A stretch of DNA of 64,000 nt from Fimbriimonadaceae bacterium (GTDB lineage Bacteria > Armatimonadota > Fimbriimonadia > Fimbriimonadales > Fimbriimonadaceae): NCBI GenBank assembly GCA_019454125.1, contig CP075365.1, positions 372,001-436,000 on the forward strand, written 5' to 3'. The notes below the pieces were generated by a model. That model had not been told where the DNA came from. It worked only from the letters and a program-made list of their open reading frames with translations, and did no database searches. Positions within the stretch are counted from its first letter, which is position 1. Each line of letters opens with the position of its first letter. Positions 1 through 64,000 of the stretch are shown here, one piece after another. Both the position numbers and the translations under genes were made by a program.

Positions 1-50
1 GTTCCGCCTTCGCTAAGGCCCTTCCCCAAGTCCAGCTACAATGCGGCCTG

Positions 51-476
51 GTGAAGGAAACCAGCGAAAAGACCGTCTTGGCGGTGGATCCAGGCAGCTC
101 CAAGTGCGGTCTCGCCCTCGTGCGTCGGGCCAAGAACGGCAAGATCGAGCTGCTCTGGCGGGCCATCGCACCTGTCGAGAACCTTTGCCGGCACGCCAAG
201 GAGGCGGCCGAGGTCTCCCCTTACAGCATGATCGTGGTCGGCTCCGGCACACGTTCGCGCAACATCGTCGAGAACCTTCGCGACGAGCTGCCCGCGGTCG
301 GCATCCTTATCGTGGACGAACGGGACACCACCCTCAAGGCCCGCGAGCGCTATTGGGAGCACAACCCCCGCCGGGGCTGGCGCAAGATCGTCCCTGCGAC
401 CCTGCAGAGCCCTCCCGAGCCCGTGGACGACTTCGTCGCCCTCATCCTCGCCGAACGCGTGCTCAGCGCCGACTAG
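51..476 (+). CDS. YqgF/RuvX-like RNase H-fold nuclease
   Basis: Predicted 141-residue cytoplasmic protein from a GTG start. The N-terminal loop VDPGSSKCGLAL (D13), the strand-plus-acid IVDERD (E90) and the C-terminal PVDDFVALILAE (D126/D127) fit the three acidic metal-binding positions of RNase H-fold resolvase-like proteins such as RuvX/YqgF. In E. coli that family matures the 5' end of 16S rRNA. The middle of the protein is divergent, so only the superfamily is assigned, not the exact substrate. Its stop codon overlaps the stop of the convergent next gene by four bases (CTAG). The next upstream gene lies outside the window. Confidence 0.6.
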   Translation: MKETSEKTVLAVDPGSSKCGLALVRRAKNGKIELLWRAIAPVENLCRHAKEAAEVSPYSMIVVGSGTRSRNIVENLRDELPAVGILIVDERDTTLKARERYWEHNPRRGWRKIVPATLQSPPEPVDDFVALILAERVLSAD

Positions 477-1534
477 CGCTCTTTCGCGAACAGCGTCTCC
501 AGGATCGTCTCCTCCTGCTCCGCGCTGTAACCCGACCACGCCGCCGCGATCTGCGACTTCGCGGACGTCACGTAAAAGTAGGGCGTACCGGGGACGCTGA
601 ACGCATGCTCGGCCGTCCCGGCCGTGTCCAGGACGGAGGCGCCGTGAAGCCGGCCAGGCCCTTTCTCCGCGTCGAGCAAGACTTCCACGATGCGGGCGTC
701 CGCCCGCTTCGCCGCCTCCTCCAGCTTCGGCCAGAAAGCGCCCGCCCGGTCGCAGACCGGACAGTCCGGGCTCGTGAAGACCAGAAGCATCGGCCGGATC
801 TTCGAGGCCTCCACCAAGTCGATGACCTCGCCGCCCAGCACCGTCAGCTTCACCGGCGGCACCGCGTTCCCCGGCCAGAGCGTCGGTAGCTTCGGGTGCT
901 CGATCGGCACATAGCCCCAGGGGATGTCGAGTGAGACCCGCGGCGCCTCGTCGAGCGGCTCGAACCGCATAAAGTCGAACTGGAGCTGGATCTTGCTGTC
1001 GGCCACGGCCTGCTCGATCCGGTGCCGGAGGAGCCGGCCTTGGGAATCGATCCACACCTCCTGCTGCGACTCCTGCCCGCCGGAAGCCCCGGAAGGGCGC
1101 AGATGGTCGGCCACGACCCCGGCTACCTCCTCCTGTCCCACGACCGTCCAGCCTGGATAGAGCTCATGGAACGGCTTCGGCCAGCGCGCGAGGAGGTAGG
1201 GATAAGCCCTAGACAAGCTGGGGGCGGCGGTGGGGGGCGCGTCCGCCCGCACCGGCACGCGCGGATACTCGGCGTACCGCTTGGCCGCAAACTGGAGGTA
1301 CAAGACGCCCGCACGGCCTTGCCGCAGCGACGTCCGCTCTCCCCCCGCCTCGACGTCCAGCTGCTGGTCGATCTCGCCCGAGACCAGGTACGTGCCCTTC
1401 ATCGGCGCCCCACCGTTCACGCGGAGCTCGAACTCGGCCCTCAGCCCGGGCTTCCCGCCCACCAAGGCGTCCACCCGTCGCCAAGGGTCGGAGAGAGGCG
1501 CCACCCAAGAAAGGGCAAGGAGCAAGGCGGTCAA
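473..1534 (-). CDS. Secreted protein with LolA-like N-terminal half and thioredoxin-like C-terminal domain
   Basis: 353 residues from a TTG start. A short hydrophobic N-terminus suggests export. Residues about 25-205 are beta-rich and resemble outer-membrane lipoprotein-sorting (LolA/DUF2092-like) proteins. Residues about 225-350 form a thioredoxin fold: LLVFTSPDCPVCDRAG carries a C258-P-V-C261 active-site pair and SVPGTPYFYV holds the expected cis-proline. This suggests an extracytoplasmic thiol-disulfide or TlpA-like redox role fused to a lipid- or protein-binding domain. That fusion is inferred from pattern only. The gene is transcribed alone, convergent with the nuclease gene and divergent from the prepilin. 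Confidence 0.6.
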   Translation of the reverse strand: MTALLLALSWVAPLSDPWRRVDALVGGKPGLRAEFELRVNGGAPMKGTYLVSGEIDQQLDVEAGGERTSLRQGRAGVLYLQFAAKRYAEYPRVPVRADAPPTAAPSLSRAYPYLLARWPKPFHELYPGWTVVGQEEVAGVVADHLRPSGASGGQESQQEVWIDSQGRLLRHRIEQAVADSKIQLQFDFMRFEPLDEAPRVSLDIPWGYVPIEHPKLPTLWPGNAVPPVKLTVLGGEVIDLVEASKIRPMLLVFTSPDCPVCDRAGAFWPKLEEAAKRADARIVEVLLDAEKGPGRLHGASVLDTAGTAEHAFSVPGTPYFYVTSAKSQIAAAWSGYSAEQEETILETLFAKER

Positions 1535-1663
1535 ACTGCCCTCATTATGCCTGCCTCACAAACCCCGAGGAGAAGCACAGACGCCGGGACCGTCCGACTC
1601 GTGCCATGGCAACGCGAAATTAGGTCTTAATTCGCCCTTAACACAAGGAGGGAATGATTTCAA

Positions 1664-2566
1664 TTGGCTAGGTTCCACATGAAAAAAGCCTTCACCCTCA
1701 TCGAGCTTCTCGTCGTCATCGCGATCATTGCGATCCTCGCCGCTATTCTCTTCCCGGTCTTCGCCCAAGCCAAGACGGCCGCCAAGAAGACGACCGCGTT
1801 GAGCCAGACCAAGCAGATCGGCACCGCCTGGCAAATGTATGCCACCGATCACGACGACCTTGCCGTCAACGTCAGCTCCGGTGGCAACCAGGGCATTCAC
1901 CGCACCGACTTCTGGATCGTCATGCAGCCCTACGTGAAGAGCGTCGACGTCTTCTTCAGCTCGGAGCGTACCGAGACCGGTTGCTACTATCACAACGAGA
2001 ACGACCGCCAGAACACCACCTGGGGCAAGGCGATCTACGATCTCAACCCGAAGGGCCGCTGCCTCGGCTACGGCTATAACTGGGGCCCGCAGATCTATGC
2101 CGGCGGCGGCGTCCTCGGCCCCGAGCAGGCCATCCCCGGCGGCGGCACCTTCCAGCCGGGCCGCTCGCTGACCTCGTTCGAAGAGCCCGCCAACCTGTTC
2201 GTCTTCGGCGACACCTATGACACCCCGCGCCCGACGATCGGCATGTACCCGAACTCGGCCGGCGGCAAGGCATGGATCCTCGATACCTTCAATGTCACGG
2301 CAGGCACGAAACAGAGCCAGTTCCGCTGGGGCGGCCGGTTCCACATGGCTTACGCCGACGGCCACTCGAAGAGCGTCCAGTACCGCGGAGGCTTGACCCC
2401 GAACGTCGGCTACGTCTACGTGCCGGCCCAGCTCAAGGACCGCCAGGCCTACTGCGCGAACACCGAAGAGGTCCTCGACGGCAGCCGCTTCAGCCTTGGC
2501 CAGATCTCCTGCAAGGACTTCGTCGAGATCCCCTTCACGCGAAACACCCAGTGGTCGCCGAACTAA
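1664..2566 (+). CDS. Type IV prepilin-like secreted protein (DUF1559-like)
   Basis: 300 residues if TTG 1664 is used. ATG 1679 is the alternative start and gives a compact leader ending KKA before FTLIELL. An AAGGAGGG at 1645-1652 lies about 11 bases before the TTG, which favours TTG. The class III leader and hydrophobic helix (residues about 9-35) are followed by a globular domain ending near FHMAYADGHSKSV, the H-x-DG type C-terminus of DUF1559-like pseudopilins. Position -1 to the predicted cleavage is Ala, not the usual Gly. Such genes are abundant in Planctomycetes and Armatimonadota; the function is unknown, probably surface-exposed. A small lipoprotein starts two bases after its stop. 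Confidence 0.8.
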   Translation: MARFHMKKAFTLIELLVVIAIIAILAAILFPVFAQAKTAAKKTTALSQTKQIGTAWQMYATDHDDLAVNVSSGGNQGIHRTDFWIVMQPYVKSVDVFFSSERTETGCYYHNENDRQNTTWGKAIYDLNPKGRCLGYGYNWGPQIYAGGGVLGPEQAIPGGGTFQPGRSLTSFEEPANLFVFGDTYDTPRPTIGMYPNSAGGKAWILDTFNVTAGTKQSQFRWGGRFHMAYADGHSKSVQYRGGLTPNVGYVYVPAQLKDRQAYCANTEEVLDGSRFSLGQISCKDFVEIPFTRNTQWSPN

Positions 2567-2567
2567 G

Positions 2568-2762
2568 ATGCGCGGTCTGACCATCGTGCTGGGCTTTCTC
2601 CTTCTCGGCCTCGTCGGTTGCGGCGAGCCGGAAGGGGCGAACCTTGAGAAAGTCGAAAAGCAGCCGGAGGCCAATCTAGAGAAAGGGGCGCAAGCCGAAA
2701 CGATCTCCGATTGGGCATCGGCCAACCCGAAGAACGGCTCGCCAGGCGAAAGCGACAAGTGA
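2568..2762 (+). CDS. Small lipoprotein
   Basis: 64 residues from ATG. The signal peptide MRGLTIVLGFLLLGLVGC ends in a lipobox (LVGC), so Cys18 is the predicted lipidated residue. The mature part is short, charged and disordered, with ANLEK appearing twice about a dozen residues apart. It begins immediately after the prepilin stop (TAA-G-ATG), so it is almost certainly co-translated with it and may be a membrane partner of that pseudopilin. No domain is recognisable. A hairpin terminator follows. Confidence 0.65.
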   Translation: MRGLTIVLGFLLLGLVGCGEPEGANLEKVEKQPEANLEKGAQAETISDWASANPKNGSPGESDK

Positions 2763-2801
2763 CCGTGGGGCCGGCCCGGCACCGGGCCAGCCTCCTCTCA
2801 A

Positions 2802-2839
2802 AGCCCCGACCCTCACCACGGCCGGGGCTCTTCTTTCTT
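2802..2839 (+). terminator. Rho-independent terminator
   Basis: AGCCCCG (2802-2808) pairs with CGGGGCT (2823-2829), followed by TCTTCTTTCTTA. It ends the prepilin-lipoprotein operon. Confidence 0.7.
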
Positions 2840-2880
2840 ACGGGGCCCGACGTGCAGAGAGCCCAGGTAAATTCCGCACC

Positions 2881-3255
2881 ATGGCCCAGCTCGACGCCAT
2901 CGGCATCGTCGTCAAGGACATGGCGGAGTCCGTCCGCTTCTACCGACTGCTCGGCGTCGCCTTCCCCGAACCCGCCGAGGACCACCTTGAGGCGACCATG
3001 CCCAACGGCCTGCGGATCATGCTCGACAGCGTCGAGATGGTGAAGTCTTTCAAACCCTGGGTGGAACCCGTGGGCAACCGTATGAACCTCGCCTTCCTCT
3101 GCGAGGACGCGGAGGAGGTCGACCGGCTCTACCGGAAGGTCACCGAAGCCGGGTTCACCGGCGACAAGGAGCCGTGGGACGCGTTCTGGGGCCAGCGCTA
3201 TGCGCAAGTGGCCGACCCCGATGGAAACGTGGTCGACCTCTTCGCGCCGCTCTGA
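2881..3255 (+). CDS. VOC family (glyoxalase/dioxygenase-fold) protein
   Basis: 124 residues from ATG. Two beta-alpha-beta-beta-beta repeats are visible: IGIVVKDMAESVRFYRLLGV at the start, and near the end YAQVADPDGNVVDLFAPL, the classic VOC ending with a potential metal-ligand region. The vicinal oxygen chelate fold covers glyoxalases, extradiol dioxygenases and antibiotic-binding proteins; nothing here fixes the substrate. It stands alone between a terminator and a convergent prepilin gene. Confidence 0.85.
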   Translation: MAQLDAIGIVVKDMAESVRFYRLLGVAFPEPAEDHLEATMPNGLRIMLDSVEMVKSFKPWVEPVGNRMNLAFLCEDAEEVDRLYRKVTEAGFTGDKEPWDAFWGQRYAQVADPDGNVVDLFAPL

Positions 3256-3261
3256 GCTCGA

Positions 3262-4035
3262 CTAGCCGTTCGGGTAGACGGGGCGCCACGGGCTTGGCGC
3301 CTGGCTGCCCGGGGTCCAATACATCGGGACGCCCTGGCCGTTGTACTGGCGGCCGTCGTCCGGCACCAGGTTCGACCGCAGGTACTTTGCGTGGGTGTCG
3401 ATATAGAGCACGTTCAGGCCCTTGTTGTGCCCGATGAAGATCTCGACCGGGCGGTTCGGGAAGCGCGTCTGGCCGTTCACGTCGTCCGCGTCAAGGTCGG
3501 TGTCCGTCTCGCCCGCCACCTTTTCGCCCGCTTCCAGCACCAGGTATTCCGTGCCCGGCGAGAGCCACGTCATGGAGTTCGCGTATTCGAACCCGTTCTC
3601 ACCCACGATGCTGTCGTTGATCGCGTAGCTGTTGTGGAAGACGTAACGGCCGTTCTTCAGGGTCAGGCGGAGCTCCTGCGGCAAGCCCGGGTAAGCGTCG
3701 AACACGTCCGGCTCGATGCCCATCGCCTTCTCGTTCGCAGGGCAACTGAACACGTTGCCCTTCGGCTTGTCCCAGTTCTCAGGACGAGAGGCCAGGTAGG
3801 GCGAGATCCAGAACGCCCATAGGTCGTCGCTGTCCGATGAGGCTGGGAACCACTCATTGTAATCGTTGATGTAAAGCATGAAAGCAGTGCCCAACTGCTT
3901 GTTGTTGCTGAGGCAAGTCGTCTGCTTTGCCGCGTTCTTCGCCTGTACGAAAACCGGGAAGAGGATCGCCGCGAGAATAGCGATGATCGCGATGACGACG
4001 AGCAGCTCGATGAGCGTGAAGGCGCGACGAACCAT
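3262..4035 (-). CDS. Type IV prepilin-like secreted protein (DUF1559-like)
   Basis: 257 residues from ATG. The leader MVRRA precedes [15 protein letters not shown], again with Ala at -1. The N-terminal 35 residues match the other two prepilins in the window almost exactly at protein level but differ at many third codon positions. The globular part has few cysteines and ends in an [19 protein letters not shown] segment equivalent to the H-x-DG C-terminus, followed by a Pro/Gly-rich tail. Predicted secreted pseudopilin of unknown function. It is monocistronic, with an inverted repeat in its leader. Confidence 0.8.
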
Positions 4036-4053
4036 TGGCGCGCATTATCACTC

Positions 4054-4066
4054 CCTTAAGTTAAGG
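4054..4066 (-). promoter_or_regulatory. Inverted repeat upstream of prepilin gene
   Basis: CCTTAA-G-TTAAGG is a perfect 6+1+6 inverted repeat about 20 bases upstream of the prepilin ATG. It could be an operator. The leader of the prepilin at 1664 is also rich in CTTAA, but the arrangement differs. Confidence 0.3.
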
Positions 4067-4098
4067 TTCTGTTAAAGGCAGGCCCAAGACGAACTAAA

Positions 4099-4123
4099 GC
4101 GCCCCCGAGGATCCAGGGGGCGC
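4099..4123 (-). terminator. Strong hairpin, probable terminator
   Basis: GCGCCCCC pairs perfectly with GGGGGCGC around a nine-base loop. It lies 30 bases beyond the stop of the minus-strand gene ending at 4154. The following tract on the minus strand (TTTAGTT) is only moderately U-rich. Confidence 0.5.
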
Positions 4124-4153
4124 AAGGTTCTGGCGGAGAGAGCGGGAACAGCC

Positions 4154-4669
4154 TTAGAACGTGACGTCCCAGTTCAGCTGGTCCAGGCCGACCCGCCACT
4201 TGCCGGCCACGACAGGGCCGCGGTTGTCGACCCAATAGCGGACCTTCATTTGGCCGCCCGCGGCGGTGAACCGCTGGCACTGGTTGATCTGCACCTGGCG
4301 GACCGTGTCCGAAAGCGTGATCGGCCCGCGATAGACCTCCACGTACCGGTTCAGGCTCCAGTCCCACATCTCGACGTATTCGACCAGGCCGAGCGTGGTC
4401 GCGGCCGACTCGATCACGAGCGACATGGCGGCCGGGTTCGAACTGCCGCAAACCACCTCGCCTTCGACGTCGACGGGGTTGTCATACGGAGAGGTCTTGA
4501 TGCCGTTCTCCACGACCAAACGGTCGTTGTCGCTTTCGAAAAGGCTGAAGAGGCCACCGGAGACGATCCGCCCGCGGTGCACGTTCAGCATCTGGGGCGG
4601 GAAGACGAACGCGGAAGCGACCGTCGAAAGGGCGAACAGCGAGACGATGGCTAAGCCAAGTTTCTTCAT
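4154..4669 (-). CDS. Secreted stand-alone copy of the C-terminal module of the Asp-box propeller proteins
   Basis: 171 residues. ATG 4669 is chosen because it follows AGGAAC and starts a clean Sec signal peptide (MKKLGLAIVSLFALSTVASA). The mature protein runs GRIVSGGLFSLFESDNDRLV, then VEMWDWSLNRYVEVYRG and KWRVGLDQLNWDV. The same landmarks (VSGxLxSL, D-x-R, E/Q-L-x-N/D, Y/W-E/D-V/T, W-x-V-x-[VIL]-D) close both propeller proteins at 37929 and 48831. So this is a free-standing version of that module, probably a beta-sandwich. Function unknown. No named family is claimed. Confidence 0.65.
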   Translation of the reverse strand: MKKLGLAIVSLFALSTVASAFVFPPQMLNVHRGRIVSGGLFSLFESDNDRLVVENGIKTSPYDNPVDVEGEVVCGSSNPAAMSLVIESAATTLGLVEYVEMWDWSLNRYVEVYRGPITLSDTVRQVQINQCQRFTAAGGQMKVRYWVDNRGPVVAGKWRVGLDQLNWDVTF

Positions 4670-5059
4670 ACAGGTTCCTGAGCGCGGACTCACTTCCGCA
4701 TTCGTGGACTCAGATGCAGGTTGGCTAGTTTTGGTTACACAGGCCCGGCGCCGACCACGTGCGCGGCCACTGCGCCCAGATGGACGACGTCCAAACCTGC
4801 TACGGCGACCTCGACCGGCATATGGGCTGAGGAGGTCGGCGACAAGGCCTCCCGGCATCGTCTTCGCCGGGGCACTGCCCTTTCCCCTCCCCCTTACCCC
4901 CTCCCCAAGCCTGGGGAGGGGGGATTTGGCGCAACCCCGCTCACACTCCTCCCCCCTCCCCAAGCTTGGGGAGGGGGACAGGCGGAGGGGAGATCCTCCA
5001 TGCCCAACCAAAGGAACCCCCCTCCCCATGCTTGGGGAGGGGGTCAGGGGGAGGGGAGA
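4670..5059. repeat. Non-coding stretch ending in palindromic repeat cluster 1
   Basis: From 4670 to about 4883 I see no convincing gene. From 4884 come three copies of a 26-27 bp palindrome, CCCCCTCCCC-AAGC-(T/C)TGGGGAGGGGG, at 4897-4923, 4951-4977 and 5017-5043. The left flank reads CCCCTCCCCCTTAC and the right flank is close to its reverse complement (TCAGGGGGAGGGG), so the cluster is an inverted composite unit. The first copy is followed by ATTTGGCGCAACCCCGC, which recurs after the copy at 5436. The right flank supplies the stop codon of the DUF559 gene. Confidence 0.8.
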
Positions 5060-5409
5060 CGGGCGAGGCAGTGGCGATAGATGTCTTCGACGACCGAGTC
5101 GACGTCCTGGAAAACGTGCTGGTTGGGATAGCGCAGAGTCAGCCATCCCTGCCCCGCGAACTGGGCGTCCCGCGCCGAGTCGCGAGCTTCGCGACCCTCG
5201 TGCCCTTCGCCGTCGAGCTCGACCACGACCTTGGCCGCGACGCAGCAGAAGTCGGCGACGAAGCCGATGACCGGGTGCTGGCGACGGAACTTCAGGCCCG
5301 CCACGTTCTTGCGCCTCAGCTCTTCCCAAAGCCGCTTCTCCGCCCACGTCGGCTCTTTCCGCATCCGCCGGGCAGCCGTGACGAGCTCTTCCGGCCTCTT
5401 TTTCGCCAT
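5044..5409 (-). CDS. DUF559 domain endonuclease-like protein
   Basis: 121 residues from ATG. The whole protein is one DUF559 domain, a Vsr-like PD-(D/E)XK nuclease fold: ARRMRKEPTWAEKRLWEELR at the start, then FRRQHPVIGFVADFCC with the catalytic Asp, VVVELDGEGHEG with the catalytic Glu, and LRYPNQHVFQDVDSVVEDI at the end. The last residues (LARLPSP) and the stop are encoded by the flanking GC-rich repeat. Repeat clusters begin within 15 bases on both sides, so gene plus repeats look like one insertion. The biological role of DUF559 proteins is not established. Confidence 0.85.
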   Translation of the reverse strand: MAKKRPEELVTAARRMRKEPTWAEKRLWEELRRKNVAGLKFRRQHPVIGFVADFCCVAAKVVVELDGEGHEGREARDSARDAQFAGQGWLTLRYPNQHVFQDVDSVVEDIYRHCLARLPSP

Positions 5410-5421
5410 GGCCCCGCTTTT

Positions 5422-5809
5422 ACCCCTCCCCCTTACCCCCTCCCCAAGCCTGGGGAGGGGGGATTTGGCCCAACCCCGCGCCTAAATCCATGCCTCGCGG
5501 CGAAGTGCAACGCTCCCGTTCTCCCCCCTCCCCAAGCCTGGGGAGGGGGATCTTTCCGCCGCTCCGCACCTTGATCCATGCTTCGCGGCGAAGTGCAACG
5601 CCCCGGTCCTCCCCCCTCCCCAGGCTTGGGGAGGGGGTAAGGGGGAGGGGAGAACGGCCAGCCGCAACCAAAGGGAACCCAAGCGAGCCCCCCTCCCCAG
5701 GTTTGGGGAGGGGGATTACAGAAATCAGTTCTGACCTGACCTAGGTCGGGACGAAGGCCTTACCGCGCTTCCCCTCCCCCTGACCCCCTCCCCAAGCCTG
5801 GGGAGGGGG
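5422..5809. repeat. Palindromic repeat cluster 2
   Basis: Five more copies of the CCCCTCCCC...GGGGAGGGG palindrome, at 5436-5462, 5523-5549, 5611-5637, 5688-5714 and 5784-5809. Two spacers carry the direct repeat ATCCATGC(C/T)TCGCGGCGAAG with its continuation (from about 5487 and 5575). The unit beginning at 5424 opens with CCCCTCCCCCTTAC and closes at 5638-5652 with its inverse, as in cluster 1. The interval 5410-5855 contains no other gene. Confidence 0.85.
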
Positions 5810-5855
5810 ATTCTGTCTGCGGCTAAAATGGCCCCGGAGAAAAGCAGGCCCGCAC

Positions 5856-6206
5856 ATGACGAACGAGCGCGTCTTCAAGATCAAGTTTGGGAGCCTCTAC
5901 CCCATGTACGTCAAGAAAGTAGAGAGCAAAGGGAGGACGAAAGAAGAGCTCGACCAAGTGCTCCGCTGGCTGACGGGGTACGACCAGGCCGGCCTCGAGA
6001 AGTGCAAGGAAGACGGGCGAGACCTGCAGGCCCTCTTCGCCCAGGCCCCGTGCCTCAACCCGAACGTGGCCCTGATCAAGGGCCTCGTCTGCGGCATCCG
6101 GGTCGAGGACATCGAGGACCCGCTCATGCAGAAGGTCCGCTATATGGACAAGCTCGTCGACGAGCTGGCCAAGGGCAAGAAGATGGAGAAGATCCTGCGG
6201 CAGTGA
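5856..6206 (+). CDS. DUF2200 family protein
   Basis: 116 residues from ATG. Matches the DUF2200 pattern throughout: FKIKFGSLYPMYVKKVESKG, then the GRTKEELDQVLRWLTGYDQ block, and CGIRVEDIEDPLMQKVRYMD near the C-terminus. Small, soluble, mostly helical, function unknown. Its 3' end overlaps the convergent hypothetical gene by 83 bases. The start lies about 45 bases downstream of the repeat cluster. Confidence 0.8.
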   Translation: MTNERVFKIKFGSLYPMYVKKVESKGRTKEELDQVLRWLTGYDQAGLEKCKEDGRDLQALFAQAPCLNPNVALIKGLVCGIRVEDIEDPLMQKVRYMDKLVDELAKGKKMEKILRQ

Positions 6207-6888
6207 ACGGCGCGTCAAGCCCCGATAAAGCGACTTCGAAGACCCCAAGCCCCGCGAGGGGAGTCTCTTGGCCCGTCGCCGAGCGCACGAACCGATAGGC
6301 GACGGCGTAAATCCCGCGCGGCAAGGCAAGCTCCTGCGAGCCGCCCGGGGCGGGGAAGGCGACGAACCCTTGCGAGCGGTACCTCGCCGGGTACGCGTTG
6401 CGGTGGACAGAGGCAAGGGGCTGCAGCAGCAGCTCCGTCACCACGCCAGGCGAGTTGGCCGCGTCCGCCGTGAACCTGAGCCCGCCCGCCACCGCGCCCA
6501 CCGAGAGCCCGAGCCCGTCGCCCAGGAACGGCTTCGTGGGGGGAAGCACCGGCACCGCCGCGCCTGGGTCGACCTGCAAGACCTTGACGCCAAGCTTCGA
6601 AAAGAGGAGCTGCGCCGTCGCCCGCGGGCCCGAGTCCTGCCCACCGGCCGCCTCCGCCAGCTCCTGGGCGTAAGCACGCCAAGCCGCGGCCTGATCCAAA
6701 GTCAGCGCACGCCATGCCCGCCCCACGCGCCGCAACCGGTCGCGGCTCGCCCGCTGGGCGGCCGTCTGCGGGTCGTGCGGCACCGAACGCTCCTTGAGGA
6801 CCACGCCATACGGCGTCCGCACGAACGTCGCCGAACCCGCGGACCCGTGCAACCCCGCAACCACCACCCCCGGCGTCAACTTTGCCAT
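6124..6888 (-). CDS. Hypothetical protein with Q-R-W-AW-YA N-terminal pattern
   Basis: 254 residues. ATG 6888 follows GAGGAT and is preferred over upstream alternatives. The N-terminal half shows a Gly-rich strand (VVAGLHGSAGSATFV), then TAAQRASRDRLRRVGRAW and LTLDQAAAWRAYAQEL. I have seen this Q...R...W..LT..Q..AW..YA layout in uncharacterised bacterial and phage-associated proteins, but I cannot name a family. The C-terminal half is beta-rich and Pro/Gly-rich. The last 28 residues overlap the DUF2200 gene antisense, so the true C-terminus may be an artefact of a lost stop. Confidence 0.45.
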   Translation of the reverse strand: MAKLTPGVVVAGLHGSAGSATFVRTPYGVVLKERSVPHDPQTAAQRASRDRLRRVGRAWRALTLDQAAAWRAYAQELAEAAGGQDSGPRATAQLLFSKLGVKVLQVDPGAAVPVLPPTKPFLGDGLGLSVGAVAGGLRFTADAANSPGVVTELLLQPLASVHRNAYPARYRSQGFVAFPAPGGSQELALPRGIYAVAYRFVRSATGQETPLAGLGVFEVALSGLDAPFTAAGSSPSSCPWPARRRACPYSGPSA

Positions 6889-7181
6889 AGTGAGATCCTC
6901 GGCTCGATCCGGCCTCGTCTGCACCGCGACCCTCCGCCACAACGCACGGCACACGCACGGACACCGCACGGACACCGCAGGGTTTTGTCGGTTTCGCCGG
7001 GCTGGCGCCCTTCTGCAGCCCGGTTCCGAACTGCCCCAAAGCGGGGGGCGCACGCCGCCCGAGCGGGGCGCGAGAAAGTCCACTCCGGGGCCATGCCCAG
7101 GCATCGCAGGGCGACCGACGCCAGGGACTGGCGCGTTCGGGAGGGCACTGGGTGGGTGGAGTCGCGTAGAATCAGGAGAAC

Positions 7182-9113
7182 ATGGCGCAGCGTAAGGTCG
7201 TGGTCGTCGGAGGAGGGTTGGCGGGGCTCATGACCGCCATGAAGTTGGCGGAGGCGGGGCACAAGGTGCAGGTCTTCAGCATCGTCCCGGTCAAGCGGAG
7301 CCACAGCGTGTGCGCCCAGGGCGGCATCAACGGGGCCGTGAACCTGCGGGGCGAGGGCGACTCGCCCTACCTGCACTTCGAGGACACGATCACGGGCGGC
7401 GACTTCCTGAACCACCAGCCCCCGGTCATGCGCATGGCCGAGCGCGCCCCCGCCATCATCTATCTCCTCGACCGCATGGGCGTCCCTTTCAACCGCACCG
7501 ACGAGGGGCTACTCAGCTTCCGCCGGTTCGGCGGCACCCTCAAGCACCGCACCGCCTACGCCGGCGCGACGACGGGGCAGCAGCTGCTCTACGCGCTGGA
7601 CGAGCAGTGTCGCCGGTTCGAAGCGGGCGGGCAGCTCGAAAAATACGAGGGATGGGAGTTCATCGGGCTGATCAAGGACGGCCAGGGGCGGTGCCGCGGC
7701 ATCGTCGGGCAGGACATGCGCACGATGAAGATCGAGTCTTTTCCGGCGGACGCAGTCGTGATCGCCAGCGGCGGCAACGGCGTGATCTTCGGCCGCAGCA
7801 CGAACTCGATCATCAACACAGGCAACCCGGTGAGCATCTGTTATGAGCAAGGCGCGGTCTACGGCAACCCCGAGATGGTGCAGATCCACCCGACCGCCAT
7901 CCCCGGCGAGGACAAGTGCCGGCTGATGAGCGAGTCCGTGCGCGGCGAGGGAGGACGGCTCTGGACGCCGCGCGACCCGATGGACGGGCGACCCGCGGCT
8001 CAGATACCCGAAGCCGACCGGTGGTACTTCTGCGAAGAGCTCGACCCGGTCTACGGCAACCTGCTGAGCCGCGACCTCGTGAGCTTCACGATCTATTGCG
8101 TCTGCCGCATTGGCCGGGGCGTGAAGGGGATGCAGCAGGTCTACCTGGACATCGGCCACCTGCACCGAGAGAAGGGGTGGAGCCGCGAGCTGATCAACGA
8201 CAAGCTCGGCGGCGTGCTCGAGATCTATGAGAAGTTCATGCGCGAGGATCCGATCGACAACCCGATGCGGATCTATCCGGCCGTTCACTATACGATGGGC
8301 GGGCTCTGGGTGGACTATGAGAAGGGCACGGACGGCGCGACGCTGGACGTCGGTTCTCCCCGCAACCAGATGACCTCCATCCCGGGGCTCTATGCGGCCG
8401 GCGAGTGTGAATACCAGTACCACGGGGCAAACCGGCTCGGGGCGAACGCGTTGCTGACGTGCCTCACCGGCGGCGAGCTCGCCGCGCTCGGCGTGCAGGC
8501 GTACCTGCAGAAGATGGAGGTCTCGGCGGAAGACCTGCCGTCCTCGGCCCGGGACGAAGCTCGGGCCCAGCGCCAGGCGGAGTACGACGGTCTGCGCCAG
8601 AGCAAGGGGGCGGAGAACCCCTACCAGCTCGCGGCCGAGCTCCAAGAGCTGATGTGGAACAACTGCGGCATCTGGCGGCTCCAGCGAGACCTCCTGGCCA
8701 CCCGCGACCGCCTGCAGGAGCTGGGCGAACGGGCCGACCGTTGCGGCCTGCTCGACGAGTCCGGCTGGCAAAACCAGGCCATTCCCTACGTGCGGACGGT
8801 CAAGCACATGGTCGAGATGAGCAAGGCCATCGTCGGCGGAGCGATCATCCGGGATGAGAGCCGGGGCGCGCACTTCAAGCTGGACACGCCGGAGCGGGAC
8901 GACGAGAAGTGGCTGGTCACGACCAAGGCGGCATGGACGCCAGGCGGGCCGGAGTTCGACCTTAGCGAGAAAGTCGAGACCAACGTCATGGCCCCCCGAC
9001 CCAGGAAATACCGCATCAACCAGAACAAGGTCGTGCGAGAGATCATGGGCGCGGACTTCTTTGAGAAGGCGGGGCTGGGCAAGGCGGACGAGGCGGCACC
9101 GGTCGGGCCCTGA
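7182..9113 (+). CDS. sdhA: Succinate dehydrogenase/fumarate reductase flavoprotein subunit
   Basis: 643 residues from ATG after AGGAGA. The N-terminal Rossmann motif VVVGGGLAGLMTAMKLAEAG binds FAD. RSHSVCAQGG places the covalent-FAD histidine at H41. Later blocks include AVVIASGGNGVIFG, MVQIHPTAIPG, RDLVSF, and ALLTCLTGGELAA near the FAD-binding C-terminus. The sequence resembles the Bacillus/epsilon-type SdhA rather than the E. coli type. It oxidises succinate to fumarate in the TCA cycle/complex II. No iron-sulfur (sdhB) or membrane-anchor (sdhC) gene is adjacent: the upstream gene is divergent and the downstream one convergent. L-aspartate oxidase is less likely given the motifs and length. 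Confidence 0.85.
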   Translation: MAQRKVVVVGGGLAGLMTAMKLAEAGHKVQVFSIVPVKRSHSVCAQGGINGAVNLRGEGDSPYLHFEDTITGGDFLNHQPPVMRMAERAPAIIYLLDRMGVPFNRTDEGLLSFRRFGGTLKHRTAYAGATTGQQLLYALDEQCRRFEAGGQLEKYEGWEFIGLIKDGQGRCRGIVGQDMRTMKIESFPADAVVIASGGNGVIFGRSTNSIINTGNPVSICYEQGAVYGNPEMVQIHPTAIPGEDKCRLMSESVRGEGGRLWTPRDPMDGRPAAQIPEADRWYFCEELDPVYGNLLSRDLVSFTIYCVCRIGRGVKGMQQVYLDIGHLHREKGWSRELINDKLGGVLEIYEKFMREDPIDNPMRIYPAVHYTMGGLWVDYEKGTDGATLDVGSPRNQMTSIPGLYAAGECEYQYHGANRLGANALLTCLTGGELAALGVQAYLQKMEVSAEDLPSSARDEARAQRQAEYDGLRQSKGAENPYQLAAELQELMWNNCGIWRLQRDLLATRDRLQELGERADRCGLLDESGWQNQAIPYVRTVKHMVEMSKAIVGGAIIRDESRGAHFKLDTPERDDEKWLVTTKAAWTPGGPEFDLSEKVETNVMAPRPRKYRINQNKVVREIMGADFFEKAGLGKADEAAPVGP

Positions 9114-9119
9114 CCGAGC

Positions 9120-9521
9120 CTATCGAAAGTGGCCCACGAGGCGTTGCACGGCAATGGCCGTGACCGCTGGCACAAGGCCCGTGATGCCAAGAGCCAGCGG
9201 TATGAGCGGCCTGAGTTCGTTCGGGATCTGAGTTGGCACCAATAAGACCACTGCGGCGGCAACAAGGCACCAGCTGGAAAACGCAAACGCCAACAGAAAT
9301 CCTGGTGTCGGCGGGCACCGCTTCAAGACAACCCTGCTCGCGATTTCAGCCAGGAAAAGTGTGGCCGCGGCAAGCGACGTGTTCGTCAAGAAGCCTACGA
9401 TGCTATTGTTGAAGAAGAAAAGGACGCTCGCCAAGGGCACACCGCTCGCCGCGTAGGACAAAAACCTGAGGCGGCCATCCGCGTCTTTGTCGGCTACAAC
9501 CTTTCTTGGATCTGACCGCAC
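9120..9521 (-). CDS. Small integral membrane protein
   Basis: 133 residues from GTG. Three to four predicted membrane helices: about residues 22-45 (ASGVPLASVLFFFNNSIVGF), 48-66, 73-96 and 105-125. It overlaps the end of the upstream prepilin by 28 bases, so it is the last gene of a three-gene unit (10581 to 9120) whose base composition is lower in GC than its neighbours. No family recognised. It might anchor or assemble the prepilin, but that is only an inference from linkage. Confidence 0.5.
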   Translation of the reverse strand: MRSDPRKVVADKDADGRLRFLSYAASGVPLASVLFFFNNSIVGFLTNTSLAAATLFLAEIASRVVLKRCPPTPGFLLAFAFSSWCLVAAAVVLLVPTQIPNELRPLIPLALGITGLVPAVTAIAVQRLVGHFR

Positions 9522-10207
9522 TGCTCTTCCATGATTTTCTGCTCGAAATCGGCAAACAGCCAGGGATTACCGCTGCATTCTACGGTTTGGCCCTGCTTGT
9601 TCCTAATCGATACCTTAGTGAACACTCTCCGTACGACGCTGGTATCCTCGAGAAGCCGCAAGTAAACGCCCTTGCGCATTGCTAATAGCAAGGGCTCTAT
9701 AACGCCGCCACTTTCGGACTCGCTGGGGCTTAAGTCAATTAACCAGCCTAAGTTTGAAGAGGCTTTTGCCAACTCGGCATCCGAGACGTTTGCGTCCCGC
9801 GAACCTACGAACGAGAGTTTGTACGGTCGAGGGTGAACGGATTTATCACCCAACCTGCCCCTGGAGAGCTGCCTCATAACAATGTTTGAGTAGCCTTCCT
9901 GGGTGGGATCAAGGGGTGCAGTACAAAGGCTCGATTGAACCTGGCCCGCCTCGACAAGCTCGAAGCAACTTCTAACCTTGAGACCGTTTGCCTCCGAATA
10001 GATTTGGGCTGCTAGTCCAAGTTGGTGGAGCCTAGACGTGGAGTCCGACTGCATCGCCTGTCGCTTTGAAGTGATAAACACTGGTTGCAACACCAAGAAG
10101 AGGATCGCCGCGATAGCGACAACGATCAAAACCTCTATCAGGCTCAAACCGCGGCAATCCAGCGCAGATCCCCTAGCGGCTTCCTTTGGGCCAGCTATGG
10201 AATACAT
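9494..10207 (-). CDS. Divergent type IV prepilin-like protein
   Basis: 237 residues from ATG 10207, which overlaps the stop of the upstream Cys-rich gene by 13 bases; GGAAGGA lies just upstream. The leader is longer than in the other prepilins and ends DCRG before LSLIEVLIVVAIAAILFLVL, so here -1 is Gly and the hydrophobic helix differs from the three DUF1559-like proteins. The globular domain contains three cysteines and no H-x-DG ending. Codons are distinctly less GC-rich than in flanking genes. Likely a separately acquired pseudopilin, co-expressed with the secreted Cys-rich protein and the small membrane protein. Confidence 0.65.
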   Translation of the reverse strand: MYSIAGPKEAARGSALDCRGLSLIEVLIVVAIAAILFLVLQPVFITSKRQAMQSDSTSRLHQLGLAAQIYSEANGLKVRSCFELVEAGQVQSSLCTAPLDPTQEGYSNIVMRQLSRGRLGDKSVHPRPYKLSFVGSRDANVSDAELAKASSNLGWLIDLSPSESESGGVIEPLLLAMRKGVYLRLLEDTSVVRRVFTKVSIRNKQGQTVECSGNPWLFADFEQKIMEEQCGQIQERL

Positions 10208-10581
10208 GTTCCTTCCGGACATTCGGGCGCGTATTCGTGACCTATGCATCCGCCTACCATCACATCCCCGCACAGGGTGTATTGTCCGTTTTGGCACGTG
10301 TAAGGAAGATAGGTTCTCTTCCACTTTTCCTGCAGTGCCCCTATCGGACTGCAGGTGAACGAATACTTCGTGAACGTTTGCTGGTACTGAAACTGTTGTT
10401 CACAGACTTGGCAACGCTCGGTTTGAATCTTTACTTTGTCCAGCTTTCTCACAAGCGGGCAACCCGGATCTTCCAGCGGGCTCGCTGGTGGCACGATCTT
10501 TGGAACAGCTGATGCCGAAAGATACGCACTTGCGGACGAGATAAGACTTGCGACAACTGTCATCCACCAGAATTGTTTCAT
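10195..10581 (-). CDS. Secreted cysteine-rich protein
   Basis: 128 residues from ATG. The Sec signal peptide covers about residues 1-23 (WMTVVASLISSASAYLSASA). The mature part has nine cysteines, including CQVC, TCSP, YTCQNG and a C-terminal cluster GGCIGHEYAPECPEGTCIP. That suggests a disulfide-stabilised or metal-binding surface protein. A TATAGT box lies about 20 bases before the ATG. It heads the low-GC three-gene unit with the divergent prepilin and a membrane protein. No homologous family recognised. Confidence 0.55.
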   Translation of the reverse strand: MKQFWWMTVVASLISSASAYLSASAVPKIVPPASPLEDPGCPLVRKLDKVKIQTERCQVCEQQFQYQQTFTKYSFTCSPIGALQEKWKRTYLPYTCQNGQYTLCGDVMVGGCIGHEYAPECPEGTCIP

Positions 10582-10730
10582 GGCTACCTGATCGTACTAT
10601 AAGAAATTCGGACACTGGAAGGGGGGGGACTAAAGACCTAGGGGCTCGTGCCACGCCGAGCTAACGGCACAATGTCAGCGCCCTTTCCACGCAAACCTGC
10701 GGAGCGGAAGACGACGGGAAGGCAGCAAAC

Positions 10731-10762
10731 AAAAAGGAGGGGCGCCGTGGCGGCACCCCTCT
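10731..10762 (-). terminator. Rho-independent terminator of the PEP-CTERM gene
   Basis: On the minus strand a GAGGGG/CCCCTC stem, extended after one mismatch by a GCC/GGC pairing, is followed by CTTTTTG. It lies about 25 bases beyond the stop of the PEP-CTERM gene. Confidence 0.8.
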
Positions 10763-10784
10763 GTCTATCCTTGCTTTCGGTCGC

Positions 10785-11399
10785 TTACTTGCGGCGGCGT
10801 CGGGCGGCCAAGGCGGCCAAGCCCGTACCGAGGGCCAGCATCGTGGCCGGTTCCGGCACCGGCGCATAGGTGTCCACCTGGAACACGGTGCCATTGATGA
10901 CGTTCGCCACGCCGTCCCGATAAGACGTCGCGTTCGAGAGCGCCCAGAAGACCGTGCTGTTCGTGCCCGGGCCCAGCTGGTTACCGCCGACGCGTGCGAA
11001 GTCGTAACCGATGTTGTCGACCGAGCGGTCAGCCGTGAGCGCGGTCATGCCGAACATGGGGAAGCCGGCCGAGGTGGCATCGTGCTGGGCGACGGCGCTC
11101 GTGAAGCCGGTCCAACCGGTGGCCGTCATGCGCGCGATGTGGTCCGCACTGGTCGAATTGTTCTGGATGACCCAGGCGAAGATCAGGTTGTTGCCGAAGG
11201 CAGCGTTCGTAGCCACGATCGACGTGAGGGAACCCTGGATGTTGGGGTCGCTGAAGTTGACGGTCTTGCTCGCGAGGATGTTCAGCGAGGGCGTGCTCAC
11301 GATCGGCACGTTGACCTGCTGGTTGATCCCGACGGCAGTCTGGGCCGAGGCCACCACAGACCCCGAAGCCAGAACCATCATGGGAAGGTATCGTTTCAT
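10785..11399 (-). CDS. PEP-CTERM sorting-domain protein
   Basis: 204 residues. ATG 11399 follows AGGAGAGAG at good spacing. The N-terminal signal peptide is MKRYLPMMVLASGSVVASA. The C-terminus VPEPATMLALGTGLAALAAR followed by RRRK is a textbook PEP-CTERM tripartite signal: VPEP, hydrophobic helix, Arg-rich tail. The signal is recognised by an exosortase not present in this window. The body is Asn/Thr-rich and beta-like, with no catalytic motif. Probably a surface or extracellular-matrix protein. A TACAAT -10-like box lies at 11449-11454. Monocistronic. Confidence 0.85.
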   Translation of the reverse strand: MKRYLPMMVLASGSVVASAQTAVGINQQVNVPIVSTPSLNILASKTVNFSDPNIQGSLTSIVATNAAFGNNLIFAWVIQNNSTSADHIARMTATGWTGFTSAVAQHDATSAGFPMFGMTALTADRSVDNIGYDFARVGGNQLGPGTNSTVFWALSNATSYRDGVANVINGTVFQVDTYAPVPEPATMLALGTGLAALAARRRRK

Positions 11400-11586
11400 C
11401 AAATTTCTCTCTCCTACTGCCGAGCCCCTTATCGGAGCCGCGACAGTAATTGTATGCGAGAAAAGCTAGACGAGTGACATACCCGCCCTCTTGTTCAGAC
11501 TCCAGAAGCAAAAAAAGTGCGGGGGCGGGTCTAAATCCCCTCGTAACCATTACGTAGGTAATTTTTGCTCCGGCCCCAAATCGCCA

Positions 11587-12195
11587 ATGACCCTCCTTGA
11601 GACCGTCAGCATCCTCTTCTCCGCGGCGCTCACCGTAAGCTTCGTGCGGAACCTGCGCGGGGGCACTCTGGCGCGCGATTACAAGGCCCTCCGCTCGCTC
11701 CGCGGCTGGGCCTGGGTGCCTGCGCTCCTGGGCTCGTGGGTCACTCTTGCCGCCATCCTCGCCACCGGCATCCTCCTAGTCACGGCGCTCCCGCAGGTCA
11801 TGGGCTTCTCCTGGCTACAGCTGCTCGCCACCCCGGAGGAAGCCCCTTCAGCCGGGCAAAACTTGGCCCTGGGGGGCTTGCGCATCCCTTGGTTCGCGTG
11901 GGTTTTTTGGGCGCTGCTCATGGTCAACGTGCCGCGACTGGCCATGAACGAGGAGATCGCCTTTCGAAAGGGCCACCGAGGCTGTCGCGCGGTCATCTGG
12001 CAGTCGCTGAAGTTTGGCCTCGCCCATTGCCTGGTCGGCATTCCGCTCGGTTTCGGCTTTGCGCTCACCCTCGGGGGGCTGTGGTTCGCCGCCAACTACC
12101 TGCGGGGCGGGCTCCGCCGCGCGGCCGCCGTCCACACCCTCTACAACTGGACGGTTCTGGGGCTCGCGGCCCTTTGGCTGGCAGGCGTTCTCTGA
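11587..12195 (+). CDS. CPBP family intramembrane glutamic endopeptidase
   Basis: 202 residues from ATG 11587; upstream in-frame starts have no membrane-protein character. Predicted helices alternate with short loops. All three CPBP (Abi/Rce1) motifs are present: NEEIAFRKG (EExxxR), FGLAHCLVG (FxxxH) and HTLYNW (HxxxN). These form the active site of Rce1-type CAAX proteases; bacterial members act in peptide maturation, bacteriocin self-immunity or unknown roles. It is followed 29 bases later by polA on the same strand but no functional link is evident. Confidence 0.75.
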   Translation: MTLLETVSILFSAALTVSFVRNLRGGTLARDYKALRSLRGWAWVPALLGSWVTLAAILATGILLVTALPQVMGFSWLQLLATPEEAPSAGQNLALGGLRIPWFAWVFWALLMVNVPRLAMNEEIAFRKGHRGCRAVIWQSLKFGLAHCLVGIPLGFGFALTLGGLWFAANYLRGGLRRAAAVHTLYNWTVLGLAALWLAGVL

Positions 12196-12224
12196 CCGGA
12201 CAGGGGCAGGGGTAAGGTTGAAGC

Positions 12225-14807
12225 GTGGCTCGCAAGCGGCTCGTGATCATCGACGGGTACAGCCTGCTCTTCCGCTCCTTCTACGGCACCAGGTTTCTCA
12301 GCACGAGCAAGGGGGTTCCGACCAACGCCCTCTTCGGATTCGTCAACACGCTTGTCGCGATGTTGAACGACTATAAGCCAGATGCGATCGTCGTCGCCTT
12401 GGACGCGCCTGGAAAGACGTTTCGCCATACCGAGTTCTCAGAGTACAAAGGGACGCGCCGCGAGACGCCTTCCGAGCTGCAAAGCCAACTCGCCTTTTCG
12501 CGAGAGATGATCTCCGCGCTCAATATTCCGACTCTCGAACTTGTCGGGTACGAGGCGGACGACATCATCGGGACCCTTTCGCTCAAGGCACGTGAGAGCG
12601 AATACGACACTTTGATCGTGAGCGGCGACCGCGACAGCTTTCAACTTATCGACGAGAGCGTTACCGTCCTCATGCCCCAAACCGGAGGCGGCCATAAGCT
12701 TTATGACGTGGCAGCAGTCGTGGAGCGGTTTCAATTCCAGCCCCTGCAGATGATCGACTATAAGGCGCTCGCAGGGGACGCGAGCGACAACATACCGGGC
12801 GTACCGAAAATCGGGGACAAATCGGCCACGGTCCTGCTGGAACAATTCGGGACTGTCGAAGGGATCATCGAGCGTTTCGACGAAGTACCGCCAAAGTTTC
12901 AAAAGCTCATCGAACCTTATATCGAGCAGATGAAGCTCTCGAAGCGTCTGGCGACGATCGCACGGGACGCACCGGTCCAATACGATTGCGCACCCTATAC
13001 AATAGACGAAGAGCATGTCGCCCAGATTCGCGACATGATGGAGTCCCTGGAATTCAAGGCTTTATCGCGGCGGCTCGAAAACGCCCTAGGGCCTTACCGC
13101 ACAGCCTCGGCCGACCGCGCAGCTGCCGAAGTCGGGATCGAGAATCTAGAGCTTGAGATCAAGCCCCCGGTCACATCCTATGAAGAACTGCGTTCCTGGG
13201 TCAGTGACCAAGCCTTTTCCCTTGTTCCTCATACAGAATCTGTCCAGCCTTCGATGTTTGAGGAGAGCCGCCCGGAATACTTTGTCGGGTTGGGGGGAGT
13301 GGTCCGCAGCGTGCCACTGGAGTTCGTCGAGGCTCTGATGCATGCAACCGCAGCACAAGCTATCGGGCACGACTTAAAGCCGACCTATAAGCGTTTTGCC
13401 TTGGACGGCGCGGTGCCGCGCTTCGACTCCATGCTTGCCGGCTATGTGCTTCAGTCCGGACGGTCTGGATACGACATAAACGACCTGAGCCTCGCTTACC
13501 TCGAAGTTCCCGCAAGAACCCCAGAACTTCAGGCGAGCGCCCTCCACTACTTGGAGAAAGCCCTTGGCGACCGACTGGACAAAGAGGGTCAGACCAAGGT
13601 CTTCAAGGAGATCGAAATGCCGCTGGTTCCGATCCTCGCAAAGATGGAGACTACAGGGATTGCCGTCGACCGCACGTGTTTGGAATCCTTGTCGGGATCG
13701 CTCGACGTCAGCATCGGCCAGTGCCAAACTTTGGTCTACGAGCTTGCAGGGGGAGAGTTTAATATCTCGTCGCCAAAGCAGATCGGCGAAGTCCTCTTTG
13801 AGAAGCTCGCCCTTCCGGGCGGACGCAAGACGAAGACAGGTTGGGCCACTGGTGCGGAGATCCTTGCGGAAATGGAGCACCCGGTCGCGCGAGAAATCGT
13901 CAATTATCGGGAGCTGACAAAACTTAAAGGCACCTACGCCGACGCCCTCCCGAAACTCATTGCCTTCGACGGACGCATCCATACGACGTACAACCAGACT
14001 GTGGCCGCGACCGGTCGTCTTAGCTCGAACGATCCCAACCTCCAGAACATTCCTGTTAGAACCGAACTTGGGCGGCAGATTCGAAAGGCTTTCGTGGCTT
14101 CTCCCGGCTTCATGCTCGCCTCGTTCGACTACTCACAAATCGAGCTGCGCATTCTCGCCCATATGGCGCAAGACCCGAACCTCGTCGAGGCGTTCGAGAA
14201 GAGGGAGGACGTCCACACCGTGACGGCGTCGCTTATGTTCCATCAATCGCTGGAAGACACCACAAAGGAACAACGGAGACTAGCGAAACTCCTTAACTAC
14301 GCCGTGCTCTATGGCGTCACAGACTTTGGACTTTCTAACCAGTTAGGCGAGGGCTTTTCACGCTCGGACGCGGCTGCGCTCATCAACCAGTACAACGAAC
14401 GTTTCCCGGCGGTAAAGGCGTTCATGGGCGCGGTGGTGGACGAGGCGAGGGCCAAAGGCTTCACCACCACGCTGCTGGGCCGGAGGAGGTACTTTCCAGA
14501 GATCCATGCCGCCAACCGCGGCATTCGCCAATACGCCGAGCGCCAAGCGATGAACGCGCCGCTCCAGGGCACGGCGGCCGATATGATCAAGCTCGCGATG
14601 ATCCGCGTGGCCCGGTTGCTGGAAGGCAAGCGGACGAGGCTCCTGCTCCAGGTCCACGACGAGCTGCTCTTCGAGGTCGCCCTGGGCGAGGAAGACCTCT
14701 TCGGCCCCATCCGCAAGGCGATGGAGGACGCGCTCCCGCTCAACATCCCCGTCGAGGTCGACGGGAAAATCGGGCCGAACTGGCTCGAAATGTCGCCGCT
14801 GCCTTAG
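12225..14807 (+). CDS. polA: DNA polymerase I
   Basis: 860 residues from GTG. Residues 1-290 are an intact 5'-nuclease (FEN) domain with VGYEADDIIGTL, SGDRDSFQL and DASDNIPGVPKIGDKSA. Residues about 305-470 keep the 3'-5' exonuclease fold (GHDLKPTYK, DSMLAGYVLQ) but lack the DxE metal motif, so proofreading is probably absent. The polymerase domain has motif A SFDYSQIELR, motif B RRLAKLLNYAVLYG and motif C QVHDELLFEV. In motif B the residue equivalent to E. coli F762 is Tyr692. The enzyme fills gaps and processes Okazaki primers. The first 2.2 kb is less GC-rich (near 55 %) than the last 0.4 kb (about 65 %). Confidence 0.97.
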   Translation: MARKRLVIIDGYSLLFRSFYGTRFLSTSKGVPTNALFGFVNTLVAMLNDYKPDAIVVALDAPGKTFRHTEFSEYKGTRRETPSELQSQLAFSREMISALNIPTLELVGYEADDIIGTLSLKARESEYDTLIVSGDRDSFQLIDESVTVLMPQTGGGHKLYDVAAVVERFQFQPLQMIDYKALAGDASDNIPGVPKIGDKSATVLLEQFGTVEGIIERFDEVPPKFQKLIEPYIEQMKLSKRLATIARDAPVQYDCAPYTIDEEHVAQIRDMMESLEFKALSRRLENALGPYRTASADRAAAEVGIENLELEIKPPVTSYEELRSWVSDQAFSLVPHTESVQPSMFEESRPEYFVGLGGVVRSVPLEFVEALMHATAAQAIGHDLKPTYKRFALDGAVPRFDSMLAGYVLQSGRSGYDINDLSLAYLEVPARTPELQASALHYLEKALGDRLDKEGQTKVFKEIEMPLVPILAKMETTGIAVDRTCLESLSGSLDVSIGQCQTLVYELAGGEFNISSPKQIGEVLFEKLALPGGRKTKTGWATGAEILAEMEHPVAREIVNYRELTKLKGTYADALPKLIAFDGRIHTTYNQTVAATGRLSSNDPNLQNIPVRTELGRQIRKAFVASPGFMLASFDYSQIELRILAHMAQDPNLVEAFEKREDVHTVTASLMFHQSLEDTTKEQRRLAKLLNYAVLYGVTDFGLSNQLGEGFSRSDAAALINQYNERFPAVKAFMGAVVDEARAKGFTTTLLGRRRYFPEIHAANRGIRQYAERQAMNAPLQGTAADMIKLAMIRVARLLEGKRTRLLLQVHDELLFEVALGEEDLFGPIRKAMEDALPLNIPVEVDGKIGPNWLEMSPLP

Positions 14808-15052
14808 TTGTGGTTTACGGGCGGGGCGACGGGACGCGCCTGCACCCGGATCGCTTGCGGGCTTGGTCGACGCCGCGCGACGTACCAGATGGCCATGCCG
14901 AACATGAGGAGCATCACCACTCCGTCGTCCAACCAGCCGATGAGCGGGATCAAGTCGGGCACGATGTCGATGGGCGAGACCCCATAGACCAACCCGACGA
15001 GGATCGGGAAGAGGGCTCTCCAGGCAGACGGGGCGCCATTGCTTCGCGTCAT
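14804..15052 (-). CDS. DUF1232 (YkvA-like) small membrane protein
   Basis: 82 residues from ATG. Shows the DUF1232 hallmark SPIDIVPDLIPLIGWLDD between two hydrophobic segments, then a basic tail. Family members are inner-membrane proteins of unknown function. The stop codon overlaps that of polA (TTAG), so the two genes converge with a four-base overlap. Confidence 0.85.
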   Translation of the reverse strand: MTRSNGAPSAWRALFPILVGLVYGVSPIDIVPDLIPLIGWLDDGVVMLLMFGMAIWYVARRRPSPQAIRVQARPVAPPVNHN

Positions 15053-15111
15053 GGGCAGTTCGACGGTATTGGGGCGCCTTCCGTTCGCGGCCCAGCCCCT
15101 TCGTCCTGGGA

Positions 15112-16311
15112 CTAGCGCGGCAGCGTCAACCGCACGAACCGGTGCTTCCCGACCCGCAGGACCTTGCCGTCCAGATCCTCCACCGAGAGCTTGGCGAACG
15201 GATCGGCGACCTTTTCGCCGTCAAGCCCCACCGCACCCTGCTTGATCAACTCGCGGGCCTTGCCATTGCTCGCGGCGAGACCGAGTCCCACCAAAAGGTT
15301 GGCGAGGGGCGCAAGCCCGTCGACAAGAAGCTCCACCGGGAGGGAGACTTCCTCCGCCTCCACCGGTTGTTGGCGCTGGCTAAAGGTGTCGCGAAAATAG
15401 CGGTCCGCCTCCTCCGCGGATTCAACCGAATGGTAGAGGGCTACGATCTCGCGGGCCAGCCGTTTTTTGGCATCGTACGGATTGGCCGCGACCGCCTGTC
15501 CCGCCTCGTCCATCGGAACATCGGTGCAAAGCTCGAACCAGTTCAAAATGAGCTCATCGGGGATCGACATCGTCTTCCCGTACATGTCGTTCGGGGTATC
15601 GACGATGCTGACGTAGTTGCCCAGCGACTGGGACATTTTCTCCTTCCCGTCGGTGCCGACGAGCAGCGGGCTGAGAATCACCACCTGCGCCTCCTGGCCG
15701 AACTGTTCCATCAAGTTCCGTCCAACCAAATTGTTGAACTTTTGGTCGTTGCCCCCCAATTCAATGTCCGATTCCAGGGCCACGGAGTCATACCCCTGGC
15801 AAAGAGGATAGAGAAGCTCGTGCATGGAGATCGGGCGGTGCTCGTTCCACCTCTTGGTGAAATCATCGCGCTCCATGATCCGTGCCACGGTGTAGCGGGA
15901 GCAGAGCCGGACGACGTCCTCGAACGACATCGCCCCGAGCCAGTCGCGGTTGAACCGGATTTCCGTCTTTTCAGGGTCCAAGATCTTATAAAACTGCTGG
16001 CTCACGGCGTCGACGTTCGCTTGGACCTCCTCGCGGGTGAGCTGCTTGCGGGTCTTGCCCTTGCCGCTCGGGTCGCCGATCATGGCGGTGAAGTCGCCGA
16101 TCACGAGGCAGGCCGTATGACCGAGCCGCTGGAAGTCTCGAAGCTTGCGCAGCACGACGGCCCAGCCCAACGTCACATGGGCGGCAGTCGGGTCGACCCC
16201 GAGCTTTACCCGCAACGGGCGGCCGAGCTTCAGCTTGCGGACCAGGTCGTCCTCGCTGATGATCTCGGTCGTTCCCCGGCGCAAAAGCGCAACCTGCTCT
16301 TCGACCGTCAT
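15112..16311 (-). CDS. tyrS: Tyrosyl-tRNA synthetase
   Basis: 399 residues from ATG. Class I catalytic domain of the long TyrRS subgroup: LGVDPTAA, GDFTAMIGDPSGKGKTRKQL, SDIELGGNDQKFN, and KMSQS (residues 225-229) for the KMSKS loop. The C-terminal S4 RNA-binding domain spans about 340-399 (GLAASNGKARELIKQGAV). The HIGH-equivalent position reads TLGW (47-50) instead of HxGH. It charges tRNA-Tyr with tyrosine. Monocistronic on the minus strand. Confidence 0.93.
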   Translation of the reverse strand: MTVEEQVALLRRGTTEIISEDDLVRKLKLGRPLRVKLGVDPTAAHVTLGWAVVLRKLRDFQRLGHTACLVIGDFTAMIGDPSGKGKTRKQLTREEVQANVDAVSQQFYKILDPEKTEIRFNRDWLGAMSFEDVVRLCSRYTVARIMERDDFTKRWNEHRPISMHELLYPLCQGYDSVALESDIELGGNDQKFNNLVGRNLMEQFGQEAQVVILSPLLVGTDGKEKMSQSLGNYVSIVDTPNDMYGKTMSIPDELILNWFELCTDVPMDEAGQAVAANPYDAKKRLAREIVALYHSVESAEEADRYFRDTFSQRQQPVEAEEVSLPVELLVDGLAPLANLLVGLGLAASNGKARELIKQGAVGLDGEKVADPFAKLSVEDLDGKVLRVGKHRFVRLTLPR

Positions 16312-16380
16312 TCCGCGCCGATTGTACCGATGGCCCCTTCGTCAGGGCGCGCGAGTCGCTTCGCCCTCGCGGTCGAGGCC

Positions 16381-17799
16381 CTAGCCGAACTGGAACTCCG
16401 GCGAGCCGAAGATGAGCCTGGCCACGACTTGGGCCACGTCTCCCGCGTTGCCCGCCGTCACCGCCCCTCCAGACTTCTCGCGGCAGGCCGCGACAAGCTG
16501 GTCCATCTTTGCCTGCGGCAAAGACGCGTCGAAGAGCGACACGAGACGTTTCGCGACCCCTTCTGGGGTCGGATCCCCGCGAAAGAGCGGCCAGGCCGGA
16601 TACCGCACCGACGCTTGCCCCTTGATCTGTGCGACGCCAAAGAGCCGGTCCGCCCACTTCATCCGCTCGACCATGGTGGCCGAGGTGATCCAGGCGTCGC
16701 CCGTCTTCCAGCCCGAGACGTCCGGAGGGTACATCAGCTCCATCCCCATCGAGGTCGTGCTCTGGATCAGGAGCAAGGCGGGGCCGGCGGCACGGGTCCC
16801 TTGCACCTTCTGGTCGCTGGCAAGCCGGTCGGTCACGGCTTGGCCCAATCCCAATTGCCGCAAGGTGGACACGCAAAACTGGACCGGGTTCTTGATCTCG
16901 GCGCGGAGCGCCTTCTCGCTGAGGAACTCGGGGGAGAGGGCAATAGCGCGGACGAGCGAGCTCACGACGAGCCCGTCCCGCACCCAATTCGCGGCCAACC
17001 GCTCGATAAGTTTCGGGTCAGGGTCCGGATAGGCGAACCACGACCAGAACTTCGCCGTGAGCCGCAGGGCGGTTTGGGGGTGCCTGGCCAGGAGCCCGAG
17101 CACGGCGTCGCCGTCGAAGTCGCCGCTCTGGCCGAGGATCGTCTTTGAGCCGGCGTCGTGCTGGCCGCGTTCGAACGAGAAGCTCACGTTCGGCCCCGGC
17201 TTTTCGACCTCCCTGAACCTCGCGCCGCGGCGAATGCCGTAAGTCCAGCCCGTAAAGGCCCGCGCCGCCTCTTGGACGTCCGCCTCCGAATAGTGGCCGA
17301 TCCCCAGGGTGAAGAGCTCCATCACCTCGCGGGCGAAGTTCTCGTTGGGGCTGCCTTTCTTGTTCTCCCGGTTGTCGAGCCAGTAGAGCATCGCAGGGTC
17401 CTTGCTCACTGCGGTGAGGAGGTCCAAGAAGGGGCCGGCACAGTGCTTCCGCAGGGTCTCGACATGGTTGACCATGGCAGGGCCGGAGTCGACCTTTTGG
17501 GCGCTTGTGGCGAAGTGGTCGTGCCAGAAAAGGGTGAGGGCATATTCCAGCGGCCGCTGGCTGGAGAGGACCCGCGCGTACCACCAAACTTGGGCCAGCT
17601 TCACGGGAAGCTGGCCCTTGGAGTTGGCGAACCGGTCGAGGGGCACCGCGGGCTCGGAAAGAGCCTCGTAGCCGAGCAACCGGTCGACGGCGGCTTCGTA
17701 GCCACCCTGGACATAAGAGTCCAGCTCTGCCTCGCTCGCGCCGAGCCCAAAACGGCGGAGCAAGTGGCCGACTTTATCTCGGTCAGTCGCGAATCCCAC
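16381..17799 (-). CDS. DUF1800 family protein
   Basis: 472 residues. Starts HLLRRFGLGASEAELDSYV; then LTLFWHDHFATSAQKVD, NENFAREVMELFTLGIGHY and EAARAFTGWTYG, which together define DUF1800. These proteins are often exported and usually encoded beside a DUF1501 partner. Here there is no such partner and no obvious signal peptide at this start. Function unknown. The C-terminal part carries YPPDVSGWKTGDAWI, also typical. Confidence 0.9.
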   Translation of the reverse strand: MGFATDRDKVGHLLRRFGLGASEAELDSYVQGGYEAAVDRLLGYEALSEPAVPLDRFANSKGQLPVKLAQVWWYARVLSSQRPLEYALTLFWHDHFATSAQKVDSGPAMVNHVETLRKHCAGPFLDLLTAVSKDPAMLYWLDNRENKKGSPNENFAREVMELFTLGIGHYSEADVQEAARAFTGWTYGIRRGARFREVEKPGPNVSFSFERGQHDAGSKTILGQSGDFDGDAVLGLLARHPQTALRLTAKFWSWFAYPDPDPKLIERLAANWVRDGLVVSSLVRAIALSPEFLSEKALRAEIKNPVQFCVSTLRQLGLGQAVTDRLASDQKVQGTRAAGPALLLIQSTTSMGMELMYPPDVSGWKTGDAWITSATMVERMKWADRLFGVAQIKGQASVRYPAWPLFRGDPTPEGVAKRLVSLFDASLPQAKMDQLVAACREKSGGAVTAGNAGDVAQVVARLIFGSPEFQFG

Positions 17800-17818
17800 G
17801 ACCGACTAGACGGAGAAC

Positions 17819-17845
17819 GCCCGGGACAGTTCAGCTGTCTCGGGC
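17819..17845 (-). terminator. Perfect 11-bp hairpin
   Basis: GCCCGGGACAG pairs with CTGTCTCGGGC (one G-U) around a five-base loop. It sits downstream of the minus-strand gene ending at 17882. The tract after it on that strand is GTTCTC, weakly U-rich. Confidence 0.55.
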
Positions 17846-17881
17846 GACCCAGTAGGGAGCCGGGAGCCCGGCTCGGACGAC

Positions 17882-18076
17882 TTAGATCTCAGGAACGTCG
17901 GTCGACTTGAAGGTCGCTTCGTTCACGAACTTGAACAACGGGGTGCCCTCGTGCTCTGCCTTGAGCGCGTATCTAACCTGCTCGCCGTTCTTGGTCTTGC
18001 GAACCATTTTCGTCTTGCGGACAGCTGACTCCGGGACGTCAACATGCGAGCGGGTCTTGAGGTTGTAAAACTTCAT
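17882..18076 (-). CDS. Small basic cysteine-free protein
   Basis: 64 residues. ATG 18076 is fixed by AAGGAA nine bases upstream. The sequence begins MKFYNLKTRSHVDVPESAV, has a Lys/Arg-rich centre (VRKTKMVRKTKNGEQVRYAL) and ends TPLFKFVNEATFKSTDVPEI. It looks like a compact nucleic-acid- or ribosome-binding protein, but I recognise no family; it is not L33. It is divergent from the Fur-family gene with 150 bases between starts, so that regulator may control it. The strong start signal and hairpin after it support a real gene. Confidence 0.6.
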   Translation of the reverse strand: MKFYNLKTRSHVDVPESAVRKTKMVRKTKNGEQVRYALKAEHEGTPLFKFVNEATFKSTDVPEI

Positions 18077-18226
18077 TTGCAGTTCCTTACGCCTGACCTG
18101 GTCGGGTTCCGACCTGTGCGGTGCTAACTTACCCGAACCAGAGCAGTTGAGAGTTTGTATCGTAGGTTCAAGCTTCTGCAAGGCCGTCCGGCACTTTTCC
18201 TCAATATGTGATGTAATATCCGCGCC

Positions 18227-18703
18227 ATGCCCGTTCGAAGGCCCGCAGTTACGGTCGCTAGACCCATTGGATTCGAGGCCATGGCCATAGACCGCCTCAA
18301 ATACCATGGCTTTCGCATCACCATGCCGAGGATCCAGGTCATCAGAACGTTGGCGCGGGTCGAGCGGCCGCTCTCGGCCTATGGGATCCATGAAGAGATC
18401 GTCACGAACGGGGGCCGGATCGACGTCGTTAGCGTGTACCGAATCTTGGCGACGCTCGTCGAAGTCGGCCTGGTGCACCATATCGGCATCGTCGACGGCT
18501 ACATCGCCTGCCGCTTCGAGGAAGAGCACCCGTCCCAGTCGCAGCACGTCGTCTGCCGCGTGTGCGGCAAGGTCGTCGAGCTCCCCCTTCCGAGCCTGAT
18601 CTCCGAGGAGACGGACAAGCAGCTGGCCGATATCGGCTTCACGAACGGCATTACGAGGGTCGAAATCCTCGCGGACTGCCCCGACTGCCAGAAGAACGCC
18701 TGA
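18227..18703 (+). CDS. Fur family transcriptional regulator
   Basis: 158 residues from ATG 18227; ATG 18281 is a plausible shorter start beginning MAIDRLKYHGFRIT. Winged helix: GFRITMPRIQVIRTLARVER then SAYGIHEEI and IDVVSVYRILATLVEVGLVH. The dimerisation domain has HVVCRVCGKVVEL and a C-terminal CPDC, giving two CxxC pairs for structural zinc. Whether it senses iron, zinc or peroxide cannot be decided here. Divergent from the small basic protein; a strong hairpin follows the stop. Confidence 0.9.
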   Translation: MPVRRPAVTVARPIGFEAMAIDRLKYHGFRITMPRIQVIRTLARVERPLSAYGIHEEIVTNGGRIDVVSVYRILATLVEVGLVHHIGIVDGYIACRFEEEHPSQSQHVVCRVCGKVVELPLPSLISEETDKQLADIGFTNGITRVEILADCPDCQKNA

Positions 18704-18724
18704 CGGCCAGGTCGCCACAAAGAA

Positions 18725-18752
18725 CGGCCCGGGAGATTGCTCTCCCGGGCCG
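18725..18752. terminator. Bidirectional terminator between fur-like gene and htrA
   Basis: CGGCCCGGGAGA-TTGC-TCTCCCGGGCCG is a perfect 12-bp stem. On the minus strand it is followed by TTCTTTG, on the plus strand by TGTTCC. It separates two convergent genes. Confidence 0.85.
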
Positions 18753-18772
18753 TGTTCCTGAGTTCGGCCCCC

Positions 18773-20398
18773 TTACTCGAAGGGGACGGTCTTTGTGAAC
18801 TCGATGGCGCCGCTGTCGCCCATCCGCTTGAACTTCAGCGTGATCGACTTGCCGAACTGCGCCGAACCCATCGCCTCGGTCACGTCCGTCACGGACAAGA
18901 TCGTCTTGTCGCCGACCTGGGTGAGGATATCGCCTGGTTGCAAGTCCAACTTGGCCGCGAACGAGTTGGGCTCGACCGTGACCACGACGACGCCGGTCGT
19001 GCCGTTGGGCAGCTTGAACTGACGGCGGGCGGTCTCATCGACGTTCTGGACCTGCACACCGAGGCGCGGCTTGGCGCCCGGTTGGCGGACTTGCGGCTCC
19101 GGCTGGTTCTGTTGCCCCTGGTCCGGGACTCCGAACTCACGCAGCATGTCGTTCGGGTTGCCGAAAATCCTCGGCATGCCGTTGCCCGGTTGCGGCGGGT
19201 TGTTCGGCTGCTGGTCGTTCTGGGCCAGCGCTTGCGGCGAGACGAGCTTGATGTTGACCGTCTTAGGGGCGCCGTCGCGGATGTAGGTCACGCTGACCTG
19301 GTCGCCCGGGGCCTGGCGGTACATCGCCACGCGAAGGTCGGTCTCGTTCGTGATCGGGTTGCCGTTGATGCCGGTGATCACGTCGCCGGGCCGGATCCCC
19401 GCCTTGTAGGCCGGGCTGTCCTGGTTGATCGAACGGCCGTTCTGCAGCTTCTGCTCGTAGATCATCGCACCGCCTTCCAGGCGAAGCTTCTCCTTCTCGA
19501 ACGGCTTTAGGTCGCGCGGGAGCACGCCCATCGTGCCTCGGTCGAACTTGCCGGTCGAGATCAGCTCGTCGGCCACGACCTTCACGAAGTTGGCCGGGAG
19601 GGCGAAGCCGATTCCGGCGCTGGTGCCCGTCGTGCTGACGATCGAAGAATTCACGCCGATGACCCGGCCGGAAACGTCGATGAGCGGGCCGCCGCTGTTG
19701 CCCGGGTTGATCGAGGCGTCGGTCTGGATCATGCCGCTATAGATTCGCGGCTGGCGAGTCCGAGGGTCGAATATCTGTCCGTCGCGGCTGAGGCCGCTAA
19801 TGTGGCCGATCGTGACCGTGTCCTCGATGCCGAACGGGGAGCCGATCGCCAAGGCGAACTGGCCCGGGCGGACGCGGTTGCTGTCCGCCAGGTCGAGCGT
19901 GGGAAGGTTCGCGACGTCCACCTTGACCACGGCAAGGTCGACCTGGGCGTCCGCAGCTCGGGTCACTTTGCCCGCCACCGCACGCCCGTCGCCCAGGATC
20001 ACGGCGACCCGGTCGTTGCCACCGACCACGTGCTCGTTCGTCACGATCCAGCCGTCAGAGCGGTAAACGAAGCCGGAGCCTTCGCCTCCGTCCATGTTCT
20101 GCTGCATGTTCCGCTGGAAATCGCCCTTGTCCGCCTCGAGCACGCTGAGGTCCGAAGTGATGTGGACGACGGCTTTCGAGGCCGATTCGGCCAGGGTCGT
20201 CAGGGTGTCCTCGATGGAACGGACCGCGTCCATGTTGGGCGGGGTCGGGATCCCGGCCTGCTGGAACTGGATCGGCCGGTTGTGCGCGATCGGCGCAGGC
20301 TTCGGCGCCGTTTGCGCCCAGACGAGGCCGCTCACGATAACGGTCCCCAGGGCGAGCACTGGGTAGGGGGAAGTGATCAGTTTTTGAAGTTGGCTCAT
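18773..20398 (-). CDS. htrA: HtrA/DegP-type periplasmic serine protease
   Basis: 541 residues. The N-terminal membrane anchor or signal covers about residues 11-30. The trypsin-like domain has the triad H123 (TNEHVVGG), D154 (AQVDLAVV) and S235 (GNSGGPL). Two PDZ domains follow at about 290-395 and 445-541, joined by an Asn/Gln/Pro-rich linker (NDQQPNNPPQPGNGMPRIFG). It degrades misfolded envelope proteins. It lies 109 bases downstream of the sigma/anti-sigma/RseB-like genes on the same strand and is the likely effector of that envelope-stress response. Confidence 0.95.
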   Translation of the reverse strand: MSQLQKLITSPYPVLALGTVIVSGLVWAQTAPKPAPIAHNRPIQFQQAGIPTPPNMDAVRSIEDTLTTLAESASKAVVHITSDLSVLEADKGDFQRNMQQNMDGGEGSGFVYRSDGWIVTNEHVVGGNDRVAVILGDGRAVAGKVTRAADAQVDLAVVKVDVANLPTLDLADSNRVRPGQFALAIGSPFGIEDTVTIGHISGLSRDGQIFDPRTRQPRIYSGMIQTDASINPGNSGGPLIDVSGRVIGVNSSIVSTTGTSAGIGFALPANFVKVVADELISTGKFDRGTMGVLPRDLKPFEKEKLRLEGGAMIYEQKLQNGRSINQDSPAYKAGIRPGDVITGINGNPITNETDLRVAMYRQAPGDQVSVTYIRDGAPKTVNIKLVSPQALAQNDQQPNNPPQPGNGMPRIFGNPNDMLREFGVPDQGQQNQPEPQVRQPGAKPRLGVQVQNVDETARRQFKLPNGTTGVVVVTVEPNSFAAKLDLQPGDILTQVGDKTILSVTDVTEAMGSAQFGKSITLKFKRMGDSGAIEFTKTVPFE

Positions 20399-20507
20399 TG
20401 TCGTTTACGCGTCCCGCTCTTCTTAAAATGTTCGGCCGTTGGAGGTCTCGATCTGGACCCGGCCACCATGAAAGGAACGAACCGCCACGTCCGGCGAGTT
20501 CCAGGGC

Positions 20508-21593
20508 CTACTTCTGAACCTCTAAATAACTTTGAAGAAGACCCTGGAAGACGGGATCCGGCAATTCGTCTCCAAATACAGCTTCGATGCTATAAGAGAT
20601 GCCGTGCCGGTCTTGATCCTGCCAACGCCGGGAGCCTGGCGGCCGGCCCTTGTACCGGTCTTGGCGCCACTGGTAGACCGTGGCGGAAGCCATCCCGTCC
20701 GTGATCCGAAAGGCGACGTGGGCCGCCTCACCCTCACCGACGACGTGCACCAGGCTCTCCCGGAACCCATAGGGAAGCGTTTTCGGCCGCCGCGGGGTGA
20801 AGCCGACCACTTTGCGGGCCGCCTCCAGGCTTTGGATGCGCCGGGGGGCGTCAAAGACGACCTTGCGGGCGTCATCTGCCTCTGGAGGCAGGTTGAAGTC
20901 GCGAAGCGCCTCGGCCCGGTCGAACCGGGCGACCCGTGTCGTGTAAAAGTCGACCGGCGGTTGGTCCGGAGGCTCGACGACCAGCCGGAGCACGAAGTCG
21001 CGCTCGGAGTCCACAAGCAGCTTGCGGACCGGCATCGCCCCGTTCTTCGGGACCATCACGAGCTCCCGCACCTTGCGGCCAGCGACCGAACTGTCCTCGC
21101 CGAAGGAAGTCTGGTAGTTCCGCTTAATCAGATTCATTCGCCAGGCCACGTCCGGCGAGTACTTGGTGGGGCTGGTCTGCACGACCAGCATCTTCTGGTC
21201 CGGCAAAAAGCTCTTGAACTCCTGGGAGTCGTCCAGCGAAACGATGCCTTGCAGGGAAAAGGGCTGTAGGATCGAGACCTTCACCCCTTTGTTCGCGACG
21301 ATCTGCACCTTGACGAACATCGGCGGGCTGCCGCGGCGAATCAGCCGGTGCTGGAGCAAGACCGCGTCCACCTTCTTCTGGCTCTCCAGGGCCCTCTTGA
21401 GGAGCCGCAGTGGATCTTCGTTCTCAACGGCCGCCGCGAAGGGGGGGCGCTTGACGGGGCCGGGCGTCGTCGCCACCGGCACCGATGAGAGGGCCAGCAC
21501 GGACGCGCACAGCGAAGCCGCGAGGCTAGTTACCGCCAAGGTTCGCCGGAATGACCGGAACCGGACTTCCAAAAGGGTCGGTCGAAGCGACAT
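20508..21593 (-). CDS. MucB/RseB-like sigma-factor regulatory protein
   Basis: About 361 residues from ATG 21593; ATG 21605 or a TTG at 21539 (14 bases into the overlap with the anti-sigma stop) are alternatives. A signal-like helix is followed by a LolA-like beta domain (RLIRRGSPPMFVKVQIVANK, LVVQTSPTKYSP) and a second domain with VVGFTPRRPKTLPYGFRESL and AVFGDELPDPVFQGLL, the order seen in MucB/RseB. In proteobacteria RseB binds the anti-sigma factor and senses envelope damage. Position directly after the anti-sigma gene supports that role here. Confidence 0.7.
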   Translation of the reverse strand: MSLRPTLLEVRFRSFRRTLAVTSLAASLCASVLALSSVPVATTPGPVKRPPFAAAVENEDPLRLLKRALESQKKVDAVLLQHRLIRRGSPPMFVKVQIVANKGVKVSILQPFSLQGIVSLDDSQEFKSFLPDQKMLVVQTSPTKYSPDVAWRMNLIKRNYQTSFGEDSSVAGRKVRELVMVPKNGAMPVRKLLVDSERDFVLRLVVEPPDQPPVDFYTTRVARFDRAEALRDFNLPPEADDARKVVFDAPRRIQSLEAARKVVGFTPRRPKTLPYGFRESLVHVVGEGEAAHVAFRITDGMASATVYQWRQDRYKGRPPGSRRWQDQDRHGISYSIEAVFGDELPDPVFQGLLQSYLEVQK

Positions 21594-21975
21594 AGGTCTG
21601 GTCAACGGCCCCCTCTACCGCGACGGTACGGCTCGCGGGACTTTCCGCCTCGGACCCGGAGGCCCGATAGAGCCAGACGGCGCCGATCGCGCCCGCCGCC
21701 GCGGCCGCCGCAAGGGCGCCGCCGAAAGCCCAGTTGGACGTCTTGCGCCGACGGGTCTCCGAAGCGATCGCAGAACGCAGGCGGACAGGGAGCTCCTTCG
21801 AAGGGTCGACCGGCGACAGGGCGGCAAGCTGGCGACAGACCGCGGCCGTCTGCTCGACTTCGGCCGCACAGACAGGGCAATCGGCTAAGTGCGCACGCAC
21901 CGCGAGCGACTCAGATCCGGCAAGTTCGTGGTCAAGGTAGGCCGACGCAAGCTTGCGGACGCGGCTGCAAGTCAT
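21526..21975 (-). CDS. Zinc-finger anti-sigma factor (zf-HC2 type)
   Basis: 149 residues from ATG, overlapping the sigma-factor stop by four bases (ATGA). The N-terminal anti-sigma domain has YLDHEL and AHLADCPVC, the H-x3-C-x2-C zinc site of ZAS proteins. A single membrane helix spans about residues 81-103 (AFGGALAAAAAAGAIGAVWL), then an extracytoplasmic tail. Predicted to hold the ECF sigma factor at the membrane until envelope stress. Tight coupling in the operon supports this. Confidence 0.85.
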   Translation of the reverse strand: MTCSRVRKLASAYLDHELAGSESLAVRAHLADCPVCAAEVEQTAAVCRQLAALSPVDPSKELPVRLRSAIASETRRRKTSNWAFGGALAAAAAAGAIGAVWLYRASGSEAESPASRTVAVEGAVDQTYVASTDPFGSPVPVIPANLGGN

Positions 21976-22550
21976 CGAAGCGTCACCCCGCCCCGCGCCT
22001 CAAGGTAGCTGCGCAATTGCTTCCGGCCACGGTGAATGCGGGATCGGACGGTTCCGACCGACGTGTCCATGATCTCGGCGATCTCCTCGTACGAAAGACC
22101 TTCGACGTCGGCCAAAACGACCGCCGTGCGGAACTCAGGCGTCATCGCCTTCAGCCCCAATTCAAGCGGCTCCTGGACCGTGCACTCCATGAGGGGGGCG
22201 TCCGTCCGCGAGGTCTCGTCGGGTAGTTCCCACGACTTCGCCCCGTCCTCCGAAGACTGGTCGAGGCTCACCGTCTTCAGCCTCGCCTTCCTTCGCACCA
22301 TGTCGATGTGGACGTTCGTCATGATGCGGTACAGCCAGCTCATGAAGGGAAGCGACTCGTCATACCTGGCGAAAAATCGGAAGGCGCGAAGATAAGTCTC
22401 TTGGAGCAGGTCTTCCGCGTCGGTCGCGTCGCCGGTCAGCCGGACGGCTGTGTTATAGGCCTGGCGGTAGCTATCCTCCATAAGGCGCTGAAACAGCGCC
22501 CCGTCCGTTTCCTTCGTCCGGACAAACCCTTTAATCCACGCCGCTACCAT
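21972..22550 (-). CDS. ECF (RpoE-like) RNA polymerase sigma factor
   Basis: 192 residues. Region 2: LTGDATDAEDLLQETYLRAF and FMSWLYRIMTNVHIDMVRRK. Region 4: MTPEFRTAVVLADVEGLSYE and EIAEIMDTSVGTVRSRIHRG. No region 1 or 3, so sigma-70 family group 4. First gene of an operon with a zinc-finger anti-sigma and an RseB-like protein, with htrA beyond. This is the order of extracytoplasmic stress regulons. It may autoregulate, but I did not identify a convincing -35/-10 pair in the 69 bases upstream. Confidence 0.93.
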   Translation of the reverse strand: MVAAWIKGFVRTKETDGALFQRLMEDSYRQAYNTAVRLTGDATDAEDLLQETYLRAFRFFARYDESLPFMSWLYRIMTNVHIDMVRRKARLKTVSLDQSSEDGAKSWELPDETSRTDAPLMECTVQEPLELGLKAMTPEFRTAVVLADVEGLSYEEIAEIMDTSVGTVRSRIHRGRKQLRSYLEARGGVTLR

Positions 22551-22619
22551 ACGCCTCTTGGCTAGTTTACGCGAACCGCCTCCGCGAGAGTTCCTGGCCC
22601 GGTCTTCGGGCTCGGAATT

Positions 22620-23492
22620 CTAACCTCTTCGATAAAGAAGCTCGCAAAAGAGCCAGTCGGAGACGTTGCCCGCCCCGACGTACCCCAAAACAAGACGGTG
22701 GGCCTCGACGATCGCTTTTGCGGCCTCGGGACGTTCGGGCCAAGCCCGCAGGGCGTAGTCCGCCGCGATCGCGAGCGCGGCCGCCACCCCCGCCCGCTTC
22801 CCGGCCTTTGCCGCCGGAAGCCTTTCCGCTGCCGCCATGAAGCGCTCGGAGAGGGCCAAGGCGCCCCCGACCGGGGCCGTCTCGACCGCGGAGAGCACGG
22901 TGGCGATCGCCTCTCGCGCCTCGCTCTGCTCCGGCGCCTCGTCGGTGCCGCCGTCGTCCGGGCAGGGGACGCACAGGCAGCGGGAGCGAATGGTCGGGAG
23001 GACGCGCCCCACCTCCGTCGTGGTCAGGATGAGCCGACCCGAGGACGCCGCCTCTTCCAAAGTCTTGAGCAACGCGTTCGCCGCACGGCTGTTGAGCCGG
23101 TCCGCCGTCTCGAACCAGACCACCTTGCCGCGCGCCATCAGGGGCGGCGTTCGGAAGAACTGCAGCAACGGCGTGCCCATAAAGTCTTTGTCAGGGTCGT
23201 CGTCCGTCGTCACCGCCCCGAGCTTGATCTCGTTCGCCGCCCCGAACGGGGCGATCCGCTGGTAGTCCACCGCGCGCCCCGCGGCAAAGGCGCGGCAGGT
23301 CGGGCAGTCCTTGCAGGCGCGGCCCTCGACCGGCTTCGGGCAGAGCCAGTCGTTGGCGAGCTCCTGGGCGAGGGTGGCCAACTGCTCGGCGCGGGGGCCA
23401 TAGAGCAACACCGCGTGGACGCCGGGCGCCCGTAGGGGAAGGCCCGCCAACAGCCGTTTGGCCGGACTGCTCTCAGAAACGCTCGAACTCAT
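22620..23492 (-). CDS. holB: DNA polymerase III delta-prime subunit
   Basis: 290 residues from ATG 23492, which overlaps the darA stop by 20 bases. The AAA+ fold is recognisable but the Walker A is degenerate (LLYGPRAEQLATL, no Lys), as expected for non-ATP-binding delta-prime. A zinc module C-x8-C-x2-C-x2-C (CPKPVEGRACKDCPTC) and NALLKTLEEAASSGRLILTT with VLPTIRSRC (the SRC sensor/arginine-finger motif) identify the clamp-loader subunit. It helps load the sliding clamp at the replication fork. darA-holB order is also known from Bacilli. Confidence 0.85.
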   Translation of the reverse strand: MSSSVSESSPAKRLLAGLPLRAPGVHAVLLYGPRAEQLATLAQELANDWLCPKPVEGRACKDCPTCRAFAAGRAVDYQRIAPFGAANEIKLGAVTTDDDPDKDFMGTPLLQFFRTPPLMARGKVVWFETADRLNSRAANALLKTLEEAASSGRLILTTTEVGRVLPTIRSRCLCVPCPDDGGTDEAPEQSEAREAIATVLSAVETAPVGGALALSERFMAAAERLPAAKAGKRAGVAAALAIAADYALRAWPERPEAAKAIVEAHRLVLGYVGAGNVSDWLFCELLYRRG

Positions 23493-23802
23493 CGACAGGG
23501 AGGACGAAGACGACGGCGCCGCCCACAGGCACGCGGACCGGGCTCGGGATGAAGCCGCCGGGGGTCGCGCTCTCAAACGGGGCTACGTTGACGATCTGCT
23601 CGCGCGCATGGCAATTCTCGCGGACGATCTCCTTCACGCCTTCGACCTCACCGTCATCAACGCCAAGAAGGACGGTCGTGTTGCCTTCGCGCAGGAAACC
23701 CCCGGTGGAGCCGATCACCGTGAATTTGAACCCGGCTTGAACGAGGGCGTCGGTCAACCGGTTCCGGTCGCGACTGTGCACGATGACCACGACCAGCTTC
23801 AT
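23473..23802 (-). CDS. darA: Cyclic-di-AMP receptor, PII-like (DarA/PstA)
   Basis: 109 residues from ATG. Nearly the whole protein fits the DarA/PstA family: KLVVVIVHSRDRNRLTDALV, FTVIGSTGGFLREGNTTVLL, then NCHAREQIV and VPVGGAVVFVLPVDEFERF. The trimeric PII-like fold binds c-di-AMP between subunits through the TGGFLR and FxxF regions; the physiological target is unknown. Overlap with holB by 20 bases implies co-translation. Its presence implies a c-di-AMP cyclase elsewhere in the genome. Confidence 0.93.
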   Translation of the reverse strand: MKLVVVIVHSRDRNRLTDALVQAGFKFTVIGSTGGFLREGNTTVLLGVDDGEVEGVKEIVRENCHAREQIVNVAPFESATPGGFIPSPVRVPVGGAVVFVLPVDEFERF

Positions 23803-23820
23803 CTAACCTTCATTATGACC

Positions 23821-24609
23821 CTAGCCCGTGAAAGATTCCTCATAGACCACGTGGACGCCTTCCGCTTCCATCTCGCCCGTGAACGACCCGGACGGTGAAA
23901 GCGAGGCGACGGTGGCCCAGGGCTCCGCCCCCAGACCGGTCCCGCCACAGACCGTCACCCGTCTGGCGGCCGCTTCCCGTTCCGGCGCGCGTGGGTCGAG
24001 CAGGTGCCTCCTGCCGGAAGGAGGGAGGAACGGGCCCGAAGTGCACACGGCAGCACGGGCCAAGACCAAGACCCGTCCGTCGGGAAGCTCGATGGACCAC
24101 CCTTCCGCCCCGGGCGGAGGGGAGCCGCACGCGATGTCGCCGCCACAATCCACCAGGGCGCTCTCGACGCCTTGCCGGGCCAGGGCGAGGAGGGCTTGGT
24201 CGGCCGCGTCCCCTTTCGCGATCCCGCCGAAATCCAGCCGCACGCCGGGGCACTGGACCTTGAGCGTGCCCAATTCGGCGTCAAAGCCAAGAAGGTCGAA
24301 CCCGACCGGGCCGTCTCCTCCCGCGGTCACCGAGCCGACCGTCACATCGAAGAGGCCGCCGCTCAGCCGCCAGACCTGCTGCGACCGCGCCAGGAGGCGG
24401 TGGAGGTCGCGGCTCACACGTTGACGCGAGCCGCTCGCGAGCACCCTCCGCGCCTCGCTCTGTGGGCGGTGATCGCTGGCGACGTCCTCCAGCTCCGCAA
24501 TGCGGGAGAAGGCGGCGCTGCACGCCTCCCGCACGGTCTCCTCCGAACCGCCATAGGCAACGATGCGAGTGCCGCAGCCCATGTGGACCTCGGTAAACTC
24601 CAAGCGCGT
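23821..24609 (-). CDS. apbE: FAD:protein FMN transferase (ApbE family)
   Basis: About 262 residues from TTG 24609, preceded by AGGAA; the longer GTG/ATG-type alternatives would run into the divergent gene. Motifs: EVHMGCGTRIVA at the start, SGGLFDVTVGS, CPGVRLDFGGIAKGDAADQAL (Mg/FAD site) and SALVDCGGDIACG. ApbE proteins attach FMN covalently to Thr/Ser of flavoproteins such as NqrC/RnfG or FMN-bind domain proteins, outside the cytoplasmic membrane. No target with an FMN-attachment motif is evident in this window. Confidence 0.85.
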   Translation of the reverse strand, partial: TRLEFTEVHMGCGTRIVAYGGSEETVREACSAAFSRIAELEDVASDHRPQSEARRVLASGSRQRVSRDLHRLLARSQQVWRLSGGLFDVTVGSVTAGGDGPVGFDLLGFDAELGTLKVQCPGVRLDFGGIAKGDAADQALLALARQGVESALVDCGGDIACGSPPPGAEGWSIELPDGRVLVLARAAVCTSGPFLPPSGRRHLLDPRAPEREAAARRVTVCGGTGLGAEPWATVASLSPSGSFTGEMEAEGVHVVYEESFTG

Positions 24610-24624
24610 CAAATTCCTGCCGCC

Positions 24625-25362
24625 ATGCACATTCTGTCTCTCGCCCTGCACATGTCCTTACCCGAGCCCTTCGTCCAAGAGATCCCTGGCTCGCTAGTCA
24701 AGTTTACGATGCGCCCGGTCCCGGGCGGTGAAATCCAGATCGACGGGAAAACGCACAAGGTCGGCGACCTCTGGGTCGCAGAGACCGAGACCACCTGGGA
24801 CGCCTACGACATTTTCGCCTTCCGGCTCGACCTCACCCAGGAGCAGCAGGCGGCGGGAGTCGACGCGAAGACCCGCCCGAGCAAGCCCTATGGCGCGGTC
24901 GACCGCGGCTATGGCCACAAAGGCTATCCCGCCATGTCCATGACCCACCACGCCGCGAAGCTCTACTGCGAGTGGCTCACGAAGAAGACGGGCAAGCCTT
25001 ACCGCCTCCCCTCCGAAGCCGAGTGGCGCATCGCCGCCGGCCACCTGCCCGACGCCACCCTCGACCACTTCGCCTGGTTCTGGGACAATGCCGACGACAA
25101 GACCCATCCCGTGGGCAAGCTCGCGCCGAACGCCTTCGGCCTGCACGACATGCTCGGCAACGTCTCGGAATGGTGCGAAGGGGTGGATGGCCAACCCGTC
25201 GCGATGGGCGGCTCCTGGGCCGAAAAGGCCGAGCACGTCACGGAAAGCGCGCGCGCCAAGCAGACGCCTGCCTGGAACATGCGCGACCCCCAAAACCCCA
25301 AAAGCCTCTGGTGGCTCTCGGACGCACCGTTCGTCGGCTTCCGGGTCGTCCTCGACCGCTGA
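24625..25362 (+). CDS. SUMF1/FGE-fold protein without catalytic cysteines
   Basis: 245 residues from ATG 24625 (ATG 24652 also possible). Typical formylglycine-generating-enzyme-like landmarks: GYPAMSMTHHAAKLYCEWLT, RLPSEAEWRIAAG, NAFGLHDMLGNVSEWCEG, MGGSW and a final VGFRVVLDR. The paired cysteines that activate oxygen in true FGE are absent from the C-terminal block, so sulfatase activation is unlikely. A structural, binding or other oxidase role is possible. Only 15 bases separate its start from the divergent apbE. Confidence 0.8.
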   Translation: MHILSLALHMSLPEPFVQEIPGSLVKFTMRPVPGGEIQIDGKTHKVGDLWVAETETTWDAYDIFAFRLDLTQEQQAAGVDAKTRPSKPYGAVDRGYGHKGYPAMSMTHHAAKLYCEWLTKKTGKPYRLPSEAEWRIAAGHLPDATLDHFAWFWDNADDKTHPVGKLAPNAFGLHDMLGNVSEWCEGVDGQPVAMGGSWAEKAEHVTESARAKQTPAWNMRDPQNPKSLWWLSDAPFVGFRVVLDR

Positions 25363-25366
25363 CCGG

Positions 25367-26665
25367 CTACTTGACGGCGGTGACCGGGTCTTCGACCAAG
25401 ACCGCCATCCTTCCCTGGCCCGGGTTCGGCACGGAAGGGACCTCCATCGGTCCGAACTCCAGCTTCTCGGGGAACAGGGAGAGGTCCGAGGCCATCACCT
25501 CGTCCCACGTGACTTCCTCGCCGCTATAGGCGGCGAGCCGGCCCATGATCGCGGTCAGGCTCGCTTCGGCCACGTGCTTGAGGTCGTTGATCTTCTTGCC
25601 GCCGCGCAACGCCTCGATCAAGTGCCGGTGCTCCTCGACGTACGGGTTCTTCGGCTCGCCGCTATAGCGGAAGGCGTTCGCACCCTTGATCCAAGAGTTC
25701 GCGTTCGAAGTGCCCTTCGTGCCGACGAGGAACTCGGACACCCGAGAGGCGGTACCGTCCTGCTGGCGGCACATGCTTTGCATGCGCGTTCCGTTCTCAT
25801 ATTCGTACTCGACCGAAAAGTGGTCGTAGACGTAACCATAGGCAGGGTCGGTGCGGACCTGTCGGCCTCCCATGCCGATCGCTTTCACCGGCGGCTGGTT
25901 CATCGCCCAGTTCACCACGTCCACGTTGTGGATGTGCTGCTCGACGATGTGGTCGCCGCTGAGCCAGGTGAAATAGAGCCAGTTGCGAAGCTGCCATTCG
26001 ACGTCCGACCAGCTCTCTTGGCGCGGGTGCATCCAAAGCCCGCCCTGCATCCAGTAAGCGTCTGCCGCGACGATCTCGCCGATCGCCCCGTCGTGGATGC
26101 GGCGGATGATCTCGCGATAGGCAGGGTCGTACCGGCGCTGGGTCCCCGCGACCACGATGAGGCCCTTCTCGTCGACCTTGTCCGCCAGCTCGTAGACCAT
26201 GCGGGCGCCGACCGGATCCACCGCGACCGGCTTCTCTGTGAAGATGTGCTTGCCCGCGTCCACCGCCGCCTGCAAGTGGGCCGGGCGGAAGCCGGGGGGC
26301 GCGGCGAGGATGACGACGTCCACGTCGGTCGCCAGGAGGTGCTTGTAGGCGTCCCAACCCGTGAACATCTGGTCCGGGCGGACCTGGAACTTCGCGCCAA
26401 GGCTCTTCTTGAGGTTCTCTGCGCAGCTCTTGAGGTGGTCGGGGAAGAGGTCCGCGAGGGCCGTGACGACCACGCCTTCGCTACTGGCGACGGCGTCGCC
26501 TGCGGCACCGGTGCCCCGGCCTCCGCAGCCGATCACACCGACCTTGATCGTGTCAGACCCCTGGACGAAAGCGAAACCGTTGTTAGCCATCATCGTTACC
26601 GTCGTCGCGGCCGAGACCGCGAGAAAATCCCGTCGGCTGAGGCGAGCGCTCATCTTGAACGGCAT
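25367..26665 (-). CDS. Tat-exported Gfo/Idh/MocA family oxidoreductase
   Basis: 432 residues. ATG 26665 puts the twin-arginine signal SRRDFLAVSAATTVTM near the N-terminus. Rossmann fold IKVGVIGCGGRGTG binds NAD(P). EKPVAVD carries the conserved Lys-Pro. GTQRRYDPAYREIIRR and WLSGDHIVEQHIHNVDVVNW belong to the C-terminal substrate domain with the H-x3-D/H catalytic pattern. Such secreted members are common in Planctomycetes and Armatimonadota and are thought to act on sugars or glycosides. The exact substrate is unknown. It stands alone and ends four bases from the convergent SUMF1-like gene. Confidence 0.88.
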   Translation of the reverse strand: MPFKMSARLSRRDFLAVSAATTVTMMANNGFAFVQGSDTIKVGVIGCGGRGTGAAGDAVASSEGVVVTALADLFPDHLKSCAENLKKSLGAKFQVRPDQMFTGWDAYKHLLATDVDVVILAAPPGFRPAHLQAAVDAGKHIFTEKPVAVDPVGARMVYELADKVDEKGLIVVAGTQRRYDPAYREIIRRIHDGAIGEIVAADAYWMQGGLWMHPRQESWSDVEWQLRNWLYFTWLSGDHIVEQHIHNVDVVNWAMNQPPVKAIGMGGRQVRTDPAYGYVYDHFSVEYEYENGTRMQSMCRQQDGTASRVSEFLVGTKGTSNANSWIKGANAFRYSGEPKNPYVEEHRHLIEALRGGKKINDLKHVAEASLTAIMGRLAAYSGEEVTWDEVMASDLSLFPEKLEFGPMEVPSVPNPGQGRMAVLVEDPVTAVK

Positions 26666-26808
26666 GTTACACCCCCAAAACGCGAGATCGCCTTGGGGCA
26701 ACTACCAGGTGTTGAAAAGAAGAGCGGAAGGGGAAACGCGCGGTTCCGGGCCGCTTTAGCAAGACCACGGAACCAGTGCTTTGCCCCTTCCCTCCGGTCT
26801 GGCGAGGG

Positions 26809-27564
26809 TCAGTCCTCGTTCGACTCTTTACTGTCTATGTTGTGCTTGCCAAAGTTCTTCGGATCGTCAGGCGGCAGGTTGGGGTCCAAGGTCTGCGCGA
26901 ACTTCAGGTGCTTGGCGTGGCCGTCGGCAAAGCTGTAGTTGTTCCCGCGCTGGTGGCGGCCAACGTTCGCTGGGTCTTTCTCTTGGACTTCGGACTCCAG
27001 GTCGCGCAAGCGGTAGCCGGAGCCGTCAAGAAGGCCGCGCTCCCACTGGCCGTCCGGAGCGGTCGCCCAGGGATGGTAGTCGAAGAACGCGAAGTCCTTG
27101 TGGCGCTCCGCGATGATTATCTGCTCAGCGGGCCGCGAGACGAACGAGGAAAGGTTCGCGCCATGGGAAAAGAAGCCGTTGATCACGTAGTCTGTCCGGA
27201 ACGTGTCCCAATAGGTTCGGTCGAGCGGATAGGGAAAGACGACCGGCGCTTGGCTCACGACCGGGTCTTTCAGGACCTCCTTGCTCTTCAAATACGGCTG
27301 GAGCGGCATGTACCACGTGTAAAGGTTGGAGAGCGGCTCGCCCACTTCGAGGTCGTGGCGCGTGCGGCACGTGTTGTCGTCGTTGTCACCCGCGTAAAGC
27401 ATGATCGCCGTGACAAGTTGCTTGTGGTTGCTCAGGTCCGCCGAGTTCTTGGCAGCCGCCTTTGCTTGGGCGAAGACGGGGAACAGGATTGCGGCTAGGA
27501 TCGCGATGATCGCGATGACGACGAGAAGTTCGATGAGCGTAAACGCCCTGGATGGTGCTTTCAT
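26809..27564 (-). CDS. Type IV prepilin-like secreted protein (DUF1559-like)
   Basis: 251 residues from ATG 27564, leader MKAPSRA before [15 protein letters not shown], Ala at -1. The N-terminal helix to FPVFAQAK is identical in protein sequence to the prepilin at 1664. Body aromatic-rich; near the C-terminus NNYSFADGHAKHLKFAQT is the H-x-DG-type block. The tail is acidic (DSKESNED). Predicted exported pseudopilin, function unknown. No pilus assembly gene is adjacent. Confidence 0.8.
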   Translation of the reverse strand: MKAPSRAFTLIELLVVIAIIAILAAILFPVFAQAKAAAKNSADLSNHKQLVTAIMLYAGDNDDNTCRTRHDLEVGEPLSNLYTWYMPLQPYLKSKEVLKDPVVSQAPVVFPYPLDRTYWDTFRTDYVINGFFSHGANLSSFVSRPAEQIIIAERHKDFAFFDYHPWATAPDGQWERGLLDGSGYRLRDLESEVQEKDPANVGRHQRGNNYSFADGHAKHLKFAQTLDPNLPPDDPKNFGKHNIDSKESNED

Positions 27565-27627
27565 GGGTCCGGAATCCGAGGTCACGGCCGCAGGCGCGGC
27601 AAGACGAGGGAGGCTATGGGTTCGGAT

Positions 27628-27921
27628 TCAGACTTGGGGAGGCGAGCGGGCGGGACGCCAGGGGACGGACTCCTCGCTCAAAGCGAGCGGCAGGTCCGGC
27701 ACCGCCGGCGCGGGAGCAGCCACTGGCAAGGGGACTTCGGCAGGGAACCCGGGTTCGTCACTGACGACGTTCCCGACCAAAACGTAAGGGCAGTCGGTCG
27801 CGCAGGTGTGCCGATCCCCGCCCGGCTCGTCTTTGACGAAGCCGTGCAGGAACGGCCCAAACCCATAGAGCAGGACCGCAAACAGGGCCAGCATCGCTGC
27901 CAGCTTCGACTGTCTGCCCAT
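27628..27921 (-). CDS. Small membrane-anchored protein
   Basis: 97 residues from ATG 27921. One N-terminal hydrophobic helix (AAMLALFAVLLYGFGPFLHG, about residues 8-27), then HTCATDCPYVLVG with two cysteines, then a Pro/Ala-rich disordered tail. Possibly a signal anchor. No family recognised. Monocistronic, 63 bases upstream of the prepilin gene on the same strand. Confidence 0.45.
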   Translation of the reverse strand: MGRQSKLAAMLALFAVLLYGFGPFLHGFVKDEPGGDRHTCATDCPYVLVGNVVSDEPGFPAEVPLPVAAPAPAVPDLPLALSEESVPWRPARSPPQV

Positions 27922-27960
27922 GGCTAGTTGCAATTATGTCACAAGCATTCGGCGCTGAGA

Positions 27961-28002
27961 CTTAAAGAACCAGCCCGCCTGGCATTTGCCAAGGGCGGGC
28001 TG
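27961..28002 (-). terminator. Rho-independent terminator of pnp
   Basis: Minus-strand CAGCCCGCC/GGCGGGCTG stem with an inner TGGCA/TGCCA extension, followed by GTTCTTTAAG. Located about 35 bases beyond the pnp stop. Confidence 0.8.
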
Positions 28003-28035
28003 ATTTAGGCGTGTCGCCGTAGGGCTTTGGCGGCC

Positions 28036-30432
28036 CTAGCGTCGCGGGCGGAAGCGCGCGTTCACGTCTTCCTCACGCTTGCGGCTCGGAAACTCGTCCG
28101 GCACTTCCGGGAGCTCGTCGACCTGGTCGCGCTTCGGCGGAACTGGCTCGTCCGTTTCGATCGCGGCCTTTGCGGGTCGCTCACGCCGCTCGTAGCCGCC
28201 TCCATTTTCGCGAGGCCCTCGGTCGCGGTCGCCATAGCCTCCACGACCACCCCGCTCGCGACCGCCTCGGCCGCCTCGGTCGCGGTCCCTTCCGCCGCCA
28301 CCGCCGAAGTTGCCTTCCGCGGCCGGCGGGTTAGGATCGTTGAGACGGGCGTTGTCAGGGTTGAGTCCGATCGCGGTCAGGTTGACACGGCCCTGGCTGT
28401 CGACCTCGATGACCTTGACGTTGAGCACGTCGCCGACTGTGACCACATCGTCCGGCCGGCGGATGCGGGCCTTCGTCAGTTGGTCGGTCGGCACCATGCC
28501 GTCCTTGCCACCGGGCATTTCGACAAGGGCGCCGCGGCCGATGACACGGGTCACCGCTCCGGTGAACTCCATGCCGATCTCGACGCTGGCGGTCGACCCC
28601 TTGATCATGGACACGGCCCGCTCGGCCGCCTCGCCATCGGTGGCGGCGACCAAGACCCGTCCGTCCTGCTGGACGTCGATATCGACGCCTGTGGCTTCCG
28701 TGATCTTTCGGATGTTCGCGCCGCCGGGGCCGATGAGGGCGCCGATCTTGCTCGGGTCGATCTGGACGGTGGTGACGCGCGGGGCGGTCAGGCTCAGCTG
28801 CTTGCGCGGCTCAGGGATCTCAGCTTCGATCACGTCGAGGATCTGCATCCGCGCGTCCTTCGCCTGCGAGAGGGCGTCGACAAGCACCTGGTCCGGAATC
28901 CCGTCCAGCTTCGTGTCGAGCTGCAAGGCCGTGATGCCCTCGCGGGTCCCCGTCACCTTGAAGTCCATGTCGCCGCTGAAGTCCTCGATGCCTTGGATGT
29001 CCGTCAGCACCTTGAACGCCTTGCCGTCGCTCATGAGGCCCATCGCGATGCCCGCGACCGGCGCCGAGATCGGCACGCCCGCGTCCATCAGGGCCAGCGT
29101 CGCGCCGCAGACCGAGGCCATCGACGTGGAACCGTTCGACTCCATCACGTCGCTGACGATGTGGAGCGTGTAGGGGAAGTCCGGGTCGTCGAGGGGGACC
29201 ACCGGCCTCAAGGCGCGCTCCGCCAAGGCACCGTGGCCGACTTCGCGCCGCCCCGCGCCGCGCAGCATCCGCACTTCGCCCACCGAGTACGGCGGGAAAT
29301 TGTAGAAGTGCATAAAGCGCTTGTCGTCCGCCTCCTCGTCGAGGGTGTCCATCATCTGGGCGTCCTTCGGCATGCCGAGCGTCAGGACGCTCATGACCTG
29401 CGTCTGGCCCCGGGTGAAGAGGCCGCTGCCGTGAACGCGGGGCAGGAGCCCTGCGACCGCTTCCAGCGGGCGGATATCGCGGAGTCCACGGCCGTCCGGA
29501 CGCTTCTCGTCCTCGATGATCGACTTGCGGATCATAGACTTGATCGCCTTGTCGACCGCGAGGGCGATGCCGTCCTTCTCGGGGTACTTCTCCTTGTACT
29601 TCGCGATGAGCTCTTTGGCGAGGTCGTCCATCGCGGACTCGCGCTTGGCTTTGTCCGGGTCGAACATGTTCGCCATGATGAACTTGGCCTCCTTCTTCTT
29701 GATCTCGTCCGCCAACTCGTCGTCGGACTTGATCATGATGGGGTCGCGTTTGGGCTTGCCGGCCATCTCACCGAACTTCTTGAACTCCGTGCAGATCTTT
29801 TGGATCGCCTGGTGGCCCACCCGCAGGGCCTCGACCATCAGGTCTTCGCTGACCTCCAGCGCACCGGCTTCCACCATGCTGATGGCGCCCATGTGGCCGG
29901 CGACGATCAGGTCGAGCTCGCTGGACTCGAGTTCTTCGTTGGAGGGGAACAGCACGAACTCGCCGTCGATGTAGCCGACGCGGGCCGCGCCGATCGGGCC
30001 GTTAAAAGGAATGTCGCTGACCGCCAAGGCCGCGCCCGCCGCGTTGATCGCGAGGACGTCCGGCGGGACCTGTTTGTCGACGCTGAAGGCCATGGTGATG
30101 ACCTGGACGTCGTTCTTCATCCCTTTCGGGAAGAGCGGTCGAAGGGGACGGTCGATCAGTCGGCTCGTCAGGACGGCCTTGTCGCTCGGGCGACCGCCGC
30201 GCTTCATGAAGCCGCCGGGGATCTTGCCGATCGCGTACTTTCGTTCTTCGAAGTCGCAGACCAGCGGAAGGAAGTCAATGCCCTCGCGGGCCTCTTTGCT
30301 CATGGTGGCGGCGCCAAGCACCACGGTCTGTCCCATGCCAAGTAGCACAGAACCCCCCGCTTGTTTGGCGATCCGCCCGGTTTCGATGCTGATGGTCTTG
30401 CCACCGACTTCGAAGCTATGGGTGTGGATCAT
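28036..30432 (-). CDS. pnp: Polyribonucleotide nucleotidyltransferase (PNPase)
   Basis: 798 residues from ATG. Two RNase PH-like cores (GGSVLLGMGQTVVLGAATMS; GRGLRDIRPLEAVAGLLPRV) flank an all-helical linker. The catalytic region carries VMESNGSTSMASVCGATLAL and GDMDFKVTGTREGITALQLD. Then come a KH domain (IGALIGPGGANIRKITEATG) and an S1 domain (GMEFTGAVTRVIGRGALVEM). The C-terminal about 100 residues form an RGG-rich, disordered tail (GGRDRDRGGRGGRERGGRGG). PNPase degrades RNA 3' to 5' by phosphorolysis. The RGG tail suggests extra RNA or protein contacts. rpsO lies nearby but is separated from pnp by an opposite-strand gene. Confidence 0.97.
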   Translation of the reverse strand: MIHTHSFEVGGKTISIETGRIAKQAGGSVLLGMGQTVVLGAATMSKEAREGIDFLPLVCDFEERKYAIGKIPGGFMKRGGRPSDKAVLTSRLIDRPLRPLFPKGMKNDVQVITMAFSVDKQVPPDVLAINAAGAALAVSDIPFNGPIGAARVGYIDGEFVLFPSNEELESSELDLIVAGHMGAISMVEAGALEVSEDLMVEALRVGHQAIQKICTEFKKFGEMAGKPKRDPIMIKSDDELADEIKKKEAKFIMANMFDPDKAKRESAMDDLAKELIAKYKEKYPEKDGIALAVDKAIKSMIRKSIIEDEKRPDGRGLRDIRPLEAVAGLLPRVHGSGLFTRGQTQVMSVLTLGMPKDAQMMDTLDEEADDKRFMHFYNFPPYSVGEVRMLRGAGRREVGHGALAERALRPVVPLDDPDFPYTLHIVSDVMESNGSTSMASVCGATLALMDAGVPISAPVAGIAMGLMSDGKAFKVLTDIQGIEDFSGDMDFKVTGTREGITALQLDTKLDGIPDQVLVDALSQAKDARMQILDVIEAEIPEPRKQLSLTAPRVTTVQIDPSKIGALIGPGGANIRKITEATGVDIDVQQDGRVLVAATDGEAAERAVSMIKGSTASVEIGMEFTGAVTRVIGRGALVEMPGGKDGMVPTDQLTKARIRRPDDVVTVGDVLNVKVIEVDSQGRVNLTAIGLNPDNARLNDPNPPAAEGNFGGGGGRDRDRGGRGGRERGGRGGYGDRDRGPRENGGGYERRERPAKAAIETDEPVPPKRDQVDELPEVPDEFPSRKREEDVNARFRPRR

Positions 30433-30743
30433 TCTCGTTATCTCGCGCAGGGCGTGACTCCGAGGCTCTTAATAGAGGTCTTATAGGGCCTATAAAACTT
30501 ATAGGAGAACGACTCGGCCACGCCAAAGGGCCAAGCGAGTCCGAATGCCGCTCTCCGCAAACTCCCGCGGGAGGCTCCGAAGAACGGCACGCATCCAGGA
30601 CTTGGCCAGGTGCAAAGAATACCTGACGAAAAGCGCGGGCCCACGGCGTGGCGGCGCCTCCTGGGAAAACCCCGGCAAAGGGTCTAAGGCGCAAGGTCCG
30701 ATTCCGGCGGGAAACCCGCGACCCGAACGGGCAAAATTCGCCC
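30433..30743. promoter_or_regulatory. pnp leader with three alternating TTATAGG heptamers
   Basis: At 30481-30505 the plus strand reads TTATAGG, G, CCTATAA, AAC, TTATAGG. The result is two overlapping inverted repeats in an AT-rich patch about 50-70 bases upstream of the pnp ATG. On the minus strand it supplies TATAGG/TATAAG -10-like hexamers, so it is a candidate promoter-operator for pnp. At 30727-30745 ACGGGC/GCCCGT brackets AAAATTC and overlaps the GTG of the next gene. The remainder of this 311-base interval shows no gene. Confidence 0.45.
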
Positions 30744-31640
30744 GTGCGCCCCGCCGAGACGGCAAGCCTCCTTTCTATGGCCGCTCTCTGGGGCGGGTCG
30801 TTCGTCTTCCAGCGCGCCCTTGTCCCGGTCTTCGGGCCGATCCCGCTGACGTTCCTGCGGCTCGCCTTCGCGGGGTCGTTCCTCCTCATCTTCGCCGCCG
30901 TCCGGGGGAAGCGCTTCCCCCTCAAGTCCCGGTTGGGTTTCCTCTTCGGAATCGGCCTGCTGAGCTCCGCCGTGCCCTACTCGCTGTTCGCCTTCGGCGC
31001 GACCAAGCTCTCGGCCGCCCTTCTCGGCGTCCTGAACGCCACCGCCCCCATGTTCGGCGCCCTCTTCGCGGCGCTCTGGCTTCGGGAAAGGCTCACCGCC
31101 CTCCAAGCTACCGGGCTGGTGGTCGGCGCGGGAGGGGTGGCCATCGTCAGCGAAGCCTGGACGGCAAACCTGAGGGACGGCTCGACCTTGGCTATCCTCG
31201 CCTGCCTCCTCGCCTCGGCCTGTTACGGCCTCTCGGGGATTGTGATGAAGCTGAACGCCAAGGGTCTCGGCTCGCTCGAGCTGGCCACGGGCGGGCAGGT
31301 CTTCGGCGCTCTTGCCCTGGCGCTGCCCGCTGCCATCCTCTGGCCCAGAGCCGCGCCCGTCCCGCCTGCGGACTTTGGCCTGGCGGCAGCCTTCGGCGCC
31401 TTCTGCAGCGCCCTGCCGTTCCTGGTCTACACCTGGCTGCTCGCCCGGGTCGGCCCCACGAGGGCACTCACGGTCACCTTCCTCATCCCCCTCTTCGGGG
31501 CGCTCTGGGGCTGGCTGCTGTTACACGAACCTCTCCACCCAGTCCAGTTCCTGGGAGGAGGCGTGATCCTGCTAGGCACCTACCTCGTGACCCGACCGAG
31601 CAACTCGGCGGCGGCCCAGGAAACGCTCGAAAAGACCTAG
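30744..31640 (+). CDS. EamA/DMT family transporter
   Basis: 298 residues from GTG 30744; the longer ATG frame upstream has no membrane character. Two EamA repeats of about five helices each: SMAALWGGSFVFQRALVPVF, TFLRLAFAGSFLLIF, ATKLSAALLGVLNATAPMFG, then ACYGLSGIVMKLNAKGLGSL and LLLHEPLHPVQFLGGGVILL. These drug/metabolite transporters export amino acids, nucleosides or other small molecules; the substrate is not predictable. No Shine-Dalgarno is visible and an inverted repeat overlaps the start. It is inserted, on the opposite strand, between rpsO and pnp. Confidence 0.9.
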   Translation: MRPAETASLLSMAALWGGSFVFQRALVPVFGPIPLTFLRLAFAGSFLLIFAAVRGKRFPLKSRLGFLFGIGLLSSAVPYSLFAFGATKLSAALLGVLNATAPMFGALFAALWLRERLTALQATGLVVGAGGVAIVSEAWTANLRDGSTLAILACLLASACYGLSGIVMKLNAKGLGSLELATGGQVFGALALALPAAILWPRAAPVPPADFGLAAAFGAFCSALPFLVYTWLLARVGPTRALTVTFLIPLFGALWGWLLLHEPLHPVQFLGGGVILLGTYLVTRPSNSAAAQETLEKT

Positions 31641-31644
31641 CGCG

Positions 31645-31926
31645 TCAGCGCGGCCGGACTTCGCGGATGCCGAGCTTGCCGATGAGTTCGCGGTACTTGA
31701 CGACGTCGCGTGCGCGCAGATAGGCCTCGAGGCGGCGGCGCTTACCGACCAGCTTGAGCAACCCGGCCCGGCTGTGGTAGTCCTTCCGGTTCGACTTGAG
31801 GTGCTCCGTAATCTGTTGGATGCGGGCCTGCATGATGGCGATCTGGACCTCGGTGGAACCGGTGTCGCCTTCCTTCAACCCGTAATTCTTGATGACGTCT
31901 ACTTTAACGGCCTTATCGAGCGGCAT
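31645..31926 (-). CDS. rpsO: 30S ribosomal protein S15
   Basis: 93 residues (family about 89) from ATG after [47 protein letters not shown] are diagnostic. S15 binds the central domain of 16S rRNA and nucleates the platform. It ends four bases from the convergent EamA gene. Confidence 0.97.
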
Positions 31927-32070
31927 GCTTTCCTACTTGCTCCTAACCCGATTCCGGCGGTCGGGCGGAGAATCGGGGCGAGAGCGGAATATACCAGAGT
32001 TGCCGGCCATGACCGGGGCTCCCAGCCCTTCGAACCCCAAAACCTCGCGACCGTCGCATAATCAGAGGCG

Positions 32071-33072
32071 GTGCAGGCCACAGTCATTGGCGCGGGAAGT
32101 TGGGGCACGGCCCTGGCCCTGGTGCTCGCCCGAAACGGGCACGAAGTGCGGATCGTCGGGCGGGAGTCCGACGCCCTCGAGACGCTCAACGCCCGCCGGG
32201 AGAACTTGCGCTACCTGCCCGGGTTCGTGCTGCCGGAAGGGCTCCGCGTCGAGAGTCTCGACGAGGCCGAACCGGAACCCGGCCTCACCGTGATCGCGGT
32301 GCCTTCCGCCGCCGTAGGCGACGTCGTCCCCGTCGCGCGAGAAGCGGACGCCGTCGTCGTGGCGAGCAAGGGCCTCGGCGCGGGCGGGCTCCGCCCTTCC
32401 GAGACCGTGCGCCGATCCGGTCTGGCCAATCCCCTCGTCAGCCTCAGCGGTCCGAACCTCGCGGTCGAGCTGGCCCGGGGCATCCCGACCGTCGCGGTGG
32501 CGGCCGGCGCGCCGGGCGAGTGCGAGACCGCCGCCGAGAGCGTCCGGGACGCCTTTATGTGCCGTTCTTTTCGGGTCTACGTGACAGACGACGCCCTTGG
32601 CGTGGAACTGGCCGGCGCCCTCAAGAACGTCTACGCGATCGCGGCCGGCATGTCCGACGGCCTCGGCTTCGGCGACAACACGAAGGGCGCGCTCCTGGCC
32701 CGCGGCCTCACCGAAATGGCGCGGATCGGACTGGCGATGGGGGCGAAGCTAGAGACGTTCATCGGCATCGCCGGGGTCGGCGACCTCTTCGCCACCGCGA
32801 ACTCGCGCCTGAGCCGCAACTACCGGGTCGGCCTTGGATTGGGGCAAGGGCGGGGCCTTGACAGCCTCCTCGAAGAAATCGGCCAAGTCGCCGAGGGCGT
32901 CACCACGACCGCCCACGGCCTGGAACTCACGAAACGGCTCGAAGTCGAGGCGCCGATCATGGAGGTCGTCCAGGGCGTTATGGAAGGGCGGTATGACGTC
33001 CGCTCCGCCGTCAACAGCCTTATGGAACGCGCGCCGAAACGTGAGGGGCTGGGGCTGCCCGCCAAACCATGA
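32071..33072 (+). CDS. gpsA: Glycerol-3-phosphate dehydrogenase [NAD(P)+]
   Basis: 333 residues from GTG. The N-terminal Rossmann motif VIGAGSWGTALALVLARNGH; then ASKGL, SLSGPNLAVELARGIPT, and the catalytic-Lys block ELAGALKNVYAIAAGMSDGL followed by GDNTKGALLARGLTEM and GVGDLFATANSRLSRNYRVG. It reduces dihydroxyacetone phosphate to sn-glycerol-3-phosphate for phospholipid synthesis. The stop overlaps the folK start (ATGA), so the two are translationally coupled. Confidence 0.96.
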   Translation: MQATVIGAGSWGTALALVLARNGHEVRIVGRESDALETLNARRENLRYLPGFVLPEGLRVESLDEAEPEPGLTVIAVPSAAVGDVVPVAREADAVVVASKGLGAGGLRPSETVRRSGLANPLVSLSGPNLAVELARGIPTVAVAAGAPGECETAAESVRDAFMCRSFRVYVTDDALGVELAGALKNVYAIAAGMSDGLGFGDNTKGALLARGLTEMARIGLAMGAKLETFIGIAGVGDLFATANSRLSRNYRVGLGLGQGRGLDSLLEEIGQVAEGVTTTAHGLELTKRLEVEAPIMEVVQGVMEGRYDVRSAVNSLMERAPKREGLGLPAKP

Positions 33073-33575
33073 CCCCCGTCGTCATCGCGCTCGGCGCGAA
33101 CCTGGGCGACCGCCGCACGCAGATGGTGGCCGCCCTCGGCCGCATCTCCCAGTTCGTGCGGGTCGAGAGGGTCTCGAGCCTTTACGAGTCCGCACCGATG
33201 TACCTCGAAGCGCAGCCAAGCTTTTACAACGCCGTCCTTACCGGCCACACCAAGATCGGCCCCTACGCACTGCTGAAAAAACTGAAGGCGGTGGAGCATG
33301 GGCTGGGAAGGCGCACCCGAGAAGCGAACGGCCCCCGCGAGCTGGACCTCGACATCATCCTCTATGGCGCGCTGCTTCTGCGTTCGGCGCGGCTTTGGCT
33401 CCCGCACCCCCGGGCGGCCGAGCGGCGTTTCGTGCTCCTGCCCTTGGTGGAGATCGCGCCGGACGCTTGGATTCCCGGTTGGGGCTCCGCGCTCGAACTC
33501 TTGCGCCGCGACGAGGTGTCTCAACAAGACGTCCAGAAGGTTGCCGATGCCGACGTTCCGTTTCGAAGGCTCTGA
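33069..33575 (+). CDS. folK: 2-amino-4-hydroxy-6-hydroxymethyldihydropteridine pyrophosphokinase
   Basis: 168 residues from ATG overlapping gpsA. HPPK signature: ALGANLGDRR at the start, SSLYESAPMYLEAQPSFYNA, and NGPRELDLDIILYG with the metal-binding D-x-D. LPHPRAAERRFVLLPLVEIA completes it. It transfers pyrophosphate from ATP to the pterin in folate synthesis. The rest of the folate genes are elsewhere. Its end overlaps the next gene by 29 bases. Confidence 0.95.
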   Translation: MTPVVIALGANLGDRRTQMVAALGRISQFVRVERVSSLYESAPMYLEAQPSFYNAVLTGHTKIGPYALLKKLKAVEHGLGRRTREANGPRELDLDIILYGALLLRSARLWLPHPRAAERRFVLLPLVEIAPDAWIPGWGSALELLRRDEVSQQDVQKVADADVPFRRL

Positions 33576-34863
33576 TGTCGTCGGGTCTCCCCGCGAGGGG
33601 CAGATCACGGCGAGCGACGCGAACGCCGCGGTCGCCCAGCTATCGCGCCAGGGCGTGCGGGTCTCGCGCATCGCCATCGCCACCCAATCGGCCCCAGCCC
33701 CGGCCCCAGCGACAAAGCCCCGGCTCACCGCCGCTCCCGCCGTCCGGCCCGCGGCAGTCCAGCCGACGGCGGACCGGCCCCAACCGACGGCGGTCCGCAC
33801 CCCGAAGGTTTCGAACCGGCACCTCTCGTTCCTCTTCGCCCAGCTGGCCTCGCTCTGGAACGCGGGCGTCGCCCCGTCCCTCGCCGTCTCCCGGCTGGCA
33901 GACCAGGAAAGGCGTCCCCACCTGCGGGGTGCGCTCACCGAGATCGCCCGCGAGACCGCCGAGAAGGGAAGCCTGAGCAGCGGAATGGCCCGCTATCCGG
34001 ACATCTTCGCCCCGGGCACGGTCGGCGCCATCGCCGCCGCGGAAGCGGGCGGCTACCTGCCCGAGACCTGCCGCGAGCTCGAGGAACGCTATCGGGACGC
34101 CTCCGTCGTCGGGCTCCACTCGCGCCTTCTGCGGGCAGAGGTCTTGATCGCGGGCTTAATCGGCATCCCCCTCGCGGTGACCTGGACAAAGGCCAGCGTC
34201 GTGATGACGGACGAGATCGTAAACGGGGGCGCGGACAGCGCCGACGTCCGCCTCGATATCCTCTTCCGTGAGGCTTGGAGGGCGTTTTTCGGCTGGCCGG
34301 TCTGGATGATGGTCGGTGGCTTCGCCCTGTACCTGCTCGTGCGCTGGGCCATGAAGCAGCGCGGACAGCTCTCGCTCCGCCACCGGATCGGTCTGGCGCT
34401 CCCCGTTTTCGGCCATTTCGCCAAGCAGCAGAACCTGGCCGCGTTCAACCGGCACCTGGAGCGGCTCTCGGCCGCAGGGCTGCACCCTGCCCTGGCGTGG
34501 CGGCTTGCGGCCGGCGCCGTGCCGAACACGGCCTTCCGCGACCGTCTGCTTAGCGGGCTGCAAGGAGCGGGCGAACAGACCCCCTACGCCCAGATCCTCC
34601 AGAGGGCGCGGGTGCTCGGCGCGGAGGAGAGCCACGTCGTGGCGAACGCCGAGTTCACGGGGACCCTCCCCGACGCCTTCCGCCACCTCGTCCGCTCGGC
34701 CGAGGAAAAGCAGGCGGTTTGGGCCAAAGCCCGGCTCGTCACGTTCATGACCTCGGCGGCGGTCCTGACGGGCCTCTTGGTCTTGGTCGCGCTCACCACT
34801 TTCTACGGCGGCTACTACCAGGGCGTGATCAACGCGGCCCTCAAAGGAACCGAGGGAGAATAG
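33547..34863 (+). CDS. Type II secretion/type IV pilus inner-membrane platform protein (GspF/PilC-like)
   Basis: 438 residues. ATG 33547 (MPTFRFEG) matches the usual PilC N-terminus; longer frames overlap folK entirely. A Pro/Ala-rich linker (about residues 45-85) precedes two T2SSF domains: LASLWNAGVAPSLAVSRLAD and AIAAAEAGGYLPETCRELEE in the first, AFNRHLERLSAAGLHPALAW in the second. Three membrane helices are placed as in the family. PilC forms the cytoplasmic-membrane base through which PilB drives pilin assembly. Paired with a second PilC-like gene 34 bases downstream; no ATPase or prepilin peptidase adjoins. Confidence 0.85.
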   Translation: MPTFRFEGSDVVGSPREGQITASDANAAVAQLSRQGVRVSRIAIATQSAPAPAPATKPRLTAAPAVRPAAVQPTADRPQPTAVRTPKVSNRHLSFLFAQLASLWNAGVAPSLAVSRLADQERRPHLRGALTEIARETAEKGSLSSGMARYPDIFAPGTVGAIAAAEAGGYLPETCRELEERYRDASVVGLHSRLLRAEVLIAGLIGIPLAVTWTKASVVMTDEIVNGGADSADVRLDILFREAWRAFFGWPVWMMVGGFALYLLVRWAMKQRGQLSLRHRIGLALPVFGHFAKQQNLAAFNRHLERLSAAGLHPALAWRLAAGAVPNTAFRDRLLSGLQGAGEQTPYAQILQRARVLGAEESHVVANAEFTGTLPDAFRHLVRSAEEKQAVWAKARLVTFMTSAAVLTGLLVLVALTTFYGGYYQGVINAALKGTEGE

Positions 34864-34897
34864 ACGCGCCTTTCAGCCGATAACAGACGAGGGAACG

Positions 34898-36154
34898 ATG
34901 CCGATCTTCGAGTACAGCGCGACCAACCCGGAAGGCCGCACGGTCAACGGCACCGTCCATGGCGCATCCATGGACGCGGCGGCACGGTCGCTGGTCACCC
35001 AGGGCCTACAGGTGACCTCGCTCGCCGTCGCGGTCATGCCAGAAGAGCCGCGCCCCGCCTCCCCCGCCGCGCCGCAGACCGAGGGCGTCGCCCCACAGGA
35101 AGCGCCCCCCACCACCCCGAGGAGCCGGTTCGTCACCGACGTCGCGGGGCCGCTTGTCGGCCAAGTGCCGCTCACCTCGCTCCACTTCTTCTTCCGCCAG
35201 CTCTCCTCCATGATGCACGCGGGCATCAACCCGTCGGACGCCTTGGACACCCTGAGCCACAGCACCACCAGCCCGAAGCTCCGCACCGTGCTCCGCGAGA
35301 CCCGAGACCACGTCGTCGCCGGCCGGCCGATGAGCGTCGGCTTCCAGCGCTACCCCGAAGTCTTCTCGCCGCTCATCCTGAGCCTCGTGCGGGTGGGGGA
35401 ACAAGGCGGCATGCTGGACGAGCAGTTCAAGCTCATCGCCGACTACTTGGAGCGGGACATCGCCCTGCGCAACATGATCCGCCGCGAGACCTTTTGGCCA
35501 AAGGTGACCGTTTTCTTCTCCATCCTCATCATCCTGGCGGCCAACGCGGTGATCGCAAGCGTTGCCCCGGGGAGGCAGGGGCTTCCCACGCCGACCTTCA
35601 TCTGGATCGGGGCAACGGTCTTCTTCGCCGCCTGGTTCATCTTTGTCCGGTGGGGCTTGCGAATCCCTGCCGTGAAACACACGGTGGACTCGATCTTGGT
35701 CGTCCTGCCCTGGTTCGGGAGCATGGTGAACGGCTTTGCCATGGCCAAGTTCGGACGCGCCTTCGGGGCGCTCTACAAAGGGGGCGTGGCCATCCCCGTC
35801 GCCGTGAAGCTTGCCGCCGACGCCTGCGGGAACGAGGCCGTGCGGTCAAAGATCTATCCCGCCGCCCAGCGCCTGGAGTCGGGGGCCGGGATCACCGAGA
35901 CCTTCGCCGCCACCGGCGGGTTCAGCCGCATCGTGCTGGATATGACCCGCACGGGCGAGACCACGGGCCAGCTCGACCAGATGCTCACAAAAGTGGCCGA
36001 GTACTACGAGGAAGAGGGCCAGATCCGCGCCCAACAAGCCACCAAGGTCTTTGGCGTCATAACGCTCCTGATCGTCGCGATCTACGTGCTCTACATCCTG
36101 TTCACCTTCTATTCGGGCTACTTCGGCGGGATGATGGGGCAAGCGAACGGGTAA
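34898..36154 (+). CDS. Type IV pilus assembly protein PilC / GspF
   Basis: 418 residues from ATG. MPIFEYSATNPEGRTVNGTV is the classic PilC/GspF start. FFFRQLSSMMHAGINPSDAL and SLVRVGEQGGMLDEQFKLIA mark domain 1; FGRAFGALYKGGVAIPVAVK and MTRTGETTGQLDQMLTKVAE mark domain 2; the C-terminal helix is ITLLIVAIYVLYILFTFYSG. It is closer to canonical PilC than its upstream neighbour, from which it differs in linker and loops, so the pair may form a hetero-oligomeric platform. It could serve the many scattered prepilins of this genome. Confidence 0.9.
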   Translation: MPIFEYSATNPEGRTVNGTVHGASMDAAARSLVTQGLQVTSLAVAVMPEEPRPASPAAPQTEGVAPQEAPPTTPRSRFVTDVAGPLVGQVPLTSLHFFFRQLSSMMHAGINPSDALDTLSHSTTSPKLRTVLRETRDHVVAGRPMSVGFQRYPEVFSPLILSLVRVGEQGGMLDEQFKLIADYLERDIALRNMIRRETFWPKVTVFFSILIILAANAVIASVAPGRQGLPTPTFIWIGATVFFAAWFIFVRWGLRIPAVKHTVDSILVVLPWFGSMVNGFAMAKFGRAFGALYKGGVAIPVAVKLAADACGNEAVRSKIYPAAQRLESGAGITETFAATGGFSRIVLDMTRTGETTGQLDQMLTKVAEYYEEEGQIRAQQATKVFGVITLLIVAIYVLYILFTFYSGYFGGMMGQANG

Positions 36155-36240
36155 GGGCTTAACGACCAAATTAATCTGAAGCTCGCCAGAGATTTGCGCA
36201 CGCCCAAACCTCTGCCGCCCCCGTCAGGGTATTAGAAGCT

Positions 36241-37350
36241 GTGCGGACGCACTACGACACTTTGGGCCTCAAGTGGGGCGCGTCCGTGGAGGACGTCAAG
36301 GCCGCCTATCGTCGGCTGGCCCGAGAGGAACACCCCGACGTTTCCAGCCGGCCGGACGCGCAGGACCGGTTCCGGGCCATTCAAGAGGCTTACGAAGTGC
36401 TGACCGACGATCGTCGGAAGACCGCCTACGACGCCATCCTCAACAAGAACAGCGAGGCAGAGAAGGAGCGGCGACGCCGCCAGAAGGAGCGCGAGGAAGA
36501 GGAGCGGCTCATGCGTCTGGCCGAAGAGCGCATGCGCGACCAAGCCCCTCGGACCCATATCGACCAAGAGGCCGTCCGCCACGTCACCGCCCTCGTCAAC
36601 CAAGGGCGCTTCATCGAGGCGGAACAAGAAGCCCTCAAGATGCTCCAACAAGAGAGCAGGCAGCCCGTGCCCTATGCCGTGCTCGGGGACGTCGCCCGCT
36701 ACCGTGGCAACCTCAAGAAGGCGCTGGAGAACTACGGCTACGCGGCCCAGTACGAACCCGCCAACCCCATCTATCAACGCAAGTACGAAGAGGTCATGGT
36801 CGCGTTGAACGACCCCGCCGCAAACTATCGCCCCACCCTCACGGACTTGCCGGAAGTCAACGCGGCGCCGCTCGTGGTCTCCATCGGCCTCGTTCTCGGG
36901 GCCGCGATCTATACGTTCTTCGCCCAGGACCAGGCCTTGCGCCTGCCCTTGGTCACGGAGTGGACGGCCAGCGTCATCGCCATGCTGCCGGTGGCGGGCG
37001 TCGTCCTGGGCGCGGGGCTCGCCGCCTCCGGCGCCATCGCCAAGTACCGGGCCGTGAGCGGCAGCGCCACGATGACCCTGCCTCCTGCCGTCGCCCTGGC
37101 CCTCCTTTCGCTGGTCTCGTATTGGCTCGCGGCGGCCGTCTACTTTGTCGTCGGGACGCGGCAGCAGACCTTTAACCGCTCGCTCTCGCTCCTGCTCGGC
37201 GCGGTCGGCGCGGTGACCGTGCTGTTCGGCCTCTTCGGCATGTTCCGGTCCGGGACTCTCGGCATGCAGAACCTCGTCTTCGGGGGGAACCTCGTCTATA
37301 TCGGGTCGCTTGTGGGATGGCTTATCGGAGACGCCCTGCGCCGCATCTGA
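36241..37350 (+). CDS. DnaJ-domain membrane protein
   Basis: 369 residues from GTG. J domain at residues 1-65: THYDTLGLKWGASVEDVKAA, YRRLAREEHPDVSSRPDAQD with an intact HPD tripeptide. A charged coiled coil (about 70-100, EAEKERRRRQKEREEEERLM) leads to a TPR-like stretch (VNQGRFIEAEQEALKMLQQE; GNLKKALENYGYAAQYEPAN), then about six membrane helices (205-365). Probably recruits DnaK to the membrane, with the TPR part binding clients. The combination is not a standard named chaperone. Confidence 0.75.
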   Translation: MRTHYDTLGLKWGASVEDVKAAYRRLAREEHPDVSSRPDAQDRFRAIQEAYEVLTDDRRKTAYDAILNKNSEAEKERRRRQKEREEEERLMRLAEERMRDQAPRTHIDQEAVRHVTALVNQGRFIEAEQEALKMLQQESRQPVPYAVLGDVARYRGNLKKALENYGYAAQYEPANPIYQRKYEEVMVALNDPAANYRPTLTDLPEVNAAPLVVSIGLVLGAAIYTFFAQDQALRLPLVTEWTASVIAMLPVAGVVLGAGLAASGAIAKYRAVSGSATMTLPPAVALALLSLVSYWLAAAVYFVVGTRQQTFNRSLSLLLGAVGAVTVLFGLFGMFRSGTLGMQNLVFGGNLVYIGSLVGWLIGDALRRI

Positions 37351-37874
37351 ACGGCGCACGCCGCATTCAGGTCACGGGCATCTCCAGCGTGGGAAAATCC
37401 ACTCTGGCCCGGGCTCTGAGCGACCGCCTCGGCATCCCCCTCGTGGAACTCGACGAGATCTATTGGGACCCCGGCTGGACGCCGAACCCTGATCGCATGT
37501 CCGCGGTCATGGCGGAGGTCGCCCAAGAAGACGAGTGGATCGTGTCGGGGAGCTATTCGAAGTTCCGCCACATCTGGGCCAGCCGCCTCGACGCCCTGGT
37601 CTGGCTGGACTTTCCTATCCACATCCCCCTGGGACGCTGCCTTCTGCGGTGTGTCCGGCGGGCGGTGTCCGGCGAGACCGTGTGCAACGGCAACCGCGAG
37701 AGCCTAGCGAACACCTTCTTCAGCCGCAAGTCGCTCTTGCTGTGGATCGTGACCCAACACCGCCGAAACCGGCAGTCGACCTTGGCGCTGGCCGAGGCCC
37801 TGGAAGCCGAGGGCAGGGTCGTGGTGCGGCTGGGCTCGCCCCGGGCCACGAAGGAATGGCTCGGAAGCCTTTGA
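37317..37874 (+). CDS. P-loop NTPase, adenylate-kinase-like (FlaR type)
   Basis: 185 residues from ATG 37317, overlapping the DnaJ gene by 34 bases; a downstream start near the P-loop cannot be excluded. Walker A VTGISSVGKSTLARALSDRL, then VELDEIYWDPGW, WIVSGSYSKF and ALVWLDFPIHIPLGRCLLRC, with GNRESL. This is the pattern of small kinases annotated as DNA topology modulation protein FlaR or AAA-family ATPase. The phosphate acceptor is unknown. A hairpin terminator follows. Confidence 0.75.
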   Translation: MAYRRRPAPHLNGARRIQVTGISSVGKSTLARALSDRLGIPLVELDEIYWDPGWTPNPDRMSAVMAEVAQEDEWIVSGSYSKFRHIWASRLDALVWLDFPIHIPLGRCLLRCVRRAVSGETVCNGNRESLANTFFSRKSLLLWIVTQHRRNRQSTLALAEALEAEGRVVVRLGSPRATKEWLGSL

Positions 37875-37885
37875 ACAAGGGGCGT

Positions 37886-37917
37886 GGCGCGCACCCCCAA
37901 GAGCGAGGGTGCGCGCC
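37886..37917. terminator. Bidirectional hairpin terminator
   Basis: GGCGCGCACCC pairs perfectly with GGGTGCGCGCC around a ten-base loop, between two convergent genes. Confidence 0.7.
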
Positions 37918-37928
37918 TGCGAGTCGCG

Positions 37929-39710
37929 CTATCTCCGCCCGTTAACGTGGAACCGGTCGATCCTCGCCGTCCAGTTCGGCCCTGCGAGGATGCCGCTTTG
38001 GCGCCAACCCACGCGAGCCCTCACAGTCCGGGTCGCCGCATCGAAGAAGCGGGCGGGACTCGCCCCCGCGGGAACCGTGATGCGCGTCTCGGTCCCCGAT
38101 GCCGAGCGGGTGTCGATCGTCTCCCACTGGTTCGTCTGCACGTTGAGCAGCTCGATCTTCTGGGTGATGGAGGAAGGCGGCACGGCCGTGACCGAGCTCG
38201 TCAAGTCCACCTCGAGCGAAGCGACCTGGGTCACACCGGTGACGAAGGTCGCCGTGCACCCCGCGTTCGGGCCGGTCGGGCCAAAGGCCGGAGCGTTCCG
38301 GACCTCGAAGCGGTTCCCATCGGTCTGGCAGAGCGAGTCCACGTTCCCCGCGATCTGGATCCCCCCGTTCGTGCCGGCCACCGTCGGCGCCGTGAACGGG
38401 TTGATCACAACATTGACGTAGCTGTCCGGATCGTTGTTCGGCCAGCTGGCGACGTAGTTGGGATAGACGCGCTGGCCGCCCCAACCCATGCCGAGATAGT
38501 CGCCGTAGAACGCCATGGCCCGGTTAAGGCCGTCGTTCATCATGTCGAACTTGAAGTTCGTCAGGATCTCGCGCGACCACGTCGCCCCTTGGTCGTCGCT
38601 GTAGGAGTAGTAGGCCTCCGTGATGCAGCTTGCCGTGTTGTTGTCGTTTTGGGGCGTCGACTCGGTGCTGTAGTAGAGCAAGTGGATGCGGCCCGTGCGG
38701 TCCACCTCGACCCAGGGGAAGAAGTGGTCTCGGCTGATGCTCGTGTTGCGGAAGAGCGGCGCGGGAGAGGTGAAGGTCGCCCCGCCGTCCGTCGACTTCT
38801 GGAAGAAGAGGTCGCAGTTCCGGTTCGAGCCGACCAGGTTGCCCGAGTCGGGCGAGACCGCATAGACCGCGCCCGTCACGGGGTCCACCGCGATCGACGG
38901 AATGGCGGGCACGCGGAAGTTGCCCGGGATAATCGGGCAGTCCTCGGTCCCCCAAGTCCCGACGCGGGTCAGCAGGGTCTGGGCGGCCAGGTAGCTGACT
39001 CCCCCGTTGGTGCTGCGCCGGAGCTGGAACGTTTGGTTCGAGAAGTTCCAGAAGGAGACGTAGACGTTGCCCTCCGGCCCGACACGGGGGTTGAAGCCCA
39101 GGCCCGAGCCGAGCGAGACCGGCGCCAGCCAGGTCAAGCCCAGGTCGTTCGACCGTGCCACGCCAAGGTTGTAAGCCACGTAGAGCCGCGTGCTGTTCGG
39201 ATCGCCGGGGACGATCCCGGCGGCGCCCCAAACCTTGTCTGTGCCGCCGTTCGCCTGCACCATGACCGGTGCGTCGAATGCGTTCACTCCAGGGGTCTTG
39301 CGCGCGAGGTAGACGCCGCCGTTACTCGCAAAGCTGATCGCTCCGGCCCATGTGTTGCCGGTGCGGTAGTCGTAGATCGTGAACGGGTCCCCTTCGACGC
39401 CGGACCGGTTCGCAGTTGGCGGGCGCAGGGTGAAGTCGGCCCAAGTGGCGCCGCCGTCCGAGCTGACGCCGACGCCACAACGGATCACTTCGGACCCGGT
39501 GCTCTCGCTCCAGTCGTTCCAGGACGTGACGATCTCGTTGCCTAGGGCGCCCACCGAGGCCGCGCTCATCTCGTTCGCGGCGAAGGTGCCCCTGCCCGTG
39601 TCCGTCCGGACAGGCGGGCCGATTAAGACGGACTGGGCCGAGACAAGGCCGGCGCAAGTCGCGAGTGCGGCCGTGAGAAGTCGGCGGCGGGTGGATAATC
39701 TTCGTTCCAT
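37929..39710 (-). CDS. Secreted Asp-box beta-propeller protein (cassette A)
   Basis: 593 residues. Signal peptide about 1-25 (RRRLLTAALATCAGLVSAQS). Five Asp-boxes are visible: SSDGGATW, SNDLGLTW, STNGGVSY, STDGGATF and SDDQGATW. They imply a sialidase-fold six-bladed propeller, but the sialidase catalytic set cannot be assigned, so no enzyme activity is claimed. After DYLGMGWGG a C-terminal module (about 440-593) contains QKIELLNVQTNQWETIDTRS and NWTARIDRFHV. It is clearly paralogous to the protein at 48831. It lies 21 bases after a TPR lipoprotein gene on the same strand, presumably one operon. Confidence 0.75.
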   Translation of the reverse strand: MERRLSTRRRLLTAALATCAGLVSAQSVLIGPPVRTDTGRGTFAANEMSAASVGALGNEIVTSWNDWSESTGSEVIRCGVGVSSDGGATWADFTLRPPTANRSGVEGDPFTIYDYRTGNTWAGAISFASNGGVYLARKTPGVNAFDAPVMVQANGGTDKVWGAAGIVPGDPNSTRLYVAYNLGVARSNDLGLTWLAPVSLGSGLGFNPRVGPEGNVYVSFWNFSNQTFQLRRSTNGGVSYLAAQTLLTRVGTWGTEDCPIIPGNFRVPAIPSIAVDPVTGAVYAVSPDSGNLVGSNRNCDLFFQKSTDGGATFTSPAPLFRNTSISRDHFFPWVEVDRTGRIHLLYYSTESTPQNDNNTASCITEAYYSYSDDQGATWSREILTNFKFDMMNDGLNRAMAFYGDYLGMGWGGQRVYPNYVASWPNNDPDSYVNVVINPFTAPTVAGTNGGIQIAGNVDSLCQTDGNRFEVRNAPAFGPTGPNAGCTATFVTGVTQVASLEVDLTSSVTAVPPSSITQKIELLNVQTNQWETIDTRSASGTETRITVPAGASPARFFDAATRTVRARVGWRQSGILAGPNWTARIDRFHVNGRR

Positions 39711-39731
39711 AGTGCGTTCAGTCCCCTTGCC

Positions 39732-40424
39732 TCACGGCTTGGTGGTGCCGGCCTCCGACCGGACGAGGTCCTTGAAGTGCGCGGGCACCGCGCCGCCGAG
39801 CCTCTCACAAGCCTCGATGTGCTTGAGGGCGCCATGGGCGTCACCGCGGTAATAGGTGGCGATGGCCAATCGGTCGTGGGCCTCCGCAATGGTTCCGTCC
39901 ACCGCGAGGAGGGCGCTCCATGCCGCGACCGTCGCCTCGGCGTCGCCCTTGGCGTCGACGAGCCTGGCCCAGGCCAGGCGGGCGTCCAGGTTCTTCGGCG
40001 AGAGCGAAACGGCGGTGCGGACCGCAGCCTCGGCCTCGGCGCTGCGGCCCTTCGGCACCAGCGCTTGGGCGAGGCCGAGGTAAGTCTCCGCCCGCCCAGG
40101 GGCCACGATGACCGCCTTCTTATAGGCCTCGATCGCGGCAGGGAAGTCGTTGGTCTCGAAGACGCGGTCGGCTTCGGCGGCAAGTCGTGCGCCGTCGGCG
40201 AGCGATCCGCGCGGGGCGATCTTGGCCGCCTCGGCCGTGAGCGTCACTTTGCCGGTAGAGAAGTCGAGACCGCGCAGAGCATCGCGCATGCGTGCCTCCT
40301 TGTAGTTCTCGATCGGGCTGGCGCCTCCGCCGCCCGTCTCCTCCGATCCTAAGTTTGTCCTTAAAAAGCAGCCGGCGAGCGCGGCCGCGGCAGCCGCCGC
40401 CGCCGTCCATCGTATCCAGTTCAT
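39732..40424 (-). CDS. TPR lipoprotein (cassette A)
   Basis: 230 residues. ATG 40424 follows AGGAAC. Lipobox ALAGC near residue 19. SPIENYKEARMRDALRGLDF follows the lipidated Cys and is conserved in the cassette B lipoprotein (TPVESPKE..RMADATRGL). Then four to five TPR-like repeats: PAAIEAYKKAVIVAPGRAET, GRSAEAEAAVRTAVSLSPKN, and GALKHIEACERLGGAVPAHF at the end. Probably anchored on the periplasmic or outer face and acting as a scaffold for the co-encoded propeller protein; that is an inference from the repeated gene pairing. Confidence 0.75.
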   Translation of the reverse strand: MNWIRWTAAAAAAAALAGCFLRTNLGSEETGGGGASPIENYKEARMRDALRGLDFSTGKVTLTAEAAKIAPRGSLADGARLAAEADRVFETNDFPAAIEAYKKAVIVAPGRAETYLGLAQALVPKGRSAEAEAAVRTAVSLSPKNLDARLAWARLVDAKGDAEATVAAWSALLAVDGTIAEAHDRLAIATYYRGDAHGALKHIEACERLGGAVPAHFKDLVRSEAGTTKP

Positions 40425-40576
40425 GTTAGGTTCCTGCACCAGACTTGGCCACAAGGCAGGGCTTAGCCCCTGCCCCCAAGCCCCGTCCTCATTGATCCTA
40501 CAACAGACGGGGGTCGAAAGGTCACGTTTTATTGCAAGGATATTCACTGGGAATCGCTGAATCCCCGCCCCGGGGA

Positions 40577-41011
40577 CTGTAGCCGCAGGTTGTCCGTCGC
40601 ATGCGCCAGCAGGCGACAGACCCTGCGAAGAAAGCGGGAACTCTCGGGAGCGCAGGGTCCCTCCGGGCGGCTGACGCCGACCTCCGAACAGCCTGCGCCT
40701 ACGGGTCGCCATGAACCCGGGTCTGCAAACCTGTAGCCGCAGGTTGTCCGTCGCATGCGCCAGCAGGCGACAGACCCTGCGAAGAAAGCGGGAACTCTCG
40801 GGAGCGCAGGGTCCTCCGGGCGGCTGACGCCGACCTCCGAACAGCCTGCGCCTACGGGTCGCCACGAACCCGGGTTTGCAAACCTGTAGTCGCAGGTTGT
40901 CCGGCCCATACGCCAGCAGGCGACAGACCCTGCGAAGAAAGCGGGAACTCTCGGGAGCGCAGGGTCCCTCCGGGCGGCTGACACCGACCTCTGAACAGCC
41001 TGCGCCCACGG
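40577..41011. repeat. Three tandem copies of a 154-bp repeat
   Basis: Copies start at 40577, 40731 and 40884; the third ends near 41011 after about 128 bases. Copies are about 95 % identical; copy 2 lacks one C near 40814, which makes the period 153. Each contains GACCCTGCG paired with CGCAGGGTC (inverted, about 23 bases apart) and AACCTGTAG with CAGGTT at the junction, so the transcript could fold. The rest of 40425-41048 (putative divergent promoter region between the lipoprotein and metG) shows no gene. Minus-strand open frames through it change frame between copies and are not credible proteins. Confidence 0.9.
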
Positions 41012-41048
41012 GGCGGGGAGGGTGGGAGAAGTACACTTGAGTTCCGCC

Positions 41049-43028
41049 ATGCCCAAGCGCTATTACGTCACGACCCCGATCTACTACGTGAACAGCACGC
41101 CCCACGTCGGGCATGCGCTCACGATGCTCGTCTGCGACGTCGAGAAGCGCTATCGGCGGATGCAGGGCGACGAGGTCGTGTTCCTCACCGGCACCGACGA
41201 GAACGGGCTGAAGGTGAAGGAGGCGGCGGAGGCAGCGGGGGAGGATCCGATGGTCTTTGTGGACCGGATCAGCCAGACGTTCCGCGACGCGGCGAGCCTT
41301 CTCGACATCGACTACGACGTCTTCATGCGGACGACCTCGCCCGAGCATAAGCGGGCGGCACAGCGGCTCTTCGAGATCTTGCGAGAGAACGGGCATATCT
41401 ACACGGACACGTACGAAGGCTGGTACGACGTGAGCGCAGAGACCTTCGTCAAGGAGAGCGACCTCGTCGACGGTAAGAGCCCGGACGGCAACGAAGTGCG
41501 GTGGGTGAGCGAGGAGAACGACTTCTTCCGGCTCTCCGCCTTCGGCGATCGGCTGCTGGAGAAGATCGAGGGCGACCCGCAGTTCCTGCTCCCCGAGGGG
41601 CGGCGGAACGAGGTCGTGAGCTTCATCAAGCAGGGGTTGCGCGACCTTTGCGTCACGCGGGCGAACCCAGGCTGGGGCATCCCCGTGCCGGGCGACGAGT
41701 CGAAGGTCATCTACGTCTGGTTCGACGCCCTGATCAACTACCTCGCCGCGACCGGCTGGCCGGACGCGACGGACTGGGACCAGACCTGGCCCGCCGACGT
41801 GCACTGGATGGCCAAGGAGATCTTCACGCGGTTCCATGCGACGCTCTGGCCCGCGATGCTGATGGGTGCGGGACTGCCGCTACCGAAGTCGGTCGTGGCG
41901 CACGGCTGGTTCACCTTCAACGACGCGAAGATGAGCAAGTCCAAGGGGAACGTTCTGCGCTCCGAGGAGCTCGTCGCCTTCTTCGAGGAAGCAGGTTGTG
42001 AGCGGCGGCTTGCCGTAGACGCGTTGCGCTTCTGCCTGGCCCGGCTGCTGCCTTTCGAGAGCGACACAAACTTCACCATGTTCGAAATCGAGCGGACGTA
42101 CAACACCGACTTGGCCAACGACCTCGGCAACGCCCTCAACCGGTCGCTGAGCATGGCCCATAAGTTTGTTGCCGGAAAGGTGCCGGACGCGGACGTCGAG
42201 CCGGAGGCGCTGGAGGCGGTGGCGAGCGCCAAAGCGGCGGTCGAGAAGGGCATGGACGCGCACCGCCTGGACGAGGCCCTCGACTCAGCGATGAAGGTCG
42301 TGCAGTTCCTGAACAAGCAGATCGACACCTGGGCGCCCTGGGCGCTGGCCAAGGCGGGCGACCCGAGGCTTGGGCCCGTCGTGAAGTCAATGGTCTACTG
42401 CCTTTACGCCTCGGAAGGGCTGCTCCGGCCGTTCGTCCCAGGCGCTTCAGACGCGGTGGCGGCGCAGCTGGGACTCGCTCCGACCCTTTCCTGGGCCCAG
42501 GTGGGCAATGAGGGCCGGATCCCGGCCGGACACGACCTGGGTACGCCGAAGCCGATGTTCCCGCGCCTTGAGAAGAAGCCCGGACCGCCCGTCTCCCCCC
42601 CCAACCCCCCCCTCAGTTCCGCGGGGCACGAACCATCCCCTCAGAACCGAGGGGGGGGCTCCGGAGAAAAGCCCACCAAGAAGGCGAAGTTCGAGCCGCC
42701 CGCCGAGATCGAGATCACGGACGTGATGAAGGTGAAGCTCCAGATCGGCCGGGTGATCGAGGCGGAGCCCGTCCCCGGCAGCGAAAAGCTCCTGAAGCTC
42801 GGGGTGATGATCGGCGAGGAGCGGAGGCAGATTTTGGCGGGGATCGCCAAGCGTTACAAACCCGTCGATATGGTCGGCCGGCAAGTCGTGGTGGTCGCCA
42901 ACCTCAAGCCCGCTAAGCTGATGGGAATGGAGAGCCAGGGCATGCTCTTGGCCGCCGACGACGTCGACGGCACCGCGATCCTTCTTGAACCTGAAAGAGA
43001 GGCTCCCGAAGGGGCGCACGTCCATTAA
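41049..43028 (+). CDS. metG: Methionyl-tRNA synthetase
   Basis: 659 residues from ATG 41049. Class I motifs: TPHVGHAL (HIGH) and DAKMSKSKGN (KMSKS). YYVTTPIYYVNSTPHVGHAL and FLTGTDENGLKV are diagnostic. The connective peptide reads EGWYDVSAETFVKESDLVDG with no cysteine pair, so it is a zinc-less form. Residues about 515-545 are a Pro/Gly-rich linker encoded by a palindromic insertion (42605-42658). The C-terminal about 110 residues are a Trbp111-type tRNA-binding domain (DVMKVKLQIGRVIEAEPVPG). It charges tRNA-Met and initiator tRNA. Confidence 0.96.
   Translation: MPKRYYVTTPIYYVNSTPHVGHALTMLVCDVEKRYRRMQGDEVVFLTGTDENGLKVKEAAEAAGEDPMVFVDRISQTFRDAASLLDIDYDVFMRTTSPEHKRAAQRLFEILRENGHIYTDTYEGWYDVSAETFVKESDLVDGKSPDGNEVRWVSEENDFFRLSAFGDRLLEKIEGDPQFLLPEGRRNEVVSFIKQGLRDLCVTRANPGWGIPVPGDESKVIYVWFDALINYLAATGWPDATDWDQTWPADVHWMAKEIFTRFHATLWPAMLMGAGLPLPKSVVAHGWFTFNDAKMSKSKGNVLRSEELVAFFEEAGCERRLAVDALRFCLARLLPFESDTNFTMFEIERTYNTDLANDLGNALNRSLSMAHKFVAGKVPDADVEPEALEAVASAKAAVEKGMDAHRLDEALDSAMKVVQFLNKQIDTWAPWALAKAGDPRLGPVVKSMVYCLYASEGLLRPFVPGASDAVAAQLGLAPTLSWAQVGNEGRIPAGHDLGTPKPMFPRLEKKPGPPVSPPNPPLSSAGHEPSPQNRGGGSGEKPTKKAKFEPPAEIEITDVMKVKLQIGRVIEAEPVPGSEKLLKLGVMIGEERRQILAGIAKRYKPVDMVGRQVVVVANLKPAKLMGMESQGMLLAADDVDGTAILLEPEREAPEGAHVH
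42605..42658. repeat. GC-rich palindrome inserted in the metG linker
   Basis: CCCCCCCCTC-A-GTTC at 42605-42619 pairs with GAAC-C-GAGGGGGGGG at 42644-42658, giving 14 of 15 base pairs. The 24-base loop itself contains GGGG and CCCC. It is in frame and encodes PPNPPLSSAGHEPSPQNRGG, between the anticodon-binding and Trbp111 domains. It resembles a mobile intergenic palindrome but is not the same sequence as the clusters near 5 kb. Confidence 0.75.
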
Positions 43029-43094
43029 GACATCCGCCCTACGGCACTCAACGAAAGCCGACGTAATAAACGTCTAACTGCAGAGACCTCGTTA

Positions 43095-43995
43095 ATGGCT
43101 TTCGACACGAAGACGACGGACTCCCCTGCGGGAAGTCGGGAATGCCGGGCGTTGCTCCAACCGGACGACGTCGCCTTTCTCCTTGCCGAATGCCAGCAAG
43201 GGGTCTACGTCTCCGATTCCCGTGGCACCGTGCGGTTCGCGAACCCGGCCCTCTTGGCTTGGACGGGGGCGTCGTGCCTGGAGGGCGAGCGTCCACACGT
43301 TCTTGGAACGGGTCGGACTGGACGCAGAGCTCATTTCGAAGTCGGGCCAGCGACGCCAGGTGCGCATCGCGAGACGCCTGCTCTCTGACGGGTCCGAGCT
43401 CGGGATCGTCACCGACATGTCGATCTCCGGCAGTCTGGGCACGGCTTTGGTCGAGGAAATGCGACGCATGACCCGGCTTGCCGAGGAAGACCCGGTCACC
43501 GGGCTGCTCAACCGCCGCGCCTTCAACGAAGGGCTTCGGAGGCTCGAAGAGAGCAGCGGCGGCGACTATGGCGTGATCGTGGTGGACATGGACCAGTTCA
43601 AGAAGATCAACGACACGCACGGGCACGTGGCCGGCGATGCGGCCCTGAAGATTTTTGCGGAACGGCTCCGCCAATCGTTGCGCGGCCACGACTTGCTCGC
43701 TCGGTTTGGCGGCGACGAGTTCGCGGCCCTCTTGCCGGAGATCGGCGAGGGCGACCTCATCGAGACGGCGGAACGCCTGCGCCACGTGCTGAAAGTCGAG
43801 GCCATCGTCGAAGGCACGGCCCTGCACCTGGACGCGACGCTGGGCTATGCCCACGCGACCCCCAACCCCCACACCGTCTTCAAGCGGGCGGACGCAAGCA
43901 TGTACCGGGCGAAACGACGCAAGAAGCAACTCGCACGGGCGGCGACGCTTAACCCCGGAACGAGCCCGGATAGTGCCGAATCGCTTCCGGCGTGA
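43095..43995 (+). pseudogene. PAS-GGDEF diguanylate cyclase with a frame disruption
   Basis: Reading starts at ATG 43095 with a PAS-like segment (FLLAECQQGVYVSDSRGTVR, FANPALLAWTGASCLEGE). Homology-like sequence continues in the +1 frame from about 43292 (VHTFLERVGLDAELISKSGQ) to a stop at 43995. One extra base near 43290 explains it. The GGDEF domain itself is intact: DPVTGLLNRRAFNEGLRRLE, VDMDQFKKINDTHGH and RFGGDEFAALLPE, with an RGHD product-inhibition site five residues before it. It would make c-di-GMP. Either a recent pseudogene, an assembly error, or a shorter start (43183) yielding a GGDEF-only protein. Confidence 0.7.
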
Positions 43996-44287
43996 CTGCG
44001 ATGAAATCGTAGCGCGTCGGACGGTCGGCCGAGCCAGACTTGGCCAGATATTCCTCCACAGCGGCATGGAAGCGGCGCTCCTTGGTCGCGTCTAGGGCGG
44101 CCTCGGGTATCCCGCGCTCGCGGAACTTCACCTCGACGAAGACGAGCGTCTCCCCATCCAGCGCGATGATGTCGATCTCGCCGGAGCGGGTCTTCACCCT
44201 GCGGGCGACCAATGAGTAGCCCATGTCCAAAAGGTGCTGCGCCGCCCTGTCCTCGTGCTGGGCCCCTAGTCGACGAAGGTTAGGCAT
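43949..44287 (-). CDS. YraN/UPF0102 family endonuclease-like protein
   Basis: 112 residues from ATG 44287, overlapping the rnhB stop by 22 bases. Family motifs: LGAQHEDRAAQHLLDMGYSL, TRSGEIDIIALDGETLVFVE and VKFRERG. They give the D-x-E-x-K metal site of a Holliday-junction-resolvase-like fold. Function in vivo is unclear. rnhB-yraN order is common in bacteria, which supports both assignments. Its 3' end overlaps the GGDEF gene by 47 bases (convergent). Confidence 0.88.
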   Translation of the reverse strand: MPNLRRLGAQHEDRAAQHLLDMGYSLVARRVKTRSGEIDIIALDGETLVFVEVKFRERGIPEAALDATKERRFHAAVEEYLAKSGSADRPTRYDFIAVTPEAIRHYPGSFRG

Positions 44288-44874
44288 GGTTGCTCGATCA
44301 TCTCCCGGATGCGGGTGAATGAGCGGCGATGGATCGGGCAGGGCCCGTGCGCTCGCAGGGCCTCGAGGTGCTCCGGTGTCGGATAGCCAAAGTGGCGCTC
44401 GAAGCCGTACTCCGGATAGAGCCCGCCCATCTCCGCCATGTACTGGTCGCGTGCGGTCTTGGCCAGGATGGACGCAGCCGCGATCGCGGCGTTCTTTCCG
44501 TCTCCGCCCACGATCGCCTTGCACTCACAGGGCGCACCGGGAGGCACGATGTTGCCGTCGACGACCGCCTTCTTGGGACACGGTTGGAGCTTGGCCAGGG
44601 CGCGAGCCATCCCCGTCATCGAGGCCCAGAGAATGTTGAGGTCATCAACCTCGGCGACGTCGATGAACTCCACCGCCCAACACGCGGAACCGGTGCGGAT
44701 GCGCTCCGCCAGCTCAAGCCGCCTGTCAGGGTCGAGGCGCTTGGAATCGTCGATGCCTTCCGCGTCGAATCCGCGCCGGAGCACCACCGCCGCGCAGACC
44801 ACCGGGCCGGCAAGGGGGCCTCTTCCTGCCTCGTCACAGCCGGCTACCCCGGGTCGGAACGGCAAGCACGGCAT
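44266..44874 (-). CDS. rnhB: Ribonuclease HII
   Basis: 202 residues. GCDEAGRGPLAGPVVCAAVV carries the catalytic Asp-Glu pair and the GRG substrate loop; DSKRLD, DLNILWASMTGMARAL and ASILAKTARDQYMAEM hold the other carboxylates. It removes ribonucleotides embedded in DNA and RNA primers. Translationally overlapped with yraN. Confidence 0.96.
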   Translation of the reverse strand: MPCLPFRPGVAGCDEAGRGPLAGPVVCAAVVLRRGFDAEGIDDSKRLDPDRRLELAERIRTGSACWAVEFIDVAEVDDLNILWASMTGMARALAKLQPCPKKAVVDGNIVPPGAPCECKAIVGGDGKNAAIAAASILAKTARDQYMAEMGGLYPEYGFERHFGYPTPEHLEALRAHGPCPIHRRSFTRIREMIEQPCLTFVD

Positions 44875-44975
44875 CTTCTCGGAAGTATGGACGAAGCTCG
44901 GGAGGGCGAAGCCCCAGGGGCAAAGGGCCGGTCTCTCGCCCCTGGGTTCTAACGGATATACTCACTCACCCACAC

Positions 44976-45053
44976 GGCGGCGGTAGCTCAGTAGGTTAGA
45001 GCGCCAGATTGTGATTCTGGAGGTCGCGGGTTCGAGACCCGTTCGCCGCCCCA
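44976..45053 (+). tRNA. tRNA-His (anticodon GTG)
   Basis: Cloverleaf with acceptor GCGGCGG/TCGCCGC, D arm GCTC..GAGC, anticodon arm CCAGA-TTGTGAT-TCTGG and T arm GCGGG-TTCGAGA-CCCGT. It carries the histidine-specific extra G at -1 opposite C73, and CCA is encoded. Anticodon GTG reads CAC/CAU. Confidence 0.97.
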
Positions 45054-45087
45054 ACGACAGTTCGTCAGTCCCGTCAGTCGAAGACCG

Positions 45088-45405
45088 TCAGTCGCTCTCC
45101 GCTTGGTCGAGACTGCTTCCCCCGCCTTGGGCGGCGGCATTCCGGGCCGCGTCCTTAGCCGCTTGGCCGACTCCGCCCCCGCCACCGCTGCCTGCGCCCT
45201 GGACATTCTCGGCGCCGGTCACGGGGGCCACGCCTCCCGCCCCACCGGTCTGAATCTGCACCGTGCCCCCGCTGGAAGCGGGCGGCGCGCTCTCTCCCAT
45301 GGCCGGATGCTCGACTTCGACCTCGCCAGAAGGCTCGCCCCCGTTGGTTTGGCAACCGACGCCGCAAACCAGCAAGAGGAGGCCACAGGCCCAAGCGCGT
45401 TTCAT
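45088..45405 (-). CDS. Gly/Ala-rich lipoprotein
   Basis: 105 residues from ATG 45405. Signal peptide MKRAWACGLLLLVCGVGC with lipobox VGC at residue 18. The mature part is low-complexity (GTVQIQTGGAGGVAPV, GAGSGGGGGVGQAAKDAARN), without a domain. Probably a small envelope lipoprotein. It lies divergent from pnuC with 56 bases between starts. Confidence 0.6.
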   Translation of the reverse strand: MKRAWACGLLLLVCGVGCQTNGGEPSGEVEVEHPAMGESAPPASSGGTVQIQTGGAGGVAPVTGAENVQGAGSGGGGGVGQAAKDAARNAAAQGGGSSLDQAESD

Positions 45406-45461
45406 TGTCGGGACTTTACTCGGTCCGCCGACCTCGCGGACACTTCGGTAACGTGGCCGGG

Positions 45462-46103
45462 ATGGGGCGCTTGTGGGTCGGGCTTGGGGTCGCACTCAGC
45501 GCGGTCTTCGTTTGGGCGTGCGCGACTTTTCCTTTCCTGGAGACAGGGTGGGCGGAGGCGGTTGCGTTCGTCTTCGCGGCGTGGTGGATCGTCTTGCTCG
45601 TGCGGCAGAACGTATGGAACTGGGCGTTCGCGATCCTCTCCTCGCTCATGTACGCTTACGTCTTTTATGAGTACAAACTCTTTGCTGACTCGGGACTGCA
45701 ATTCGTTTACGTCGCGCTCAGCATTCTGGGATGGTACTGGTGGCTAAAGGGCGGCGAACAAGGCGAACACTTGCGCGTGAGGCGCACCTCTGGGTCGATG
45801 GCGTTGGGGCTTGCCATTTTTGTCGCGGTCGCGACGGGGTTGGGGTATGCGCGGCTCGCGCTCATTCCCGGGACTCTGCCGTTCTGGGACTCCCTGACGA
45901 CCGGGCTAAGTTTGGCGGGCCAGTTCATGCAGGCACGCAAGCTTTATGAGAACTGGCACCTTTGGATCGTGACCAATTGCATGTACGTCGCGATCTACAT
46001 CTATAAAGGTCTGGAGCTGACGTCGTTTCTGAGCCTTGTGCTCCTCGGGATGTGCTTCGCCGGCCTTAAAGAGTGGCGCGCCGCTATGAAGGCTACGGGT
46101 TAG
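45462..46103 (+). CDS. pnuC: Nicotinamide riboside transporter PnuC family protein
   Basis: 213 residues from ATG 45462. Seven or so membrane helices. The PnuC core is visible: [40 protein letters not shown], and the second-half [20 protein letters not shown] with [10 protein letters not shown]. It imports NAD precursors (nicotinamide riboside) or, in relatives, thiamine or riboflavin. No riboswitch is visible upstream. The stop overlaps that of asnS by four bases (TTAG, convergent). Confidence 0.85.
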
Positions 46104-47503
46104 AACTCGGCCGAGCCCGGCGTCCGGTGGAACGGGATCACGTCGCGGATGTTCTTCATCCCCGTGAGGTACATGATCAGGCGCTCGAACCCGAGGCCAA
46201 AGCCCGCGTGCGGTACCGATCCGAACCGGCGCAAGTCGAGATACCACCAGTATGCCGCCTTGTCCAAACCTTGCTCCTCGATCCGCTCCTCAAGTACGGC
46301 GAGCCTGTCTTCGCGCTGCGAGCCCCCGATCAGCTCCCCGATGCGCGGCACAAGGACGTCCATCGCGCGCACAGTCTTGCCGTCATCGTTGTTGTACATG
46401 TAAAAGGCTTTGATCTCGCGCGGATAATCGGTAAGGATCACAGGCCGCCCCACCTTCTTCTCAGTTAACCAGCGCTCATGCTCGCTCTGTAAGTCGCATC
46501 CCCAGCCGACCGGAAACTCAAAGTTTTCGCCGCTCGCTTCGAGCATCTTCACCGCCTCGGTGTAAGTCATCCGCTCGAAACCGCTCTCAACGACGTGCCG
46601 TAACGTCGTCAAGAGTTCGGGCTCGATCCTCTTATCGAAAAACTCAAGGTCTGCCGGGCAGTTCTCCATCACGTCCCCGATAACCTCGCGGACGAATTCC
46701 TCGGCAAGGTTCATGTCTCCTTCGATCGAGCAAAACGCCATCTCCGGCTCGATCATCCAGAATTCGGCGAGGTGGCGGGGGGTGTTCGAATTCTCCGCGC
46801 GGAAGGTCGGCCCGAACGTATAAACGTTCGTCATGCCAAGCGCGTAAGTCTCCACGTTTAGCTGGCCGCTGACCGTAAGGTACGCGGGCTTGCCGAAAAA
46901 GTCGTCGGCGAAGCTCGTGCTCTTGAGCCGCATCGTCGCCTCGCTCCCATGCCCGACCGCCTCGGCAAGGGTCGTGACCGCGAACATCGCGCCCGCCCCC
47001 TCGCAATCGCTCGCCGTGATGATGGGCGTGTGGATCCAGGAGAAGCCCCGCTTCTGGAAGAACTCGTGGACGGCCCACGCCGCCCGCGCCCGGATCCGCG
47101 TCACCGCGCCGAACGTGTTGCCGCGCATGCGCAAGTGGGCGATCTCGCGCAAGAACTCCATGGTCGCCCCCTTCTTCTGCAAGGGATAGCTGGCCGGGTC
47201 TGCCTCGCCATAAACCTCGACCGCAGTGGCCTTCAGTTCCACGGACTGGCCAGAGCCGGGCGACTCCACGATCTCGCCTTCGAAGCGGACCGAGGCGCCG
47301 GTCGTGACCTGGCGCATGGCCTCCTCCGGCAGCGTGCCCGCCTCCACCACCACCTGGAGGTCGGCGTAAGTCGACCCGTCGTTAAGCTGGACAAAGGCGA
47401 CCCCTTTACTCTCGCGCTTGGTCTTCACCCAACCGAAGGCGGTGGCCAGAGTTCCGGGCGAAGCCGAGAAGAGGTCGGAAAGGCGCTGTCGCCGGTAGTC
47501 CAT
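46100..47503 (-). CDS. asnS: Asparaginyl-tRNA synthetase
   Basis: 467 residues from ATG. The N-terminal OB-fold anticodon-binding domain (about 15-110) contains [20 protein letters not shown]. Class II catalytic core: [40 protein letters not shown] (motif 2) and the final [20 protein letters not shown] (motif 3). [14 protein letters not shown] distinguishes it from AspRS. It charges tRNA-Asn directly. Confidence 0.95.
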
Positions 47504-47646
47504 CGGGGCGCGATTTTACCGGTCGCCTCCCGCTCTCAGGAAGTTGTCAGGGTCCTTATGGCGTCCAAACGGAACATGCTTGCCGTGACCCGCACGGCAG
47601 CACCCGCCCAGCCTCGCTGGCGGGACGCTGGCAAGGAAAGCTGGAG

Positions 47647-48003
47647 GTGCCCCAATCCCTAGGGAACAGGCCGGAGGACAAACTCAGCGCGGCCGAAGCC
47701 ATGAGCTTCGACCTGGAACTCAGGAAGGACAAGACCTTCTCCCTGCAGTTGGCGTTTTTCCCGATGGAGGGCGAGTGGAAGCTTTCGGGGAGCAAGCTGA
47801 CCCTGACGCCGACCAAGCTCATGGGCATGGGCGCCAGGGCCGTGACCGAACACAACGGGGCCAGGATGAGCACCAAGACCGAGCCGTTGGAGTTGGCCGT
47901 CGCGCCAGACAGGTCGACCCTCACCCTCCGCGAAAAGAAGAAGGAAGGAGCGGGCGAGATCGTCTTCGTCCGCAACGGCGAGGGCGCGCTCGCCAAGCTG
48001 TAG
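47647..48003 (+). CDS. Lipocalin-like small protein, N-terminus uncertain
   Basis: 118 residues from GTG 47647. Beta-rich: FDLELRKDKTFSLQLAF, MEGEWKLSGSKLTLTPTKLM and DRSTLTLREKKKEGAGEIVF. This resembles small lipocalin-like stress or heme-binding domains. The same frame stays open upstream and encodes SLAGRWQGKLEV just before the GTG, which looks like the family's G-x-W start. Yet no ATG/GTG/TTG exists in frame back to the asnS start, so the 5' end may be frame-shifted or a CTG is used. Confidence 0.45.
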   Translation: MPQSLGNRPEDKLSAAEAMSFDLELRKDKTFSLQLAFFPMEGEWKLSGSKLTLTPTKLMGMGARAVTEHNGARMSTKTEPLELAVAPDRSTLTLREKKKEGAGEIVFVRNGEGALAKL

Positions 48004-48138
48004 AAAAACAGGCGCAATTACCAGATGGTGGCGGGAAGGGGGCGAATCTTCCCCGCCATGCACCGCGTTCGCGGCCTGATCCCCTTATACTGTCGCTGTG
48101 GCGGCGGCCCCTGGCCGCACGCTTATGGAGGGAGCTAC

Positions 48139-48819
48139 ATGAACAGACTTCTTGCCTTGTTGTTGCCGCTGGGGCTGGCGATCGCCGGCTGCGGCACCGG
48201 CGAAGTGGCGCGCATCCAGCCGCACGGCCGGGGCGGCGCCACCCCGGTCGAATCGCCCAAAGAGAAACTTGAGGAACAGCGGATGGCCGACGCCACCCGC
48301 GGGCTCGTGATCACGAACCTGGTCCGAACCCAGACAAACCAACCGGCGGACCGCGCCAAAGCCATCAACCTCACCGCCAAGGCGGACGAGGTCTACCAGA
48401 TCGAGAACTCGTGGTTCCTCAGCGTCGGCGCCTACCGGGACGCGGTGCTTGCGGACCCCTCCTATGCCCCCGCCTATGTCGGGATGGGCAACGCGTTCCT
48501 CCTGGAAGGAAAGACCGACCACGCCAAGGCCGCCTACCGCACGGCGCTGGCCAAGGACGCCAAGAACTTGGAGGCCGGCTACCAGCTTGGCCTCGTGGCC
48601 CAGATGGACGGCGACTATCGCGGGGCCGTGGCCCAATGGCGCGGGGTCGTGTCCCTCACCCCGACCTATAAAGACACCTTCGCCCGCATGGCCTTGGCCA
48701 GCTACTTCGCGGAGGACTATGACGCCGCCTGGACTTACCTGAACAAGGCCAAGGGCCTGCGCCAAGACATACCCGCCCAGTTCGAGGGGCTGTTGCGCGA
48801 GGCTTCGAAGAAGGCGTGA
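48139..48819 (+). CDS. TPR lipoprotein (cassette B)
   Basis: 226 residues. ATG 48139 after GGAGGGA. Signal peptide MNRLLALLLPLGLAIAGC with lipobox IAGC. Then TPVESPKEKLEEQRMADATR, aligned with the equivalent segment of cassette A. Four TPR-like units follow (FLSVGAYRDAVLADPSYAPA, GKTDHAKAAYRTALAKDAKN, DGDYRGAVAQWRGVVSLTPT, DAAWTYLNKAKGLRQDIPAQ), ending FEGLLREA; cassette A ends HFKDLVRSEA. Stop is 11 bases before the propeller gene, so the two are one operon. Confidence 0.75.
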   Translation: MNRLLALLLPLGLAIAGCGTGEVARIQPHGRGGATPVESPKEKLEEQRMADATRGLVITNLVRTQTNQPADRAKAINLTAKADEVYQIENSWFLSVGAYRDAVLADPSYAPAYVGMGNAFLLEGKTDHAKAAYRTALAKDAKNLEAGYQLGLVAQMDGDYRGAVAQWRGVVSLTPTYKDTFARMALASYFAEDYDAAWTYLNKAKGLRQDIPAQFEGLLREASKKA

Positions 48820-48830
48820 GAGACAAGACC

Positions 48831-50558
48831 ATGAACACGAGGCTTAACCTGACCCTTGCCCTGGCGTCCCTCGCGGCCGCTTCGGTCTTCGCCCAGGACC
48901 CGGTGGTCCCTGCGCCGGTGCGCATCACGCTGAACAACAGCGCGACCAATGACAACGAGACGACGGGCGCCGCCACCGCAGACGGCCTGGAAGTCGTCGG
49001 CGGCTTTAACGAGTACGTCCCTGGCGGGATACGCTCCGCGTTTCCCACGAGCAACGACGGAGGCCAGACGTGGACCCACGTCACCGTCCGGCCGCCCAGC
49101 GCGTTCCAGGCGACGGTCGAAGGCGACCCGATGACCGCCTACGACGCCCGGACCAACACGATCTGGGTCGGCGCGATGGCCTTCGCCTCGAACGGCGGCA
49201 TCTACGTCGCCCGAAAGAACCCGGGGGCCAACACCTATCAGCCGGCCGTCATGGCCCGCATCAACGGCTCGGTCGACAAGGGCTGGATGGCGGCAGGGCC
49301 GCGTCCCGGGAACCCCAACACGACCCGGCTCTATTGCACATATAACCAAGGCGTCATTTGGTCGGACGACCTGGGCGCGACGTGGACCGCGCCCATCTCG
49401 CTCGGCTCCGGTCTCGGCTTCCTGCCCCGAATCGGCCCGAACGGCGAGCTTTACGCGACCTATTGGAACATCGGCACGGGCGTCGACTTCCGCCGCTCGC
49501 TCGACGGGGGCCAGACTTGGAGCGGAGCCATCCGCGCGGCCACCCGAATGGACGTTTGGAGCACGGAATCGCCCAACAGCCGCTTCGCGGGCGCCCACCG
49601 CGTGCCACCGCTCCATTCGATGGCGGTGAACCCGGTCGACGGCACCATCGCCATCGTCTACCCGGACACCACGAACATCGTGAACGGGAACCGGAACGTC
49701 GACCTCTACCTGGTGCGGTCGAGCAACCAGGGCACGACGTGGTCGACCCCGCAACGGCTGCCCTTCCGCGACCTGGCGACGATCGGCGACATGTACTTCC
49801 CGTGGGTGGAGTACACCAAAGACGGCCGGCTGCACCTCCTCGCGTTCGACTCGCAGTACGTCCAGCAGAACGACAACCCGAGCAACGGGTTTCTCGACCA
49901 AGACTACGCGTACAGTGACGACAACGGCGCGACCTGGGGCAAGTTCCGGCTGACCGCCCAGTCCTTCCGGAGCGACGCCGCGAGCCCCGCCTTCTTGGGC
50001 GACTACCTCGGGATGGGCATCAGCGACCGCTACGTCTATCCCATCCACCTCTCGACGATCACGGGCGAACCGGAAGGCTATACCAGCGTGATCTTCAACC
50101 CGAACGTGTTCCCGAACAATGTGCAGCTCTCGCGCGGCCAATTGGTCTCGGGCAACCTCGCCTCGATCCTCCGCAAGGACGGGAACCGGTACCTCGCCAA
50201 CCCCGGCATCACTGTCAACAACAGTGAGTCGCCCGTGCAAATCGACGTCACCGGCAACTCGGTCATCGCGCCGGGCAGCAAACTGGAGCTCTTCCTCTGG
50301 ACGAGCGGCAGCGCCACCGGCGTGCAGCAGAAGGTGCAGCTGCTCAACATCCAGACCCAGCAGTACGACACGGTGGACACGCGCCAGGTGACCCTGGCCG
50401 ATTCCAACACAGTCGTTACGGTGAACGACCCCGTCCCCTACATCACGCCGGGCTCAGGGACGGTGCGCATGCGCCTCGCTTACCGCGCGAGCCAGCCGGT
50501 GCCCAACAACAACTGGGAAGTCCGGGTGGACCAGGCCATCTTCCGCGTCTTCCCGTAG
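48831..50558 (+). CDS. Secreted Asp-box beta-propeller protein (cassette B)
   Basis: 575 residues from ATG 48831 (an upstream GTG at 48816 overlaps the lipoprotein stop). Signal peptide MNTRLNLTLALASLAAASVF. Five Asp-boxes: SNDGGQTW, SDDLGATW, SLDGGQTW, SSNQGTTW, SDDNGATW. Blocks shared with cassette A include VEGDPMTAYDART, MAFASNGGIYVARKNPGANT and SLGSGLGFLPRIGPNGELYA. C-terminal module (about 425-575): GQLVSGNLASILRKDGNRYL, QQKVQLLNIQTQQYDTVDTR, NWEVRVDQAIFRV. Function unknown; catalytic residues of sialidases cannot be placed. Confidence 0.75.
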   Translation: MNTRLNLTLALASLAAASVFAQDPVVPAPVRITLNNSATNDNETTGAATADGLEVVGGFNEYVPGGIRSAFPTSNDGGQTWTHVTVRPPSAFQATVEGDPMTAYDARTNTIWVGAMAFASNGGIYVARKNPGANTYQPAVMARINGSVDKGWMAAGPRPGNPNTTRLYCTYNQGVIWSDDLGATWTAPISLGSGLGFLPRIGPNGELYATYWNIGTGVDFRRSLDGGQTWSGAIRAATRMDVWSTESPNSRFAGAHRVPPLHSMAVNPVDGTIAIVYPDTTNIVNGNRNVDLYLVRSSNQGTTWSTPQRLPFRDLATIGDMYFPWVEYTKDGRLHLLAFDSQYVQQNDNPSNGFLDQDYAYSDDNGATWGKFRLTAQSFRSDAASPAFLGDYLGMGISDRYVYPIHLSTITGEPEGYTSVIFNPNVFPNNVQLSRGQLVSGNLASILRKDGNRYLANPGITVNNSESPVQIDVTGNSVIAPGSKLELFLWTSGSATGVQQKVQLLNIQTQQYDTVDTRQVTLADSNTVVTVNDPVPYITPGSGTVRMRLAYRASQPVPNNNWEVRVDQAIFRVFP

Positions 50559-50575
50559 GGCTCGGCCGGCAGACC

Positions 50576-50618
50576 AGACGCCTTCTCGCAAACCGTGGGA
50601 AGGCGTCTTCCCTTTCCT
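50576..50618 (+). terminator. Rho-independent terminator of cassette B
   Basis: AGACGCCTTC pairs with GAAGGCGTCT, then TCCCTTTCCTT. It follows the propeller stop by 18 bases. Confidence 0.8.
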
Positions 50619-50625
50619 TGCGGCC

Positions 50626-51876
50626 CTAAGCGGTCACGTTGCCGGAGCAATCGCCGAACCCGACGAGGAATCCCTCGCCTTCGGCATAGGCCCGGATCGT
50701 CACGGTGTCGCCGTCTTCCAAGAACGTCCGCGTCTCGCCCGTCTCGTCGATAGTCAGGGGCTGCTGGCCCCTCCAGGAGAGTTCGAGCAGAGAGCCTGCC
50801 GTTCCCTCGTCGGGGCCGCTGATCGTGCCTGTCGCGTAAAGGTCGCCCGCCTGGATCGGCGTACCGTTCGAGGTCTGGTGGGCGATCTGCTGGCCTAGCG
50901 ACCAGTAGAGGTGGGCCATGTTCGAGCGGCTTATCAGCTGCGGTTGCTTGGCCCTGGCCGTCTTAAGCCAAACTTCGAGTAGAACGTCGAAGTGCGGGCG
51001 GCCGTGCTCGCGCAGGTGAGGGAGCGGGGGCGGGTCTTGCGCCATGCCCTCGATGCGGAAAGGCTCCAGTGCGTCCAGTGTCACCACCCACGGCGAGACC
51101 GTCGTCGCGAACGATTTGCTGAGGAAGGGGCCGAGCGGCTGATACTCCCAGCGTTGCACGTCGCGCGCGCTCCAGTCGTTCACGATCACGAGGCCGAGGA
51201 TGTGCCCTTCCGCCTTGCTCGTGGTGATCCTCTTGCCGTGCTCCTGCCCCTCGGCGATGTAGTAGCCCATCTCGAGCTCGAAGTCCAGCTCCTTTGTCGG
51301 GCCGAAGGCGGGCGCGTCCGCATCGGGCGCCTTGGTCTGGCCGCTCGGCCGCTGGATCTTCGTCCCGCTGACCACGACGCTGCTCGCGCGGCCGTTATAG
51401 CCGATCGGAACCCAGCGGTAGTTCGGCAGGAGCGGCGGCTGGTCCGGGCGGAACATCCGGCCCACGTTCTCCGCGTGGTGGATCCCGGAGTAGAAGTCGA
51501 CGAACGCGGGAGGCGAGATCGGCACCATCATCTCCAGCTCCGCTCGCGGCACCATCACTTTCTTCCGCACCTTCTTGTCGTCGCGTAGGGCAGGGTTGTC
51601 CTCGCGCAGAAGGTCGTAAATCTCTCGACGGAGGTCGGAGAGCCCGCCCTGGTCGAGCTCGTCGAAGTAGGCGAGGAACGGGGTCGCTTCATCGAGAAGG
51701 CCGTGGGCGACCAGGCCCTGAAGGTCGATCGCCTGGTCGCCGATCGCCACGACGAGCCCCTCGCCGTTCTCGGGCGTCACGGCGAGCCCGAAGGGCAGGT
51801 TCTGGATCGGGAAGTGGGAAGTCGGCTCGACTTCCACCCAACTTCGAGCCTCGGCAGGAACGACGAACCGGCTCAC
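50626..51876 (-). CDS. Fumarylacetoacetase family protein
   Basis: 416 residues from GTG 51876, overlapping the upstream gene's stop (GTGA). The N-terminal SH3-like domain has FPIQNLPFGLAV. The catalytic domain has MVPISPPAFVDFYSGIHHAE (His-Asp region), ELDFELEMGYYIAEG (metal-binding E-x-E), VNDWSARDVQRWEYQPLGPF and GDLYATGTISGP. This matches bacterial fumarylacetoacetate hydrolase, last step of tyrosine/phenylalanine breakdown. No other homogentisate-pathway gene is in the window, so a related hydrolase role remains possible. Confidence 0.88.
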   Translation of the reverse strand: MSRFVVPAEARSWVEVEPTSHFPIQNLPFGLAVTPENGEGLVVAIGDQAIDLQGLVAHGLLDEATPFLAYFDELDQGGLSDLRREIYDLLREDNPALRDDKKVRKKVMVPRAELEMMVPISPPAFVDFYSGIHHAENVGRMFRPDQPPLLPNYRWVPIGYNGRASSVVVSGTKIQRPSGQTKAPDADAPAFGPTKELDFELEMGYYIAEGQEHGKRITTSKAEGHILGLVIVNDWSARDVQRWEYQPLGPFLSKSFATTVSPWVVTLDALEPFRIEGMAQDPPPLPHLREHGRPHFDVLLEVWLKTARAKQPQLISRSNMAHLYWSLGQQIAHQTSNGTPIQAGDLYATGTISGPDEGTAGSLLELSWRGQQPLTIDETGETRTFLEDGDTVTIRAYAEGEGFLVGFGDCSGNVTA

Positions 51877-52778
51877 GCCAGCGCCCCCTTCATCACGCCC
51901 ATTCGGCGCAGCCCTTCGATCGGCTCCGAGACCGAGCACGAACCGAACCCGCCGAACACCCCCCAGAACTCCTCGATGCCGTCCAGGGTCAGGGTGTGGC
52001 CGCCGATCGTGGCCTTTTCCTCGAAGAAGGCGAACGCCTCCGCTTGCTCCAGGCCGAGCACTTCCTCGATCTCACGCTGGCTCAAGTCGTTCGTCACCGC
52101 CAGGGCCCCCGCACCCATCGCGTTGAGGAAACCGTGGCGCTTCACGTTCAGTTCGACGTCCAAATAGCGGAGCGGCTCGTGCAGGCCCGCAGTGAACTTG
52201 AACGGGGCCTCCAACGCGGCGACCTCGGCGATAAAAGCGGCCAAGTCTGCGACGGTTGGAAACTGGTCCGCAGACGTGCCACCCGTCCGGGCCTTGAAAC
52301 CGACCTCGTCCCAGGCGGAAATCACCTCCTGCATCGCGTCCACCTGCCCTTCGCCGAACGGGACTTCGGCATAGATCGGAACTTCGCCGATCAGTTTCTC
52401 CAGCTTCTTGAGCGCGCCGCCTGCAGCGTGGGCGGCGGTCGGATCGACCCGCACTTCATAGCCCGCGACCTCAAGCCTCCCCGTCTCAGCCGCGGCCAAG
52501 ACCAAGTCCGCGTCAGCCCGCACCCGGGCGCCAGGATCGGCCCCCAAAGGCGTGCCGATCACATCGACCGCCAGAACCTCTTCGTGCTCGCCCACGAGGC
52601 CCGCAAGGTCGGGAAGCGAGCCGACGCCGCAGACGAATCGGTTGACGATCCAGCCGTCCGGGCCGGAGAGCAGGGAGCGGTACTCCCGATAGGCGGTCGG
52701 CAGGTCGAGCTTCGCGGGAGGGAAGAGCCCAGCATAATCGATCGCCCCCTCGAGAAGGCCCCGCAATGTGGCGTTCAT
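51873..52778 (-). CDS. Conserved-looking protein of unknown function, partner of fumarylacetoacetase
   Basis: 301 residues from ATG. N-terminus LLEGAIDYAGLFPPAKLDLP, then WIVNRFVCGVGSLPDLAGLV, and a C-terminal FKFTAGLHEPLRYLDVELNV, GFLNAMGAGAL. Alternating alpha/beta pattern suggests a TIM-barrel-like fold, but I recognise no named family. It is translationally coupled to the FAH gene by four bases, so it likely acts in the same degradative step. No signal peptide. Confidence 0.55.
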   Translation of the reverse strand: MNATLRGLLEGAIDYAGLFPPAKLDLPTAYREYRSLLSGPDGWIVNRFVCGVGSLPDLAGLVGEHEEVLAVDVIGTPLGADPGARVRADADLVLAAAETGRLEVAGYEVRVDPTAAHAAGGALKKLEKLIGEVPIYAEVPFGEGQVDAMQEVISAWDEVGFKARTGGTSADQFPTVADLAAFIAEVAALEAPFKFTAGLHEPLRYLDVELNVKRHGFLNAMGAGALAVTNDLSQREIEEVLGLEQAEAFAFFEEKATIGGHTLTLDGIEEFWGVFGGFGSCSVSEPIEGLRRMGVMKGALA

Positions 52779-52844
52779 GGGGCCAGTCTATCCTTTTCCG
52801 GGCCGGTATCCTACGGGGCCACCGCTGGGCGGAGAGGCAGAACT

Positions 52845-53411
52845 ATGCGCGTGCTCATCGCGGACGACGATCCTATCATTCGACTTGACCTCAAGCAGAT
52901 GCTCGAGAACCTGGGTTACGAGGTGGTGGACGAAGCCGAGGACGGCGCCGCCGCCGTCGAAAAGGCGCGCGCGTTGCGGCCAGACGTGTGCGTCATGGAC
53001 GTGAAGATGCCGAACATGGACGGCATCAAGGCCGCCGCCACCCTCACAGATGAGAACGTGACGCCCGTCGTGCTCCTCACCGCCTATTCCGACCGGGAGC
53101 TCGTGGAACAGGCCAAGGAAGCCGGGGTCTTCGGCTACCTGGTCAAGCCCTTCAAGCCCGGGGACCTTGCGCCCGCGATCGAAGTCGCCCGCGCCCGGTT
53201 CGAGCAGAACCAGCAACTCTTGACCCAGGTCACGGACTTGAACGAACGGATCGAGGCGCGCAAGGCGGTCGAGAGGGCGAAGGGCGTGCTGATGGAAAAG
53301 CACGGGATCAGCGAGGCCGAAGCCTACCGACGCATCCAGACCCAGTCGATGAACCAGCGCGTCTCAATGCGCGAGGTCGCGGACGCCGTCCTGATGGCCA
53401 AAGACGTGTGA
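52845..53411 (+). CDS. ANTAR-domain response regulator
   Basis: 188 residues; ATG 52845 after GGAGAGG. Receiver domain at about 1-120: VLIADDDPIIRLDLKQMLEN, CVMDVKMPNMDGI with the phospho-acceptor Asp near 54, LLTAYSD, and YLVKPFKPGD. The ANTAR RNA-binding domain at 125-188: ARKAVERAKGVLMEKHGISE, EAYRRIQTQSMNQRVSMREV. Phosphorylated ANTAR proteins bind paired hexanucleotide-loop hairpins in leader RNAs and prevent termination. No histidine kinase lies nearby and I did not find a convincing ANTAR double hairpin in the window. Confidence 0.92.
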   Translation: MRVLIADDDPIIRLDLKQMLENLGYEVVDEAEDGAAAVEKARALRPDVCVMDVKMPNMDGIKAAATLTDENVTPVVLLTAYSDRELVEQAKEAGVFGYLVKPFKPGDLAPAIEVARARFEQNQQLLTQVTDLNERIEARKAVERAKGVLMEKHGISEAEAYRRIQTQSMNQRVSMREVADAVLMAKDV

Positions 53412-53446
53412 GGGCCCCCTGGCAGGTGAGCCGGGGAGCCCTCGCG
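53410..53446 (+). terminator. Hairpin terminator of the ANTAR gene
   Basis: GAGGGC-CCCC opposite GGGG-AGCCCTC, imperfect but GC-rich, directly after the stop and ahead of the convergent hsp20 gene. No clear U-tract. Confidence 0.45.
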
Positions 53447-53463
53447 TCAGCGTTCCAAGCGCC

Positions 53464-53934
53464 TTAGTTGTTGCTCGGCTGGGCCGTCGCCGGCTTCACC
53501 GGAACCTTGATCGCGGCCGGCTTGCTCTCGACCGTCTTCGGGATCGTGACCGTCACGAAGCCGTTTTCGAAGGTCGCCTCGACCCTTTCGACGTCGACGT
53601 CCTCGGGCAAGCGGACCGAACGGGCAAAGGTGCCCGAGGTGATCTCGCGGCGATAAACCTTGGCGTCTTTGTGCTCCTCTTCGAAGCTGAGCTGGCCGCG
53701 GATAGAGAGGACGCGGCCCTCGATGGAGACCTCGACGTTCTCCGGTCGGACTCCGGGGACGCTGGCCCGCACCACGATGCTGCCCTCCTTCTCAAAGATG
53801 TCGATCGGCATGCCCGTGCCCTCCGGGGCGAAACGGCTGGCGTTCGCCCGGGTCGGGAAGAACGCGTCGAAGAGGCTCCCAAAGCGCTCCATATCGGCGA
53901 CGGGGTCGAAAACGGTGATGCTTCGGTTTGGCAT
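53464..53934 (-). CDS. Hsp20/alpha-crystallin small heat shock protein
   Basis: 156 residues. ATG 53934 with GAGGAG nine bases upstream. The alpha-crystallin domain (about 40-140) reads MPIDIFEKEGSIVVRASVPG, VRPENVEVSIEGRVLSIRGQ and FARSVRLPEDVDVERVEATF, with ENGFVTVTIPK; the tail has IKVPV as an I-x-I/V motif. It holds unfolded proteins without ATP. A HAIR-like operator and a perfect TATAAT lie upstream, so heat-shock repression by an HspR-type protein is likely. Confidence 0.95.
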   Translation of the reverse strand: MPNRSITVFDPVADMERFGSLFDAFFPTRANASRFAPEGTGMPIDIFEKEGSIVVRASVPGVRPENVEVSIEGRVLSIRGQLSFEEEHKDAKVYRREITSGTFARSVRLPEDVDVERVEATFENGFVTVTIPKTVESKPAAIKVPVKPATAQPSNN

Positions 53935-53955
53935 GGTTGAACTCCTCACATTATT

Positions 53956-53980
53956 ATTATATGAGCGTTATGCGCTCAAG
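53956..53980 (-). promoter_or_regulatory. hsp20 promoter with HAIR-like operator
   Basis: On the minus strand CTTGAGC-N7-GCTCATA overlaps the perfect inverted repeat TGAGCG-N5-CGCTCA (53962-53978), immediately followed by TATAAT (53956-53961). The HspR box (HAIR) consensus is CTTGAGT-N7-ACTCAAG. The repeat fills the 17-base spacer in front of the -10 box. Confidence 0.6.
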
Positions 53981-54020
53981 ATTCCTGCGTCCTAGGCCCT
54001 CGATACCGAAAAACGAAAGG

Positions 54021-54043
54021 GGGCCAGGCATGGTGCCTGGCCC
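54021..54043 (-). terminator. Rho-independent terminator of the tricorn-like gene
   Basis: GGGCCAGGCA/TGCCTGGCCC, ten perfect pairs around a three-base loop, then CCTTTCGTTTTT on the minus strand. Confidence 0.9.
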
Positions 54044-54066
54044 GGCTGCTCCGTTTTGAGTTCGAC

Positions 54067-57000
54067 TTAGCGCCGCTCTCTGACCTTCATCAACTCCTGG
54101 ACTGCCTTTTCCAGCATGGGGTCGCGGCCCGCCGCCCAGGCGTTCGGGTCGAAAGGCACCGGGAAGTCCGGCTTACGGCCGTTCTGCTCAAGGTTCTCGC
54201 CGTCGATGGTATAGGCCCCCGAAGCCGGGACCCGCACAGTGCCGCCGTCCCACAAGCTCAAGGAACTTGTCCCGATGACCCCGCCGGCGGTGTCCTCACC
54301 CACCACCGGGCCGAGCTTCATGCGGCGGAAGCCCTCGCTGAAGATCTCCGCGTTGCTGAACGAGTACTGGTTCGCAAGGCAGACGGCCGGCAATTCCAGC
54401 GCGTTGCCCCGGTAGCTGTTCTCACTCAGCTTCACCCCTGGCCGGTCCCTCGCCGTGCGGATGAGCCAGGGCTCCTTTCGCATGACGTTCAGGATGATGT
54501 GGCTTGTGAAGCCTCCGCCGTTATAGCGGACGTCGACGACCACCCCCTGCTTCCCGTCCAGCTCCGTTTGGATCTCGCCCAAGAACTGGTCGAGCGAAGG
54601 GGCGTCCATACCCCGGATATGGACATAGCCGAGCCTGTCGCCGCTTAACTTATTGACCGTGGCCCGGTTCCAGTCCACCCAGTCTTGGTAGGTGATGTTC
54701 GTCGAGATGCCCCGCGGGGCCGGCTTGATCGCGACCTCTACCAAGGCGCCACCCCGCCGCACACCGAGGACCACCTTGCGGCCAGCCTGGTTCTCCAGCA
54801 TCGCGGCAAGGTTCGTCACGGGGGCGCCGTTCAGCGTCTCGATGACGTCCCCCGCCTTCAGCTCCGATCCCGGCTGCGAGGCCGGGGTGCGGTCATAGAC
54901 CTTGGCGACCACGCACCTTCCCGAGCGTAGGACCTCCGCCGGGTCGAGTTCGATCCCCAAGTAAGCGGTCTGCTCGACCCTGGAACCGCGCGCGCCGCCA
55001 GGAGCCGACGCCCCCAGGTGCGAACTGTCCAGTAACTCCATCATCTCGGTCATCACGTCGTAGAACTCCTCGCGGCTCTGGACGTCCCGCACGATAGGCT
55101 CGAACTTGGCGCGGATGCCCGGCCAGTCCTTACCGTGGTGGGCGGGGTCGTAATACTGAACGTCCAAGGTACGCCATATCTCCTTGAACAAAGCGAGGTC
55201 TTCGGCGGCGGAATCGACGTCGAAGACGGCCCGGAACCCAATGGGACTGGCGGTTCCGCCCGAAGCGCCAATACTGTACAGCTTTCCGGCCTGGAGATAG
55301 TACAATTTCTTCTTGTCAGCGCTCAGTTGGAGGCCGGAGACCGGCCCTGTGACGCCTGCGAGCGGCTTGACCGTCCCCGTCGACAAGTCCACGGTGGAGA
55401 GCTGCCGGTCCACGTTCGAATAAACCGTGCGCCCCTCTGGGCCGGGCCAGACGGCGCTGGCATCGGTCGTGGTCACTTTGCGGCGCCGGTCCTTCAATCC
55501 GCGCGGCTCGACCGTGACCTTCACGGGCTCGTCCTCTTTCTTCGGCGGATCGGATTTGTCCAGGTCATCCTCGTCAAACTTGATTTCTTGCGGCTGCAAG
55601 TCGACGGCGTAGAGCGGCGAATCGCCGCCTCGCGCCTCGACAAAGTCAAGCCCCTCCACTCCCGGGAAAGCGACCGCCTTCCCGTCCGGGGTGAACCGGG
55701 GGAGCGACGCGCCCTTGCCGATTCTGGCCAGCTGGGTGGATCCACTGCCATCGGCCCGAGCGATCGCGACCTCGGTCGAACGGGCCAAGGATGCCCAGTA
55801 GACGAGCCATTCGCCGTCAGGCGACCAACTGAACTGAACGTCCCCGGAAAGCGAACTGGAAAAATCGGCCTCGACAACCTTGACCGGCGAGCCGCCCAGA
55901 TCCGCCGCGACCACCATCAATCGCCGGTCCCCCAGGTGGTAGGCCACCTTCTTGCGGTCCGGGCTCGTCTGCGGACAGTTCATGTCGAGGGTCGGGTCGC
56001 TCAAGTAGGGCTTAACGTTCCCGTTCGCATCGACCGTCGCAAGTTCGCGCTTGCCGTTAGGTCCGGTGCGCACATAGAGAACGCGGTCGTCGTCCAGCCA
56101 GACGGGTTGGCCGTCGCGCGCCGGGTCTGTGGTCAGCCGTCGCGTCACACCGCCTTTCTCAGGGATCAGGAAAAGGTCGCCGCGAAGCTCGAACACGATC
56201 CTCTTGCCGTTCGGGGACACGGCAAAATCGGTCGCGCCCGTGGCGAGGTCGTAGCGGGAGACGGGGTCGCGGCCGGAATCCGCCGGCACCTCGACGTTGA
56301 TCGGCGCCGCCTTGCCACTGCCGCTATTGAGCAGCCAAACCTGAGAATCGCGCTGGAACGTCATGAGCTTCCCATCGCGGCTCGCGGTCAGCTGGCGGAC
56401 GGTGCCTTCCTTAAAGTTGGTGAGCCGCTTGGGCGCGCTCCCGCGGAGCGGCCCCATCCACACGTTGGGCGAGCCAGAACGGTTCGAGATAAAGGCGAGG
56501 GAAGTGTCGCCGATCCATACCGGGAAGAGGTCGTTGCCCTTGTCCGCCAGCACCATGCGATGGTTGCCGAGGGGCGCGCCGACGTCCGCGATCCAGATCT
56601 TGGCTGTGTTCGAACCCATGTGGCCGGGCTTCCGCCAGTTTCCGCTGGAGCCGCCCGAGTTATAGGCGACCATCTGGCCGTTCGGAGAGACGGCAGGGTT
56701 GTACTCAAGTTCGAGCGGATGGCCCGTCAACCTGGCCATATCGCGGCCGGGGCCCGACGTCGCAAAGAGGTCCATGCGGCCCCAGGCGTTGGTATAGCCA
56801 TAGATCAGCTTGCCGTCCGGCGACCAAGAGGTCGGGTACTCGGTGGCGCTCTCGAAGGTCACCCGCTCTGGCGGGCCGCCCTCGGCGCCCATGCGAAAAA
56901 CGTCGTTGCTGCCGAACCGATCGGAGGCGAAAGCGATCCACTTTCCGTCCGGCGACCAGCGCGGGAACGACTCGGTCGCGGGATGGACGGTGAGCCGTTG

Positions 57001-57168
57001 GGCACGGCCGCCCTCAGAAGGGGCCGTCCAAATGTCGCCCTGCCAGACGAAGGCGACGGTCTTGCCGTCCGGCGAGATCGCCGGGTCCGTGACGCGCTTG
57101 AGCTCGGCGGTCGAAAGAGGGGCCAGTGCGCCAGCAAAGGCGACAAGGGCGAGGCGCTTGAACACCAT
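54067..57168 (-). CDS. Tricorn-type S41 protease with N-terminal beta-propellers
   Basis: 1033 residues with a signal peptide (about 1-21). Residues 22-660 are WD40-like/TolB-type propeller repeats (VTDPAISPDGKTVAFVWQGD, FPRWSPDGKWIAFASDRFGS, DFAVSPNGKRIVFELRGDLF). Then come a tricorn C1 helical part (EDLALFKEIWRTLDVQYYDP), LLDSSHLGAS with His717, a PDZ domain (about 735-815) and the S41 core QYSFSNAEIFSEG with Ser938 as likely nucleophile; YTIDGENLEQNG may supply the acid. Predicted exported peptidase that feeds peptides through the propeller. The acidic linker DEDDLDKSDPPKKEDEP separates the two propeller blocks from the protease part. Confidence 0.92.
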   Translation of the reverse strand: MVFKRLALVAFAGALAPLSTAELKRVTDPAISPDGKTVAFVWQGDIWTAPSEGGRAQRLTVHPATESFPRWSPDGKWIAFASDRFGSNDVFRMGAEGGPPERVTFESATEYPTSWSPDGKLIYGYTNAWGRMDLFATSGPGRDMARLTGHPLELEYNPAVSPNGQMVAYNSGGSSGNWRKPGHMGSNTAKIWIADVGAPLGNHRMVLADKGNDLFPVWIGDTSLAFISNRSGSPNVWMGPLRGSAPKRLTNFKEGTVRQLTASRDGKLMTFQRDSQVWLLNSGSGKAAPINVEVPADSGRDPVSRYDLATGATDFAVSPNGKRIVFELRGDLFLIPEKGGVTRRLTTDPARDGQPVWLDDDRVLYVRTGPNGKRELATVDANGNVKPYLSDPTLDMNCPQTSPDRKKVAYHLGDRRLMVVAADLGGSPVKVVEADFSSSLSGDVQFSWSPDGEWLVYWASLARSTEVAIARADGSGSTQLARIGKGASLPRFTPDGKAVAFPGVEGLDFVEARGGDSPLYAVDLQPQEIKFDEDDLDKSDPPKKEDEPVKVTVEPRGLKDRRRKVTTTDASAVWPGPEGRTVYSNVDRQLSTVDLSTGTVKPLAGVTGPVSGLQLSADKKKLYYLQAGKLYSIGASGGTASPIGFRAVFDVDSAAEDLALFKEIWRTLDVQYYDPAHHGKDWPGIRAKFEPIVRDVQSREEFYDVMTEMMELLDSSHLGASAPGGARGSRVEQTAYLGIELDPAEVLRSGRCVVAKVYDRTPASQPGSELKAGDVIETLNGAPVTNLAAMLENQAGRKVVLGVRRGGALVEVAIKPAPRGISTNITYQDWVDWNRATVNKLSGDRLGYVHIRGMDAPSLDQFLGEIQTELDGKQGVVVDVRYNGGGFTSHIILNVMRKEPWLIRTARDRPGVKLSENSYRGNALELPAVCLANQYSFSNAEIFSEGFRRMKLGPVVGEDTAGGVIGTSSLSLWDGGTVRVPASGAYTIDGENLEQNGRKPDFPVPFDPNAWAAGRDPMLEKAVQELMKVRERR

Positions 57169-57212
57169 CGCCCTCTTTGTACTCCTTCTGGCGGCGCGAA
57201 TGCGCCCGAACC

Positions 57213-57650
57213 TTACAGCTTCAGGTCCACGACGCCGCTGACCCCCACGCCGTCGACCGCCTTGATCGACTTCGGATCCTTCAGGTTCGTAGCGTTCTCG
57301 ACCGGGATCAGTGCGCGGATCTTGATCTCGCGGCCGAAGATGTCCACCTCGGGGGCGGCGACGGCCGAAACTTTCTGGACGTTCTTCTTAGCGCCCATCA
57401 CCTGCGCCGCGCCGATCGCGCCGCGCGTGTTCAGGCCGACCGTGATGATCGGAACGACCTTGGTGAAGTTCGAGTCCGTGTCCTTGTGGCCGGTCAAGCT
57501 GTTGAACTGCTTGTTAATGTCTGGCCCGAACTGCTTCACGGCAGCGCCGACCCCGATGATCTTGATGGCCTGCATGATCTGGGTCCCGGCGACGGCCGCG
57601 ACGGCCAAACAAGCGACGATGGCGACGATTCTCTTGCTACGGGTGTTCAT
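57213..57650 (-). CDS. Membrane-anchored hypothetical protein
   Basis: 145 residues from ATG 57650. N-terminal hydrophobic helix RIVAIVACLAVAAVAGTQIM (signal anchor), then KQFGPDINKQFNSLTGHKDT, VVPIITVGLNTRGAIGAAQV and a beta-rich C-terminus IFGREIKIRALIPVENATNL. No family recognised. It is downstream of the ccm genes on the same strand (53 bases after the ccmD-like stop), so it may belong to the cytochrome maturation operon. Confidence 0.5.
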   Translation of the reverse strand: MNTRSKRIVAIVACLAVAAVAGTQIMQAIKIIGVGAAVKQFGPDINKQFNSLTGHKDTDSNFTKVVPIITVGLNTRGAIGAAQVMGAKKNVQKVSAVAAPEVDIFGREIKIRALIPVENATNLKDPKSIKAVDGVGVSGVVDLKL

Positions 57651-57703
57651 GGTCAATCCCTTTCAAGAATACGACGTCCCACCCCCGCGAGTAAGCGGGT
57701 CCG

Positions 57704-57835
57704 TTAACCTAAATTCGGGTGGCCGCCTGTGGGGTCGTAGCGCCGGAGCTTTGCCTTAGCGCTCCTTGCGTACAGCCACAGGGCGCACCACACCAGGATC
57801 GGGGGAGTGGCCACCGCCAGCATTGTCCAGTTCAT
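57704..57835 (-). CDS. ccmD: CcmD-like small membrane protein, overlapping ccmC
   Basis: 43 residues, too short for a usual ORF cut-off. ATG 57835 has GAGGAG six bases upstream. The protein is MNWTMLAVATPPILVWCALW followed by LYARSAKAKLRRYDPTGGHP and NLG: one membrane helix, then a basic cytoplasmic stretch, the CcmD layout. CcmD releases the heme-loaded CcmE chaperone from CcmABC. It overlaps the ccmC 3' end by 80 bases in another frame. The assignment rests on position after ccmC, size and topology, because CcmD has little conserved sequence. Confidence 0.6.
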   Translation of the reverse strand: MNWTMLAVATPPILVWCALWLYARSAKAKLRRYDPTGGHPNLG

Positions 57836-58496
57836 AGTTCTCCTCGTAAGCGATTTGTGCCAGTCCCGCCTTCACCCGCAGGAGATAGACCATGCGGACG
57901 ACCAGCGAGAGGGCGAGCAGGTTGCCATAGACGCCCAGCGAATACCACGTATCGAAGCCGCCCTTGGCGACCGTCTGCGACGGGTGGAAGGAAACTTGCT
58001 GCACCTGCGGCAGGCGCGGGAAGACGAAGATGAGGAAAAACGCTGGCAGCAGCATCAAAAGCGCATAGGCCGACGATGTGCCCGCCCGGCGAGCCTCGTC
58101 CGAGTGTCCGGCCCGCAGGGCGAGCGCCACCATGAACAGCATCATCACGATGAGGAACGAGGTCTGGCGCGGGTCCCATTGCCACCACTCGCCCCACTGC
58201 ACCTTGCTGAAGAGCATGCCCGTGCTGAGCGCGAGCGCCCCGGTCAAGGCGCCTAGCTCGGTGGCCGCCGCCAGGCGCACGTCCCAGCCCCTCTCCCGGG
58301 TGCGCAAGTACTTGAACCCCAGATAGGCGGCGATCGCGATGAACGCCGTGCACGTGAGAGCGGCAGGCAGGTGGAAGAAGATGATCCTCGCCGTTGCCGG
58401 GTCGCGGAAGCCTTGGGCGTCCGGCGCCACGAAGCTATAGGCCGTCGTGACGGCCGCGAGAACGAAGGCGAAGATTCGCCAGGGGGTTCCCTTCAC
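57756..58496 (-). CDS. ccmC: Heme exporter protein CcmC
   Basis: 246 residues from GTG 58496, eight bases after ccmB. Six membrane helices and the heme-handling tryptophan motif WGEWWQWDPRQTS, with conserved periplasmic His in RIIFFHLPAALTC and in VSFHPSQTVAKG. It presents heme to CcmE in system I cytochrome c maturation. CcmF-type proteins are much longer. The C-terminal about 26 residues are low-complexity and overlap the ccmD-like gene. Confidence 0.9.
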   Translation of the reverse strand: MKGTPWRIFAFVLAAVTTAYSFVAPDAQGFRDPATARIIFFHLPAALTCTAFIAIAAYLGFKYLRTRERGWDVRLAAATELGALTGALALSTGMLFSKVQWGEWWQWDPRQTSFLIVMMLFMVALALRAGHSDEARRAGTSSAYALLMLLPAFFLIFVFPRLPQVQQVSFHPSQTVAKGGFDTWYSLGVYGNLLALSLVVRMVYLLRVKAGLAQIAYEENYELDNAGGGHSPDPGVVRPVAVRKER

Positions 58497-58504
58497 GTCA
58501 GGTG

Positions 58505-59233
58505 TCAGTTTATTCGACTTAGCGCCGGTTCTTCCGCGTTCGGGACCTGGTTTCCATCCGAAAGGCACCAGACCTGCGCAATCAGCGTCGGGCCAGACGC
58601 GCCTAACACCACCGCCCAGCCCACCAAACCCACCAGGGCCTGGTAGCCGCCCGCCTCGCCCCCGCCCCCCATCGCGGCGCGGAGGACCGAGACGGTCATG
58701 AAGACCTGCGGGAAGAGCACGGGCATGGAGACCACCGAGGCCAGCACCCAGCGGTTGGCGGCGCCCACAGCCAGCGCGCCACAGACGGACACCCCCAAAG
58801 CCATCCCTGCCGAGGACGCCAAGAGGCCGAGCACGAACAAGGTCGGTGAGGGGACGGCCGCGCTCGTCATCACGATGTAGACCAGGCCGAGCGCCAAGGC
58901 GACCACCACCGTCTGCAGCAGGGCATAGAGCGCCTTGCCCGCGAAGGCGGCGGAAGGGTCGGCAAGGAGACGGAGCAAGTCGAACGTGCCCTGGTCGTCC
59001 TCCGCCAGGAACAGACGCGGGATCGAGACGACCGCGGCAAAGACGAGCGTCACCGCCAGGACGCCCGAGGAAAGCGCAGGCGGCGGAGTCTGCCCAAAGC
59101 TTGCCAGGGACGTGGCGATCACGCTGAGCAAGGCGAACAGCCCCGCCGTGAAGAGCCCGTGGCGCGAACGCATCTCGGAGCGCCACTCCTTTCGGAAAAT
59201 GGCGGAGGCGCTACGCCACCAGGGAGATTTCAT
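58505..59233 (-). CDS. ccmB: Heme exporter protein CcmB
   Basis: 242 residues from ATG 59233 (59242 also possible), overlapping ccmA by 23 bases. About six membrane helices. SAIFRKEWRSEMRSRHGLFT at the N-terminus and IPRLFLAEDDQGTFDLLRLL are the recognisable CcmB blocks, followed by GKALYALLQTVVVAL. It is the ABC permease partner of CcmA. Position between ccmA and ccmC confirms it. Confidence 0.88.
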   Translation of the reverse strand: MKSPWWRSASAIFRKEWRSEMRSRHGLFTAGLFALLSVIATSLASFGQTPPPALSSGVLAVTLVFAAVVSIPRLFLAEDDQGTFDLLRLLADPSAAFAGKALYALLQTVVVALALGLVYIVMTSAAVPSPTLFVLGLLASSAGMALGVSVCGALAVGAANRWVLASVVSMPVLFPQVFMTVSVLRAAMGGGGEAGGYQALVGLVGWAVVLGASGPTLIAQVWCLSDGNQVPNAEEPALSRIN

Positions 59234-59783
59234 GAGTGGCATGGCGGCGGTCCTCAGGGTCGTTGGTGGCGAGCACGACGGCGCAGGTCGGGCGGACCCG
59301 CTTCAGCACCCGGTCCACTAGGGCCCGCCCCTCTTCGTCGAGGGAGGCGGTCGGTTCATCGAGCATCAGCAGTTCGGGCGCGGCCTGGATGGCCAGCGCC
59401 AGCTTCAGGCGGACGCGCATCCCGGTACTGAGCGCGGATGCAGGCCGGTCTGCGGCATAGCCCAGCCGCACGAACTCGAGCAGCTCTTCGTCGCTGCCAG
59501 GGCACCCGCGCAAATCCCGGCCCAGGGCCAGGTGCTCGGCGACGGTCAAGGCGGGATAAAGCGTGGAGTCCAAGGCAGAGAAACCCACCTTCTCCCTGGC
59601 TGGCCGGACGACCCGGCCCTCGGTCGGCACGATGAGTCCGGCGAGGCACTTCAACATGGTCGACTTCCCACTGCCGTTCGGCCCGAGCACGCAGAGGACG
59701 TCCCCAGGCCGCACCTCGAGCTCGACCCGTCGAAAAAGCCATCGGCTTCCGAACCGCTTCCCTAGGCCTTGCGCTTGGAGCAC
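59211..59783 (-). CDS. ccmA: Heme exporter ATP-binding protein CcmA
   Basis: 190 residues from GTG 59783; the longer frame upstream has no homologous sequence. Walker A LGPNGSGKSTMLKCLAGLIV, signature SALSTGMRVRLKLALA and Walker B LLMLDEPTASLDEEG, then the H-loop region VVLATNDP (Asn in place of His). First gene of ccmA-ccmB-ccmC-ccmD. The c-type cytochrome maturation genes ccmE, ccmF and ccmG/H must be elsewhere. Confidence 0.85.
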   Translation of the reverse strand: MLQAQGLGKRFGSRWLFRRVELEVRPGDVLCVLGPNGSGKSTMLKCLAGLIVPTEGRVVRPAREKVGFSALDSTLYPALTVAEHLALGRDLRGCPGSDEELLEFVRLGYAADRPASALSTGMRVRLKLALAIQAAPELLMLDEPTASLDEEGRALVDRVLKRVRPTCAVVLATNDPEDRRHATHEISLVA

Positions 59784-59929
59784 GCCCCAGTATGGGCAGC
59801 AAAGCTCGGGCCAGGCAAAGACCTGCCTTGTTCCATGTCGCTGCGACCCGCACCCAGGCACTAACGCGAGGATTCCCGGCGCCACCCTCCAAGAAAACCA
59901 AATTGGCCCGAAACCTAGAGTGGAGTCTT

Positions 59930-61858
59930 ATGGTCGAGCTTCTGGTCAGGTTCGTCGTTTCGGTCGTCGCGGTCGCGACGTCCTGGCAAACCGGCGCTCC
60001 ACCTTATGAAACGGCGGTGCGGGCCGCCCTCGTCTTCTTCTGCTATTCCTTCTTCGCCTTCTTGCTGGAGCGCCGAGGCATGCGCAATTCCGGCGTGGCA
60101 GGGCTGATCGCCGCGGCCGACGCGGCCATGATCGCCTTCTACATGTCCGAGGCGAAGACCCTCGAGCACTTTGGATTCTTAACCTTGGCCCCGATGGTGT
60201 GGGCCGCCGGACGCTTTGAGGCGAGCGCGACCTCGGTCGCCCCGCTGGTCGCGGCCTGGATCTTGGTCGGGGCGAACCTGCCACAAGGCCCGGGCTGGAC
60301 GCCGATGCTGCTCGGCCAGGCCGTCGGCGTGCTTGCGATCGGCCTCATCGTGCGGGACAAGCCCAGGGTGGTGACCGTGCGGGAGACGGTCGTGGCGGAA
60401 ACGGGCGAAGAGCCAGAGGGCCCTCCGATGCCCGATGGCTCCGCCATCGAGGACGTCGAGCTTCGCGAGAGCTTCAAGAGCCTGCGCGACCACGCCCGGC
60501 AACTGGAGCGCCGCTCGCGGCGGGACCGCTTCGGCCTCCACTTGCTCAGCGCGGCCGAGGCCGCGGCCATAAACCCGTACGAGACCGTCGCCCACATCCT
60601 TCGGGAACACTTCGAGGCCAGCGGCCTCACCCTCTTCGTCCGCCAGCCCTTCGGAAGCACCCTCGTTGCGATGGCCACTGCGGGCGACGCCCCGGCCCAT
60701 GTTCGCGACGCCTCGCTCGAGCTGCCCCGCCAAGGGACTGAGCTCCAGGCCCGCGACCGAATGCTCGCCACGCTCGGTGGCGACCCGGATCGGGCCAACT
60801 CGCCTCTCGCGCTCGTCCTGCTGCACCACCAAGGGCGCGTGGTCGGCGCGATCGCGGCCTCCGACAAAAACCCGACCCGGTTAGGGCTGGTCCACGACCA
60901 GGCCCGCGAGATCGCGGACGTCCTCGCCAGCACGCTGGCGACCGTGGCCCACCGCGAGCAGGTCCGGCGTCGAGCCCGCGAGGCCGAGCTCCTCTATGAG
61001 ATTTCCTGCGTGACGACGGGTGCGGAGACGACCCTCACCCTCGCGTCGCGCGTCGTTCGCGAAGTTTCCGAGATCCTGGACGTGGACCACGTGTCTCTGC
61101 ACCTCGTCGAGGACGGCCAGGACATGGTCGCGGCCTCGTTTGGCCCCCGGGTCGAAACGATGGAGGCCCTCAGCTTCGCGAAAGGGCCGGGACTCGCCGG
61201 CTGGCTCGGGATCGGCGCGCCGGAATTGGCCCTGCTGGACGCCCGCATAGACGCCCGATTGCCGCGAGAGGAGTCCCTCCGCCGTCGTATCGGCAGCCTG
61301 GTGGTGCTGCCGTTGGAGTTCGGCGACGCCCCGTTCGGCTATCTGGCCGCCATGACCCACCGCCAGAACGGCCTTTCGGTCGACGATCTCGAGACGCTGC
61401 GCATCGTCGCGGCGGAGACCTCGCAAGCGGTCGCCCGTTTGGAGCGCAAAGGCGTCGGCCCTGAAGGGCTCGCCACCCCGTCCGAGTTCCACACTGCGGT
61501 TCAGGAAGCTGATAGAGGGTATTTAGTCTATCTCGAGGTTCCTCGGAGGGAACAGTTGGTGGAGGCGCACGGTCGAACCGCAGTAGATTTCGCCGTCCGT
61601 AAGTTCGCGTCCCGGCTCCGAGCAAGCCTTCCAGCGGACGGACTCATGTGTCGGCGCCCCGAGGGCGACTACGTCGCCTTCCTCCGCTCCGGCGACGAGG
61701 CCAAGGCTCGTGATTGGGCCAACGGCGCCGTCGCCACCGCTTCAATGGTCGCACTGACGACCCCGGACGGCCGGGCACGCGTGCCCCTGGCGCTCAAGGC
61801 AAAGGTCGCACGCTATGCCCCGCAAGCCGACCGGCTTTCCACATCCGACCATGCCTGA
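59930..61858 (+). CDS. Membrane GAF-domain sensor with degenerate GGDEF domain
   Basis: 642 residues from ATG 59930. Residues 1-145 hold about six membrane helices. A short coiled coil (about 170-195, ESFKSLRDHARQLERRSRRD) leads to two GAF domains (about 210-345 and 350-510; second contains ELLYEISCVTTGAETTLTLA, SFAKGPGLAGWLGIGAPELA). The C-terminal about 120 residues resemble a GGDEF fold (YLVYLEVPRREQLVEAHGRT, FAVRKFASRLRASLP) but the signature reads PEGDYVAFL. So it is probably not a cyclase and may bind nucleotide or act as a scaffold. It overlaps a TPR gene by eight bases. Confidence 0.7.
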   Translation: MVELLVRFVVSVVAVATSWQTGAPPYETAVRAALVFFCYSFFAFLLERRGMRNSGVAGLIAAADAAMIAFYMSEAKTLEHFGFLTLAPMVWAAGRFEASATSVAPLVAAWILVGANLPQGPGWTPMLLGQAVGVLAIGLIVRDKPRVVTVRETVVAETGEEPEGPPMPDGSAIEDVELRESFKSLRDHARQLERRSRRDRFGLHLLSAAEAAAINPYETVAHILREHFEASGLTLFVRQPFGSTLVAMATAGDAPAHVRDASLELPRQGTELQARDRMLATLGGDPDRANSPLALVLLHHQGRVVGAIAASDKNPTRLGLVHDQAREIADVLASTLATVAHREQVRRRAREAELLYEISCVTTGAETTLTLASRVVREVSEILDVDHVSLHLVEDGQDMVAASFGPRVETMEALSFAKGPGLAGWLGIGAPELALLDARIDARLPREESLRRRIGSLVVLPLEFGDAPFGYLAAMTHRQNGLSVDDLETLRIVAAETSQAVARLERKGVGPEGLATPSEFHTAVQEADRGYLVYLEVPRREQLVEAHGRTAVDFAVRKFASRLRASLPADGLMCRRPEGDYVAFLRSGDEAKARDWANGAVATASMVALTTPDGRARVPLALKAKVARYAPQADRLSTSDHA

Positions 61859-62432
61859 AGCACGAATCCGCAGACAATTACCGTTTCTCTCGGCGCAAGA
61901 AATTTGCCACGATGAGAATGAACTTCGCGAGACGACGGAACGTCTCACGGCGTTTGCTTGGGTGGCGTCCGGCCGAGCGGTCGGAGCAGGGGTCGCATCC
62001 CGGCTGGAACTGGGCGGTTCACAGAGAGGAGCGAGTACGAAGTTGCATACGAACGATTGGCAAGGCGCGCTGGAATCGTGCCAAAAACTGTTGCGCCGGG
62101 ACCCGGACCATTTAGGGGCGTTGGAAACTCTCGCCCAGGCCCAGTGGTTTGGCGGGCTCTACGACGCGGTGATCAAGACGACGAGCAGGCTGCTCCAGTT
62201 GAACCCGCTCGAGCCGGGGTACCGCTATACCCGAGGGATGGCCTACCTGTCGAAAGGAGAACTCACCCGCGCCCACGCCGATTTCCAGACGGCGCTGCGG
62301 CAGAGCCGGAACAAGGAGTTCCGCGTCCAGGTCCAACAATCCCTCGACGCGCTAGAGCGCTGGATGGTCGATTCGCCCGGGTTCCCGAGCAAACGCGGCT
62401 TGCCGGAGGGCAGCGGGGAGCGACCGAACTAG
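61851..62432 (+). CDS. TPR-repeat protein
   Basis: 193 residues from ATG 61851, overlapping the sensor stop. The N-terminal 60 residues are of no recognisable fold. Three TPR units occupy about 65-165: NDWQGALESCQKLLRRDPDH, GGLYDAVIKTTSRLLQLNPL, GELTRAHADFQTALRQSRNK. No signal peptide, so cytoplasmic. Translational coupling suggests it binds or transmits the output of the GAF sensor. Function otherwise unknown. Confidence 0.6.
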   Translation: MPEARIRRQLPFLSAQEICHDENELRETTERLTAFAWVASGRAVGAGVASRLELGGSQRGASTKLHTNDWQGALESCQKLLRRDPDHLGALETLAQAQWFGGLYDAVIKTTSRLLQLNPLEPGYRYTRGMAYLSKGELTRAHADFQTALRQSRNKEFRVQVQQSLDALERWMVDSPGFPSKRGLPEGSGERPN

Positions 62433-62458
62433 CCGCCCCCCTCCACGAGTTTCAAGTC

Positions 62459-63637
62459 TCACACCAAGGCTAGCTCTTTAAGGGCGTCCACCCGGCTTGT
62501 CCGCTCCCACGGGAACGCGACGTTGCCAAAGTGGCCGTTCTTCGCCGTCGGCACAAACTTGGTATTGAGAAGGTCGAGATATTCGACGATGCCCCTCGGG
62601 CTCAAGTCGAAGACTTCCCGGAGTTTCTTCGCGATCTGCCCAGGGTCTGCCCTCTCCGTGCCGAAGGTCTCGATGTTCACCGCCACCGGGTGGGGGACGC
62701 CGATCGCATAGGCCAGGCCGATTTGGCACCGGTCCGCAAGGCCAGCGGCCACGACCGTCTTGGCGACGTTGCGCGCCATGTAAGCGGCCGAGCGGTCCAC
62801 CTTGGTCGGGTCCTTGCCGCTGAACGCGCCGCCGCCGTGCGGGCACAGCCCGCCGTAGGTGTCCACGATGATCTTCCGGCCTGTGAGCCCCGTGTCGCCC
62901 GTCGGCCCGCCGATCACGAACTTCCCGGTTGGATTGATGTGGAACGTGATGCCGCCTTGGTCATAGTCGGCGTACTCCTCCAAGGTCGGGCGGATCACGT
63001 GCTCGTGGACGACTTCCTTCACCGCCTCCGGCGAGAGCGACTCTGCGTGTTGCTGGCTGATGACGATCGTGTCGACCTTGACTGGGCGGCCGTTCTCATA
63101 GACCACGCTCACCTGGCTCTTGGCGTCCGGGCGCAGGCCGAGCGACGGGTGCTTCTTCCGCGTCTCGGTCGCGCGGCGCATGAGGGCGTGGGCCATTGAG
63201 ATGGGCAGCGGCATCAGCTCGCTGGTCTCAGTCGTCGCGTACCCGAACATGATGCCCTGGTCGCCCGCGCCGCCGATATCGACGCCGCGCGCGATGTCCG
63301 GCGATTGCTCCTGGATCGCGACCATCACGCCGCAGGCAGCCCCGTCCAGGCCGAGGGCGGTGTCGTTGTAGCCGACTTCGAGGATCGTCTCCCGCACGAC
63401 GGACGCCACGTCCACGTAGCCCTCCATGGTCAGCTCGCCCGCCACGATGGCCAGGCCGCGCGTGACAAGGGTCTCGATGGCCACGCGCGCATGCAGGTTC
63501 TGGGAGAGCAGCGGGTTCATCTCCCGCGCGCGCCGGTCCTCCGCCAGGGCCGCGTCCAAGAGCGCGTCAGAAATTTGGTCGGCCAACTTGTCGGGATGGC
63601 CCTCACTCACACTTTCGGACGTGTGGATGGTCGTCAT
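62459..63637 (-). CDS. metK: S-adenosylmethionine synthetase
   Basis: 392 residues from ATG. TSESVSEGHPDKLADQISDA at the N-terminus, GAGDQGIMFGYATTET (ATP-binding GAGDQG), GPTGDTGLTGRKIIVDTYGG, and GGGAFSGKDPTKVDRSAAYM (P-loop-like) are all intact. It makes SAM from methionine and ATP. No SAM riboswitch is visible in the short upstream sequence. Confidence 0.98.
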   Translation of the reverse strand: MTTIHTSESVSEGHPDKLADQISDALLDAALAEDRRAREMNPLLSQNLHARVAIETLVTRGLAIVAGELTMEGYVDVASVVRETILEVGYNDTALGLDGAACGVMVAIQEQSPDIARGVDIGGAGDQGIMFGYATTETSELMPLPISMAHALMRRATETRKKHPSLGLRPDAKSQVSVVYENGRPVKVDTIVISQQHAESLSPEAVKEVVHEHVIRPTLEEYADYDQGGITFHINPTGKFVIGGPTGDTGLTGRKIIVDTYGGLCPHGGGAFSGKDPTKVDRSAAYMARNVAKTVVAAGLADRCQIGLAYAIGVPHPVAVNIETFGTERADPGQIAKKLREVFDLSPRGIVEYLDLLNTKFVPTAKNGHFGNVAFPWERTSRVDALKELALV

Positions 63638-63689
63638 GAAGCCCGAGCGTACTCGAATCGCAACAGCCCACCTGGGAGGGGCCGCGACG

Positions 63690-64000
63690 TTAGAACTGGT
63701 CGGTCATGAAGATCTCAGGGCGGCCGGGAAAGCCGCGGCCCATAAGGATCAATTCGGGCCAGCTGCGGTGCAGCGGAACCCCCAATTGCTCCGTCACCTT
63801 CTGCAGGCCGAACCACTCCGTCCGGTCCGGCACGGGCCATTCCTCTAATCCGGCACTGGCCACCGCCTCGCGGACCAGGCCCGGTTCTGCGCACAGATAA
63901 CCGCCCGGCACGGGCTCGCAAGAGCGGTACGTCCAGCACCAATAGCGCCACCGCTCCTCGTCCCGCCGCAAGCGGGCCGCGTCCCGCGAGGACCACTCGT
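63690..64000 (-). CDS. Partial hypothetical protein, 5' end beyond the window
   Basis: At least 103 codons; the frame is open to the right edge. Visible sequence: RYWCWTYRSCEPVPGGYLCA, EPGLVREAVASAGLEEWPVP, GLQKVTEQLGVPLHRSWPEL, ILMGRGFPGRPEIFMTDQF. Three cysteines and several tryptophans in the first 30 residues. No family recognised. Confidence 0.4.
   Translation of the reverse strand, partial: EWSSRDAARLRRDEERWRYWCWTYRSCEPVPGGYLCAEPGLVREAVASAGLEEWPVPDRTEWFGLQKVTEQLGVPLHRSWPELILMGRGFPGRPEIFMTDQF

Follow-up and report, generated by a model that had tools for sequence, protein, structure and literature searches.

A C-terminal module on dozens of exported proteins of a Fimbriimonadaceae bacterium, its free-standing form, and a tentative role in surface docking

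The short gene P0001 of the window (the whole stretch of 64,000 nucleotides that was analyzed) codes for a predicted signal peptide followed by one module of about 150 residues and no other part, and the same kind of module closes both exported beta-propeller proteins found further along (Table 1). The first-pass annotation had already described these three contexts, but the set is larger than noted, with 39 strong copies in the genome. With a likelihood that we place just short of even, we propose that the module is a C-terminal surface-docking domain, for which we infer both the receptor and the location. More generally, adhesion or sorting, the roles suggested at first, is a plausible and the leading class of explanation.

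Table 1 Positions in the window of the free-standing gene, the two propeller genes, and their modules.
Feature	Position	Strand	Comment
P0001, free-standing module gene	4154..4669	-	171 aa; signal peptide and one module
Predicted Sec signal peptide of P0001, MKKLGLAIVSLFALSTVASA	4610..4669	-	Direct reading and hydrophobicity scan
P0001 module, modeled segment of 156 residues	4157..4624	-	Predicted jelly-roll sandwich, pLDDT 95.8
P0003, 580-aa exported BNR-repeat beta-propeller protein, module at end	48816..50558	+	
P0003 C-terminal module copy	~50088..50555	+	
P0002, second exported beta-propeller protein, module at end	37929..39731	-	
P0002 C-terminal module copy	~37932..38390	-	Most divergent in the window; pLDDT 91.7

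The P0001 coding sequence is exact on the minus strand, with the ATG at 4669, the stop codon at 4154 to 4156, and 171 codons plus the stop. A 397-aa open reading frame in the same frame was rejected as over-long, since the ortholog in genome G105 (L113) has 173 codons between stops and an equivalent start methionine. The landmarks that had been listed from the letters alone are roughly right, reading VSGGLFSL, VSGNLASI, and IAGNVDSL and, for the closing motif, WRVGLD, WEVRVD, and WTARID. Likeness among the three window segments is far above chance, which is confirmed by a leave-out profile made of 34 copies from elsewhere in the genome, with all three window copies excluded: the segments scored 111.1, 121.4, and 94.5 bits against this profile, while the maximum among 9,000 shuffled sequences (3,000 per segment) was 10.9. 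Pairwise BLASTP found two of the three possible pairs (7e-14 and 3e-17) and missed that of the P0001 and P0002 modules. Between P0002 and P0003, the modules are only about 31% identical, compared to 44% for the propellers.

The host genome consists of one contig of 2.65 Mb, in which a single-sequence search with P0001 returned 33 places at an E value of up to 10 (the weakest at 0.3). The profile search gave 44 places at E values of up to 0.1, and the 39 that fall below 1e-12 are those we call strong copies, so that the earlier statement of a module used on several exported proteins was an understatement. The P0002 module, absent from the sequences of the first profile, was recovered at an E value of 1.1e-26. 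A weak copy with one in-frame TAG (G000:C1:276790-277245) adjoins an intact module gene and is possibly decaying.

All the copies of this genome are C-terminal. Over every locus that was fetched, the module was counted in 139 distinct proteins whose 3' end is intact; it is C-terminal in 138 of them, ends no more than 12 residues from the stop in 135, and is tandem in none. The alignment stops 23 to 30 residues early in three proteins, whose tail resembles the remainder of the module, and in one (L085) a dockerin-like stretch comes after it. A simple scan detected a hydrophobic, signal-peptide-like start in all 33 proteins of the single-sequence search, among which the other anchors amounted to one lipobox-like match and one borderline membrane stretch. 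The passenger domains that could be recognized are subtilase (four proteins), GDSL lipase, Vps10/BNR, PQQ and NHL propellers, and PKD, while many passengers match no family; no glycosidase domain was recognized in any passenger scanned.

The suggestion that the module is mobile was borne out by comparing modules and passengers within this genome. Modules that share at least 45% identity form 78 pairs, and in 71 of these the two passengers have no BLAST similarity at 1e-3; in the extreme pair on unrelated passengers, the modules are 72% identical in protein and 78% in DNA. Such near-identical modules on unrelated passengers imply mobility and, judging from the sequence identities, modules recombine between passengers or are homogenized. 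The converse is seen in L036:4548 and L036:6102, with passengers 46% identical and modules that resemble those of unrelated proteins more than each other. By contrast, BNR propellers from 13 genomes retain a module in 15 of 15 proteins, which is uninformative on exchange, and their modules mostly cluster together in a quick tree. We also observed an inverted duplication in L053 (1333 to 4474 on the plus strand and 13272 to 16494 on the minus strand, about 10 kb apart) with two overlapping genes, both ending in the module; between the arms, passengers are 76 to 82% identical and modules 82 to 90%.

A different type of exchange appears in homologs of the Vps10-type passenger L050. Among 30 of them fetched from the family, a distant set (about 31 to 35% identity) and not strict orthologs, 12 end in the module and 8 in dockerin-like pairs of calcium loops, and the rest have other ends or possible divergent relatives of the module. 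Of the dockerin-like homologs, six were scanned, and Dockerin_1 exceeded the Pfam cut-off in four. Dockerin type I (PF00404) thus resembles the module in filling the same C-terminal slot on Vps10-type homologs, and one protein has both. The fold of dockerin type I, made of paired calcium loops and helices, is unrelated to that of the module, and PF00404 had no match in the module copies and none in the genome at an E value of up to 0.001. A dockerin in the module's slot speaks for docking or addressing, as far as these homologs may indicate, without proving it. We considered whether dockerin and module are inversely distributed over the family and dropped the idea: the counts per genome gave a Spearman coefficient of -0.23 (p 0.04) with relatedness ignored and module counts taken as "at least" values, but across genera the coefficient was -0.05 (Fisher p 0.64), which is not significantly inverse. 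Dockerin type I matches number 18 to 66 per genome in some Fimbriimonadaceae (G109, G110, G112 to G116, and G139 to G145) and none to a few in most other genomes of the family.

No family in Pfam or NCBIfam covers the module (37 copies, E values of up to 1), none of the curated CBM families in these libraries matched any of the 37 copies, and we found no description of the domain in the literature. The only repeated match was a borderline one to GH114_assoc (PF14741), detected in 8 of the 37 copies (best, 8.8e-5 for the segment) and in 4 of 35 relatives, and covering the C-terminal half of the module (about positions 44 to 122 of the 126 in the profile). When the genome was searched with this family, eight places were returned, seven strong module copies and one weak copy. 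Against a cut-off of 22 bits, one genome copy scored 23.0, but 21.9 as a whole protein, and the other copies, including the three of the window, were below it. GH114_assoc is named as an N-terminal, GH114-associated domain, whereas the module is C-terminal and found without GH114, a domain that had no match in the proteins scanned. A paper on GH114 (PMC12054363) has none of the terms looked for that would denote an associated domain. Distant kinship between the module and GH114_assoc is probable on these partial matches, although membership in this family fails on the N-terminal position. About 40 genes of a 2.65-Mb genome (very roughly 1.5%, an estimate) appear to have in common one domain that the libraries do not describe.

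AlphaFold2 models of the P0001 and P0002 modules, which share one homolog set and are not fully independent, arrange their strands and helices in the same order, so that the expectation of a common beta-sandwich held for the two copies modeled. The predicted structure is a jelly-roll beta-sandwich like that of CBM-type modules. Its best match among solved structures is a baseplate protein of phage phi812 (Z 14.8); CBM4, CBM29, and modules like them come next (VIA Z 10 to 12; Foldseek E value of 2e-5 to CBM4). The fold is like that of CBM4-2 from the Rhodothermus xylanase (Z 11.6 to 11.8, 2.7 to 2.8 Å over about 132 residues) and that of CBM29 (Z 10 to 11). Sequence identity to both is 5 to 10%, and the module is instead strictly C-terminal and single, on passengers without recognized glycosidase domains. 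Z values of this size speak of a common architecture and not of a common function. A search of the PDB by sequence gave no credible relative. The most conserved positions (P0001 numbering) are G33, G38, D47, D163, P25, G94, R144, L43, and W158. Two cysteine columns are both present in 51 copies and both absent in 84, never single, which is strong evidence from the alignment for a disulfide in that subfamily and fits an exported domain; the three window copies are without the pair.

The free-standing form has been maintained in relatives. Orthologs of P0001 that also have the signal peptide are coded by genomes G126, G105, G106, and G107 (64, 56, 43, and 42% identity), and the five proteins form one fully supported clade among passenger-bearing modules in the quick tree. 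A sixth free-standing protein, P0004 (L096:4072-4581), is placed elsewhere on a long branch. From this tree, the free-standing form seems to have arisen at least once and probably twice, and to have been kept since then. Synteny around the gene is not conserved among relatives. In G106 (L144, 7296 to 11699), the free-standing ortholog divergently adjoins two module-ended genes. More widely, at least one module copy was found in 98 of the 291 genomes of a phylum sample. High copy numbers occur in the family of the host and in another family of its order, and elsewhere there are one to a few; these counts per genome are lower bounds, with at least 12 in the fullest genomes. The contigs of relatives were searched with a closer subfamily as the query, as the 37-row alignment was too divergent. 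Plasmid records gave no module match.

Under the surface-docking reading, passengers would be exported by Sec and then probably cross the outer membrane by type II secretion. The module would remain attached and bind one common receptor on the envelope of its own cell, for which a polysaccharide of the surface or matrix, held in lectin fashion, is the likeliest candidate, so that the passenger would be retained at the cell surface. Lacking a cargo, P0001 would bind this receptor as well, in the role of a small surface lectin by which such sites are covered, cross-linked, or spaced. Polysaccharide binding is proposed because of the CBM-like fold, and the lack of a recognized glycosidase domain on passengers points to a ligand of the cell itself and away from a substrate. 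The jelly-roll sandwich is widespread and can mediate contacts between proteins as well, which counts against this reading. In favor of docking itself we count exported passengers almost without another anchor, the single C-terminal placement, the swapping of modules across passengers, the exchange of module and dockerin in one slot, the CBM4/CBM29-like fold together with the weak GH114_assoc link, and a free-standing clade that keeps both signal peptide and module.

The main rival, which we hold to be rather unlikely, is that the module is a type IX-like signal for export or sorting at the outer membrane, served by a dedicated machine and perhaps cleaved after transit. In that case, the free-standing protein would be part of the machine or regulate it, like PorA, a CTD protein that acts in this way in type IX secretion (PMC7712824). 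The type IX CTD is likewise a single domain at the C-terminus of dozens of cargo proteins that are unrelated and have Sec signals, and the genomic hallmarks of such systems are all seen here: strict C-terminal single copies, many unrelated exported cargo proteins, signal peptides, and a set of about 40. However, the module is larger than the type IX CTD, none of the 37 copies matched the type IX CTD models of NCBIfam or Pfam at an E value of up to 1, and the best SprA candidate reached 31.5 bits, with the cut-off at 200, its match spanning 95 of the 2319 positions; on the SprA score and the absent model matches, membership in type IX secretion was rejected. The predicted sandwich is also a different one, as the structures matched at Z 11 to 12 are CBM-type jelly rolls and not Ig-like, the published type IX CTD having a seven-strand Ig-like fold (PMC4804311). 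A search for a C25-type PorU sortase gave no match in the genome, and control genomes were equally silent. In addition, the genome paper of the related genus Fimbriimonas reported a type II system (PMC4072686). We also consider it unlikely that the module belongs to an unrecognized C-terminal sorting system of Armatimonadota, where a non-type-IX jelly roll would be handled by a putative outer-membrane machine or receptor, with the free-standing copy as its dedicated component.

The fold and the weak GH114_assoc link could also be read as those of a classical carbohydrate-binding module that aims secreted enzymes or binding proteins at an external polysaccharide. This is decidedly unlikely, as protease, lipase, and propeller domains were recognized among the passengers and a glycosidase domain was not. 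Carbohydrate-binding modules are usually at either end of a protein and in tandem, but the module is never tandem and essentially never internal, a placement that also counts against surface docking in that it fits an export signal equally well. Lastly, the many conserved turn glycines and core residues, and a disulfide that would be gained or lost as a pair, are what might be expected from a stability or oligomerization domain without a common receptor, spread via duplication and recombination. We regard this as very improbable, since it leaves unexplained the C-terminal-only placement and the replacement by dockerin in homologs.

If the module is indeed a surface address, it would explain how exported proteases, lipases, and propeller proteins are held in a phylum that has been little studied, would make the surface proteome predictable from sequence, and could provide a natural tag for surface display. 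PEP-CTERM is another C-terminal class, with about 39 proteins in this genome; it is a 24-residue motif, unlike the module, and its listed positions do not overlap the module copies. Module, dockerin, and PEP-CTERM, three C-terminal classes within one bacterial family, make a testable case. One PEP-CTERM protein lies in the window (10785 to 11402), and its 39 genome matches make a class about as large as the module set. Last, at 4882 to 5809 of the window, a GC-rich palindrome of 26 nt (CCCCCTCCCCAAGCCTGGGGAGGGGG and variants) occurs eight times, flanking a DUF559 gene (5044 to 5409, minus strand), an arrangement that resembles a REP-type cluster around a nuclease-like gene.
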